Source: Thioalkalivibrio halophilus
GTDB taxonomy: Bacteria; Pseudomonadota; Gammaproteobacteria; Ectothiorhodospirales; Ectothiorhodospiraceae
NCBI RefSeq assembly: GCF_001995255.1
Contig: NZ_MUZR01000005.1
Span: 1-41,552 of the forward strand
Direction of reading: 5' to 3'
Length of the DNA stretch: 41,552 nucleotides
The first letter of the stretch is position 1. Each line of letters begins with the position of its first letter. A program made the translations under genes and the position numbers. The notes beneath the pieces are model-generated. The model made no database searches, was not told the DNA's origin, and saw only the letters and a program-made list of their open reading frames with translations. Of this stretch, positions 1 to 41,552 are shown in pieces.

Positions 1-21
1 TGTCCATGACCGGGGGGTGAG

Positions 22-1389
22 TCAGGCCACCCAGATCGTCTTGGCATTCACGAACTCGCGGATCCCCAGATCGGCCAGTTCGCGCCCGTAGCCGGAATCC
101 TTTACCCCGCCGAAAGGCAGGCGCGGGTCGCTCTTCACCACCGCGTTGACGAACGCACAGCCGCATTCCAGCTGGCGCGCCATCGCCTCGCCGCGGGCGC
201 GGTCGGCGGTCCACACCGACCCGCCAAGGCCAAAGCGCGAACGGTTCGCCAGCTCCACCGCCGCCGCGGCATCCGCGGCCCGCGTGATCGCGGCCACCGG
301 CCCGAAGGTCTCCTCGTCGAACGCCGCCATCCCCGGCTCGACGTAGTCCAGCACGGTCGGCGCATAGTAGAAGCCTTCGCCCTCCAGCGGCTCACCCCCG
401 GTGCGGCACACCGCGCCGGCAGCGACACTGCGCTGCACCTGATCGTGCAGCTCGTCGCGCAGATCGCCGCGCGCAAGCGGGCCCAGATCCGTCCCGTCTT
501 CCATCGGATCACCCGTGCAAAGGTCCGTCACCGCCCGGCTCAGGCGGTCCGCAAAGGCCTCGGCGATCGAATCCTCGACGATGAACCGCTTGGCCGCGAT
601 GCAGGTCTCGCCGTTGTTCTGGAACCGCCCGCGCAGGGCCTCGCGCACCACGGTGTCCAGGTCCGCGTCATGCAGGACGATGAAGGCGTCCGAACCGCCC
701 AGCTCCAGCACGGAGGTCTTCAGGGCCTTGCCCGCGGCCGCGCCCACCGCGCGCCCGGCACGCTCCGAACCCGTCAGACTCACGCCCTGCACCCGCGGAT
801 CGGCGATCAGATCCTCGACCGCATCGGAGCCCACCGGCAGATTGTGGAAGACCCCCTCGGGGAACCCCGCTGCACGGAACACCTCCTCCAGCGCCTGTGC
901 GCAGCCGGGCACATTGGAGGCATGCTTGAGCAGCACGGTGTTGCCGGCCAGGGTCGCCGGAATGGCCTGGCGGAAGGCCTGCCAGTAAGGAAAATTCCAG
1001 GGCATGACCAGCAGCACGGTGCCCAGCGGCTGCCAGGCCACGTACGAGCGGGCCGCCTCGGTGGCCACCGGCACGTCCAGAAGGAAGCCCGGCCCGTGCT
1101 CGGCGTAGTATTCGCAGGCCACCGCGCACTTCTCCAGCTCGGCAAGAGCCTCGACCCGCCGCTTGCCCATCTCGCGGGTCGCGGTCACCGCCAGCTCCTC
1201 CTGGCGCCCGCGCAGGACAGCGGCCAGCTGGCGCAGCAGGGCGGCCCGTTCATGCGCCGGCTTCAGAGCCCAGGCCGTGCGCGCGTCCACCGCGCCCTGC
1301 AGCGCGGCTTCCACGCCGGCGGCATCCATCCGCGGGTAATTCGCCAGCACCTTGCCGGTGGCCGGATTGACGGCAGTCAGTTCAGTCAT
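22..1389 (-). CDS. NAD(P)-dependent aldehyde dehydrogenase, succinate-semialdehyde dehydrogenase-like
   Basis: A 455-residue cytosolic aldehyde dehydrogenase, the usual length for the short Sad/GabD-like branch. It should oxidise an aldehyde, probably succinate semialdehyde, to the acid with NAD(P)+. Visible motifs are the MPWNFPYWQ cofactor-fold segment, SLTGSERAG, the general-base motif ELGGSDAF and the nucleophile motif NNGETCIA with Cys263. The ATG at 1389 is preceded by GAGAGAGG about 7 bases upstream. The gene is divergent from the epimerase-like gene and shares a promoter region of about 116 bases with it. The family is certain; the substrate is inferred from overall resemblance only. 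Confidence 0.9.
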   Translation of the reverse strand: MTELTAVNPATGKVLANYPRMDAAGVEAALQGAVDARTAWALKPAHERAALLRQLAAVLRGRQEELAVTATREMGKRRVEALAELEKCAVACEYYAEHGPGFLLDVPVATEAARSYVAWQPLGTVLLVMPWNFPYWQAFRQAIPATLAGNTVLLKHASNVPGCAQALEEVFRAAGFPEGVFHNLPVGSDAVEDLIADPRVQGVSLTGSERAGRAVGAAAGKALKTSVLELGGSDAFIVLHDADLDTVVREALRGRFQNNGETCIAAKRFIVEDSIAEAFADRLSRAVTDLCTGDPMEDGTDLGPLARGDLRDELHDQVQRSVAAGAVCRTGGEPLEGEGFYYAPTVLDYVEPGMAAFDEETFGPVAAITRAADAAAAVELANRSRFGLGGSVWTADRARGEAMARQLECGCAFVNAVVKSDPRLPFGGVKDSGYGRELADLGIREFVNAKTIWVA

Positions 1390-1439
1390 CTTCGGGCCTC
1401 TCTCTCGGGACTCGCCGGGCCAGCGCCCGCCCGGGTGGA

Positions 1440-1468
1440 TTGATCACGCGCCCACAGCCGAGTATAAG
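1440..1468 (+). promoter_or_regulatory. sigma70-type promoter for the epimerase-cca genes
   Basis: TTGATC at 1440-1445 and TATAAG at 1463-1468 are separated by exactly 17 bases. The predicted start of transcription leaves a short leader before the ATG at 1506. The opposite strand of the same segment carries TATACT, a possible -10 element for the leftward aldehyde dehydrogenase, but without a good -35 element. Confidence 0.6.
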
Positions 1469-1505
1469 ACGCACACATCCGTATTCGGTAAGGGCCTTCG
1501 CAATC

Positions 1506-2459
1506 ATGTCGAATCTCTCGATCCGCAATGTCTGCCTGCTGGGCGGAACGGGCTTCGTCGGGCACCACATCGTGGCGCGGCTAATCGACCGTGGACTGAA
1601 TGTACGCGTGGTCACGCGCCATCCGCACCGTCACCGCGAGCTCATGGTGAACCCCGAGGTGGACCTGATCGCCGGCAATATCCACGAGCCGGAAGAACTC
1701 GACCGCGTCCTGCGCGACCAGGATGCCGTGATCAACCTGGTCGGAATCCTCAACGAGCGGGGGCATGACGGTTCCGGTTTCCGCCGCGCCCATGTCGAAC
1801 TGACGGAAAAGGCCCTGGCCGCCGCCGAACGCCAGGGCGTGCGCCGCTTTCTGCAGATGAGCGCGCTGAAGGCCGACATGCCGGACCCGCCCAGCCACTA
1901 CCTGCGGACCAAGGGCGAAGCCGAACAGGCGGTGTTCGCAACCACGGCATTCCCGGTCACGGTGTTCCGCCCGTCGGTGATCTTCGGCCCGGAGGACAGC
2001 TTCCTCAACCGCTTCGCCACGCTGCTGCGCTTCTCGCCGGTGATGCCGCTGGCCCGCGCCGAAGCACGCTTCGCCCCGGTGTTCGTGGGCAACGTGGCCG
2101 ACCACTTCGCCGAGGCACTGAACGATCCGAAGACCTTCGGCCAGGGATTCGAGCTGTGCGGCCCAAGGGAGTACAGCCTGGGCGAACTGGTGCGCTACGT
2201 CGGCCGGGTCTCCGGTCACCGGCGTCCGGTCATTGGCCTGCCGGACTGGGCGGGCCGCCTGCAGGCGAACGTGCTGGAGCACGTGCCGGGCAAGCCGCTG
2301 TCGCGCGACAACCTCGCCTCGCTGTCGATCGACAGCGTATGCACCGGGCAGACCCTGCACTGTCCCACCCGGCTGGAGAGCATCGCACCCACCTATCTGG
2401 GCAAGGGCGGCCGCGAGGCGCGCATGCAGAAACTGCGCACCAGCTACGAGCGCGACTGA
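1506..2459 (+). CDS. NAD(P)-binding epimerase-like protein (atypical SDR, complex I NDUFA9-like family)
   Basis: A 317-residue Rossmann protein of the atypical short-chain dehydrogenase group that includes the NDUFA9-like sugar-nucleotide epimerases. The N-terminal dinucleotide motif is LLGGTGFVGHHIV, followed by DAVINLVGILNE and RFLQMSALKAD, and a YLRTKGEAE segment that holds the family's Tyr-x3-Lys-like active site. ATG 1506 is chosen because it lies just before the Rossmann strand; an in-frame extension to 1440 would add a non-conserved tail and overlap the promoter. It is followed after 16 bases by cca, so the two are probably co-transcribed. The substrate is unknown. Confidence 0.85.
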   Translation: MSNLSIRNVCLLGGTGFVGHHIVARLIDRGLNVRVVTRHPHRHRELMVNPEVDLIAGNIHEPEELDRVLRDQDAVINLVGILNERGHDGSGFRRAHVELTEKALAAAERQGVRRFLQMSALKADMPDPPSHYLRTKGEAEQAVFATTAFPVTVFRPSVIFGPEDSFLNRFATLLRFSPVMPLARAEARFAPVFVGNVADHFAEALNDPKTFGQGFELCGPREYSLGELVRYVGRVSGHRRPVIGLPDWAGRLQANVLEHVPGKPLSRDNLASLSIDSVCTGQTLHCPTRLESIAPTYLGKGGREARMQKLRTSYERD

Positions 2460-2475
2460 GGCGCCCGCCACCGGG

Positions 2476-3699
2476 ATGCACATCTATCTGGTCGGTGGCG
2501 CGGTCCGCGACCGGCTCCTGGGCCGCCCGGTCAACGAACGCGATTACGTAGTGGTCGGCGCCACGCCCGAGGCCATGGAAGCAGCCGGCTATCGCGCCGT
2601 GGGGCGCGACTTTCCGGTGTTCCTCCATCCGCGGACCCAGGAGGAATACGCCCTCGCCCGGACCGAGCGCAAGACCGCGCGCGGCTACCACGGCTTCCAG
2701 TTCAACGCCGCCCCCGATGTCCCGCTGGAACAGGACCTGGAACGGCGCGACCTCACCATCAACGCCATGGCCGAGGACGACGGCGGCGAGCTGATCGACC
2801 CCTTCGGCGGCCGCAATGACCTGGAAAACCGCACCCTGCGGCACGTCTCCCCGGCGTTCGCCGAAGACCCGGTACGCCTGCTGCGTCTGGCACGCTTCGC
2901 CGCCCAGCTGGCCCCCTGGGGGTTCGAGATCGCCGACGAGACCCGCGCCCTGCTGCGCGAGCTGGTCGCCTCGGGGGAAGTCGACGCCCTGGTTCCGGAA
3001 CGCGTCTGGGCCGAGTGCGAAAAAGCCCTGGCCAGCCCTGCGCCGCGCCGGTTCATCGAAGTGCTGCGCGAATGCGGCGCGCTGACGGTGCTGCTGCCGG
3101 AACTGGAACACCTGTTCGGCGTACCGCAGCCGGCGAAATACCACCCCGAGATCGACACCGGCGTACACACCCTGATGGTGCTGGACCAGGCCACGCGCCT
3201 GAGCGACGCGCCCGAGGTCCGCTTCGCGGCGCTGACCCATGATCTGGGCAAGGCGGACACCCCGGAGGACATCCTGCCCGCGCACCACGGGCACGAGGAA
3301 CGCAGCGTCACCCACATCAAGGCGCTCGCCGAACGCCTGCGCATTCCCCGGCGCTACCGCGACCTCGCGATTCGCGTAGCGCGTCATCACGGCCTCGCGC
3401 ATCGCCTGTTCGAACTGCGCCCGAAGACCGTGATGAAACTGATCGAGGGCCTGGATGCCCTGCGCCGCCCGGAGAACGTCGAGCCCTTCCTGCTGGCGGT
3501 CGAGGCCGACTTCCGCGGGCGCACCGGCTGGGAGGAGCGCCCCTACCCCCAGGCCGACGCCCTGCGCCGCGCCGTGGAGGCCGCCGCGGCCGTCAGCCCG
3601 CAAGCCCTGATCGAGGCCGGATACCAGGGCCCGCAGCTGGGCGAGGCCCTGCGCCGCGAGCGCATCCGCGCGATCGCCGAAGCCCTGGAAGGGCACTGA
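2476..3699 (+). CDS. cca: multifunctional CCA tRNA nucleotidyltransferase with HD domain
   Basis: A 407-residue enzyme that builds and repairs the 3' CCA end of tRNAs. The N-terminal nucleotidyltransferase domain starts immediately with YLVGGAVRDRLLG, followed by the ERDYVVVG strand carrying the catalytic acidic residue and by RRDLTINAMA. The RNA-binding neck has EDPVRLLRLARFAAQ. The C-terminal half is an HD phosphohydrolase domain (LTHDLGKAD, His255-Asp256), typical of the gammaproteobacterial multifunctional type with added phosphatase and phosphodiesterase activity. Length and motif order are normal. It is the second gene after the epimerase-like gene, and a new promoter follows it. Confidence 0.96.
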   Translation: MHIYLVGGAVRDRLLGRPVNERDYVVVGATPEAMEAAGYRAVGRDFPVFLHPRTQEEYALARTERKTARGYHGFQFNAAPDVPLEQDLERRDLTINAMAEDDGGELIDPFGGRNDLENRTLRHVSPAFAEDPVRLLRLARFAAQLAPWGFEIADETRALLRELVASGEVDALVPERVWAECEKALASPAPRRFIEVLRECGALTVLLPELEHLFGVPQPAKYHPEIDTGVHTLMVLDQATRLSDAPEVRFAALTHDLGKADTPEDILPAHHGHEERSVTHIKALAERLRIPRRYRDLAIRVARHHGLAHRLFELRPKTVMKLIEGLDALRRPENVEPFLLAVEADFRGRTGWEERPYPQADALRRAVEAAAAVSPQALIEAGYQGPQLGEALRRERIRAIAEALEGH

Positions 3700-3711
3700 A
3701 CCCGGCCCCAC

Positions 3712-3740
3712 TTGCCTGCAACGCGCAGCGGCCGTACTCT
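3712..3740 (+). promoter_or_regulatory. candidate sigma70 promoter for the methyltransferase gene
   Basis: TTGCCT at 3712-3717 and TACTCT at 3735-3740 lie 17 bases apart, 33 bases ahead of the ATG at 3773. Both hexamers are partial matches. Confidence 0.45.
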
Positions 3741-3772
3741 TCACGGTTCGTTGCCGCACAGAGGATCCCGCA

Positions 3773-4429
3773 ATGGATTTCGCCAAGGCCCGGATGAACA
3801 TGGTGGAACAGCAGGTACGTCCCTGGGACGTACTCGACATGCGCGTACTGGGGGTCATGGAGACGCTGCCGCGCGAGCGCTTCATGCCCGAACCCTACCA
3901 GGCCCTGGCCTATGCCGACACGGAGATCCCCCTCGGTCACGGCGAGGAAACCCTGCCGCCGCGCGTGATCGGGCGCATGCTGCAGGCCGTGGCGGCCAGG
4001 CCCACCGATACCGTGCTGGAGATCGGCACCGGGTCCGGCTATGCCACCGCCTGCCTGGCGCGCATGGGCGCCCATGTCGACAGCGTGGAACGCCACGACG
4101 ACCTGCGCCTGGCCGCGCGCAACCGCCTGCACGACCTGAACATCACCAACGCGGCGCCGCGCACCGGGACGGTGACCCCCGAATGGCGTCCGCCGCGGGA
4201 GCGCTATGACGTCATCGCCGTCAACGGCGCCATGACCGAATACAACGACTTCCTGGAACAATTCCTGGCGCTGGGCGGCCGCCTGTTCGTGGTGACCGGG
4301 GAGCCTCCGATCATGGAGGCGCTGCTGGTGACCCGGACCACCGAGGACAACACCCTCCACGAGCAGCTGTTCGAGACCCGCGTGCCGCCGCTGGCCGGCT
4401 TCGAACCGCAACCGGCCTTCGAATTCTAG
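3773..4429 (+). CDS. protein-L-isoaspartate O-methyltransferase family protein
   Basis: A 218-residue S-adenosylmethionine-dependent methyltransferase of the Pcm family. It has the family N-terminus (NMVEQQVRPWDV), the ALAYADTEIPLGHGE segment, and the SAM-binding motif VLEIGTGSGYATACLARMG. The canonical Pcm enzymes repair isoaspartyl residues in aged proteins. This shorter type commonly sits directly upstream of tolC in gammaproteobacteria, as here, and its true substrate is not certain. The gap to tolC (92 bases) holds a hairpin and a separate -10-like element. Confidence 0.85.
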   Translation: MDFAKARMNMVEQQVRPWDVLDMRVLGVMETLPRERFMPEPYQALAYADTEIPLGHGEETLPPRVIGRMLQAVAARPTDTVLEIGTGSGYATACLARMGAHVDSVERHDDLRLAARNRLHDLNITNAAPRTGTVTPEWRPPRERYDVIAVNGAMTEYNDFLEQFLALGGRLFVVTGEPPIMEALLVTRTTEDNTLHEQLFETRVPPLAGFEPQPAFEF

Positions 4430-4454
4430 GCCACCGAAAGCCCTGTCCGTCCCG

Positions 4455-4490
4455 AGCCCGTCCGCCACTGGCGGCGGGCTTTGCTAGTAT
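4455..4490 (+). promoter_or_regulatory. hairpin followed by extended -10 element upstream of tolC
   Basis: An inverted repeat (AGCCCG-T-CCGCC, loop ACT, GGCGGCGGGCT, 4455-4480) is followed by a short T run and then TGCTAGTAT, which fits an extended -10 promoter. It could be a weak terminator for the methyltransferase gene, the start of the tolC transcript, or both. No convincing -35 element is present. Confidence 0.4.
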
Positions 4491-4521
4491 GTAAAGCCTC
4501 GCCTGTCCGGATCGAATCGCC

Positions 4522-5856
4522 ATGAAACGACTGCACCCCCTGCTCGCCGCCGCCGGTCTCGCCCTGTTCACGGCCGCCCCCGCCCAGGGCGCGAGTCTGA
4601 TGGAAGTCTACGAACAGGCCGCGCGCGAGGATGCCGAACTGCAGATCGCCGAGGCGGAATACCGCAGTGCCCTGCAGAACCGCCCGGCGGCCCGCTCCGG
4701 CCTGCTGCCTCAGCTGCGCGGCGAGATCGAGGGCGGTGCGTTCTACAACGACCCGGACGGACGCGACAGCACCGATGGCCGGCAGAGCCGTTTTGCGCTC
4801 TTGCTGGACCAGAGCATCTACGACCGGCGCAACTACGTGGAACTGAGCCAGGCCGACCTGGAGATCGCCCGGTCCGAGGCGGAACGCGATGCCGCGCGCC
4901 AGGACCTGATGCTGCGGGTGTCCGAGGCCTATTTTGACGTGCTCGTGGCCCAGGAAGGCCTGGAGTTCAGCATCGCCGAGCTGGAGGCCATCGAGCGCCA
5001 GCTGGAACAGACCGAACGCCGCTTCGACGTCGGCCTGATCGCCAGCACCGACGTAAAGGAAGCACGCGCCCAGCGCGACCTGGCCGAAGCCCAGCGCATC
5101 GCCGCCGAGAACGAACTGAACGTAGCCCGCGAACAGCTGGCGCTGATCACCAACCGCTACTGGGACGAGCTCGATACCCTCGCCCCCGATGCCGAACTGC
5201 AGCTGCCGCAGCCGCGCGACGCCGATGCCTGGGTACAGCGCGCGCTGGAAAACAACCTGGAGCTGGCGGCGCAGCGCCTCGCCACTGAAACCGCGCGGGA
5301 ACAGATCGAGCGTCAGCGGGCCGAAGGCCTCCCGCGTCTTGGCCTCAATGCCTCGGTCAGCGAGAACCGCTTTCATTCGGTGGACGAACCAGCCATGCCC
5401 CCCGGCCAGAGCTCCCAGTTCAACGACTCCACCGAGGCACAGGTCGGCATCCGTCTGGAGATCCCGCTGTACACCGGCGGCCGGGTGACCGCCCTGACCC
5501 GTCAGGCGCGCGAGGACTTCCAGGCCGCGCAGCAGGGGCAGACGCAGGTCGAGCGCATGACCCGGCGCGACACCCGCAACGCCTATCTCGCCTCGGTGGC
5601 CACCGAATCCCGCGTGCGCGCACTGAACCGGGCACTGGAATCGACCCAGGCGGCGTTCGAGGCCGCCGAGGCCGGGTTCGAGGTCGGAACCCGCACCCAG
5701 GTGGACGTGCTCCTCGCCCTGCGCGAGGTATTCGGCGCCGAGCGCGACTTCGCCGAGGCGCGTTACGACTTCCTCGCCAACACCCTGCGCCTGGAACGGG
5801 CGGCGGGACAGCTCACCGAGGAAGACCTGGAATCCATCGACGCCATGCTGGACTGA
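4522..5856 (+). CDS. tolC: TolC-family outer membrane efflux channel
   Basis: A 444-residue outer-membrane channel protein that pairs with inner-membrane pumps in efflux or type I secretion. A Sec signal peptide (KRLHPLLAAAGLALF, cleaved near AQGA-S) is followed by the two OEP repeats. The repeats are rich in heptad-like Glu/Ala/Gln helices and contain the characteristic LDQSIYDRRNYV and IPLYTGGRVTALTRQA segments. Length matches TolC/PrtF homologues. No adaptor or pump gene is adjacent, so it probably serves several systems, as in E. coli. The stop codon overlaps the next start (ATGA at 5853-5856 region), suggesting translational coupling. Confidence 0.93.
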   Translation: MKRLHPLLAAAGLALFTAAPAQGASLMEVYEQAAREDAELQIAEAEYRSALQNRPAARSGLLPQLRGEIEGGAFYNDPDGRDSTDGRQSRFALLLDQSIYDRRNYVELSQADLEIARSEAERDAARQDLMLRVSEAYFDVLVAQEGLEFSIAELEAIERQLEQTERRFDVGLIASTDVKEARAQRDLAEAQRIAAENELNVAREQLALITNRYWDELDTLAPDAELQLPQPRDADAWVQRALENNLELAAQRLATETAREQIERQRAEGLPRLGLNASVSENRFHSVDEPAMPPGQSSQFNDSTEAQVGIRLEIPLYTGGRVTALTRQAREDFQAAQQGQTQVERMTRRDTRNAYLASVATESRVRALNRALESTQAAFEAAEAGFEVGTRTQVDVLLALREVFGAERDFAEARYDFLANTLRLERAAGQLTEEDLESIDAMLD

Positions 5857-6437
5857 TGAGCACCGCCGCGCGGGCCCGCTGCGAGCGCTCCGACCGCTCG
5901 CCGCTGCTGCTGGTGGACCTGCAGGAGCGGCTGATGGCGGCAATGCCGGAGACCGAGCGCCAACGGACGGTGCGCAACGCCAGCCGGCTGGTCGAGGCCG
6001 CACGCCAGCTGGAGATCCCGGTGGAGGTGTCGCGCCAGTACCCCCGGGGGCTGGGCGACACCGTGGAGCCACTGCGCTCCGCTCTGGCCGAACTGGACGA
6101 ACTCGCCACCGTTACCGACAAGACCGCCTTTTCCTGCTGCGGCGAGGCAGCCCTGGAACAGCGCCTGTCCGGCTGTCGCAGCGTGGTCCTCGGCGGAGCC
6201 GAGACCCACGTGTGCGTGACCCAGACCGCACTGGATCTGCTGGATGCCGGCGTCACGGTGTTTGTGGCGAGCGACGCGGTCTGCTCACGCAACCCCGAGC
6301 TGCGCGTCAACGGCCTCGAGCGTCTGCGCGTGGCGGGGGCGATCATCACCAACCACGAGTCCGTGCTGTTCGAATGGCTCGGCGATGCCCGCGCCGCCGA
6401 GTTCAAGTCGGTCAGCCAGTTGCTGCGGGAGGTCTGA
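5856..6437 (+). CDS. isochorismatase-family cysteine hydrolase
   Basis: A 193-residue hydrolase of the isochorismatase/nicotinamidase superfamily. The Asp-Lys-Cys triad can be read directly: Asp21 in LLLVDLQERL, Lys89 in VTDKTAFSC and Cys120 in GAETHVCVTQTALDLL. Proteins of this short YcaC-like branch are common and mostly uncharacterised; the substrate cannot be told from the sequence. Its ATG overlaps the tolC stop codon, so it belongs to the tolC transcript. Confidence 0.88.
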   Translation: MSTAARARCERSDRSPLLLVDLQERLMAAMPETERQRTVRNASRLVEAARQLEIPVEVSRQYPRGLGDTVEPLRSALAELDELATVTDKTAFSCCGEAALEQRLSGCRSVVLGGAETHVCVTQTALDLLDAGVTVFVASDAVCSRNPELRVNGLERLRVAGAIITNHESVLFEWLGDARAAEFKSVSQLLREV

Positions 6438-6440
6438 CAC

Positions 6441-6587
6441 ATGCGCGTCGTCGGCAATCTCCTGCTGGGGATCTGGCTGGTCCTGTATGGCCTGCGCGGC
6501 CTGCTCGGCCTGCAGTTTCAGTACGATCACTACGTCATGAGCGCCCTGGCACTGATCGCCGGCGTGCTCTTCATCCTGCGCCGATAG
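6441..6587 (+). CDS. small two-helix membrane protein
   Basis: A 48-residue protein starting 3 bases after the isochorismatase gene. It has two hydrophobic segments, residues 5-24 (GNLLLGIWLVLYGLRGLLGL) and 32-46 (VMSALALIAGVLFIL), separated by a short polar QFQYDHY turn, and it ends in Arg-Arg. This hairpin topology with both ends on the same side is typical of conserved small inner-membrane proteins. The tight packing between two genes and the balanced composition support a real gene. Function is unknown. Confidence 0.72.
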   Translation: MRVVGNLLLGIWLVLYGLRGLLGLQFQYDHYVMSALALIAGVLFILRR

Positions 6588-6602
6588 AGAGACTCCGATC
6601 GC

Positions 6603-7454
6603 ATGCGCCTGACACCGGACGAATACCGCGAACTGGACGGCCGCCGCATCACCCTGCTGGGGATGTCGGGTGTCGGCAAGACGCGGCTGTCCAACATGCT
6701 GCGCCAGGAGGACTGGTTTCATTACTCCGGCGACTATCGCATCGGCACGCGCTACCTGAACGAACCGATCCTGGACAACATCAAGTCCCAGGCGATGCAG
6801 GTCCCGTTCCTGCGCGAGCTGCTGCGTTCGGACTCCATCCAGATCATCAACAACATCACGGTCGACAACCTGCATCCGGTCTCCAGCTTCCTCGGAAAGC
6901 TGGGCAACCCGGAGCTGGGCGGGCTGCCGCTGACCGAGTTCAAGCGCCGGCAGGCCCTGCACCACGAGGCCGAGGTGCAGGCAATGCTGGACGTGCCGGA
7001 CTTCATCCACAAGGCGCGCACCCTGTTCGGTTACCCGCATTTCGTGAACGATGCCGGCGGATCGGTGTGCGAGCTGGACAGCCCCGGCGTGCTCGAGACC
7101 CTGGCCGAACACACCATCATCCTCTATATCCAGGCCACGGACGAGGACGAGCGGGAGCTGATCGAACGCGCCGAGGCCAACCCCAAGCCGCTGTACTACC
7201 GCGAGGCCTTCCTCGACCAGCAGCTGGCCGAATACATGCGCATCGAGGAACTGGAGTACGTCGCCCAGATCGACCCCAATGCCTTCGTGCGCTGGGTCTT
7301 CTCGCGCCTGTTCCGGGCGCGGCTGCCGCGCTACGAGCAGATCGCCGAAACCTGGGGCTATACCGTCAGCACCACCGAGGTGGCCCGGGTGCGCAACGCG
7401 GCCGACTTTGACGAGCTGGTCTGCATGGCCCTGGAACGCGAGAGGCGACTGTAA
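6603..7454 (+). CDS. P-loop NTPase of unknown function, metA-linked
   Basis: A 283-residue protein with one clear nucleotide-binding motif, a Walker A (LLGMSGVGKTRLSNML) at about residues 19-34. HYSGDYRIGTRYL follows, in the place where shikimate-kinase-like enzymes have their substrate Asp. Later HTIILYIQATDEDERELI resembles the strand after which these kinases carry lid arginines. It is therefore more like a small-molecule kinase than a GTPase; the G-domain NKxD motif is absent. Its stop codon overlaps the metA start (TAATG), so a role linked to homoserine or methionine metabolism is possible but unproven. Confidence 0.7.
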   Translation: MRLTPDEYRELDGRRITLLGMSGVGKTRLSNMLRQEDWFHYSGDYRIGTRYLNEPILDNIKSQAMQVPFLRELLRSDSIQIINNITVDNLHPVSSFLGKLGNPELGGLPLTEFKRRQALHHEAEVQAMLDVPDFIHKARTLFGYPHFVNDAGGSVCELDSPGVLETLAEHTIILYIQATDEDERELIERAEANPKPLYYREAFLDQQLAEYMRIEELEYVAQIDPNAFVRWVFSRLFRARLPRYEQIAETWGYTVSTTEVARVRNAADFDELVCMALERERRL

Positions 7455-8524
7455 TGCCCCTGGTTGCACATTCCGGACTCCCCACCTTCGAACGCCTGCG
7501 CAGCGAGGGCGAATCCGTTCTGCCGAACGATTTCGCCCGCCAGCAGGAGATTCGCGCGCTGCACATCGGGCTGCTGAACATGATGCCGGATGCCGCGCTG
7601 GCGGCCACCGAGCGTCAGTTCTTTCGCCTGATCGGCGAGAGCAACCAGATCGCGCAGTTCTACATCCATCCGTTCACGTTGCCGCAGCTCAAGCGCGGCC
7701 GGAAGGGGCGCGAGCACGTCGAGAACTACTACGAGGATTTCGAGCAGCTCAAGGAAGAAGGCCTGGACGCGCTGATCATCACCGGGGCCAATGTGACCCA
7801 GCCCGATCTGGCCCTGGAGCCGTTCTGGGAGCCGCTCGCCGAGGTCGTGGACTGGGCCTGGGACAACGTGACCTCCACGCTCTGCTCCTGTCTGGCGACC
7901 CATGCGGTGCTGCAGTCGCACTACGGCGAGCACCGCCAGCACATGGGCGAGAAGCTCTGGGGGGTGTTCCCGCACCGGGTGGTCGACCGCAGACACCCGC
8001 TGGTGACCGGGGTGAACACCCGCTTCGACGTACCGCATTCGCGCTACAACAAGGTCACCCGCGATCAGTTCGAGCACCACGGGCTGCGCGTTCTGGTCGA
8101 GAGCGAAGAAGCCGGCATCCACCTGGGCGCCTCGCCGGACGGCTTCCGCATGGTCTTCTTTCAGGGCCACCCGGAGTACGACTCGATCAGCCTGCTCAAG
8201 GAATACAAGCGCGAAGTGGTGCGCTACATCGAGGGCGACCGCAAGGCCTATCCGCCACTGCCGGAGAACTACCTGATGCCGCAGGCGGCCGCGATCCTCG
8301 ATGAACACCGCGAGCACGTGGAGGCGGCGCTGGAACACTGCACCGAGATCCCGGCCCTGCCCGAGGCCCTGCTGCTGGACCGCCTGGACAACACCTGGCA
8401 CGACACCGCGCTGGCGGTCATCAACAACTGGCTGGGCAATGTCTACCAGCTGACCAACCTCGACCGCCGCAAGCCCTTCCGCGACAGCGTCGACCCCGAC
8501 GACCCGCTGGCCGGGCGGCGCTGA
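7454..8524 (+). CDS. metA: homoserine O-acyltransferase, MetA family
   Basis: A 356-residue enzyme of the MetA (HTS) family, which activates homoserine with succinyl- or acetyl-CoA in the first dedicated step of methionine synthesis. Family landmarks are LHIGLLNMMPDAA, DALIITGAN, the nucleophile Cys146 in TSTLCSCLATHA, PHSRYN and the catalytic FFQGHPEYDSIS. The residue equivalent to E. coli Gly111, which governs acyl-CoA choice, is Thr115 here, so acetyl versus succinyl use is open. It is coupled to the P-loop gene by a one-base overlap. The C-terminus is about 45 residues longer than E. coli MetA. Confidence 0.92.
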   Translation: MPLVAHSGLPTFERLRSEGESVLPNDFARQQEIRALHIGLLNMMPDAALAATERQFFRLIGESNQIAQFYIHPFTLPQLKRGRKGREHVENYYEDFEQLKEEGLDALIITGANVTQPDLALEPFWEPLAEVVDWAWDNVTSTLCSCLATHAVLQSHYGEHRQHMGEKLWGVFPHRVVDRRHPLVTGVNTRFDVPHSRYNKVTRDQFEHHGLRVLVESEEAGIHLGASPDGFRMVFFQGHPEYDSISLLKEYKREVVRYIEGDRKAYPPLPENYLMPQAAAILDEHREHVEAALEHCTEIPALPEALLLDRLDNTWHDTALAVINNWLGNVYQLTNLDRRKPFRDSVDPDDPLAGRR

Positions 8525-8687
8525 GCGCGGACACCGCCCGGGAGATTGCCGGGGGATTGCCGCAGGAGGCCAGCCCTCTGGCCGATTTCCCTGGGCCATC
8601 CCCCGGGCCATCCCTCCGGCCGATTCCCCCGGGACCAACGCCGGCATGCCCGACATCCGGGAGGGTTGATACAAGACAGGAGGCCCG
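8525..8687. repeat. short degenerate GC-rich repeats between metA and the MFS gene
   Basis: This 163-base gap contains two copies of GATTGCCG (8545-8561 region), two of GGCCGATT-C3 and two of GGGCCATCCC in alternating order, making a run of short imperfect direct repeats. The last bases hold the AGGAGG ribosome-binding site of the MFS gene. No coding signal or clear promoter was seen. Confidence 0.4.
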
Positions 8688-10022
8688 ATGGCCGAAACCG
8701 ATCGCGCGAAACGCCGGCGTCCCCTCGTCAGCCTGTACGAGACCATCGCCGGGGACGAGGATGCCCGTGCCTGCAAGGACATCCCCGAGGGGGCCTGCCG
8801 CGCGCAGCCACGCAATTTCGTCGTCCATCTGGTCGCCAACACGCTGTCCAAGATCGGCGACGAGCTGGCCTCCGCGCGCCTGGTCCTGGCATGGCTGCTG
8901 AGCGCGCTGGGGGCACCGGCCACGTTTGCCGGCTTCCTGGTCCCCATCCGCGAATCGGGCTCCCTGCTGCCACAGCTGTTCGTGGCCGCCTCGATCCGCC
9001 GCCGCGCCATCCGCAAGGGGTTCTGGGTGCTGGGCAGCGCGCTCTCCGGTATCGCGGTCGCGGGCATGGCCATCACCGCCCTGACCCTGGAAGGAGCAGC
9101 CGCGGGTTGGGCGATCATCGCGCTGCTGATCGTGTTCGCCCTGTCGCGCGGCATCAACTCGGTAGCGTCCAAGGACGTGCTCGGCAAGACCATCGCCAAG
9201 CAGCGCCGCGGCACGGTGATGGGCTACGCCGCCTCGGCTGCCGGCTTCTTCACCCTCGCCCTGGGCGGGTACCTGACGCTGGCCAGCCTGGACGATGCCG
9301 GTATCGGCCTGTTCGCGGCCCTGCTGGCGGCCTCGGCCGGCGCCTGGTGGATCGCGGCGGCGGTGTTCGCCCGCCTGCACGAGGATCCGGGTGCCACCGA
9401 AGGGGGCATCAACGGGTTCGGCGAAGCCCTGCGCTCGCTGCGCCTGCTGTGGAGCGATCGTGCCTTTGGTCACTTCGTGCTGACCCGGGCGCTGCTGATG
9501 AGCACCGCGCTGGCGCTGCCGTTCTACGTGCTGCTGGCCGAGGATGCGACCGAGGGGGCGCTGGCGACCCTGGGCCTGCTGATCCTCGCCAGCGGGCTCG
9601 CCTCCGCGCTCAGTGCGCCGGTGTGGGGCCGGATGTCCGACCGTTCCTCGCGCGGGGTACTGGTGCTTTCCGGCGGGCTGGCGACGCTGCTGGGCTTCGT
9701 GGTCGCCCTGGGCAGCTGGTTCGCCCCGGCCGCCTCCGGCCTGCTGGACACGGGCTGGGTGCATGCAGTGCTGTTCTTCCTGCTGGGCATCAGCCACGCC
9801 GGCGTGCGGCTGGGGCGCAAGACCTATCTGGTCGACATGGCCACACAGGAGACCCGCGCGGCCTTCACCGCGGTCAGCAACACGGTCATTGGCGTGCTGC
9901 TGCTGGTCGGGGGCCTGTTCGGCCTGCTGGCCCAGCTGGCCGGCACCGAATTCGCCATCTTCGTGCTGGCGCTGATGAGTCTGGCCGGGGCCCTGAGCGC
10001 CTGGCGCATGAAAGAGGTCTGA
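8688..10022 (+). CDS. MFS transporter
   Basis: A 444-residue major facilitator superfamily protein with about 12 hydrophobic segments after a hydrophilic 40-residue N-terminus. A loop with the RRRAIRKGFW basic turn follows the second helix, and VWGRMSDRSSRG matches the MFS loop signature between helices 8 and 9 in the second half. The start is fixed by ACAGGAGG just upstream. The substrate is unknown; this long-N-terminus type is common in Ectothiorhodospiraceae. It runs in the same direction as uup, 19 bases ahead. Confidence 0.85.
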   Translation: MAETDRAKRRRPLVSLYETIAGDEDARACKDIPEGACRAQPRNFVVHLVANTLSKIGDELASARLVLAWLLSALGAPATFAGFLVPIRESGSLLPQLFVAASIRRRAIRKGFWVLGSALSGIAVAGMAITALTLEGAAAGWAIIALLIVFALSRGINSVASKDVLGKTIAKQRRGTVMGYAASAAGFFTLALGGYLTLASLDDAGIGLFAALLAASAGAWWIAAAVFARLHEDPGATEGGINGFGEALRSLRLLWSDRAFGHFVLTRALLMSTALALPFYVLLAEDATEGALATLGLLILASGLASALSAPVWGRMSDRSSRGVLVLSGGLATLLGFVVALGSWFAPAASGLLDTGWVHAVLFFLLGISHAGVRLGRKTYLVDMATQETRAAFTAVSNTVIGVLLLVGGLFGLLAQLAGTEFAIFVLALMSLAGALSAWRMKEV

Positions 10023-10041
10023 ACATGAGAGACGCTGAACC

Positions 10042-11961
10042 ATGGCCCTGATCACCCTGCGCGACATCCACCTGGCCTATGGCATGGCTTCGCTGCTGGA
10101 CGGCACCGGCCTGAGCCTGGAGCCGGGCGAGCGGGTGGCGATCGCCGGACGCAATGGCGAGGGCAAGTCGACCCTGCTGCGCATCCTCGCCGGCGAGGTG
10201 GAGCCGGACGCCGGCGACATCACCCGCCGTGACGGGCTGACCGTCGCGTGGCTGACCCAGGAGCTGCCGCCGGGCATCGAGGGGAGCGTGTTCGACGTGG
10301 TCGCCGAAGGCCTGGGCGAGTCCGGGCGGCTGCTGGAACGCTTTCACCACCTGAGCCAGGCGGCCGCCAGCGGCGACGCCGAGGCCCTGGAGAAGATGGG
10401 ACCGGTGCAGGCGCAGCTCGACGCGATCGACGGCTGGAGCCTGCAGAACCGGGTCGAAACGACCCTGTCGCGGCTGGAGCTGGACCCCGAGGCGGAATTC
10501 GCCACCCTGTCCGGCGGGCTCCGGCGCCGGGTCTGGCTGGCCCGCGAACTGGTGCGCGACCCCGACATCCTGCTGCTGGACGAGCCCACCAACCATCTGG
10601 ACGTGGCCGCGATCCGCTGGCTCGAGGGCTTTCTGACCGGCAGCCGCATGACCGTGGTGTTCATCAGCCACGACCGCCAGTTCATGGAGAACGTGGCCAC
10701 CCGCATCCTCGAACTGGACCGCGGCCAGCTGCACGAGCACCCGCCGTCCATCGCCGCATTCCGCGAGCGTCAGGCCGAACGCCTGGAGGTGGAGGCCCGG
10801 CATCAGGCGGAATTCGACCGCAAGCTGGCGCAGGAAGAGGCCTGGATCCGCCAGGGCATCAAGGCCCGGCGCACACGCAACGAGGGCCGCGTGCGCGCAT
10901 TGCAGCAGCTGCGTCAGAAACGCGCCGAACGCCGCGAACGCGCCGGGCAGGTGCGCATGCAGCTGAGCCCGGAACAGCGCTCCGGCAAACGGGTGATCGA
11001 GGCCGAACACGCCAGTTTCGGACACTCCGGCACGCCGGTGCTGCGCGACGTGAACCTGCTGCTGCAGCGCGGCGACACCCTGGGCGTGATCGGCCCCAAC
11101 GGGGCCGGCAAGACCACCCTGCTGCGCGGCCTGCTGGGAGATCTTCCGCCACTGTCGGGCACGGTCAAGCTGGGGACCCAGCTGACCATCGCCTATTTCG
11201 ACCAGACCCGCGCCCACCTGGACGAACAGACCACGGTGCAGGATGCCGTGGGCGAGGGCCGCGAACAGGTGACGGTCAACGGCGAAACGCGCCATGTGCT
11301 GAGCTATCTGGGGGATTTCCTGTTCCCGCCGGCACGCGCCCGTCAGCCCGTCTCCGCGCTGTCCGGCGGCGAACGCAACCGCCTGTTGCTGGCGAAGCTG
11401 TTCCTGCGCCCGGCCAACCTGCTGGTGCTCGACGAACCCACCAACGACCTCGACGTGGAGACCCTGGAGCTGCTGGAGTCGCTGCTGATCGAATACAAGG
11501 GCAGCGCCATCGTGGTCACCCACGACCGCGCGTTTCTCGACAACGTGGCCACCAGCACCCTGGTGGTGCCCGGCGATGGCAGCATCGAGGAGTTCGTCGG
11601 CGGCTGGTCGGATCTGCCGGAACGCGTGACGCGGCGCCTGATCGAGGGTGACCCGGCGCCGGACTCCGGGACCGCCGCGGACGCGGCGTCCCGGGCCACG
11701 ACCCGGGCCACCCCGGCGCCCGAGCCCGCCGCTGCGGGCACGGGCTCGGGCAAGCTCTCCTACAAGGACGCCCGCGAACTGGAGGCCCTCCCGGGCCGCA
11801 TCGAGGCGCTGGAGACGGAGCAGGACTCGATCAATCAGGCCCTCTGCGACCCCGGGACCCAGCGTGACGGCGAACGCGTGCGCGAACTGCAGGCACGCCT
11901 GGCCGAAGTGGAACGCGAACTGGAGGAAGCCTACCAGCGCTGGGAACAGCTGGAATCCTGA
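10042..11961 (+). CDS. uup: ABC-F family ATPase Uup
   Basis: A 639-residue soluble protein with two ABC ATPase domains and no membrane segments. The first domain has Walker A GRNGEGKST, signature LSGGLRRR and Walker B ILLLDEPTNHLD; the second has GPNGAGKTT, LSGGERNR and LLVLDEPTNDLD. An arginine- and glutamate-rich linker lies between them. The C-terminal 80 residues form a charged coiled coil after a Pro/Ala-rich tether, the hallmark of Uup among ABC-F proteins. Uup acts on ribosomes and branched DNA intermediates and affects precise transposon excision in E. coli. Confidence 0.93.
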   Translation: MALITLRDIHLAYGMASLLDGTGLSLEPGERVAIAGRNGEGKSTLLRILAGEVEPDAGDITRRDGLTVAWLTQELPPGIEGSVFDVVAEGLGESGRLLERFHHLSQAAASGDAEALEKMGPVQAQLDAIDGWSLQNRVETTLSRLELDPEAEFATLSGGLRRRVWLARELVRDPDILLLDEPTNHLDVAAIRWLEGFLTGSRMTVVFISHDRQFMENVATRILELDRGQLHEHPPSIAAFRERQAERLEVEARHQAEFDRKLAQEEAWIRQGIKARRTRNEGRVRALQQLRQKRAERRERAGQVRMQLSPEQRSGKRVIEAEHASFGHSGTPVLRDVNLLLQRGDTLGVIGPNGAGKTTLLRGLLGDLPPLSGTVKLGTQLTIAYFDQTRAHLDEQTTVQDAVGEGREQVTVNGETRHVLSYLGDFLFPPARARQPVSALSGGERNRLLLAKLFLRPANLLVLDEPTNDLDVETLELLESLLIEYKGSAIVVTHDRAFLDNVATSTLVVPGDGSIEEFVGGWSDLPERVTRRLIEGDPAPDSGTAADAASRATTRATPAPEPAAAGTGSGKLSYKDARELEALPGRIEALETEQDSINQALCDPGTQRDGERVRELQARLAEVERELEEAYQRWEQLES

Positions 11962-12048
11962 AGCCTTCGCCCGCGTCTTTCCTCCCTGAGCGCCGGGCCG
12001 AGGCATCCGCTGCCCGGCCCCGGCAACCGATGCCCGCCAACAAAATAC

Positions 12049-12075
12049 TCAACTCCGGGGCACCTTTGCCGTAAC
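12049..12075 (+). promoter_or_regulatory. candidate FliA (sigma28) promoter upstream of the chemoreceptor
   Basis: TCAACTCC at 12049-12056, an 11-base spacer, then GCCGTAAC at 12068-12075. The FliA consensus is TCAAGTTT or TAAAGTTT, 11 bases, then GCCGATAA, so the TCAA and GCCG cores and the spacing fit. It lies 98 bases before a chemoreceptor gene, a usual FliA target. The rest of the 212-base gap holds a perfect palindrome GACCCGCGGGTC near 12092-12103 and the GGAGGAGC ribosome-binding site. Confidence 0.45.
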
Positions 12076-12173
12076 AGCAGGAGAAACGACACGACCCGCG
12101 GGTCACCCTTTTCGTGTACGCCCGTACGCGGTGGTAGCAAGCGCCCGCAGAGGCGCCGGCGGAGGAGCAACTC

Positions 12174-14189
12174 ATGCTGGACAAGTTTTCGATCCGCGGA
12201 CTGCTGACGGCCGGCTTCGGCCTGGTGGTCCTGATCCTCGTCATCAACTCGGTCATGGCCCTGCATGCGCTGCAGACCGGCGCCCGGGACGTACAGAATC
12301 TGACCGGAGAAGACTACCCGGCCGTCGCCCGGGTCAACGAAGTCCAGCAGCGGCTGCAGGAAAGCGCGGCCTTCCTGGGCTTCTACCTGATGAGCGACGA
12401 GCAGGGCCACCATGACGCCTGGCTGGAATCCATGGACGCCCTGCAGACCGCGGCACGGGAGCTCAACAACGACCCGGTGGTGGCGGCCGACCGCGACATG
12501 GCCCGCTCGGCCGAAGCGGTCCGCGAACACGTCGACCGCTTTCACGGCCACGTCGACCGTCTGACCGAACTGGCCACCGACGACGCCGCCAACATGCCCG
12601 CGCTGGACATCGCCAACCAGCGGGCCAATCCCGCGACCCGCGCCATGGCGCAGCAGGCGTCCACGATGATCGACGCCGAGAACAACCTGCCGGAGTTCCA
12701 GCGTTCCTGGGAGCGTCTGGACCAGTTCCACGACCTGCGCATGAACGCGCTGCAAATCACTTCGAACCTGCGCGGTTTCCTCGCCTTCCGCGAAGACGCC
12801 TTCGTGCAGAACGTGAATCTCTATCGCGGCCAGCTGGAAAGCATCGTGGAGGATCTCGAAGGGCAATCCGCCACCCTGGACTTCGAACAGGAAATCGCGC
12901 TGGAAGATTTCGCCGGATCGCTGGAGACCCTGCGGGGCGCACTGGACGACATCTTCGAGGTCCACGGCTCGCCCGAGGCATTCCAGGATGCCGACATGAT
13001 CCGCACCGAAATCGGCCCGCTGCTGATGGAAGCCCGCGGGGAACTGGAAGGGCTCAGCGAGGCCATCACCCGGCGTGCGGAGACCCGGGCCGGCGAACTG
13101 ACCACCACCATGCGCAACACGCAGGTGGCGCAGATGGTGCTGGCCATCGCCGGCATCATCCTCGGACTGGCCGGCGCGGCCACCATCATCATCACCATCC
13201 GCCGGGCCATGAACCGCTCGTCCACCGCGCTGGAGGAGATCGCCGACGGCGACGGCGATCTGACCCGCCGGCTGGAGGAGCACGGGCTGAAGGAGACCGC
13301 CGCCCTGGGGCGCGCGTTCAACCGCTTCACCGACAAGATCGCCGGGGCCGTGGGCAAGGCCCGCAACAGTACCGAGACCCTGCGGACGGCGACCGAGAAC
13401 CTGGGCCAGGAAGCCTACGGCGCCCGCGAAGCGGTGTCGCGCCAGCGCGACGAGACCGAACGCGTGGCCACGGCCATCAACGAGCTGCAGAGCAGCGCCG
13501 AGGAGATCGCCCGCAACACCGACGCCACCTCGAAGTCGGGTCAGGAGGCCGGTGACGCCGTCCACCAGGGCATGCAAGTCATGGAGCGCAACGTGGCCTC
13601 GATGTCCTCCCTGCTGGGCACCGTGGAACAGGCTGCCGACACGGTCTCGAACCTGGGCGAGGATTCGCGCCAGATCGGCACCATCCTCGAGGTGATCCGC
13701 GGGGTGGCCGAGCAGACCAACCTGCTGGCGCTGAACGCCGCGATCGAGGCGGCCCGCGCCGGCGAACATGGCCGCGGCTTCGCGGTGGTCGCCGACGAGG
13801 TGCGCAAGCTCGCCACCCGTACCCAGGAGTCCACCGACGAGATCGAGGGCATGATCTCGCGGCTGCAGAGCGCCACCAATAACGCGGTCTCGGTGATGAA
13901 GAAGGGCCAGGAAGAGGCCGAGACCACCATGGAGCACACCGCCGAAGTGAACGGCGCGCTGCAGCAGATCCGCCAGTCGGTGGACAACATCTCGGAGATG
14001 ACGGATCAGATCGCCGTCGCGGCGCGCGAGCAGACCACGGTGGTCGAGGACATCAACCGCACCATCGTGCAGATCTCCGACGGCGCCGACCAGTCCGCCG
14101 AGACCGCCGACCGCGTCAGCGCGGCCTCCGACGAGCTCAAGCAGGTGGAAAGCGAGATCCAGCGCGCCCTGGCGCAGTTCCGTCTCTGA
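12174..14189 (+). CDS. methyl-accepting chemotaxis protein
   Basis: A 671-residue transmembrane chemoreceptor. Transmembrane helix 1 is at about residues 10-30 ([20 protein letters not shown]) and helix 2 at about 321-343. They flank a periplasmic, all-helical sensor of roughly 285 residues without cysteines, the size of a bimodular helical (HBM-like) sensor rather than a simple four-helix bundle. A HAMP domain follows (about 343-397), then the signalling hairpin with the conserved tip [20 protein letters not shown] near residue 510. No CheR-docking pentapeptide is present at the C-terminus. It sits alone, with a candidate FliA promoter. Confidence 0.93.
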
Positions 14190-14208
14190 ACGCCGGCCCC
14201 GGGGTAGC

Positions 14209-14242
14209 CGGGTCCGCCGCCGGGGCTGCCCGCGCGGACCCG
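14209..14242. repeat. hairpin after the chemoreceptor gene
   Basis: A perfect 9-base inverted repeat (CGGGTCCGC and GCGGACCCG) with a 16-base loop lies 20 bases after the chemoreceptor stop codon. There is no T run, so it would not be a classical intrinsic terminator; it could protect the mRNA 3' end. Confidence 0.5.
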
Positions 14243-14301
14243 AAACCGCTGCCCCGGGCGGTGCATTGTTCCCCGTCACGCCCCCGTGGCAGTCTTGTTC
14301 G

Positions 14302-15054
14302 ATGCTGAACCTGCGACGCCCGGCACCCCCGACGGATCCCGCGGCCGATCGCGAACGCTTCCGGCGCGCGCTGCTGTGGCCCTTCGTCGGGGTGATGGCC
14401 CTGGTCCTGATCCACGCCCTGCAGGAACTGCTGGGCGCGGATTTCTCGCGTCTGGGCATCCTGCCGCGCGACGGCGTCGGCGCGCTGGGGATCTTCACCT
14501 CGCCCCTGATCCACGGATCCTGGGGGCACCTGATGGCCAACGCCCCCACCCTGTGGGTGCTGGGCATCCTCACGCTCTACGGCTTCCCGCAGGCCACGCG
14601 CACCGCGGTCCCGCTGATCTGGATCATGGGCGGGCTGGGGGTCTGGCTGTTCGCCCGCGAGGGCCTGCACATCGGCGCCAGCGGCCTGACCCACGGCCTG
14701 ATGTTCTTTGCCGTGGTCATCGGCATCCGCCGCCGCGATGCGCTGTCCATCGCGCTGACGATCATCGTGCTGTTCCTCTACGGCAGCATGTTCTGGGGGG
14801 TGTTCCCGACCACCCCCGGGGTGTCGTTCGAGGCGCACCTGTTCGGCGGCACCGTGGGTGCGGTCTGCGGGTGGTTCCTTTATCGCCGTGACGCGTTCCC
14901 GGCGGTGCAGCGCTATGCCTGGGAAGAAGACCCCGACGACCCCACCGACGCGGAGACCCTGCGCAAGATCGAGCAGGGCCGCCTGGACGAGATCGAACCG
15001 CCCCGTCCCCGCGACGAGCACGGCCCCGACGACCCGCCCGACCGTCGGGATTAA
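14302..15054 (+). CDS. rhomboid-family intramembrane serine protease
   Basis: A 250-residue membrane protein with about six hydrophobic helices. The rhomboid dyad is visible: Ser127 in HIGASGLTHGL and His179 in FEAHLFGGTVG. The HGSWGHLMAN segment (His and Asn of the oxyanion region, residues 71-80) is also present. The C-terminal tail is highly charged (Asp/Pro/Arg) and cytoplasmic. ATG 14302 is preferred to a TTG 36 bases upstream because it gives the usual short N-terminus. The gene converges with the TonB receptor; the two stop codons share the palindromic TTAA at 15051-15054. Confidence 0.88.
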   Translation: MLNLRRPAPPTDPAADRERFRRALLWPFVGVMALVLIHALQELLGADFSRLGILPRDGVGALGIFTSPLIHGSWGHLMANAPTLWVLGILTLYGFPQATRTAVPLIWIMGGLGVWLFAREGLHIGASGLTHGLMFFAVVIGIRRRDALSIALTIIVLFLYGSMFWGVFPTTPGVSFEAHLFGGTVGAVCGWFLYRRDAFPAVQRYAWEEDPDDPTDAETLRKIEQGRLDEIEPPRPRDEHGPDDPPDRRD

Positions 15055-17216
15055 TCCCCGAAGGTCACCCGCAGACCCGCGCGCAGGGTCAGCCCCGGGG
15101 CGGGTTCGTAATGCCGTCCGAAGTTTGCGTTGATACGCACGTTGTCGATGTTGTCGGCATCCAGAAGGTTGTCCGCACCGACGAAGGTCTCGATGTTCGC
15201 GCCGTTGCGCGTCCACTCGCGCCCGGCCCGCAGGTTGACCGTGGTCTGCGAGCCGACACGCTCGTCGTTGGCGTCGTCGGCGTAACGCGCCCCGGCGTGC
15301 AGCGCATCCACGGTGACGAACCAGGGACCCTCGCGCCAGTCGGCCTCCAGGAACAGCTGTTCGCGCGGCAGTCCGGGCAGCCGATTGCCGTCGTGGCGCA
15401 CGCCGTCGACGTCTTCGTATTTTCGAAAGCGGAAATGATTGAGGGTGAAGGCGCTGCTCAGGGTCCATTGCGGCGTCGCCTGCCAGTCCAGCGCCAGCTC
15501 CAGCCCGTCGCGCGCGGTGCGACCGGCATTGGTGTAGAAGTCCCGGTCCCCTTCGCCCTCGATCTGGAAGGGCGTGATCTCGTCGCGCACCCGCGTGCTC
15601 CAGAGCACCGCCTCCCAGCCGAACGCACCCTGTTCCCCGCGCCAGCCCAGTTCCAGGCTGCGAGCCTTCTGCGGTTCCAGGTCCGGGTTGAAACCGCCCC
15701 TGGAACCGTCCCCTTCGGGATTGGCAAATTCCGTGAAGGTCGGGGTCTCGAAATTGGTGGCCACGTTCACCCACGCCCGCTGTCCCGGGCGGAAATGCCA
15801 CACCAGCCCCGCCATCAGGCTCTCCTCGCGGAAGGTGCGCCCATCCGAACGATCCGGCTCGCCGACCTCCTCGGAAAAGTCATCATCGATGCTGAAACGA
15901 ATACGATCGTGGCGCGCCCCCAGCACCAGGTTCCAGTCCTCGCCCAGCAGGGTATCGGTATGCAGGAAGGCGCCACGCGTACGGGCACGTTCGGTCTGTT
16001 CCAGGGCAAGGTTGGTGACGGGATCATTCGGGTCCGCGGAACAACCGGGAGCCTCGTCATCTTCCTCGGGATCACGGTCGAACAGCTGTCCGGCGGAACA
16101 GCGTCGCGTCCGCTCGTCGCGCTGTTCCTCCAGATCCACGCCCGCCAGCCAGCGCGTCGGCCCGAGATCGCCCTCCAGCTGGGCATTCAGCCCGTAGAAG
16201 TCCCGCTCGTAGGCCACCCGGCTCGACCCCGGGAACGGCAGCTGCTGGTCGTAGTCGCGCTGCGTCCAGAATCCGCCGACGCGCAGATCCAGCTCACCCA
16301 CCGGCTGCTCCCAGCGCAGCCCGGCGGTCAGCTGTTCGGCCTCCTGGGTCGCATCCAGCGACTCGGCGTTCGGGGCGGCCTGGCGCCGGTTCGCGCGCAG
16401 CTCGTCGCGGGTCAGCCCGCCCGGGTCGTCGGTGCGCGGGGCGTCCAGGTAGCGCAGGTGGGCACGCAGCGTGCCGTCGCCCAGTTCGCTTGCCGTATGC
16501 AGGCGCAGATAGCGCTTTTCCGCCCGCGACTGGTCCCGATAACCATCCATGCGGAAATCGTGCGCGGTCAGCGAGTAGCGGTGTTCGCCGAGATCCGCCT
16601 CGCTGGTCGCCTCCAGCCGGCGGAAACCGTGCGAGCCCGCCAGCACCCCGCCGCCATGCCCGCGGGGCTCGCTGCCGTCACGGGTGCGGATCGAGATCAC
16701 CCCGCCCGAGGCATTGCCGTACAGCGCCGCGCTTGGCCCGCGCAGCACCTCGATGTCGCGGATGTTCAGCAGGTCGATCGCATCCACCTGCGACTGCCCG
16801 TCCGGCGTGGTCTCGGGGATCCCGTCCTGCAGGATGCGCAGCCCGCGCACGCCGAACGGAGCGCGGGAACCGAACCCGCGGATGGAGATGCGCACATCCT
16901 GCGCGAAGTTGTGGCGGTTCTGCGCGAACACCCCCGGAACGCGATTCAGGGCCTCGTCCAGCTGCAGCCCCTGGCGCCCCTCGGTGGCCTGACGCCCGTC
17001 CACCCGGCTGACCGAGGCCGGCAGCTCCGCCAGCGGCGTCGTCAGCCGCGGCGCCGACACCTCCACCGGATCCAGCACCGGCACATCGTCGCCGGCCGCG
17101 GCCGCCGGGACCGCCAGACCGGACACACCCAGGGCCGGCAACATCAGAAAAAACAAACGCGCCATCGGGCCGGCCCCCATGACTTCGGCGAGGCCCCGCA
17201 CCGTGCTCTCCGTCAT
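15051..17216 (-). CDS. TonB-dependent outer membrane receptor
   Basis: A 721-residue receptor. The signal peptide (MARLFFLMLPALGVSGLAVP, cleaved after AAAA) is preceded by a short N-terminal extension. The plug domain begins around VLDPVEVSAPR and has the conserved RISIRGFGSRAPFGVRG and EVLRGPSAALYGNASGGVI motifs, followed by a 22-strand-type barrel. The start at 17216 is set by GGAGG 7 bases upstream; a GTG at 17297 overlapping the upstream stop codon is a less likely alternative. The general architecture resembles the ferric-chelate (FecA/PfeA-like) group, but the ligand is unknown. It follows the secreted hydrolase-like gene on the same strand. Confidence 0.9.
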   Translation of the reverse strand: MTESTVRGLAEVMGAGPMARLFFLMLPALGVSGLAVPAAAAGDDVPVLDPVEVSAPRLTTPLAELPASVSRVDGRQATEGRQGLQLDEALNRVPGVFAQNRHNFAQDVRISIRGFGSRAPFGVRGLRILQDGIPETTPDGQSQVDAIDLLNIRDIEVLRGPSAALYGNASGGVISIRTRDGSEPRGHGGGVLAGSHGFRRLEATSEADLGEHRYSLTAHDFRMDGYRDQSRAEKRYLRLHTASELGDGTLRAHLRYLDAPRTDDPGGLTRDELRANRRQAAPNAESLDATQEAEQLTAGLRWEQPVGELDLRVGGFWTQRDYDQQLPFPGSSRVAYERDFYGLNAQLEGDLGPTRWLAGVDLEEQRDERTRRCSAGQLFDRDPEEDDEAPGCSADPNDPVTNLALEQTERARTRGAFLHTDTLLGEDWNLVLGARHDRIRFSIDDDFSEEVGEPDRSDGRTFREESLMAGLVWHFRPGQRAWVNVATNFETPTFTEFANPEGDGSRGGFNPDLEPQKARSLELGWRGEQGAFGWEAVLWSTRVRDEITPFQIEGEGDRDFYTNAGRTARDGLELALDWQATPQWTLSSAFTLNHFRFRKYEDVDGVRHDGNRLPGLPREQLFLEADWREGPWFVTVDALHAGARYADDANDERVGSQTTVNLRAGREWTRNGANIETFVGADNLLDADNIDNVRINANFGRHYEPAPGLTLRAGLRVTFGD

Positions 17217-17293
17217 CGCCGCGCCTCCAGAATCACGCGTCAGCCACACCGACCCGGAACGCCTCTCACGGAGCAGGACATTCCCCGCTGCGC

Positions 17294-18175
17294 TCACTCT
17301 TTGCGCAGGTGCTCGTTGACGAAGCGGGTCACGCGGACCATGGCATCGCGCGCAGCCAGGTCATCGGCAAAGGTGCGGTTGTCGCCGTTGCGGAAGTCGA
17401 AGCCGCGACCCACACCCGGGTATTCGATCCACGTGACGTCGCCACCACGATCCTTGAGCCCGTCGGCGGCCATCTTCGCCGTACGGTGGCGCTGGTACTG
17501 CTCCTCGTCGCCGATCAGGATCATCACCGGGATCTCCAGCTGATTGAATTCGCTGGCATAGCGATACACCTGGTGGGGTTCGCCCAGGTTGGGGTCCTGC
17601 ACATGCGGGTAATAGCCCGCCCAGCAGGCCACGTCGTCCACCTGGCGTTCATGGGTCACCGCGACCTTGAGGGTCTTGTACCCGCCCCGGGTGATCGACA
17701 CCAGGCAGGCGCGGTCGCCGAGGATGTCTTCCCGCGCGAGCAGCTCGTCCAGACCGCGGTCCAGATCCCCTTCCAGTTCGTAGTCGTGATCCAGCGGGTG
17801 GGTCTCGATGAAACGACCGGTATAGAGGTCCGGCGCCAGCACCACGAATCCGCGTGCGGCGAGGCGTTTCACGTGCAGCTCGGCCAGATGGTCCAGCCCG
17901 CGCCGCCCGTGCGACCACAGGATGGCCGGATAGTCCTCGCCGTCGGCCGGGCGCGCGACCATCGCCGGAACGATCACGTCGTCACGCTCGTATTCCAGGC
18001 GTTCGACCTCGACCTCGTAGTTCTCGATGTCGGGATTCAGCTGGCCTTCCTGCCACCAGCCATCGTCCCACCACCACTGGCCGTCGCCGGTCTGCGCCTC
18101 GTCGGCCGCGAGCGGCCCCGCCATCATGCCGGCCAGAAACGCGCCCGCGATACCCCGTACCATCGCTCCCTTCAT
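17294..18175 (-). CDS. secreted dienelactone-hydrolase-fold protein, catalytic residues substituted
   Basis: A 293-residue alpha/beta-hydrolase of the dienelactone hydrolase family with a Sec signal peptide (residues 1-25, ending LAADEA) and a tryptophan-rich segment (WWWDDGWWQEG) just after it. The fold landmarks AILWSHGRRG and GFVVLAPDLYTGRF are intact. The nucleophile elbow, however, reads SITRGG, with Thr162 where Ser or Cys is expected, and the histidine position reads GVGRGFDF, with Arg257 instead of His. ATG 18175 has GGGGAAG just upstream. It precedes the TonB receptor gene and is probably co-transcribed. It is best seen as a possible periplasmic binding or pseudo-enzyme. Confidence 0.8.
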   Translation of the reverse strand: MKGAMVRGIAGAFLAGMMAGPLAADEAQTGDGQWWWDDGWWQEGQLNPDIENYEVEVERLEYERDDVIVPAMVARPADGEDYPAILWSHGRRGLDHLAELHVKRLAARGFVVLAPDLYTGRFIETHPLDHDYELEGDLDRGLDELLAREDILGDRACLVSITRGGYKTLKVAVTHERQVDDVACWAGYYPHVQDPNLGEPHQVYRYASEFNQLEIPVMILIGDEEQYQRHRTAKMAADGLKDRGGDVTWIEYPGVGRGFDFRNGDNRTFADDLAARDAMVRVTRFVNEHLRKE

Positions 18176-18265
18176 GCTCTTCCCCCGCTGGTTGCAGCTC
18201 ATGGTTCACTTTGCATCGAAAGATAGACGCAACGGACCGCCTTCGCCGTCCATGACGCCCGACCC

Positions 18266-18294
18266 TTGCGCCCGGGCCCGGTATCCGCTAGTAT
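18266..18294 (+). promoter_or_regulatory. sigma70 promoter for rpmB-rpmG
   Basis: TTGCGC at 18266-18271 and TAGTAT at 18289-18294 are 17 bases apart, 42 bases before the rpmB ATG at 18337. Confidence 0.55.
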
Positions 18295-18336
18295 CCGCGA
18301 TCTTTCGTCCCGACCCGAACATCTGGAGTAGCCCCG

Positions 18337-18573
18337 ATGTCCCGAGTATGTCAGGTGACGGGCAAGCGCCCGGCTACCGGTAACAATGTCTCGCATTCCC
18401 AGCGGAAGACGCGGCGTCGCTTCCTGCCGAACCTGCACACCCATCGTTTCTGGGTGGAAAGCGAAAAGCGGTTCGTGAAGCTGCGCCTGAGCAGCAAGGG
18501 CATGCGCATCATCGACAAGCGCGGCATCGAGGCAGTCCTGGCCGACTGCCGGGCCCGCGGCGAAAAGGTCTAA
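18337..18573 (+). CDS. rpmB: 50S ribosomal protein L28
   Basis: A 78-residue protein that matches gammaproteobacterial L28 throughout: [20 protein letters not shown] at the N-terminus, then [20 protein letters not shown] and a C-terminal ARGEKV. It is a late-assembling protein of the large ribosomal subunit. It is followed after 12 bases by rpmG, the standard rpmBG operon. Confidence 0.98.
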
Positions 18574-18585
18574 GGAGGCAGCACG

Positions 18586-18759
18586 ATGGCAGCCAAGAAT
18601 CAGGGGCGCGAAAAGATCCGGCTGGTCTCCAGCGCCGGCACGGGTCACTTCTACACCACGTCCAAGAACAAGCGGAACATGCCCGAAAAGATGGAGATCA
18701 AGAAGTTCGATCCCGTCATCCGCCAGCACGTGATGTACAAGGAAGCCAAGATCAAGTAA
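18586..18759 (+). CDS. rpmG: 50S ribosomal protein L33
   Basis: A 57-residue L33 with the segments [18 protein letters not shown] and [19 protein letters not shown]. It lacks the zinc-binding cysteine pairs, so it is the zinc-independent form. A TAAGGAGG ribosome-binding site overlaps the rpmB stop codon. The operon ends at the hairpin at 18783-18811. Confidence 0.98.
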
Positions 18760-18782
18760 GCGCGGCCCGTCGCGCGCGCATG

Positions 18783-18811
18783 AAAAAAGCCCGGCCATGC
18801 CGGGCTTTTTT
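18783..18811. terminator. bidirectional intrinsic terminator
   Basis: A perfect 13-base inverted repeat (AAAAAAGCCCGGC, loop CAT, GCCGGGCTTTTTT) lies between rpmG and the convergent small gene. The A and T tracts make it work in both directions. Confidence 0.93.
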
Positions 18812-18837
18812 GTGGCCGGACTTCGGCCGGGGCGGTG

Positions 18838-19044
18838 TCAGCTGCCGTCGCCCTGCGCCTCCACCACGTCTTCGGCCCAGCGGGTCATCAGCTTGCCCCA
18901 GCGATGGGCCGTGGCCGGATCCAGTTCGATCTTGGTGTAGCGTTCGCCATCGCGGATAATGACCCGCAACAGGGGCATCCCGGAGTCGTGCAGGATCTGG
19001 CGCAGCTCCACGATCTCCCCGAACGGCGCGTTGATGGAATCCAT
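18838..19044 (-). CDS. small conserved protein of unknown function
   Basis: A 68-residue soluble protein with a balanced composition (MDSINAPFGEIVELRQILHD start, then LLRVIIRDGERYTKIELD and a WGKLMTRWAED helix). ATG 19044 has GAGGA 8 bases upstream. It shares the bidirectional terminator with rpmG and is divergent from the EAL-HDOD gene 71 bases away. No known catalytic motif is seen; the alternating strand-helix pattern suggests one small compact domain. Confidence 0.7.
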   Translation of the reverse strand: MDSINAPFGEIVELRQILHDSGMPLLRVIIRDGERYTKIELDPATAHRWGKLMTRWAEDVVEAQGDGS

Positions 19045-19115
19045 GTCGCGTTTCCTCTTGTTGCGGCCCGTGTCCCGCAGGAAGGACCGATCCACATCGT
19101 TTGCAGACAATAAGC

Positions 19116-20339
19116 ATGCAGCCAATATTTGTCGGACGGCAACCCATTTTCGATGGCGAGGAACGCATCATCGGGTTCGAACTGTTGTTCCGGGCCGGGG
19201 CCAACGCCAGCGAGGCAAACGTGGTGGACGGAGATCTGGCGACCTCCGACCTGCTGCACAGCGCCTTCATCGACATTGGCATGAAGAACCTTGTCGGGGA
19301 CCATCTGGCCTTCGTCAATCTGCCGCGCGGATTTCTGGATCACGAGGTCCTGCTCAGCCTGCCGCCCGAACAGGTAGTGCTCGAGATCCTCGAGGACATC
19401 GTGGTGGACGACGAGGTGATCGCCGCGGTTCGCCGCCTGAAAGAACTCGGCTTTCGCATCGCCCTGGACGACTACCAGTTCCGCGAACAGGATTCGCCGC
19501 TGATCGAGCTGGCGGATATCGTGAAACTCGACCTGCTCGCCTTCGACGGTCCCGGCCTGCGCGCGGAGCTCGAGCGCCTGCGGCCGTTCGACGTGGAGCT
19601 GCTCGCCGAGAAGGTCGAGGATGCAGCCACCTACGAGACCTGCCGGGAACTCGGCTTCGTGTATTACCAGGGCTTTTTCCTGTCCTACCCCAACGTGGTG
19701 GAGGGCCAGCGCCTGGAGCAGCTGGAAGTCGGCCTGCTGCAACTGATCGAGAAACTGCAGGACCCGGAGATGTCGGCCGAGCAGCTGGCTGTGCAGATCA
19801 ATGCCCACCCCGACCTGGCCATCCATGTGCTGCGCCAGGCCAACAGCCCGCTGCTGCGTCACCGCCGTCCGATCGAGACCCTGCGCGAGGCGATCATGCT
19901 GCTGGGGACCGACCGCGTGCGCTCGCTGGCGATGGTTGCCGCCCTGCGCACCAGCACCCCGCAGCGCCAGGGCCTGGAGCAGGTCATGATCCGGGCGCGC
20001 ATGGCCGCACTGCTGGCCGCGCCCTCGGGCGTACCGAACGAGTCCGAGCGCTACTTCACCCTCGGCCTGCTGTCGGGGCTGGACCGGGTGCTGGGCATTC
20101 CGCTGCACCGGGTGCTCGGCGAACTCAACCTGAGCCCGGCAATGGAGGACGCTCTGCTGGAGCAAAGCGGCGAGCTGGGCGCCGTACCCCGGATCATCGA
20201 GACCTTCGAGGACCCGGACCGGCGGTTCCCGTTCGAGGTTTCACCGGTGTCGCCCCAGGTCGCCGGGCGACTGTACATGGAAGCGGTACGCTGGACGGAG
20301 AGCATGCTGGTGGAGATGCAGGGAGCGAGCAGCACATGA
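19116..20339 (+). CDS. EAL-HDOD signalling protein (YuxH-like)
   Basis: A 407-residue protein with an N-terminal EAL-like domain (residues 1-200) and a C-terminal HDOD domain (200-400). EAL landmarks are FELLFRAG in place of EALIRW, NLPRGFL, VLEILED, RIALDDYQ, VKLDLLAF, LLAEKVED and YYQGFFLS. Many acidic positions remain but the signature is altered, so c-di-GMP hydrolysis is doubtful; it may bind the nucleotide. HDOD is seen as AIHVLRQANSPLLRHRRPI and AIMLLGTDRVR. The stop codon overlaps the start of the chorismatase gene. Confidence 0.87.
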   Translation: MQPIFVGRQPIFDGEERIIGFELLFRAGANASEANVVDGDLATSDLLHSAFIDIGMKNLVGDHLAFVNLPRGFLDHEVLLSLPPEQVVLEILEDIVVDDEVIAAVRRLKELGFRIALDDYQFREQDSPLIELADIVKLDLLAFDGPGLRAELERLRPFDVELLAEKVEDAATYETCRELGFVYYQGFFLSYPNVVEGQRLEQLEVGLLQLIEKLQDPEMSAEQLAVQINAHPDLAIHVLRQANSPLLRHRRPIETLREAIMLLGTDRVRSLAMVAALRTSTPQRQGLEQVMIRARMAALLAAPSGVPNESERYFTLGLLSGLDRVLGIPLHRVLGELNLSPAMEDALLEQSGELGAVPRIIETFEDPDRRFPFEVSPVSPQVAGRLYMEAVRWTESMLVEMQGASST

Positions 20340-21292
20340 CCATTGATCTGGATACACGCCTGATACCGGCGGATACCGCATCCGCAGAGCCCGCAGGCCT
20401 GAGCCTGCGGCCCGCGAACGATCCGGGTATCCGCTGCGCGGGAGCGAACGGCACGACCCTGGCGATCGACCCGGGGCTGGCCTCGCTGGATCCCGCCCCA
20501 CCGGAGGAGCGCTGGTTCGCCGGGGCGGCGAGCAATGCCCCGTCCGGAGAAGGGGGCCTTTACCGGAGGGTCTGCGGCGACGTCCTGTTCATTGCGCGTG
20601 AAGGCCCCGACGACGACCTGCGCGAACGCACCCGGGACGTATACCGGGACCTGGTCGCGGCCTGCCGCGAGGCGGGTTATCCGTACCTGCTGCGCATGTG
20701 GAACTTCTTCGGCCGCATCCACGAGCCGGAGAAGGGGCTCGAACGCTATCAGGCCTTCTGCACCGGGCGCGCCGAGGCCCTGGAGGCCCTGGAGATCCCC
20801 CTGGGCGGCATGCCCGCCGCCACCGCGATCGGGTCCGACCACGCCGGCCTGTTCGTGCATGCGATCGCCGCGCGCGAACCCGGAACCCCGGTGGAGAACC
20901 CGCGCCAGGTCAGCGCGTACCACTATCCCGAACGCTACAGTCCGAAGAGCCCCAGCTTTGCCCGTGCCACCCGCATCGAGACGCCGCGCGGCCCGATGCT
21001 GCTGATCTCCGGCACCGCCAGCATCACCGGGCACGAGAGCCGGCATCCGGGTGATATCGCCGCGCAGACCCGCGAGACCCTGGCCAACCTGGACACCCTG
21101 CACGCCGAGGGCGGCGCCGATCTGCCCGGACTGCGCTGGCTGCGGGTCTACCTGCGCCACCCGGAGCATCGCGATGCCGTGGAGGCGATCCTGCGCGAGC
21201 ACTACGGTGCCCGCACCCCGCCGGTGCAATGGGTACGCGGCGATGTCTGCCGCCAGGAACTGCTGATCGAGATCGAGGGCGTGCATGCCTGA
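20336..21292 (+). CDS. chorismatase of the FkbO/Hyg5/XanB2 family
   Basis: A 318-residue enzyme that should cleave chorismate to a hydroxybenzoate or dihydroxycyclohexadiene acid plus pyruvate. Family landmarks are YLLRMWNFFGRIHEPEKGLE, YQAFCTGRAEALE, GMPAATAIGSDHAG, YSPKSPSFARA and the C-terminal RidA-like fold (RVYLRHPEH, CRQELLIEIEG). In Xanthomonas, XanB2 supplies 3- and 4-hydroxybenzoate for pigment and ubiquinone synthesis. The first 70 residues are variable. It overlaps the EAL-HDOD gene by 4 bases and mutM by 8. The exact product (3-hydroxybenzoate, 4-hydroxybenzoate or a diene acid) cannot be read here. Confidence 0.82.
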   Translation: MTIDLDTRLIPADTASAEPAGLSLRPANDPGIRCAGANGTTLAIDPGLASLDPAPPEERWFAGAASNAPSGEGGLYRRVCGDVLFIAREGPDDDLRERTRDVYRDLVAACREAGYPYLLRMWNFFGRIHEPEKGLERYQAFCTGRAEALEALEIPLGGMPAATAIGSDHAGLFVHAIAAREPGTPVENPRQVSAYHYPERYSPKSPSFARATRIETPRGPMLLISGTASITGHESRHPGDIAAQTRETLANLDTLHAEGGADLPGLRWLRVYLRHPEHRDAVEAILREHYGARTPPVQWVRGDVCRQELLIEIEGVHA

Positions 21293-22112
21293 GCTGCCGG
21301 AGGTGGAGACCACCCGGCGCGGCCTCGAACCCCTGCTTCGCGAACGGCGCATCCTGCAACTCGAAATTCGCGACGCGCGCCTGCGCTGGCCGGTCCCGGC
21401 GGATCTCCCGGCGCGGATCGCCGGCGCCACCGTGCGCGGCCTGCGGCGGCGGGCCAAATACCTGCTGCTGGATACCGATGCCACCGGGCTGCTGCTGCAT
21501 CTGGGGATGTCCGGCAGCCTGCGCCACTGTACGCCGGACACGCCGCTACGGCGTCACGATCACCTGAGTCTGGTCCTCGACAGCGGCAGCGAGATCCGTC
21601 TGCACGATCCGCGGCGCTTCGGCTGCTGCCTGCCACTCGACCCCGCGCCGGACGGCGGCCCCGCCACCCATCCGCTGCTGGAGGGTCTGGGGCCGGAACC
21701 GCTGGAGGCGGACATGGACGGCGACTACCTGTTCCGGCGCAGCCGCGGCCGCCGCGGCCCGGTCAAGGCCTTTCTGATGGATCAGGCCACGGTGGTCGGC
21801 GTTGGCAACATCTACGCCACCGAGGCACTGTTTCTGGCGGGTGTGCGCCCCGGCCGCGCGGCCGGCCGCGTGACCCGCGCGGAATACCAGCGCCTGGCCG
21901 AACACGTAAAGGCCGTACTCGCCGCTGCCATCGAGCGTGGCGGCACGACCCTGCGCGATTTCCTGCGCGAGGATGGCAGCCACGGCTATTTCCGTCAGGA
22001 GCTGCAGGTCTACGGCCGCGCCGGGGAGCCCTGCCGGGTCTGCGGCACGCCGATCCGCACCCGCAGCGTGGGCCAGCGGGCCAGCGCCTACTGCCCGAGC
22101 TGCCAGCGCTGA
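21285..22112 (+). CDS. mutM: formamidopyrimidine-DNA glycosylase
   Basis: A 275-residue base-excision repair enzyme for 8-oxoguanine and formamidopyrimidines. The N-terminus PELPEVETTRRGL supplies the catalytic Pro2 and Glu3. RRRAKYLLLD carries the conserved Lys, VGVGNIYATEALF is the helix-two-turn-helix, and the C-terminal zinc finger is CRVCG ... YCPSC with the conserved GQRASAYC. Length is normal. It overlaps the preceding chorismatase gene and converges on ggt with a 14-base gap and no visible terminator. Confidence 0.97.
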   Translation: MPELPEVETTRRGLEPLLRERRILQLEIRDARLRWPVPADLPARIAGATVRGLRRRAKYLLLDTDATGLLLHLGMSGSLRHCTPDTPLRRHDHLSLVLDSGSEIRLHDPRRFGCCLPLDPAPDGGPATHPLLEGLGPEPLEADMDGDYLFRRSRGRRGPVKAFLMDQATVVGVGNIYATEALFLAGVRPGRAAGRVTRAEYQRLAEHVKAVLAAAIERGGTTLRDFLREDGSHGYFRQELQVYGRAGEPCRVCGTPIRTRSVGQRASAYCPSCQR

Positions 22113-22126
22113 CCCGGCTCAGCGGC

Positions 22127-23848
22127 TCAGCGGCCGAAGACGCGCGCCTCGCCCTCGCCGCGCGGATCCGAAGCCGCCTCCAGCCGTCCGGCCTCGCGCT
22201 CCCACAGCACCGCCTGCATGTCGCCGAACGGGCGCACCTGCGGGGTCAGACGATGGCCGCGCTGCACCAGCTTGCCGCGCAGCTCGGTGTCGAAGGCCCC
22301 GGTCTCGAATTCGACCCGGTCGGGCAGGTACTGGTGGTGCCAGCGCGGGGCCTCCACCACCTCGTCGATCGGCTGACCGTCGACCACGCCGAGGATGCCG
22401 TGCAGCACCATGGTGATGATGCGGCTGCCCCCGGGCGTGCCGAGGATGGCCACGCGATCGCCGGTGTCCACGAAGGTGGGGCTCATGGACGACAGTGGCC
22501 GCCGCTGCGGGGCGATGGCATTGGCCTCGAAGCCGATCAGGCCGTAGGCGTTGGGCTCGCCCGGCTTGGCGGAGAAGTCATCCATCTCGTTGTTCAGCAG
22601 GACGCCGGTCCCCGGGACCACGTAGCCGGAGCCGAACGGGTAGTTCAGCGTCAGGGTCGCGGCCACGCGGTTGCCCTCGGCGTCCATCACCGAGAAATGC
22701 GTGGTCTGCGGGCTCTCCGCCGCGCCATCGGTCCCGGGACGGTTCTCCGGCTCCACCACCGGCGGCAGGCTGTCGCTGGGGGTCGCCTGGTCGGGGTGGA
22801 TACCGGCGCGCAGGCCGGCGGCATAGTCACGTGACAGCAGCCGCTGCAGCGGCATGTCGACATGATCCGGATCACCCAGGTACTCGGCGCGGTCACGGTA
22901 GGCCCGGCGCATCGCCTCCAGGATCAGGTGGATGCGGGCGTCCTCCTCCATCGCGTCCAGATCGTGGAAGGACAGGATGTTGAGGATCTGGCCGATGGCC
23001 ACACCCCCGGAGGACGGCGGCGCGGCGGTCACGATCTCGGTGCCGTTCCACTCCAGGCGCACCGGTTCGCGCTCCACCACCTCATAACCCGCGAGGTCCT
23101 CGGTGCTCCAGATCCCTCCGGCCTCGCGCACGCCCTCCACCAGGGTCTGCGCCAGCTCGCCGGTGTAGAAGCCGTCGCGGCCCTCGGCGGCGAGGCGCCG
23201 CAGGGTGCCGGCCAGATCCGGCTGCACCAGCTCCGTGCCGGCCTCCGGCGGCCCGCCATCGCGCAGGAAGATCCCTGCGGCATCGGCGCCGTCGCGCAGC
23301 GCCTGATGCCGGAACTCGGCCATCTGCTGATAACGCGGCCCGACGGTCACGCCTTCCTCCGCCAGGCGGATCGCCGGGGCCAGGCTGCGCTCCAGCGACA
23401 GTGCACCGTATTCCGTCGCCAGATGATCCATCCCCGCCGGCATCCCCGGGATACCCGCCGCCAGCACCCCGTCCAGCGACAGCCCGTCGATGACCTCGCC
23501 GTCCTCGTCCAGGTACATGTCGCGATCGGCCGCGGCGGGCGCGGTCTCGCGCGCATCCAGCATCAGCGTGCGGTCGCTGTGCGCCTCGTGCAGCAGAAAG
23601 AAGCCCCCGCCGCCGAGCCCGGAGCCGTAGGGCTCCGCCACGCCCAGCGCCGCAGTGATCGCCACCGCTGCGTCGAACGCATTGCCGCCGTCAGCGAGGA
23701 TCGCCTCGCCGGCCGCGGTGGCCTCGGGGTGGGCGGTGACGACGGCGTGTTCGCCGGGCGTGTCCGCGGGCCCGGCAACGACCGGGGCAGCCAGCGGGGC
23801 CGCGAGCAGGCCGAGTAGCGCGGCGGCTGACAGGAGATGGCGACGCAT
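22127..23848 (-). CDS. ggt: gamma-glutamyltransferase
   Basis: A 573-residue periplasmic proenzyme that cleaves the gamma-glutamyl bond of glutathione. It has a signal peptide (RRHLLSAAALLGLLAAPLAA). Autoprocessing occurs before Thr382 in PQTTHFSVMD, giving a large and a small subunit. Also visible are GYVVPGTGVLLNNEMDDF and the oxyanion loop LGTPGGSRIITM. It is the last of three leftward genes after coaD and the ferredoxin gene. Release of cysteine or glutathione sulfur would fit a sulfur-metabolising host, but that is inference. Confidence 0.95.
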   Translation of the reverse strand: MRRHLLSAAALLGLLAAPLAAPVVAGPADTPGEHAVVTAHPEATAAGEAILADGGNAFDAAVAITAALGVAEPYGSGLGGGGFFLLHEAHSDRTLMLDARETAPAAADRDMYLDEDGEVIDGLSLDGVLAAGIPGMPAGMDHLATEYGALSLERSLAPAIRLAEEGVTVGPRYQQMAEFRHQALRDGADAAGIFLRDGGPPEAGTELVQPDLAGTLRRLAAEGRDGFYTGELAQTLVEGVREAGGIWSTEDLAGYEVVEREPVRLEWNGTEIVTAAPPSSGGVAIGQILNILSFHDLDAMEEDARIHLILEAMRRAYRDRAEYLGDPDHVDMPLQRLLSRDYAAGLRAGIHPDQATPSDSLPPVVEPENRPGTDGAAESPQTTHFSVMDAEGNRVAATLTLNYPFGSGYVVPGTGVLLNNEMDDFSAKPGEPNAYGLIGFEANAIAPQRRPLSSMSPTFVDTGDRVAILGTPGGSRIITMVLHGILGVVDGQPIDEVVEAPRWHHQYLPDRVEFETGAFDTELRGKLVQRGHRLTPQVRPFGDMQAVLWEREAGRLEAASDPRGEGEARVFGR

Positions 23849-23863
23849 AACGGGCCGCCCCGG

Positions 23864-24674
<811 letters not shown>

Positions 24675-24722
24675 TTACACCGCAACCCGCCGCCCGAGGG
24701 AAACTCGCCGGTCGCCGGCGGG

Positions 24723-24751
24723 CCGACAGACGCCGGGCAAAGGGCTACACT
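24723..24751 (+). promoter_or_regulatory. candidate promoter for the 75-residue protein gene
   Basis: CCGACA at 24723-24728 and TACACT at 24746-24751 are 17 bases apart, 38 bases before the ATG at 24790. The -35 element is a weak match. Confidence 0.4.
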
Positions 24752-24789
24752 GCGGCCCACATTCACGCCGGGCCGACCGGGAGACACGC

Positions 24790-25017
24790 ATGACCGACGA
24801 CTACCGCCCGCCGCTGGCCGACTACTGGGACGAACTGGAATCCCGTTACGGCGGCGGCTTCAACTTCCAGCAGATCAGCCGCGAGGAACTGGATCAGCTG
24901 ATCGGGCACCTGCGCCAGGCCGTGAACCAGGACCCGCAGGTGACCGAGGTGGAAAAACAGAACCTCGCCCTGGTGCTCAAGCACGCCGAGGAAAGCCGCA
25001 AGCGGCGCAAGGGCTGA
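24790..25017 (+). CDS. small soluble protein of unknown function
   Basis: A 75-residue acidic protein (start MTDDYRPPLADYWDELESRY) with a predicted helical second half (EELDQLIGHLRQAV, then EKQNLALVLKHAEESRKRR) and a basic C-terminus. GGGAGA lies upstream of the ATG and a plausible promoter precedes it. It is divergent from coaD. No family was recognised. Confidence 0.7.
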   Translation: MTDDYRPPLADYWDELESRYGGGFNFQQISREELDQLIGHLRQAVNQDPQVTEVEKQNLALVLKHAEESRKRRKG

Positions 25018-25032
25018 ACACCCCGACCCCGA

Positions 25033-25060
25033 GGGTTCGCGTGCGAGCACGCTCCCACAG
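25033..25060 (-). repeat. REP-like palindrome, copy 1 (inverted)
   Basis: Read on the minus strand, this copy has TGTGGGAGC, then the hairpin arms GTGC and GCAC around TC, then GCGAACC. It matches the two copies at 25099-25125 and 25171-25198 outside the arms. Confidence 0.75.
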
Positions 25061-25098
25061 AGGGATTGATGGGGCGACGGGGTGATGCAACCGGAAAG

Positions 25099-25125
25099 GT
25101 AGGAGCCTGCTTGCAGGCGAACGAG
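25099..25125 (+). repeat. REP-like palindrome, copy 2
   Basis: GTAGGAGCCTGCTTGCAGGC followed by GAACGAG. The palindrome GCCTGC-TT-GCAGGC forms a 6-base stem. It is nearly identical to copy 3. Confidence 0.8.
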
Positions 25126-25170
25126 GCGCGATGGGCTTCGCCGTGATCCCCACGATCTACTCGACAGGAA

Positions 25171-25198
25171 GGTGGGAGCCTGCTTGCAGGCGAACGAG
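25171..25198 (+). repeat. REP-like palindrome, copy 3
   Basis: GGTGGGAGCCTGCTTGCAGG followed by CGAACGAG, in direct orientation to copy 2, 71 bases away, and ending 7 bases before the tcdA stop codon. It may act as a transcript-end structure between the two convergent genes. Confidence 0.8.
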
Positions 25199-25204
25199 CC
25201 AGCC

Positions 25205-25954
25205 TCAGCGGTCGATCAGACTGCGAATCACCTCGCCGGCTGCGGTCAGGCCGAACAGCGCCGGCAAATAGGAGATGGTGCCGTTCACCGAGCGCGGCCG
25301 CCCGCCCAGCGGCCCGTCCACCGGCCGGTGCTCGGTGCCCTTGCTCGGGTTCTCGATGGAGAACACCACCGGATAATCCAGCCGCGCATCCAGCCGGCGC
25401 AGGCGCTTGCGCATCTGCCGCGCCAGCGGGCACACCCGGGTGCCGTCCAGCGGCCCCACGCGCACCGCGCGCGGGTCGATACGGCCGCCGGCCCCCATGG
25501 CCGAGATCACCCGCACCCCGCGGGCCTGCGCGCCGGCCACCAGCGCCGCCTTGCAGGCGATGGAATCGATCGCGTCCAGCACGTAATCGGCATCCTCCGG
25601 GATCAGCTCCGCGACCGTGTCCGGGTTGAGGAATTCGCGCCGCACGGTCACCGCGATCCCCGGATCGATGTCGCGGATGCGTTCGGCCATCACGTCGGTC
25701 TTGGGATGCTGCACCGTGGAGCGCAGGGCCACCAGCTGGCGATTGAGATTGGACGGCGCGACCACATCGTGGTCGACCAGGGTCATGCGGCCGACCCCGG
25801 CACGGGCGACGGCCTCCGCGGCATAGCTGCCAACCCCGCCCAGCCCGGCAATGAAGACATGCCGGTCGCGCAGGCCGGCAGTGACATCCGCCCCCAGCAG
25901 GAGATCGGTGCGTTCGGTATAGGCGTCGTGTGGCAGTTCGTCAGTGCCGCTCAT
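25205..25954 (-). CDS. tcdA: tRNA threonylcarbamoyladenosine dehydratase
   Basis: A 249-residue E1-like enzyme (TcdA/CsdL) that cyclises t6A37 to ct6A in ANN-decoding tRNAs using ATP. Visible are the adenylation motif FIAGLGGVGSYAAEAVARAG, LVDHDVVAPSNLNRQ, DAIDSIACKAAL and the VFSIENPSKG segment typical of this subfamily. ATG 25954 lies inside the end of tatD and overlaps it by 14 bases. A longer form starting at 25993 is possible but less likely. Confidence 0.93.
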   Translation of the reverse strand: MSGTDELPHDAYTERTDLLLGADVTAGLRDRHVFIAGLGGVGSYAAEAVARAGVGRMTLVDHDVVAPSNLNRQLVALRSTVQHPKTDVMAERIRDIDPGIAVTVRREFLNPDTVAELIPEDADYVLDAIDSIACKAALVAGAQARGVRVISAMGAGGRIDPRAVRVGPLDGTRVCPLARQMRKRLRRLDARLDYPVVFSIENPSKGTEHRPVDGPLGGRPRSVNGTISYLPALFGLTAAGEVIRSLIDR

Positions 25955-26732
25955 TGGTCCGGACCGTATCCAGCCGGAAAACCCGGCGTGCATTCCGGGT
26001 TGTGAGTATAGCGGTACTGACGGGGTCCGTGTTGCGCAAACGCGCCACGGCCGCGTTGACCCCGGCGATCATCGCCGGTTCGTTGCGCTCGCCGCGATGC
26101 CCGGCCAGCGGCTGGTCCGGGGCGTCGGTCTCCAGCACCAGGGCTTCCTCCGGCAGGTCGCGCACGATCCGCTGCAGGCGCCGCGCACGATCGAAGGTCA
26201 CCGGCCCGCCGAACCCCAGCACGCAGCCCCGATCCACCGCCTGTCGCGCCTGCTGTTCGCTGCCGGAGAAGCTGTGCAGGATGGCGGTCACGCCCGGGTG
26301 CTGGCGCAGCCCCTTGAGAATCGCGTCCACCGCGCGCCGGCAGTGCAGGATCACCGGCAGGTCGTGGTTATGCGCGATGGCCAGCTGCGCGGTGTAGAAC
26401 CGCCACTGGGTATCGAAGTCGAGCTCCGCCACGAAGCCATCAAGCCCGGTCTCGCCCACCGCCACCGCCTGTGGATCGGCATCCAGGGCGGCGTCCAGGG
26501 CGTCCAGATCCGCGTCGGCGTGCTGTTCGAGAAACACCGGATGCAGGCCGCGGGCCACATACAGCCCCGGCTCGCGGCGAGCCAGGGCATCCATGTCCGC
26601 CCAGCGGTCACGGGTCACGCCGGGCAGGACCATCTGCGTGACCCCGGCGGCGCGGGCGCGATCCAGCACCGCCGGGCGGTCCGGATCGAACGGATCCAGA
26701 TCGAGATGGACGTGGGTGTCGAACAGTTCCAC
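25941..26732 (-). CDS. TatD-family metal-dependent hydrolase
   Basis: A 263-residue TIM-barrel hydrolase. The N-terminal metal motif FDTHVHLD is followed by AVGETGLDGF, VILHCRRAVD, ILHSFSGSEQQA and LVLETDAPDQPLAG, the standard TatD/YcfH motif series. Members are Mg-dependent 3'-5' exonucleases or D-aminoacyl-tRNA deacylases. The N-terminal region is normal. Its end overlaps tcdA, so the two are translated together. Confidence 0.93.
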   Translation of the reverse strand: MELFDTHVHLDLDPFDPDRPAVLDRARAAGVTQMVLPGVTRDRWADMDALARREPGLYVARGLHPVFLEQHADADLDALDAALDADPQAVAVGETGLDGFVAELDFDTQWRFYTAQLAIAHNHDLPVILHCRRAVDAILKGLRQHPGVTAILHSFSGSEQQARQAVDRGCVLGFGGPVTFDRARRLQRIVRDLPEEALVLETDAPDQPLAGHRGERNEPAMIAGVNAAVARLRNTDPVSTAILTTRNARRVFRLDTVRTNERH

Positions 26733-26748
26733 GCCGCCGGCCCCCGGG

Positions 26749-27780
26749 CTATGGGCTGGGGTAGGTGTAGCGGGCGTGGATGTCCTCGATGGCCTGCAGG
26801 ATCTCGTCGGACAGGGCCACGTTCACCGAGTCGATGTTCTCGCGCAGCTGTTCCATGGTGGTCGCACCGATCAGGTTGCTGGTCACGAACGGCTGCCGGT
26901 TGACGAAGGCCAGCGCCAGCTGGGTCGGCGTCAGGCCATGGCTCTCGGCCAGCCGGGCGTATTCCTCGGTGGACGCCAGCGCCTGCGGGTTGCTGTAGCG
27001 CTGGAAGCGCTCGTACAGCGTCAGCCGCGCCCCCTCGGGCTTGCGCCCCTCGCGGTACTTGCCGGAGAGCATGCCGAAGGCCAGCGGGGAGTAGGCCAGC
27101 AGGCCCGCATCCTCGCGGATCGCCATCTCGGCGAGACCGGCCTCGAAGCTGCGGTTCAGCAGGCTGTAGGGGTTCTGGATGGAAACGATGCGCTCGGCCA
27201 GCCCGCGCTCGTGCTGGCGCAGCCATTCCATGAAACCCCAGGGCGTCTCGTTGGAGATGCCGATGTAGCGCACCCGCCCGCTGGCGACCACGTCCTTCAG
27301 CGCGGCGGCGGTCTCCTCGATCGGCGTGGCCCGGTCGTCCGGATCGTGGACGTAGCCCAGCTTGCCGAAGAAATTGGTCGAGCGCGCCGGCCAGTGCACC
27401 TGATAGAGGTCGATGCAGTCGGTCTGCAGGCGTTCGAGGCTGGCATCCACCGCCTGTTCGACGTGCTCGCGGGTCAGCTGCGTGCCGCCGCGCAGATAGT
27501 CCATGCCCGGCCCGGCGACCTTGGAGGCCAGCACCACGCGGTCGCGGCAGCCGCGCGAGCGCAGCCAGTTGCCGATGTAGCGCTCGGTCAGCCCCTGGGT
27601 CTCGGCCCGCGGCGGCACCGGGTACATCTCCGCCGCGTCAATCAGGTTGATGCCGCGCTCCAGCGCATAGTCCAGCTGCTCGAAGGCTTCAGCCTCGGTG
27701 TTCTGCTCGCCCCAGGTCATGGTGCCCAGGCCGATCAGGCTCACGTCGATGCCGGTGCGTCCCAGCTTGCGGTATTCCAT
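26749..27780 (-). CDS. NADP(H)-dependent aldo-keto reductase, Tas-like
   Basis: A 343-residue (alpha/beta)8 reductase very close in pattern to E. coli Tas. The N-terminus is MEYRKLGRTGIDVS, followed by GLGTMTWGEQN, the catalytic Asp and Tyr in NLIDAAEMYPVPP, ASKVAG with the Lys, and YQVHWPARSTNFFGKLGY with the His. The ATG at 27780 has GGGGG at a proper distance; an in-frame ATG two codons upstream is too close to that site. It is 16 bases upstream of tatD and so probably in the same transcript. Confidence 0.92.
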   Translation of the reverse strand: MEYRKLGRTGIDVSLIGLGTMTWGEQNTEAEAFEQLDYALERGINLIDAAEMYPVPPRAETQGLTERYIGNWLRSRGCRDRVVLASKVAGPGMDYLRGGTQLTREHVEQAVDASLERLQTDCIDLYQVHWPARSTNFFGKLGYVHDPDDRATPIEETAAALKDVVASGRVRYIGISNETPWGFMEWLRQHERGLAERIVSIQNPYSLLNRSFEAGLAEMAIREDAGLLAYSPLAFGMLSGKYREGRKPEGARLTLYERFQRYSNPQALASTEEYARLAESHGLTPTQLALAFVNRQPFVTSNLIGATTMEQLRENIDSVNVALSDEILQAIEDIHARYTYPSP

Positions 27781-27801
27781 GACCATCCCCCTGCGACGGA
27801 T

Positions 27802-28938
27802 TCAAGTAAACAGTGTCAGCACGCCTGTATAGGCGTACAGACGGTTGGAAAAGATTTCACCGTTGGCGAAGAAGCCCACCAGCGGCACGCCCCCCAGGGC
27901 CCGCTGCACGGTGCCCAGCTCGACGTCCGCGTGCACGAACTGATGCCGTCCGCGCCCCAGACAGGACACGTAGATCGCCCCGCGGATCCCTTCCGGGCAC
28001 TGCTCACGGATCTGCTGCAGCATGCGCTCCAGGTCCTCGTGCGCCGACTGGCCGTCGCGGCGCACGAACAGCACCCGTGACCCCTGCTCCAGGGTCTCGC
28101 CCACGGCCAGTAGCTCCTGGTCCATATCGACGCCGGTGATATTGCGCACGCGATAGTCCCCGGTATCCGATCCGGGGATGGGGAACCCGATCTGGATGTA
28201 CCCCAGGGCCCGCTTCAGATCGCGCGAAAGCACGTCGCCGATGATCCGCCGGAACGCCGGCAGTGCCGGTTCGCCATTAAGGCGGACGATGATGTTGCGC
28301 CAGGTCTCGGTCAGTTCGTGCTGCCCGGGCAGCGGCGTGCAGCCCTGGGTGTGGCGGGCCACCAGCGGCACGTCGTCGCGCAGCACGAGGCCGGTGATGC
28401 CCGAGCTCATCACGCCATCGGCGATCTGGACCGCGTCGTCCGCGCCGGAGTTGATCCCGCCGGTCGCGAACCATGCGGTCTCTTCGCCGATACGGGTCAG
28501 GATCCCCTCGACGTCTTCCAGGCGCGGATCGGCGTTGAGAATCAGTCGCGCCGGCGTGGCCGGATCGACAAAGCCCTCAAGGGCCCGGGTCAGTTCATCG
28601 AAGGAGCGCACCGGATGCCGGATCAGGCGCACGGAGTCCGCCGGCAACTCCCCGACCATCAGGGTGACGGCGGGATCGTCGTAATACTCGTGCTCGCGGC
28701 CCATGACCGCGATCCCCATGCCGCCGACGAAGTGATCGATGGGGGCCTTCTTGCGCAGCTCGCGCAGCAGCAGCCGGGCGTTACGCGCGATCTCGTCGGA
28801 GATGCAGATGAAACCCACGCGCACGCGGCCGTCCGGGGCCGGCGACAGCTCGCCAAGCTGACCGGCGAGTTCGGCGGCCAGTGTCCGGGGCTCGTCGCCT
28901 GTGGCACTGGCACAGAGGAAAGGTTCGGTCGCGCTCAT
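27802..28938 (-). CDS. FIST-domain sensory protein
   Basis: A 378-residue soluble protein with FIST_N (about residues 40-230, with DHFVGGMGIAVMGREHEYYD and ATGGINSGAD) and FIST_C (about 240-370, with the terminal VPLVGFFANGEIFSNRLYAY) regions. FIST domains are proposed small-ligand sensors for amino acids and similar compounds. No output domain is fused, so it may signal through a partner. Its ATG overlaps the stop codon of the 153-residue gene upstream by 4 bases. Confidence 0.88.
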   Translation of the reverse strand: MSATEPFLCASATGDEPRTLAAELAGQLGELSPAPDGRVRVGFICISDEIARNARLLLRELRKKAPIDHFVGGMGIAVMGREHEYYDDPAVTLMVGELPADSVRLIRHPVRSFDELTRALEGFVDPATPARLILNADPRLEDVEGILTRIGEETAWFATGGINSGADDAVQIADGVMSSGITGLVLRDDVPLVARHTQGCTPLPGQHELTETWRNIIVRLNGEPALPAFRRIIGDVLSRDLKRALGYIQIGFPIPGSDTGDYRVRNITGVDMDQELLAVGETLEQGSRVLFVRRDGQSAHEDLERMLQQIREQCPEGIRGAIYVSCLGRGRHQFVHADVELGTVQRALGGVPLVGFFANGEIFSNRLYAYTGVLTLFT

Positions 28939-29396
28939 AGTCCGAGATGCTCCAGCATGCTGAGGGCCTCGTTGTCCTCGACCGGAATACCGACCTCCGC
29001 CCGCATGTCTTCGTTCCCGACAAACTCCAGACGTGCATGATGACGCTCGTCCAGCTCCTCCAGGAACCAGGCGATCTCCGAGGGATGGACCACATGTTCG
29101 CCACGCACCAGATGCCGCGCCAGCACCACGTCCTCGCGAATGTCCAGGAACAGCGGCTGCGGCAGGTCCAGCGGCAGGATATGGGTCTGCACCAGCCATT
29201 CCACCGGAGTCGGCCGCTGGCCGGCCGGCAGGCGCCGGCTGTCGATGCGGAAATGCCCGCCTCCTCCGGGCTGCTTGAGCAGCTCCTCCAGCCAGTCACC
29301 GGAAAAGCCCTGGTGAACGACCAGTGAACGCCCGGTGTAGCGGGCACGGAAACGCTCCATCTGGCGGGCCGGGCGCGGGCCGAATATTCCGAACAC
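28935..29396 (-). CDS. unknown protein coupled to the FIST gene
   Basis: A 153-residue soluble protein (VHQGFSGDWLEELLKQ, then WLVQTHILPLDLPQPLFLDI and EIAWFLEELDERHHARLEFV). A GTG start at 29396 is preferred because AACGGAG lies 6 bases upstream; an ATG at 29453 gives a longer reading with no ribosome-binding site. No domain was recognised. The overlap with the FIST gene suggests the two products work together. Confidence 0.65.
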   Translation of the reverse strand: MFGIFGPRPARQMERFRARYTGRSLVVHQGFSGDWLEELLKQPGGGGHFRIDSRRLPAGQRPTPVEWLVQTHILPLDLPQPLFLDIREDVVLARHLVRGEHVVHPSEIAWFLEELDERHHARLEFVGNEDMRAEVGIPVEDNEALSMLEHLGL

Positions 29397-29492
29397 GGCG
29401 ACTCCGTTATTTCGGGAACAGGCGAGCAATCCTATCCGAAACCGCCGGGGCATTGAAAAAGGGCGCCCCGGCTCCGTGCGATCCGCAGCAAC

Positions 29493-29522
29493 AAAAAGGG
29501 CCGCGCCCCGAAGGTCGCGGCC
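29493..29522 (-). terminator. intrinsic terminator of the phosphoribulokinase gene
   Basis: On the minus strand, GGCCGCG, a 10-base loop and CGCGGCC are followed by CTTTTTG. It lies 39 bases after the phosphoribulokinase stop codon and separates it from the downstream gene pair. Confidence 0.85.
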
Positions 29523-29560
29523 CCTGCAACGGGCCCGCAGCCCGCGCCATGCACTCGCGA

Positions 29561-30451
29561 TCAGCCGCGACGCGCCAGCATGTCGTGGATGATCGGGGCG
29601 AGGATGACTTCCATGGCCAGAGCCATCTTGCCGCCGGGCACCACGATGGTGTTGCGCCGGGACATGAACGAGTCCGGGATCATGTTCAGCAGGTAGGGGA
29701 AGTCCACGCCGAACTTCTTGGGATCGCTGAAGCGGATCACCACCATGCTCTCGTCCGGGGTGGGGATGTCGCGGGCGATGAACGGGTTGGAGGTATCCAC
29801 CGTCGGCACGCGCTGGAAGTTGATGTCGGTACGCGAGAACTGCGGGGTGATGTAGTTCACGTAATCCGGCATGCGCCGCAGGATCGTGTCCACGGTCGCC
29901 TCGGCAGAGTAACCGCGCTCGAGGTTGTCGCGGAAGATCTTCTGGATCCACTCGAGGTTTACGATCGGCACCACGCCGATGCCCAGATCGACATGCTGCG
30001 AGGCATCGATGTTGCCGTCCGCCACCAGCCCGTGCAGGCCTTCGTAGAACATCAGGTCGGAACCCGGCTCGATCTCTTCCCACGGGGTGAACTCGCCCGG
30101 ACCGAGGTTGGTGCCGAGACGCTGGTTGTGTTGCTCGGCTTCCTCGTCGGAATGCAGGTAGTAGCGCTTCTCGCCCTGGCCGGTCTCGCCGTAGGTCTTG
30201 AACAGATCCTCGATGCGGTCGAACAGGTTGGCCTCGGGGCCGAAGTGGGAGAAGTGCGGGTTCCCCTCGTCGGCCGCCTTCTGCATGGCTTCCTTCATCG
30301 CCTTGCGGTCATAGCGATGGAAGCTGTCGCCCTCGATCACCACGGGGTTGATCTGCTCACGGCGGAAGATCGACTCGAACGAGCGCTTCACGGTGGAGGT
30401 GCCGGCACCCGAAGAACCGGTGACGGCGATCACGGGATGTTTCTGGGACAT
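29561..30451 (-). CDS. prk: phosphoribulokinase (proteobacterial class I)
   Basis: A 296-residue enzyme that phosphorylates ribulose 5-phosphate to the Rubisco substrate ribulose 1,5-bisphosphate. The P-loop is VTGSSGAGTSTVK, followed by VIEGDSFHRYDRKAM with the catalytic Asp, HFSHFGPEAN and MFYEGLHGLVAD. Length and motifs match the short octameric bacterial form, usually regulated by NADH and AMP. It has AAGGAG upstream of the ATG and lies 50 bases downstream of the SLC13 gene. Its presence indicates Calvin-cycle autotrophy; no Rubisco gene is in the window. Confidence 0.97.
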   Translation of the reverse strand: MSQKHPVIAVTGSSGAGTSTVKRSFESIFRREQINPVVIEGDSFHRYDRKAMKEAMQKAADEGNPHFSHFGPEANLFDRIEDLFKTYGETGQGEKRYYLHSDEEAEQHNQRLGTNLGPGEFTPWEEIEPGSDLMFYEGLHGLVADGNIDASQHVDLGIGVVPIVNLEWIQKIFRDNLERGYSAEATVDTILRRMPDYVNYITPQFSRTDINFQRVPTVDTSNPFIARDIPTPDESMVVIRFSDPKKFGVDFPYLLNMIPDSFMSRRNTIVVPGGKMALAMEVILAPIIHDMLARRG

Positions 30452-30501
30452 GAGAGTCTCTCCTTACGCAATCAAGCGTTACAAACGTCAGCAAATCGGG
30501 G

Positions 30502-32361
30502 TCAGAAGACCAGATTGATCATGAACATGGCCACCACGCCGAACAGGATCGTCATGATGCTGCCGGCCTTCATGTAGTCCTTCACCCGGTAGCCGCCGGG
30601 GCCCATGATCAGGGCGTTCACCTGGTGGGTCGGGATCAGGAACGAGTTGGAGGTGGCGATGGCCACGGTGATGGCGAACACGCGCGGGTCCGCGTCCATG
30701 CCCGCGGCCTGGGCCGCGGTGGCGAAACTGATCGCCAGCGGCACCAGCAGCACGGTCGCCCCCACATTGGACATGACCAGGGTAAAGAACGTGGCCAGCG
30801 CGAAGATCGTGGCCTGCAACACCCAGGGTGGCACGGTTCCCAGCATGTCCAGGGTGTTCTGGGCGATCCAGGCAGCGGTCCCGGTATTCTCCACCGCCAT
30901 GCCCAGAGGTATCAGCGAGGCCAGCAGGAACACGGTCTTCCAGCTGATGGCGTTGTAGGCGTCGTCCAGGCTCAGCACGCCGGTCAGGATCATGCCCATG
31001 GCCCCGGTGAGCAGGGCGACCGACAGCTGCAGATCGGTGAACAGGATCAGCGACACCGCCACCACAAGGAAGGTCAGCGCGTGCGGAACCTTGCTCGGGC
31101 GCAGCTCCTCGCGCGGGTAGTCCGAGGTGATCACGACGAAGTCGCGGTCCTTCTCCAGACGCGCCAGTGAAGTCCAGTTGGTGTGGACCACCAGGATGTC
31201 GCCCGGCTCCAGCGGGATGTCGCGCAGCCCCTCACGGTAGACCTCTCCGCCACGCTGCATGCGCATCACCGACAGGCCGTAGGTCTGGCGCATGGCGACT
31301 TCGGTCACCGTCTTGCCGGCCAGGTTGGACCCCGGCGAGATCGCGACCTCGGCGATCCCGGACTGGGAGGAGTCCAGGGCGCTGGCAAACACGTCCAGGT
31401 CGGTGGAGGGCCGGAACTTCAGGTTCTGGCTCAGCTCTTCCATGCGCCGCGGGCTGGCCAGCACCGCCAGGCGCGAATTGGCCTGGATCTCGTAACCGGT
31501 CCAGGGGGCGATGCGCATCTCGTCGCGCGCATGCGAGCCCACGATCGCCACGCCGGTTTCGCGCTCGACATCGGCCACGGTCCGCCCCACCAGCGGGTCG
31601 TCATCCGCCACCCGCACTTCGTGGATCTCGTAGGACAGGCCGTAGACCCGCTGGAAGTAGTCCCGGGTGCCCTCGGTCGCGGTGGGCTGAGCCCCTACCG
31701 ACGGCAGCACGTAACGCCCCAGCAGCACGAAATAGACGATCACCGTGGCCAGCAGGGCCAGGCCGATGGGCGTGACATCGAACAGCTCGAAACGCTCCAT
31801 GTCGTCCGGCAGCAGGTCGTTCAGCAGGATCAACGGGCTGGAACCGACCAGGGTGATGGTGCCGCCGGTGATGGCCGCGAAGCCCATCGGCATCAGCAGG
31901 CGCGAAAGCGGGATACCCAGGCGGCTGGAGATGCGGCTCATCACCGGCATGAACAGCGCCGCCGCGCCGATGTTCTGCATGAAGCTGGAGATCACGCCGA
32001 CCGTGCCGGACACCGTGGGGATGATGCGTTTTTCCCCGGTGCCGCCCACGCGCATGATGAAACTGGCGACCTTGTGCATCACGCCGGTCTTGTCCAGCCC
32101 GGCACCGATGATCATCACCGCGATGATCGAGATGACCGCGTTGGAGGCAAATCCGCTGAACAGCTCGTCCTGCGCCACCAGTTCGCCCAGATCGGGCAGC
32201 AGCGGCACCACGCCGAACACCAGCGGGAGCAGCCCGATCAGAACCATTACCACGATCGCCGCCAGATCGACCCGCACGATCTCGGAGACGAACAGAAAGA
32301 TGGTGAAGGCGAGCAGGCCCAGCACCACGATCATTTCGGTGGTCAGCGTCAGATTTTCCAT
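30502..32361 (-). CDS. SLC13-family permease with two TrkA-C domains
   Basis: A 619-residue inner-membrane transporter. Two blocks of hydrophobic helices (residues 1-200 and 400-619) flank two RCK_C/TrkA-C domains. The first begins near YEIHEVRVADDDPLVGRTVA, the second near IAEVAISPGSNLAGKTVTEV. The transport domain has SFMQNIGAAALFMP, GSSPLILLNDL and SNVGATVLLVPLA typical of DASS permeases. Relatives with this insert are linked to sulfate or dicarboxylate movement. ATG 32361 is chosen just before the first helix. It may be co-transcribed with prk. Confidence 0.9.
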   Translation of the reverse strand: MENLTLTTEMIVVLGLLAFTIFLFVSEIVRVDLAAIVVMVLIGLLPLVFGVVPLLPDLGELVAQDELFSGFASNAVISIIAVMIIGAGLDKTGVMHKVASFIMRVGGTGEKRIIPTVSGTVGVISSFMQNIGAAALFMPVMSRISSRLGIPLSRLLMPMGFAAITGGTITLVGSSPLILLNDLLPDDMERFELFDVTPIGLALLATVIVYFVLLGRYVLPSVGAQPTATEGTRDYFQRVYGLSYEIHEVRVADDDPLVGRTVADVERETGVAIVGSHARDEMRIAPWTGYEIQANSRLAVLASPRRMEELSQNLKFRPSTDLDVFASALDSSQSGIAEVAISPGSNLAGKTVTEVAMRQTYGLSVMRMQRGGEVYREGLRDIPLEPGDILVVHTNWTSLARLEKDRDFVVITSDYPREELRPSKVPHALTFLVVAVSLILFTDLQLSVALLTGAMGMILTGVLSLDDAYNAISWKTVFLLASLIPLGMAVENTGTAAWIAQNTLDMLGTVPPWVLQATIFALATFFTLVMSNVGATVLLVPLAISFATAAQAAGMDADPRVFAITVAIATSNSFLIPTHQVNALIMGPGGYRVKDYMKAGSIMTILFGVVAMFMINLVF

Positions 32362-32620
32362 GAACCGCCAGTCCTGAAGGAGCGAGGCCGGCGGAACCAG
32401 TCCACCGGCACGGGAAGCACGGGCGCGTCGTCCGGTCACGACACCAGGCGGAGCACCGGGCCACGCGGGCCGGGCGGAACTCCGCAGACAACACCCATTG
32501 AAAGCGCGCGATTATTCCATCCCGGCGGGCCGGACGCAAAAACGCGCCCGAGCCGAAGGCGTGCGCAGGCCGCGTCCCCTCCGGTATGCTGGGAAAATCA
32601 ATCGAGAAGGAGAAACCGCC

Positions 32621-33478
32621 ATGGCCGAAGCGGCGTCCACCGGCAACCAGCCCCAGTTTCGCACCATCGTCGTCGCCACCGACGGCTCGGAATACAGCAC
32701 CGCCGCCGAGAACGTGGCCCTGGAGCTCGCCGGCCGCTGCGGGGCACGTCTGCGGATCGTGCGCATCATCCCGACCGACACCCAGCACGACGCCCTCTCT
32801 CCGCGACGCAGCCACGATGCCAGCGTGTCCGCCCAGGGCGACCTGGACGCGCTCGAGAAGCGTGCCCGAGAAGCCGGCCTGGAGGTCTCGGCCATCCTGC
32901 GCCACGGAGTCGACCGGCATCAGGAGATCGTCAGTGTGGCGGAAGAGCACGAAGCCGACCTGATCGTGATCGGCCGGCGCACCCGCGGCGAGATGGCCCG
33001 CCTGATGGTGGGCGACGCCACCGCCAAGGTGATTGGCCTCGCACCGTGCAACGTGATGGTCGTCCCGCGCGACACCGAAGCCCCGCGCCAGGGCCTGCTG
33101 GTGGGGACCGACGGTTCCGAACTGGGTGACAAGGCCGCGCGTGCGGCCGTGGAGCTCGCGCAGCACTGCAGCCTGCCGCTGACCGTGGCCTCGGTCGCCG
33201 TACCCGGACAGAGCGAGGCCCGGCGCCAGGAGGGCGTGGACGCGATCCAGCGGCTGCAGGGCGAGGCCCGCGAAGCGGGCGTGGAAACCGACGCGCTGTT
33301 CGAGGAAGGTCGCCCGGAGGTCACCCTGATCGAGATCGCGGAGCGCCAGCATCGCGACCTGATCGTACTGGGCAGCCACGGCCGCACCGGGCTCAAGCGG
33401 CTGCTGATGGGCTCGGTCTCCGAACGCGTCGTCGGTCAGGCGCGCTGCCCGGTCCTGGTGGTCAAGAAGAAGGGCTGA
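32621..33478 (+). CDS. universal stress protein, tandem Usp domains
   Basis: A 285-residue protein with two UspA domains. Domain 1 covers residues 13-150 (TIVVATDGSEYSTAAENVAL, then DLIVIGRRTRGEM). Domain 2 covers about 155-285 (LLVGTDGSELGDKAARAAVE, then IVLGSHGRTGLKRLLMGSVS). The glycine-rich ATP-binding motif G-x2-G-x9-G-S is clean in domain 2 and altered in domain 1. GAAGGAGA precedes the ATG at 32621. The gene stands alone on the plus strand, divergent from the SLC13 gene across a 259-base gap with no other feature seen. Confidence 0.93.
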   Translation: MAEAASTGNQPQFRTIVVATDGSEYSTAAENVALELAGRCGARLRIVRIIPTDTQHDALSPRRSHDASVSAQGDLDALEKRAREAGLEVSAILRHGVDRHQEIVSVAEEHEADLIVIGRRTRGEMARLMVGDATAKVIGLAPCNVMVVPRDTEAPRQGLLVGTDGSELGDKAARAAVELAQHCSLPLTVASVAVPGQSEARRQEGVDAIQRLQGEAREAGVETDALFEEGRPEVTLIEIAERQHRDLIVLGSHGRTGLKRLLMGSVSERVVGQARCPVLVVKKKG

Positions 33479-33487
33479 GCCGCCGCC

Positions 33488-34249
33488 TCACTCCGCCGGG
33501 GCGGGGGCCTCGGTGCGCCGGTAGACCAGATCCGCCACCGCATGCCCGCGCTGCAGCCCGCGGCGCTCGAATTTGGTCTCGGGGCGCCAGGCCGGGCGTT
33601 CCGGACGCGGCACCGGGCCATCCGGCGCGAACCATTCGGTCGCCCCGGCCATCACCTCCTGCATGTGTTCGGCGTAATCCGCCCAGTCGGTGGCCAGGTG
33701 CAGCCAGCCGCCCGGCCGGATCCAGCCCGCCAGCGCGCGCACGAACCCGGGCTGGATCAGGCGGCGCTTGTGATGGCGCTTCTTGTGCCAGGGGTCGGGG
33801 AAATACACCTGCACGGTGTCCAGACTGGCTGGCGCGAAATGCGCCTCCAGCAGCTCCACCGCGTCGCGGTCGGAGACCCGCAGGTTGGTCAGCCCCCGAC
33901 GCTCGATTTCGCCCAGCAGGTGCCCCACTCCGGGGCGATGCACCTCGGTACCGATGAAGTCGCGATCCGGCGCCGCCGCGGCCTGTTCGGCCAGGCTGTC
34001 GCCGTCGCCAAAGCCGATCTCCAGGGTCACCGGCGCCTCGCGGCCGAAAACCGCCGCCAGATCCAGCATCCCGGCGTCGGGCGCCGGATCCAGGCCGAAG
34101 CGCGGCCAGAGCTCATCCAGTGCGCGCTGCTGACCCGTGGTCAGACGCCCCTCGCGGCGCACGAACGAGCGAACCCGGCGATGGTGCGCCGGGCGCCCCC
34201 CGTCCCTGTCAGCGGGCCGGTTGTCGTGCGATTCGTGCGGGGCCGTCAT
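33488..34249 (-). CDS. trmB: tRNA (guanine-N7-)-methyltransferase
   Basis: A 253-residue SAM-dependent enzyme that makes m7G46 in tRNA variable loops. The SAM motif is [16 protein letters not shown] and the family signature is [20 protein letters not shown]. The N-terminal 40 residues are charged and variable. The start overlaps the thiG stop codon by 4 bases, so it is coupled to the thiamine genes. It converges on the Usp gene with a 9-base gap. Confidence 0.96.
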
Positions 34250-35058
34250 GAGCCGGCGAAGAACAGTCCGGTCTCCGGCGAGGAGGCCGAGGCATAGCGC
34301 CGTGCCGGCATGCGTCCGGCGCGCCAGGCCTCGCGGCCCGCCACGATCGCGTGACGCATAGCACGGGCCATGCGCACCGGATCGTCGGCCGCGGCGATGG
34401 CGGTGTTCATCAGCACGCCGTCGCAGCCCAGCTCCATCGCGATGGCCGCATCCGACGCCGTGCCCACACCCGCGTCCACCAGCACCGGTACCGACGCGTT
34501 TTCCACGATCTCGCGGATGTTGTAGCGGTTCTGGATCCCCAGACCCGAGCCGATCGGCGCGGCCAGCGGCATGATCGCGCGGCAGCCGATATCCTCCAGA
34601 CGTTTCGCCAGCAGCGGATCGTCGGTGGTGTACACCATCACCTCGAAGCCGTCGTTAACCAGCGTCTCGGCGGCCTTCACCGTCTCGAACACGTCCGGGT
34701 ACAGGGTCTTCTCGTCGCCCAGCACCTCCAGCTTGACCAGGTTGTGCCCGTCGAGCAGCTCGCGCGCCAGCCGGCAGGTGCGCACCGCGTCTTCCGCGGA
34801 ATAGCAGCCGGCGGTATTCGGCAGCAGGGTGTAGCGATCCGGCGGAACCACGTCCAGCAGGTTCGGCTCGTCGGGGTTCTGGCCAATGTTGGTGCGGCGG
34901 ATGGCCACGGTCACGATCTCGGCACCGCTGCCCTCGATCGCCTCGCGGGTCTGCTCCAGATCGCGGTACTTGCCCGTGCCCACCAGCAGACGGGACTGGA
35001 AACGGCGCTCGCCGACGTGAAACGGATCGTCGGCGGATCCGGCGGCCATCTGGCTCAT
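34246..35058 (-). CDS. thiG: thiazole synthase
   Basis: A 270-residue TIM-barrel enzyme that forms the thiamine thiazole from deoxyxylulose 5-phosphate, dehydroglycine and ThiS thiocarboxylate. Visible are [44 protein letters not shown] with the Schiff-base Lys, [12 protein letters not shown] and [17 protein letters not shown] 35058 has AGGAG 6 bases upstream. Just upstream is a three-fold TGCGGA repeat (35080-35097) that seems incidental. Confidence 0.97.
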
Positions 35059-35117
35059 GCATGCTCCTCGGTTAACGGTTGCGGATGCGGATGCGGATAC
35101 GACTGCGGGCAAGAATA

Positions 35118-35327
35118 TCAGCCACCGCCGATCGCCTGAACGACCTCGACCCGATCACCCTCCTGCAACCGCCGCTCGGCGTGCTCGCTGCGGGGCACCA
35201 GGGTCTCGTTCACCTCCACGGCCAGTCGCCGGCCGGCAAAGCCGCGCTGTTGAATCAGGTCCGCCACTGTCGGCGGCTCCTGATCCGCAGGGATTTCGCA
35301 GGTTTCTCCGTTCAATTTGATCTGCAT
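35118..35327 (-). CDS. thiS: sulfur carrier protein ThiS
   Basis: A 69-residue ubiquitin-fold protein ([20 protein letters not shown] start) ending in AIGGG, so the C-terminus has the Gly-Gly that is thiocarboxylated. [15 protein letters not shown] and [11 protein letters not shown] are typical. The stop codon follows the third glycine, giving one glycine more than the usual Gly-Gly end. It lies 59 bases upstream of thiG. Confidence 0.93.
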
Positions 35328-35353
35328 GGGACATACCGTTGGTGATTCGGGCA

Positions 35354-35382
35354 TTGAGCCGGGGCGCGTACGCGCATACAAT
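35354..35382 (+). promoter_or_regulatory. sigma70 promoter for tRNA-Gly
   Basis: TTGAGC at 35354-35359 and TACAAT at 35377-35382 with 17-base spacing. The mature tRNA begins 10 bases after the -10 element. Confidence 0.8.
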
Positions 35383-35392
35383 TCGTGGCCAG

Positions 35393-35466
35393 GCGGGTGT
35401 AGTTCAATGGTAGAACATCAGCTTCCCAAGCTGAGAACGTGGGTTCGATTCCCATCACCCGCTCCA
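35393..35466 (+). tRNA. tRNA-Gly (anticodon CCC)
   Basis: A 74-base tRNA with encoded CCA. The acceptor stem is GCGGGTG paired with CACCCGC, the D arm holds TAGTTCAATGGTAGAAC, the anticodon stem is TCAGC/GCTGA around TTCCCAA, and the T arm is GTGGGTTCGATTCCCAT. It reads GGG codons. Confidence 0.97.
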
Positions 35467-35552
35467 TCCCTTGCTCGTTCCCGGCTTCGTTCTGTTGGCG
35501 GCATTCTATCAGCTTGCCGCGCAGGATCCCCGGATGCCCTTTTCCTAAAACA

Positions 35553-35573
35553 GAACTGGACTCTGTCCAATTC
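35553..35573. promoter_or_regulatory. dyad operator-like site upstream of the Fur-family gene
   Basis: GAACTGGAC, three bases TCT, then GTCCAATTC form an inverted repeat with one mismatch (9+3+9). It ends 19 bases before the ATG and overlaps any promoter for the gene, with a TTATAT element at 35578-35583. Autoregulation by the encoded Fur-family protein is the simplest reading. Confidence 0.55.
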
Positions 35574-35592
35574 GCTGTTATATGTTGGAAGC

Positions 35593-36042
35593 ATGAGCAC
35601 CCGAATCCCCCAACCCGATCTGCTGGGAATCGACGAAGCGCGCGCCCTGCTGCGCGATTACCGCATTTCGCCGACCGAGCAGCGGGTGGAAATCGTACGC
35701 GTACTGTTTGCCCGCAACCAGCATCTCAGCGCCGACCACATCCTCGCGCAGCTCACGCGCCAGGAGTCGCGCGTGTCCAAGGCCACGGTGTACAACGCCC
35801 TCAAGCTGTTCGCCGAGAAGGGCCTGGTGCGCGAAGTGATCGTCGACCCGTCGCGGGTCTTCTACGACTCCAACCGCGCCCCGCACCACCACCTGTTCCA
35901 CGTGGACAGCGGCCAGCTCGAGGACGTGGAACCGGCCCAGGTACAGGTGAACGACCTGCCGCCGCTGCCCGAAGGTACCGACGTGCTGAGCGTGGACGTG
36001 ATCGTCCGCGTCGGCCCGGGGCAGAGTTCCGGCGAAAACTGA
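35593..36042 (+). CDS. Fur-family transcriptional regulator, cysteine-free (Irr/PerR-like)
   Basis: A 149-residue DNA-binding regulator. The winged helix carries RISPTEQRVEIVRVLF and the recognition helix SKATVYNALKLFAEKGLV. The hinge region has RAPHHHLFHVDSGQLEDV, with a His triplet at the regulatory metal or haem position. There is no cysteine at all, so the structural zinc CxxC pairs of Fur and PerR are absent, as in Irr-type proteins. It could sense haem, iron or peroxide. A dyad lies just upstream, and tRNA genes flank it. Confidence 0.88.
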   Translation: MSTRIPQPDLLGIDEARALLRDYRISPTEQRVEIVRVLFARNQHLSADHILAQLTRQESRVSKATVYNALKLFAEKGLVREVIVDPSRVFYDSNRAPHHHLFHVDSGQLEDVEPAQVQVNDLPPLPEGTDVLSVDVIVRVGPGQSSGEN

Positions 36043-36094
36043 TCCCCGAAAGCGCCCGCTATCCCGGGAGACGTCCCGTCGCCCGCCCGGGGCA

Positions 36095-36123
36095 TTGTTG
36101 GTAACGCCCCGCTTCGCTATGAT
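36095..36123 (+). promoter_or_regulatory. sigma70 promoter for tRNA-Thr
   Basis: TTGTTG at 36095-36100 and TATGAT at 36118-36123, 17 bases apart. The tRNA begins 11 bases downstream. Confidence 0.8.
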
Positions 36124-36133
36124 GTCGCGCTCA

Positions 36134-36209
36134 GCCGACGTAGCTCAGCAGGTAGAGCAATCGATTCGTAATCGATAGGTCGCAGGTTCGATTCCTGCCG
36201 TCGGCACCA
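36134..36209 (+). tRNA. tRNA-Thr (anticodon CGT)
   Basis: A 76-base tRNA with encoded CCA. The acceptor stem is GCCGACG/CGTCGGC, the D arm is TAGCTCAGCAGGTAGAGCA, the anticodon stem is ATCGA/TCGAT around TTCGTAA, and the T arm contains GGTTCGATTCC. It closely resembles E. coli tRNA-Thr(CGT) and reads ACG. It is the last core gene before the integrase and a possible integration target. Confidence 0.97.
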
Positions 36210-36215
36210 AACTTG

Positions 36216-36320
36216 CTGTCATCGTCGGACAAGGGGACGATGACAGACCAGAGCCAGGGACAGGTCCGCCCTATTCGGACCATCGGAAGGGCGGTGTTGA
36301 TGGCACCGCCCTTCTTTTTT
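36216..36320 (+). ncRNA. three consecutive hairpins ending in a terminator after tRNA-Thr (candidate sRNA or tRNA trailer)
   Basis: Hairpin 1 is a perfect 11-base inverted repeat (CTGTCATCGTC at 36216-36226 and GACGATGACAG at 36236-36246). Hairpin 2 is GGTCCG/CGGACC with a 7-base loop, near 36263-36281. Hairpin 3 is AAGGGCGGTG/CACCGCCCTT (36287-36296 and 36304-36313) followed by C and six T, a clear intrinsic terminator. Transcription from the tRNA promoter would pass through all three. No protein-like frame is present. The last hairpin is certain as a terminator; a separate stable RNA is a hypothesis. Confidence 0.55.
36287..36320 (+). terminator. intrinsic terminator after tRNA-Thr
   Basis: A 10-base perfect stem, a 7-base loop TTGATGG and a C-T6 tail. 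It probably ends the tRNA-Thr transcript. The following 153 bases up to the integrase stop codon show no gene. Confidence 0.88.
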
Positions 36321-36473
36321 GCGTCCCCCGCTCGAATGTCGAGGCGTACTGCCAGGTGGCACGTACTGACTGGCTACAGGCGGCATGTAGAAGCCGCCCG
36401 GTCCTTTACTATCCCATATCGGAATCCCCAGTCAAGCAAGGGTTTGCGTGTCTGCGGTGATCCTGCACGCTGC

Positions 36474-37412
36474 CTAGGACCGGCCCGGTTGGGGGAGGTG
36501 GTCAACCAACTGGCGCAGCTGCCCCATATCGGGTTCGACGTATTGCATCGTAGTCGATAGGTTGGTGTGTCCCAGCAAGTGCTGCAGCGCGCGAAGCGGG
36601 GGGTTCTCCTGACGCCCCACCTCGGTCCCCAGCGTATGCCGGAGACGGTGCGGCGAAATGGGCTGTCCCAGTACATCGCCTAGCTTCCGGAAAAAGCCGC
36701 TGACCTGTCCTACTCGGATGCCGTCGCCCTGGTAGCGCGTTTCGCCACGGTGCAGGCCCAGGTTGAACACTTGCGCTTGCTCAAGGCCCCGGGGGCCGCG
36801 TAGCGCAATGGTCCGGTCATAGAGTTCCCGCAACGGCTCCACCAAGGGCGCGGGGATCGGAATATCCCACTCTCGGTGGGTTTTCGATCCCGCTGCTGAT
36901 AGCCGCAGCTCGCCTTCTTTCCAGCACACATCGCCCCAGGTCAGTGCCACCAGTTGCCGCCGTCGCATACCGGTGTAGTAGAAGGTGAGCAGTACCACGA
37001 GCCAGAACCACCGGGGCTCAAGGCATCGATTCTCGGAATCATCGAGCGCCGCGATCGCCTGATCCAGAAGGTCGCGCGAAACGGTCTTGATCCGCCGATC
37101 TTCAGGAGCTGCATCGACCCGTTCCAGGGGGTCATGGCTGATCCATTCCGCTTCCATGGCGAAGCGCCACATCGCGCGGAAATGGCGACGGTAGTAGTTC
37201 CAGGTCGTCGCGCGGGCGCGCTGCAGGACCTGGCTGCGCCATTCCAGCAGCGTGTCGCGCTGAATCTCGTCCAGCGTCCTGACGCCCATGTCGTTTTGAA
37301 ACTGTCGGACAACCTGTTGGTAGCGGATCGCGGTATCGGGCCGCAAAATCCGCTCGCGCAGATAGATCTGCACCAGGTCGTCGAGGGTGCGGTGGGTCTC
37401 CATCGCGGGCAT
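36474..37412 (-). CDS. tyrosine site-specific recombinase (integrase)
   Basis: A 312-residue XerC/D-like integrase. The core-binding SAM-like domain covers residues 8-95 and the catalytic domain 105-312. Catalytic residues are visible and complete: Arg150 in YYTGMRRRQL, Lys177 in GSKTHREW, His255 and Arg258 in SPHRLRHTLGTE, His282 in LLGHTNLS and Tyr291 in TMQYVEP. AGGGGAG precedes the ATG. It points toward the tRNA-Thr gene and follows the csrA-like gene by 103 bases, so both may share a transcript. It should catalyse insertion and excision of the element. Confidence 0.92.
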   Translation of the reverse strand: MPAMETHRTLDDLVQIYLRERILRPDTAIRYQQVVRQFQNDMGVRTLDEIQRDTLLEWRSQVLQRARATTWNYYRRHFRAMWRFAMEAEWISHDPLERVDAAPEDRRIKTVSRDLLDQAIAALDDSENRCLEPRWFWLVVLLTFYYTGMRRRQLVALTWGDVCWKEGELRLSAAGSKTHREWDIPIPAPLVEPLRELYDRTIALRGPRGLEQAQVFNLGLHRGETRYQGDGIRVGQVSGFFRKLGDVLGQPISPHRLRHTLGTEVGRQENPPLRALQHLLGHTNLSTTMQYVEPDMGQLRQLVDHLPQPGRS

Positions 37413-37515
37413 GCCCTCCCCTGTAACGGTTCAAGTCACGCCCCTGGCATCACTAAAGTTAGCACACGGTCTCCCTGCCAGGCGCGCGTCCTCACGAATC
37501 CAGCAGTGAAACCGC

Positions 37516-37827
37516 CTATTCCGTTCGCGATGGAGCCGAAATTTCCTGGGAGGATTGACGTCGTTCCCGCAATGCCTCGCGCACGATCTCCACGCTCTCG
37601 GGGGCCTCGATGCCAAGGCGCGCCTTGCGATGGTCGACGTACTCGATACGGACGGGGCCGTCCGGGTGGTGAAGGGTGATCCGGCTGCCTGCGGTATCCC
37701 ACTCGACATTGAGACCGGGCGCGCACGCCGACAGCCGAAGGGGTGCTTCCTGGGTCTGCACCGCAACCACGAGGGCGCTATCCCCCACGTACAGCGCTTC
37801 CCCGTCCTTCAGGGTCAAAACCAACAT
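37516..37827 (-). CDS. CsrA-like RNA-binding protein, apparently a tandem fusion of two CsrA halves
   Basis: A 103-residue protein; ordinary CsrA has about 60. Residues 1-37 (MLVLTLKDGEALYVGD ... RLSACAP) align without a gap to CsrA 1-37. A second copy of the core motif (RLGIEAPESVEIVREALRER, residues 70-89) aligns to CsrA 31-50, exactly 39 residues later. The linking segment has strand-like SRITLHHPDG and PVRIEYVDH that can stand for shortened strands 1 and 2 of a second unit. Leu4 and the C-terminal Arg (Arg83, equivalent to Arg44) are kept; Arg6 is replaced by Leu and Arg7 by Lys. The start has AGGAGGAGGAGG upstream. It lies between integrase and relaxase genes. An alternative reading is a CsrA with a 39-residue insertion between strands 2 and 3, as in RsmN/RsmF but longer. 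Confidence 0.8.
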   Translation of the reverse strand: MLVLTLKDGEALYVGDSALVVAVQTQEAPLRLSACAPGLNVEWDTAGSRITLHHPDGPVRIEYVDHRKARLGIEAPESVEIVREALRERRQSSQEISAPSRTE

Positions 37828-37986
37828 TCCTTAATCCTCCTCCTCCTTGCTTCCCTGCCTGTTTTCCAGATCCCTCTGTAGTGCTTCCGAATATTCGGTC
37901 GTTATTATTCCCCTATAAGCCGTGTAGAATATCCCGGTATTCCTCCCGTGTCACATGCCCGTAACTATCCGGGCAAGACGGCTGGC
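37828..37986 (-). promoter_or_regulatory. GGA-rich leader and promoter of the csrA-like gene
   Basis: On the minus strand GTGACA (37949-37954) and TATTCT (37926-37931) are 17 bases apart, a reasonable sigma70 promoter just after the relaxase stop codon. The 159-base gap holds 14 GGA triplets, four of them as the run AGGAGGAGGAGGA at the ribosome-binding site and one in AAGGA directly before the ATG. It also holds the perfect palindrome CCGAATATTCGG (37887-37898) and a GCCCG/CGGGC hairpin near the relaxase end. GGA is the core of CsrA-family binding sites. Confidence 0.6.
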
Positions 37987-39822
37987 TTACGCTTCGGTGG
38001 CGGGTGTCAGGTGGTCGTTGGGTGAGGGTATCCAGTCCGGGCCGAAGACAACGGAGGTGTTACGGATCAGGAGGCCGTTGATCCGGCTGGTCTGGCGTTC
38101 GCCCCGCACCACATAGCGATGGATGTTGGTGCCCTCGGAAGACTTCTCGTGCAGCTGTAACCGCTGAAAGCGCTTCTGAGCGGTGTTCCACGCGTGGCCC
38201 GTCGCGCTCGCAAAGTCACGGAAGATCCCGGGGCTGACGAGCAGTACGCCCTCGGGAACTACGTGGATCCGGGCCTCCCGCGTGTTCACCAGGAGCGACC
38301 CGTCCGCGACACCTCGTCGGATCCATTCGAGACAGGCATCCCCCGGGTCTTCAGGCAAGGGGACGTCCGCACCCGAATCGCGTGACGCCATCGACCGCGG
38401 CGGTGGCTCGGCCTTCGGCTCGTCAGTGGCTTCATCCAGGACGCCGTCGAGCCCCGGAGGGAGCGGCAGATCGTCAACACCGGCCGAAATGGCCGGGTGG
38501 GGGTTCGAGTGGCTTTCGGCCACCACGTCAGTCTGACCCGTCTGGATCGCGACGGGTTCGACGGGGGCCGGATCTGCCGCGGGGGCGGCCGCCTCTTCAG
38601 GTGAAGAGCGGCTTGGCGGTCTGTCGCCAGACTCCGTTGCCCCCTCGGCCGATGCCTCGCCAAGCGGCGTCACGGAACCCTCGAACACCATCGGCATCGC
38701 ATCAGGATCGGACCAAATGCGGGCCACCGGCAGGCGGATGAGTGTCAGCTCGTGCGACCAGCCGTCGCCGGCAACCCGGGCCCTCCAGATGGCGCGGTCC
38801 CCATTGGCGGTCAGCACTCCGTGCTCCTGCAGTGTGTCAAAGATCCGGTCGTTGCTCGACGGAATACCGGGATGCCCCTCCTCACGGAGCTGTGCCCGCA
38901 GCGCGTCGGCCGCGCGCTTCGATACGAGCCACAGATCCGACTCCGTGCGCCAGCCTGCCGCGCCATTGCGGTTCAGCGGCAGATCCTCGCTGCTCAGCAG
39001 GTGCCGAAGCGATGTCATCAGCTTCTCGTGGAGCGGCTTCGTGGGCGTCGGAAGTCGGTCCGGTGATTCGCCGCCCAGGTTTCGCGCCACCGACTCCCGG
39101 TCGGCCTGCAGGATGATCTGTCCCAGCGCCCCCGCATCCTCCATGTGCCCGTGGATTGCATGGATCCACGCCTGCAGCAGTTCCTGGTGTTGAGCGATCC
39201 AGGACATGCCTTCCGGCGGCAGGACCCAATGCGCGACGAGACTGGATACCGGTTCGTGGAGTTTGTGAACACGACCGCGCCTGTACCGCACGGAATACCA
39301 GTGCGCACCCGGTCGCTCGGTCATCGGCCCGAGCCAGGGTTCCCAGCGCCCCAGGCGGTTGCCCAGGGCGTCGTACAGGACGATCTCCTGGTCAACCGCG
39401 GGCTTGCCCACGTCGTGCAGCAGAGCTGCCGAGAAGACGCCGTAGGACCACGCGTCCGCTTCATGGGAAAGCCGTTCCGGTTCTGCCCCGGGCGGCAGGA
39501 CGTACCCCCGGCGGATTTGCAACGCCTTGAGCACGACTTCGAGTCCGTGGTCCAGCATGCCGCCACGGCCCGAGTGGTGGTGAACCTCGGACGCGGGCAC
39601 TTCCTGGACGAACGTCGCGTACTGGCGCAGGGTCGCAGCGACGTACTGTTCGGCGCACTCCGACGGGAGCGCGAGAAGGCCGGTGATCTGGCGCAGGAGC
39701 GCTTGGCGGTGGGGTGGCTGCAGCAGTTGCTCGGCAGTCTGGACTGGAAGTAGGCCTTCGCGGGGTGGCCGCCGCGGCTTATCTTCCGCCGAGTGTTTTC
39801 TGCGGAACCATCTGGGCAACAT
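37987..39822 (-). CDS. MOBH-family relaxase (TraI_2 domain, HD motif)
   Basis: A 611-residue conjugative relaxase that would nick the element at its transfer origin. The N-terminal TraI_2 domain (residues 25-320) has EGLLPVQTAEQLL, the three-histidine motif SEVHHHSGRGGMLDHGLEVV (His81-83) and the HD motif ALLHDVGK (His136-Asp137), typical of MOBH enzymes that bind two metals. A Pro/Ala/Glu-rich linker (about 410-500) leads to a C-terminal DUF1528-type domain (LEWIRRGVADGSLLVNT, VSPGIFRDFA). Length is typical. ATG 39822 is preferred to a TTG 63 bases upstream because it begins at the conserved LPRWFRRK. Confidence 0.92.
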   Translation of the reverse strand: MLPRWFRRKHSAEDKPRRPPREGLLPVQTAEQLLQPPHRQALLRQITGLLALPSECAEQYVAATLRQYATFVQEVPASEVHHHSGRGGMLDHGLEVVLKALQIRRGYVLPPGAEPERLSHEADAWSYGVFSAALLHDVGKPAVDQEIVLYDALGNRLGRWEPWLGPMTERPGAHWYSVRYRRGRVHKLHEPVSSLVAHWVLPPEGMSWIAQHQELLQAWIHAIHGHMEDAGALGQIILQADRESVARNLGGESPDRLPTPTKPLHEKLMTSLRHLLSSEDLPLNRNGAAGWRTESDLWLVSKRAADALRAQLREEGHPGIPSSNDRIFDTLQEHGVLTANGDRAIWRARVAGDGWSHELTLIRLPVARIWSDPDAMPMVFEGSVTPLGEASAEGATESGDRPPSRSSPEEAAAPAADPAPVEPVAIQTGQTDVVAESHSNPHPAISAGVDDLPLPPGLDGVLDEATDEPKAEPPPRSMASRDSGADVPLPEDPGDACLEWIRRGVADGSLLVNTREARIHVVPEGVLLVSPGIFRDFASATGHAWNTAQKRFQRLQLHEKSSEGTNIHRYVVRGERQTSRINGLLIRNTSVVFGPDWIPSPNDHLTPATEA

Positions 39823-39955
39823 CAGGACCGTCCCGAAACGAATAGACTGAATAGAATGCCGTTGGTAACTCGATAGAAGAGCCAAAATCCGTGATCCATC
39901 CCGACACGATTTCTTCCAGCCAGCCCTGGTCGGCTAAGGCCTCTATGGTCCACAC
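39779..39955 (-). CDS. 58-residue unknown protein overlapping the relaxase start
   Basis: A short frame with GTG start at 39955, directly after a run of nine G that can serve as ribosome-binding site, and an in-frame TAG 19 bases upstream of it. The product (start MWTIEALADQGWLEEIVSGW, later ELPTAFYSVYSFRDG) is acidic, poor in Arg and contains three Trp, unlike the Arg/Pro/Ala-rich products of chance frames in this DNA. It overlaps the first 44 bases of the relaxase gene in another frame, suggesting translational coupling. No family was recognised. Confidence 0.5.
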   Translation of the reverse strand: MWTIEALADQGWLEEIVSGWITDFGSSIELPTAFYSVYSFRDGPDVAQMVPQKTLGGR

Positions 39956-40248
39956 GCCCCCCCCCGATCCGGCCTAACCGTCTTGCAGATGGTCGCCAAC
40001 CGCACTTTGCTTAGGCACAATCGTCGCATGGCTACTTACGCGCAATCGCCCCAATGCCTTCATCCAGTTCCCGCAGGCGGCCTAGACGATGGACGGCATT
40101 CTCTATCGAGGTCTATCGTGGATGGTGCGTCACTTTCCAGCTTTCCAGTGTCGTACGAGAGGGTCGCCGTGAACCGGCGCGCATTGCGCACGCGAAAGTT
40201 CCTTCTCTGCGCATACTCGCCTCCTAAGCAGTCAAAGGGGCCGGTTGA
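39956..40248. other. intergenic region upstream of the relaxase, possible control or transfer-origin region
   Basis: This 293-base stretch separates the leftward relaxase group from the rightward AT-rich pair. It holds a nine-C run (39957-39965), a tandem CTTTCCAG repeat (40133-40148), the inverted repeat GCGC-ATT-GCGC near 40179-40189 and two TCTATCG copies around 40102-40118. On the minus strand an ATG at 40214 has a perfect TAGGAGG five bases upstream and opens a 33-codon frame to 40113; whether it is translated is unclear. Its place next to a relaxase gene makes it the likeliest site for an origin of transfer, but no known nick sequence was recognised. Confidence 0.35.
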
Positions 40249-41166
40249 GTGCTGAAAAGGACCTACAAGTATCTTTACACGCGATTGTCGAAATTCGTGC
40301 TCGGACATGGAGTTTCTGCATTTTCTGACACCATAATTATCGGTGCTTCAGGATACCTTCTGACAAAAAAAGCGTTTGATATATCTATTTCTGGATGGTT
40401 GCTGGAAAACGCTCTGCAGCAGCCTGCCGTCGACGCATATGTGTATTTATCAGGGGCTACTCTTGTAGCAGCGATCATTCTAAAGATGTCGTCGATCGTG
40501 TTCGTTCATTTCCCGGCGGTTAAGCACGCTACGGTTGAGCCTGAAGAAATTTCAGAGTGCTTGCTGGTTATGAACAAGGAAATATTTGGCCACATATCGA
40601 AATGTGATTCGAGTGATCCGCCTTGTTTGAGGGAGATAAGCGAACAGCATTCATTTGATGTGAACATAAGGATGGTGGCGGAGTCCTTGGCCGAACACAT
40701 AGAGAAGTCCGTGGGTGCAATAAAGGTAAAGAGAAAAGACGTTTTCATATCTCTCTATTCATATGATGATGAAAATGGATGCTTGTCGTATGAGCTTCAT
40801 CACGATTCGAGGCGCGACTCGGTTGACTCTAAGGTTCTGTGCATAGATGATGAGAAGTACGCTGAATACGAGTGCATTAAAACCATAAAATCATCTGCGA
40901 GTACTTCATATGTTATTAACAAAAAGAAATATGCAAAAGGAAATTCTAGGCGTCATAAGACTCTAGAGCAGTATATGGGGTGCAAGCTAGAGATGAACGG
41001 ATGCGTCTATGGGTTTTTGAATATAGAGTTCCACAACAATCCTGTGTTCGTCGACGAAGAAGAAATGCAAGACTTTATGGAGGAGAGTATATTTCCCTTC
41101 AAATTGTTGCTCGAGTATCAATACCTAAAGAAAGATTTCTTTGATCGGTTTCATCATTTTGAATAG
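40249..41166 (+). CDS. AT-rich two-helix membrane protein with GAF-like cytoplasmic domain
   Basis: A 305-residue protein of markedly lower GC content than the flanks, with frequent Lys, Ile, Asn and Ser codons. Hydrophobic segments lie at about residues 20-40 (SAFSDTIIIGASGYLL) and 63-88 (LSGATLVAAIILKMSSIVFV). The remaining 215 residues are soluble. The pattern VFISLYSYDDENGCLSYELH, a middle helix (RRHKTLEQYMGCKL) and GCVYGFLNIEFHNN before the end fits a GAF-like sensor fold. The GTG start at 40249 is the only early start codon; the next in-frame Met is at about residue 80. Function is unknown. It is a likely cargo gene of the element, co-transcribed with the next gene. Confidence 0.72.
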   Translation: MLKRTYKYLYTRLSKFVLGHGVSAFSDTIIIGASGYLLTKKAFDISISGWLLENALQQPAVDAYVYLSGATLVAAIILKMSSIVFVHFPAVKHATVEPEEISECLLVMNKEIFGHISKCDSSDPPCLREISEQHSFDVNIRMVAESLAEHIEKSVGAIKVKRKDVFISLYSYDDENGCLSYELHHDSRRDSVDSKVLCIDDEKYAEYECIKTIKSSASTSYVINKKKYAKGNSRRHKTLEQYMGCKLEMNGCVYGFLNIEFHNNPVFVDEEEMQDFMEESIFPFKLLLEYQYLKKDFFDRFHHFE

Positions 41167-41180
41167 AATTGGAGTCTCAA

Positions 41181-41360
41181 ATGGCCTTGAAAACGGAATC
41201 CGAAAATCGTCGGCTTTTTGAAGAGGCGCGATCGTTGAGGCAAAGTGTGCGCTCAAGCTTGCATGAAAAGGCGAAGAACACACCTGGTTCGAATCGCGAA
41301 GCCACAGGCGGTTTGGCGTTTGGGGGTGACGGTAAGGGTGAAAAGAAAGGCGTTCGCTAA
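41181..41360 (+). CDS. small hydrophilic protein paired with the membrane protein
   Basis: A 59-residue basic protein: a charged helix (ENRRLFEEARSLRQSVRSSL) followed by a flexible, glycine- and lysine-rich tail (GGLAFGGDGKGEKKG). It starts 14 bases after the preceding stop codon with TTGGAG 6 bases before the ATG, so the pair forms an operon. No domain was recognised; it could bind the partner protein or nucleic acid through its basic tail. Confidence 0.62.
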   Translation: MALKTESENRRLFEEARSLRQSVRSSLHEKAKNTPGSNREATGGLAFGGDGKGEKKGVR

Positions 41361-41552
41361 AGAGAGCGTTATTGATCTACGCGTTTCCGGCCCTTGACCC
41401 GTGCACGTTTGGCGATAGTCAGGCGGTAATGGGCGGGAGTGCGGTACGCGGTCATGGTCGCGCAGGATAGGATGCCGACACGTTGGGGTGTGGTCTGACG
41501 ACGCGAAAGCTGTCAAGCGCTTCTTTTCGGGGCCTGAATTCAACCAATAAGT
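41361..41552. other. right-edge region without a supported gene
   Basis: GC content rises again here. On the minus strand a TTGACA lies near 41510 without a matching -10 element, and a 28-codon ATG frame (41455 to 41369, very basic) has no ribosome-binding site. Nothing here is supported as a gene; one could begin beyond the edge. Confidence 0.3.

Follow-up and report, generated by a model that had tools for sequence, protein, structure and literature searches.

A tandem CsrA-like protein on a mobile element of Thioalkalivibrio halophilus: a candidate single-chain CsrA with one RNA-binding face

Introduction

The locus described here raises the question of whether two CsrA units on one chain can fold as the two chains of a CsrA dimer do, and whether a protein built in this way would have one RNA-binding face or two. 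According to the available part of PMC7652899, CsrA is able to bridge two sites, full repression of glgC requires both faces, the need for both has been probed with engineered dimers in which one face is dead, and Leu4 and Arg44 are particularly critical residues. A natural single-chain, single-face CsrA, if true, would allow the both-face question to be tested directly with an evolved protein.

The gene lies in a stretch of 41,552 nucleotides from Thioalkalivibrio halophilus (contig NZ_MUZR01000005.1, hereafter the window), and its product had been taken for a single-chain CsrA pseudo-dimer (the original prediction). The reading preferred here, with a probability of about 0.6, is that the product is a natural single-chain CsrA in which two units fold like the chains of a dimer, with one RNA-binding face, acting as a monovalent competitor.

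Results

Gene and protein sequence

The tandem CsrA-like gene occupies positions 37516-37827 and encodes 103 aa plus a stop. The protein predicted at this place was borne out by the open reading frame and its translation, by the match to Pfam CsrA and by dN/dS; it is encoded on the minus strand, a point omitted from the original prediction. An open reading frame of 108 aa on the plus strand (37555-37881) was set aside because the Pfam match, selection and synteny favour the minus strand. The protein scores 45.6 bits in two stretches against Pfam CsrA (PF02599, cut-off 27), which places it in the family, and remains below the NCBIfam cut-offs for CsrA equivalogs (NF002469, 37 of 73 bits; TIGR00202, 34.8 of 70.1 bits). 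It is filed within the CsrA family as a variant and not as a separate kind. A canonical CsrA of 67 aa (L001) is also encoded elsewhere in the same genome, in which no CsrB (RF00018) was found.

Two R-[LI]-x3-A-P motifs are present as claimed, RLSACAP at residues 31-37 and RLGIEAP at 70-76. Unit 1 (residues 1-37; 37717-37827, minus strand) aligns without a gap with CsrA 1-37, which comprises strands 1-4, and none of 2000 shuffled sequences equalled this match (z = 8.9). The C-terminal CsrA half that had been recognised was found again: residues 69-92 (37552-37623, minus strand), which form the end of unit 2, match CsrA 28-52 and hold strands 4 and 5 with Arg83 as the Arg44 equivalent (z = 9.3, 0/2000 shuffles). 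The protein has two matches to an HMM of 45 canonical CsrA sequences, at model positions 1-37 and 29-56. Since these matches overlap at model positions 29-37, strand 4 is present twice.

The middle of the protein (residues 38-68; 37624-37716, minus strand) has no significant likeness to CsrA by sequence alone. When it was compared with CsrA 1-29, 895 of 2000 shuffles were as good, and comparison with the middles of two relatives described below, L010 and L011, was not significant either (1776/5000 and 1250/5000 shuffles as good). With a family profile in hhalign, the stretch from residue 45 onward aligns with CsrA 9-53 at a probability of 97.9; the middle alone reaches only 11.6.

This lack of likeness would fit a rival reading, with residues 38-68 as an unrelated insertion in an ordinary CsrA-type protein whose chains pair like those of CsrA or RsmN and form two RNA faces. 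There is precedent in RsmN, which has a long insert yet is a working dimer (PMC3791407, available part), and genome G325 encodes a CsrA that has an insert and lacks a full second unit (L056). However, an insertion between strands 2 and 3 gives no doubling of strand 4, and an RsmN-like insertion was set aside on this ground. Moreover, the predicted model has strands and no helix in residues 38-68, and at this place L010 contains a complete second unit. An insertion within an ordinary dimer is therefore considered unlikely.

Predicted fold

Structures were predicted with AlphaFold2 from a six-row alignment (A1) for the window protein and a seven-row alignment (A2) for L010. The window model (pLDDT 81.2, pTM 0.70) has nine strands, no helix and a low-confidence tail from residue 89. 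Unit 1 holds strands 2-5, 10-14, 18-23 and 31-35, the middle holds 40-43, 49-54 and 57-65, and strands 70-74 and 81-85 follow. The L010 model (pLDDT 80.9, pTM 0.70) has the same nine-strand pattern and no inserted helix. These two models are not independent, since A1 and A2 share rows, and the canonical CsrA fold may have been remembered by the program. The fold named in advance as contrary evidence, with residues 38-69 inserted between strands 2 and 3, is absent from both.

The sheets of the CsrA dimer are described as b5A-b2B-b3B-b4B-b1A and its mate in the part of PMC3791407 available. The nine predicted strands would correspond to such a dimer minus one strand. In the window model strand 40-43 is predicted to sit at the place of unit 1 strand 5, followed by unit 2 strands 2 and 3; in the pseudo-dimer order it would replace b5A, and b1B would be without a counterpart.

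With VIA-align 2, residues 1-45 of the window and L010 models superpose on RsmA (1VPZ) at 2.5 A over 45 residues, and those of L010 on 2bti, 2jpp, 5z38 and 2mfc at 2.2-2.4 A. For residues 1-83/84 of L010 and the RsmN/RsmF protomers (4kji, 4k59), 50 residues superpose at 2.5-2.7 A with an identity of 40%; the fit of the window protein to 4kji is poorer (56 residues at 4.7 A). A pseudo-dimer of the order in PMC3791407 would be expected to place unit 1 on a CsrA protomer and strands from both units on an RsmN protomer, as these superpositions do. Their Z values are 3.1-5.1, with some unrelated folds scoring higher. In the list for the window protein, CsrA-family chains come only 17th (Z = 3.6) and 47th (Z = 3.1), behind unrelated folds; its match to 1VPZ has Z = 3.1. 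In Foldseek neither model had a match reaching E 0.001. CsrA-family chains took all of the first 13 rows for L010 (probability 0.91-0.99, E = 0.07-0.32) and were missing from the best 50 rows for the window protein. Taken together, the fold comparison supports a single-chain CsrA and does not decide the matter.

Tandem relatives

Homologues were sought in mobile elements, as had been proposed, and relatives with two evident CsrA units were found in several. Further natural tandem CsrAs are encoded next to Tn7-like tns genes, by plasmids of Xanthomonas, by viral contigs (two families of the protein) and in another Thioalkalivibrio. L010 (99 aa, genome G012) has two matches to the CsrA HMM (model 1-40 and 12-53), and its middle was equalled against CsrA 1-29 by only 1 of 2000 shuffles. 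Its gene begins 48 bases past tniQ in a TnsA / Mu-type transposase / TniB / TniQ set; this Tn7-like set, together with the tandem gene, lies at 2280-8067 of locus L073 (G012 C9). L226/L072 (G016) matches the HMM at 1-45 and 4-54, and L110, from Xanthomonas plasmid pXCV183, at 1-28 and 7-57; at least 80% of the L110 sequence is present in 14 plasmid records. The viral-contig tandems include at least L085, L086, L112, L113 and L114 (approximately 1-42 and 8-59), L116 (1-38 and 2-57) and L227 (1-37 and 1-59), the units of the last two being joined without a linker. The L116 contig also bears an integrase gene and a replication initiation gene. Another CsrA-like ORF, further diverged and about 125 aa long, lies directly upstream of the tandem csrA in L112 and L113 (L113 4617-4991); it scores 23.9 bits against Pfam CsrA, under the cut-off of 27, and is possibly also a tandem.

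Two further CsrA-like proteins of 83 aa each, L011 (G000) and L012 (G012), are encoded behind a DEAD-box helicase gene and fall under the Pfam CsrA cut-off (26.5 and 21.5 of 27 bits). Unit 1 of L011 is clear (0/2000 shuffles), and the remainder is not significant (530/2000 and 870/2000). At these loci (L075 263-514, G000 C15; L074 6754-7005, G012 C9) the helicase gene is beside trxA, and also rho in G000, and the locus in G012 adjoins the tRNA-Thr used by the ICE described below.

As read from their sequences, L010, L226, L110, the L085 family, L116 and L227 each appear to have two evident CsrA units, which lends support to two units in the window protein. The pseudo-dimer originally proposed is thus supported by the doubled strand 4, the tandem relatives and the nine-strand models, the middle third being assigned to it by the relatives and models and not by its own sequence. 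In a scan of 224 loci, which were mostly fetched by tandem queries and so form a non-random sample, 12 of 165 distinct CsrA-matching cores had at least two matches, and three of these 12 were orthologues of the window gene. We judge, without a tree, that fusion took place about five times (in the Thioalkalivibrio ICE/Tn7/helicase group, L226, Xanthomonas, the L085 family, and L116/L227), suggesting that tandem CsrA arose several times, beside a transposon, on plasmids and in viral contigs.

Wider searches returned few whole-length relatives. Alignment A1 matched 28 of 369 Gammaproteobacteria at E 1e-5, covering the model wholly or nearly so only in G000 (by two genes), in G022 and in G325, where the match is the CsrA-like ORF with a long insert and without a full second unit (L056). 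At E 1e-6, A2 matched 3 of 398 Pseudomonadota, with whole-length matches only in G000. Alignment A4, searched at E 1e-21 for tandems of the L010, L116 and L226 kind, matched none of the 369 Gammaproteobacteria and none of the 398 Pseudomonadota, samples which overlap. In its control set the tandems L226, L010, L227 and L085 scored 1.7e-40 to 3.4e-21 (L226 and L010 are themselves rows of A4) and canonical CsrA 3.2e-19 or worse; since the window protein itself scores just 7.1e-10, a threshold of 1e-21 would miss diverged tandems. No relatives were found with query P0002 in plasmids or viral contigs, nor with L011 in plasmids. L010 matched 204 plasmid records (25 listed, 18 at 80% coverage), the long ones among those listed being from Xanthomonas; in phage records it had 82 matches, and the 20 listed were all of single-unit length. 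P0004 matched 32 plasmid records, none at 80% coverage, and 34 phage records, with none at 80% coverage among the matches listed (14 fell outside these). No earlier report of such a fusion had been known to the original prediction, and a search of the open-licence PMC literature, with subscription papers and preprints outside its scope, likewise gave no natural tandem CsrA among the matches listed.

RNA-binding residues

Sixteen proteins were read at the RNA-binding positions: the window protein and its three orthologues (the ICE form), L010, L011, L012, L226, L110, L085, L086, L112, L113, L114, L116 and L227. Positions in unit 1 were counted from A-P, or from position 36 in L110, which has no A-P. 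The Arg44 equivalent is present in unit 2 of all 16. At the corresponding place in unit 1 an arginine is found only in L227 and is absent from the other 15, with Lys in L116 and Asp in the window protein, which agrees with the claim that unit 1 lacks this residue. Unit 1 retains Leu4 in 14/16 and Arg6 in 10/16 proteins; Arg6 is replaced by Leu in the ICE and helicase-linked types, in which the Arg7 place holds Lys, Gln or Arg. The window protein keeps Leu4, has Leu for Arg6 and Lys for Arg7, and holds a single set of the Leu4/Arg44 type, namely Leu4 and Arg83. In the RsmN study, mutation of the Arg44 equivalent (R62A) weakened RNA binding more than 1000-fold (PMC3791407, available part).

For strand 1 of unit 2, alignments inspected by eye put Cys (L226), Leu (L110) or Val/Leu (L085 family) at the Arg6 place, and Lys/Arg in L116 and L227. 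It had been stated that unit 2 lacks a proper strand 1. This holds for the window protein but not for L227, which has kept it at the place of unit 1 strand 5, so that the strand with its unit 1 Arg44 equivalent is also strand 1 of unit 2. Recruiting proteins by likeness to CsrA favours an intact unit 2 strand 5, a bias that leaves the loss in unit 1 unexplained. Most telling are L226 and the L085 family, in which the second face can be made out but has lost its arginines. Comparison and prediction together support a one-face, monovalent CsrA, and models and relatives favour the arrangement first envisaged, in which one full face would form from unit 1 strand 1 and unit 2 strand 5.

These residues also bear on another explanation, that the protein is a tandem CsrA which does not bind RNA and acts by protein contacts, for example with host CsrA or an ICE protein. 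The replacement of Arg6 by Leu and the variable Arg7 place in the ICE and helicase-linked types would fit this, as would the diverged middle. However, the two residues reported to matter most for RNA binding are the ones retained (the Arg44 equivalent in 16/16 and Leu4 in 14/16), and a self-paired chain would leave little for strand exchange with host CsrA. Action by protein contacts thus appears rather improbable. For the one-face RNA-binding reading, the Leu at Arg6 lowers our confidence, and RNA binding by the window protein may be weak.

Genomic setting and selection

From left to right the window contains a tRNA-Thr (CGT) gene (36134-36209, plus strand; ARAGORN), a tyrosine integrase gene of 312 aa (36474-37412, minus strand; Pfam Phage_integrase, 71.9 bits), the tandem gene and a gene for a TraI-type relaxase/helicase of 632 aa (37987-39885, minus strand; Pfam TraI_2, 248.8 bits, and TraI_2_C, 103.5 bits). 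The order int, csrA-like gene, traI is common to four genomes, the others being those of Thioalkalivibrio sp. ALMg11, ALE14 and ALJ16 (G002, G021 and G022). In G002 an exact copy (48/48) of the final 48 bases of the tRNA-Thr stands at the far end and delimits an element of 51,529 bp, and in G012 homology to the window ends at 36212, the end of the tRNA. The element carrying the tandem gene is taken to be an ICE inserted in this tRNA-Thr. Past traI (loci L077, L080 and L082) the cargo varies. G002 carries restriction-modification genes, G022 a type I-F CRISPR-Cas set, and G021 a C5 methylase along with a NotI-like endonuclease. Past that cargo are TraG and TraU in G002 and TraG in G022. Two copies of the tRNA-Thr end repeat, about 2.7 kb apart (L225 6006-6050 and 8718-8769, G000 C1), lie at the apparent right end of the window's ICE. 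Near the contig end, at 40249-41166 of the window, is a 305-aa ORF with a G+C content far below that of its neighbours and no Pfam match.

The orthologues in ALMg11, ALE14 and ALJ16 are of the same length and 92-97% identical; in one of the four, Val replaces Leu4. The gene is under purifying selection in these four Thioalkalivibrio genomes (dN/dS 0.08-0.20 across six pairs). A promoter-like site, GTGACA-17-TATTCT, lies upstream (37926-37954, minus strand; one consensus match found against a shuffle mean of 0.1), with GTGACA present in 4/4 orthologues and TATTCT in 3/4. Between this site and the start codon is a putative leader (37828-37920, minus strand), kept in all four, with several GGA over the ribosome-binding site and a conserved palindrome core, CGAATATTCG, which is a candidate operator or hairpin. 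Folding of the leader was no better than that of shuffled sequence (149/200 shuffles as good). An autoregulatory CsrA-type site in this leader is possible; ribosome-binding sites hold GGA anyway.

A decaying csrA fusion without function could account for the diverged sequence and for the narrow spread of the gene, the ICE form being found in 4 of 30 genomes of the genus. However, decay was set aside on the dN/dS values. The equal length and open frame of all four orthologues, the conserved promoter-like site and leader and the same architecture in other elements also speak against it, and we regard it as very improbable.

Discussion

Our preferred reading remains a single-chain CsrA in which unit 1 (strands 1-4) and unit 2 (strands 2-5) would fold together like the two chains of a CsrA dimer. 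Unit 1 strand 1 and unit 2 strand 5 would then form one RNA-binding face, the other face lacking a strand and an arginine. Such a protein would occupy a single GGA-type site at any one time and hinder translation there; its likeliest targets would be ribosome-binding sites in mRNAs of the ICE, perhaps including its own, or of the host. Given what is reported of Leu4, Arg44 and the need for both faces, a one-face CsrA should bind one GGA site and repress single-site leaders at best. Bridging of two sites, as by host CsrA, would be impossible for it, and we infer that for this reason it would compete with host CsrA on shared targets, including multi-site leaders. The position of the gene within the ICE points to a possible role in controlling transfer or excision, as has been proposed for CsrT (PMC7366521).

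A more tentative extension, doubtful as it stands, is that mobile elements (an ICE, a Tn7-like transposon, plasmids and phages) repeatedly fused csrA to itself and kept the same single face, the resulting monovalent CsrAs occupying CsrA sites without bridging them and so naturally competing with, or uncoupling, the Csr network of the host. If true, recurrence on mobile elements would point to a route by which they tap or disturb a global regulatory network of the host.

With the homodimeric translational regulators CsrA, RsmA and RsmE (PF02599) the window protein has in common strands 1-4 and 4-5 and the Leu4 and Arg44 equivalents. It differs from them in having two units per chain and Leu for Arg6, in falling under the equivalog cut-off, and in that its unit 1 strand 5 and unit 2 strand 1 are not recognisable as such. 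Whereas the working dimer of CsrA or RsmA has one unit of about 60 residues per chain, with strands 1-5 and a helix, the window protein has 103 aa and nine predicted strands. RsmN/RsmF of Pseudomonas aeruginosa is likewise a CsrA relative with extra sequence and a rearranged chain, and the strands of both L010 units superpose on its protomer. However, in RsmN an inserted helix separates strands 2 and 3, and the protein forms a dimer with two faces (PMC3791407, available part), while the window protein has a doubled strand 4, strands 1-4 contiguous in residues 1-37 and no predicted helix. CsrT of Legionella ICEs, likened to it by setting alone, is also the product of a csrA-like gene on an ICE with transfer genes; the available part of PMC7366521 mentions no tandem architecture for it. 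RsmQ and other plasmid-borne Csr/Rsm proteins are further homologues from mobile elements, and RsmQ was modelled as an ordinary homodimer (PMC9928087, available part). Xanthomonas WP_041854964.1 (116 aa, pXCV183), annotated as a carbon storage regulator, also has two CsrA stretches on one chain with the Arg44 equivalent in unit 2 only; it differs from the window protein in that its unit 1 keeps Arg6 and has no A-P.
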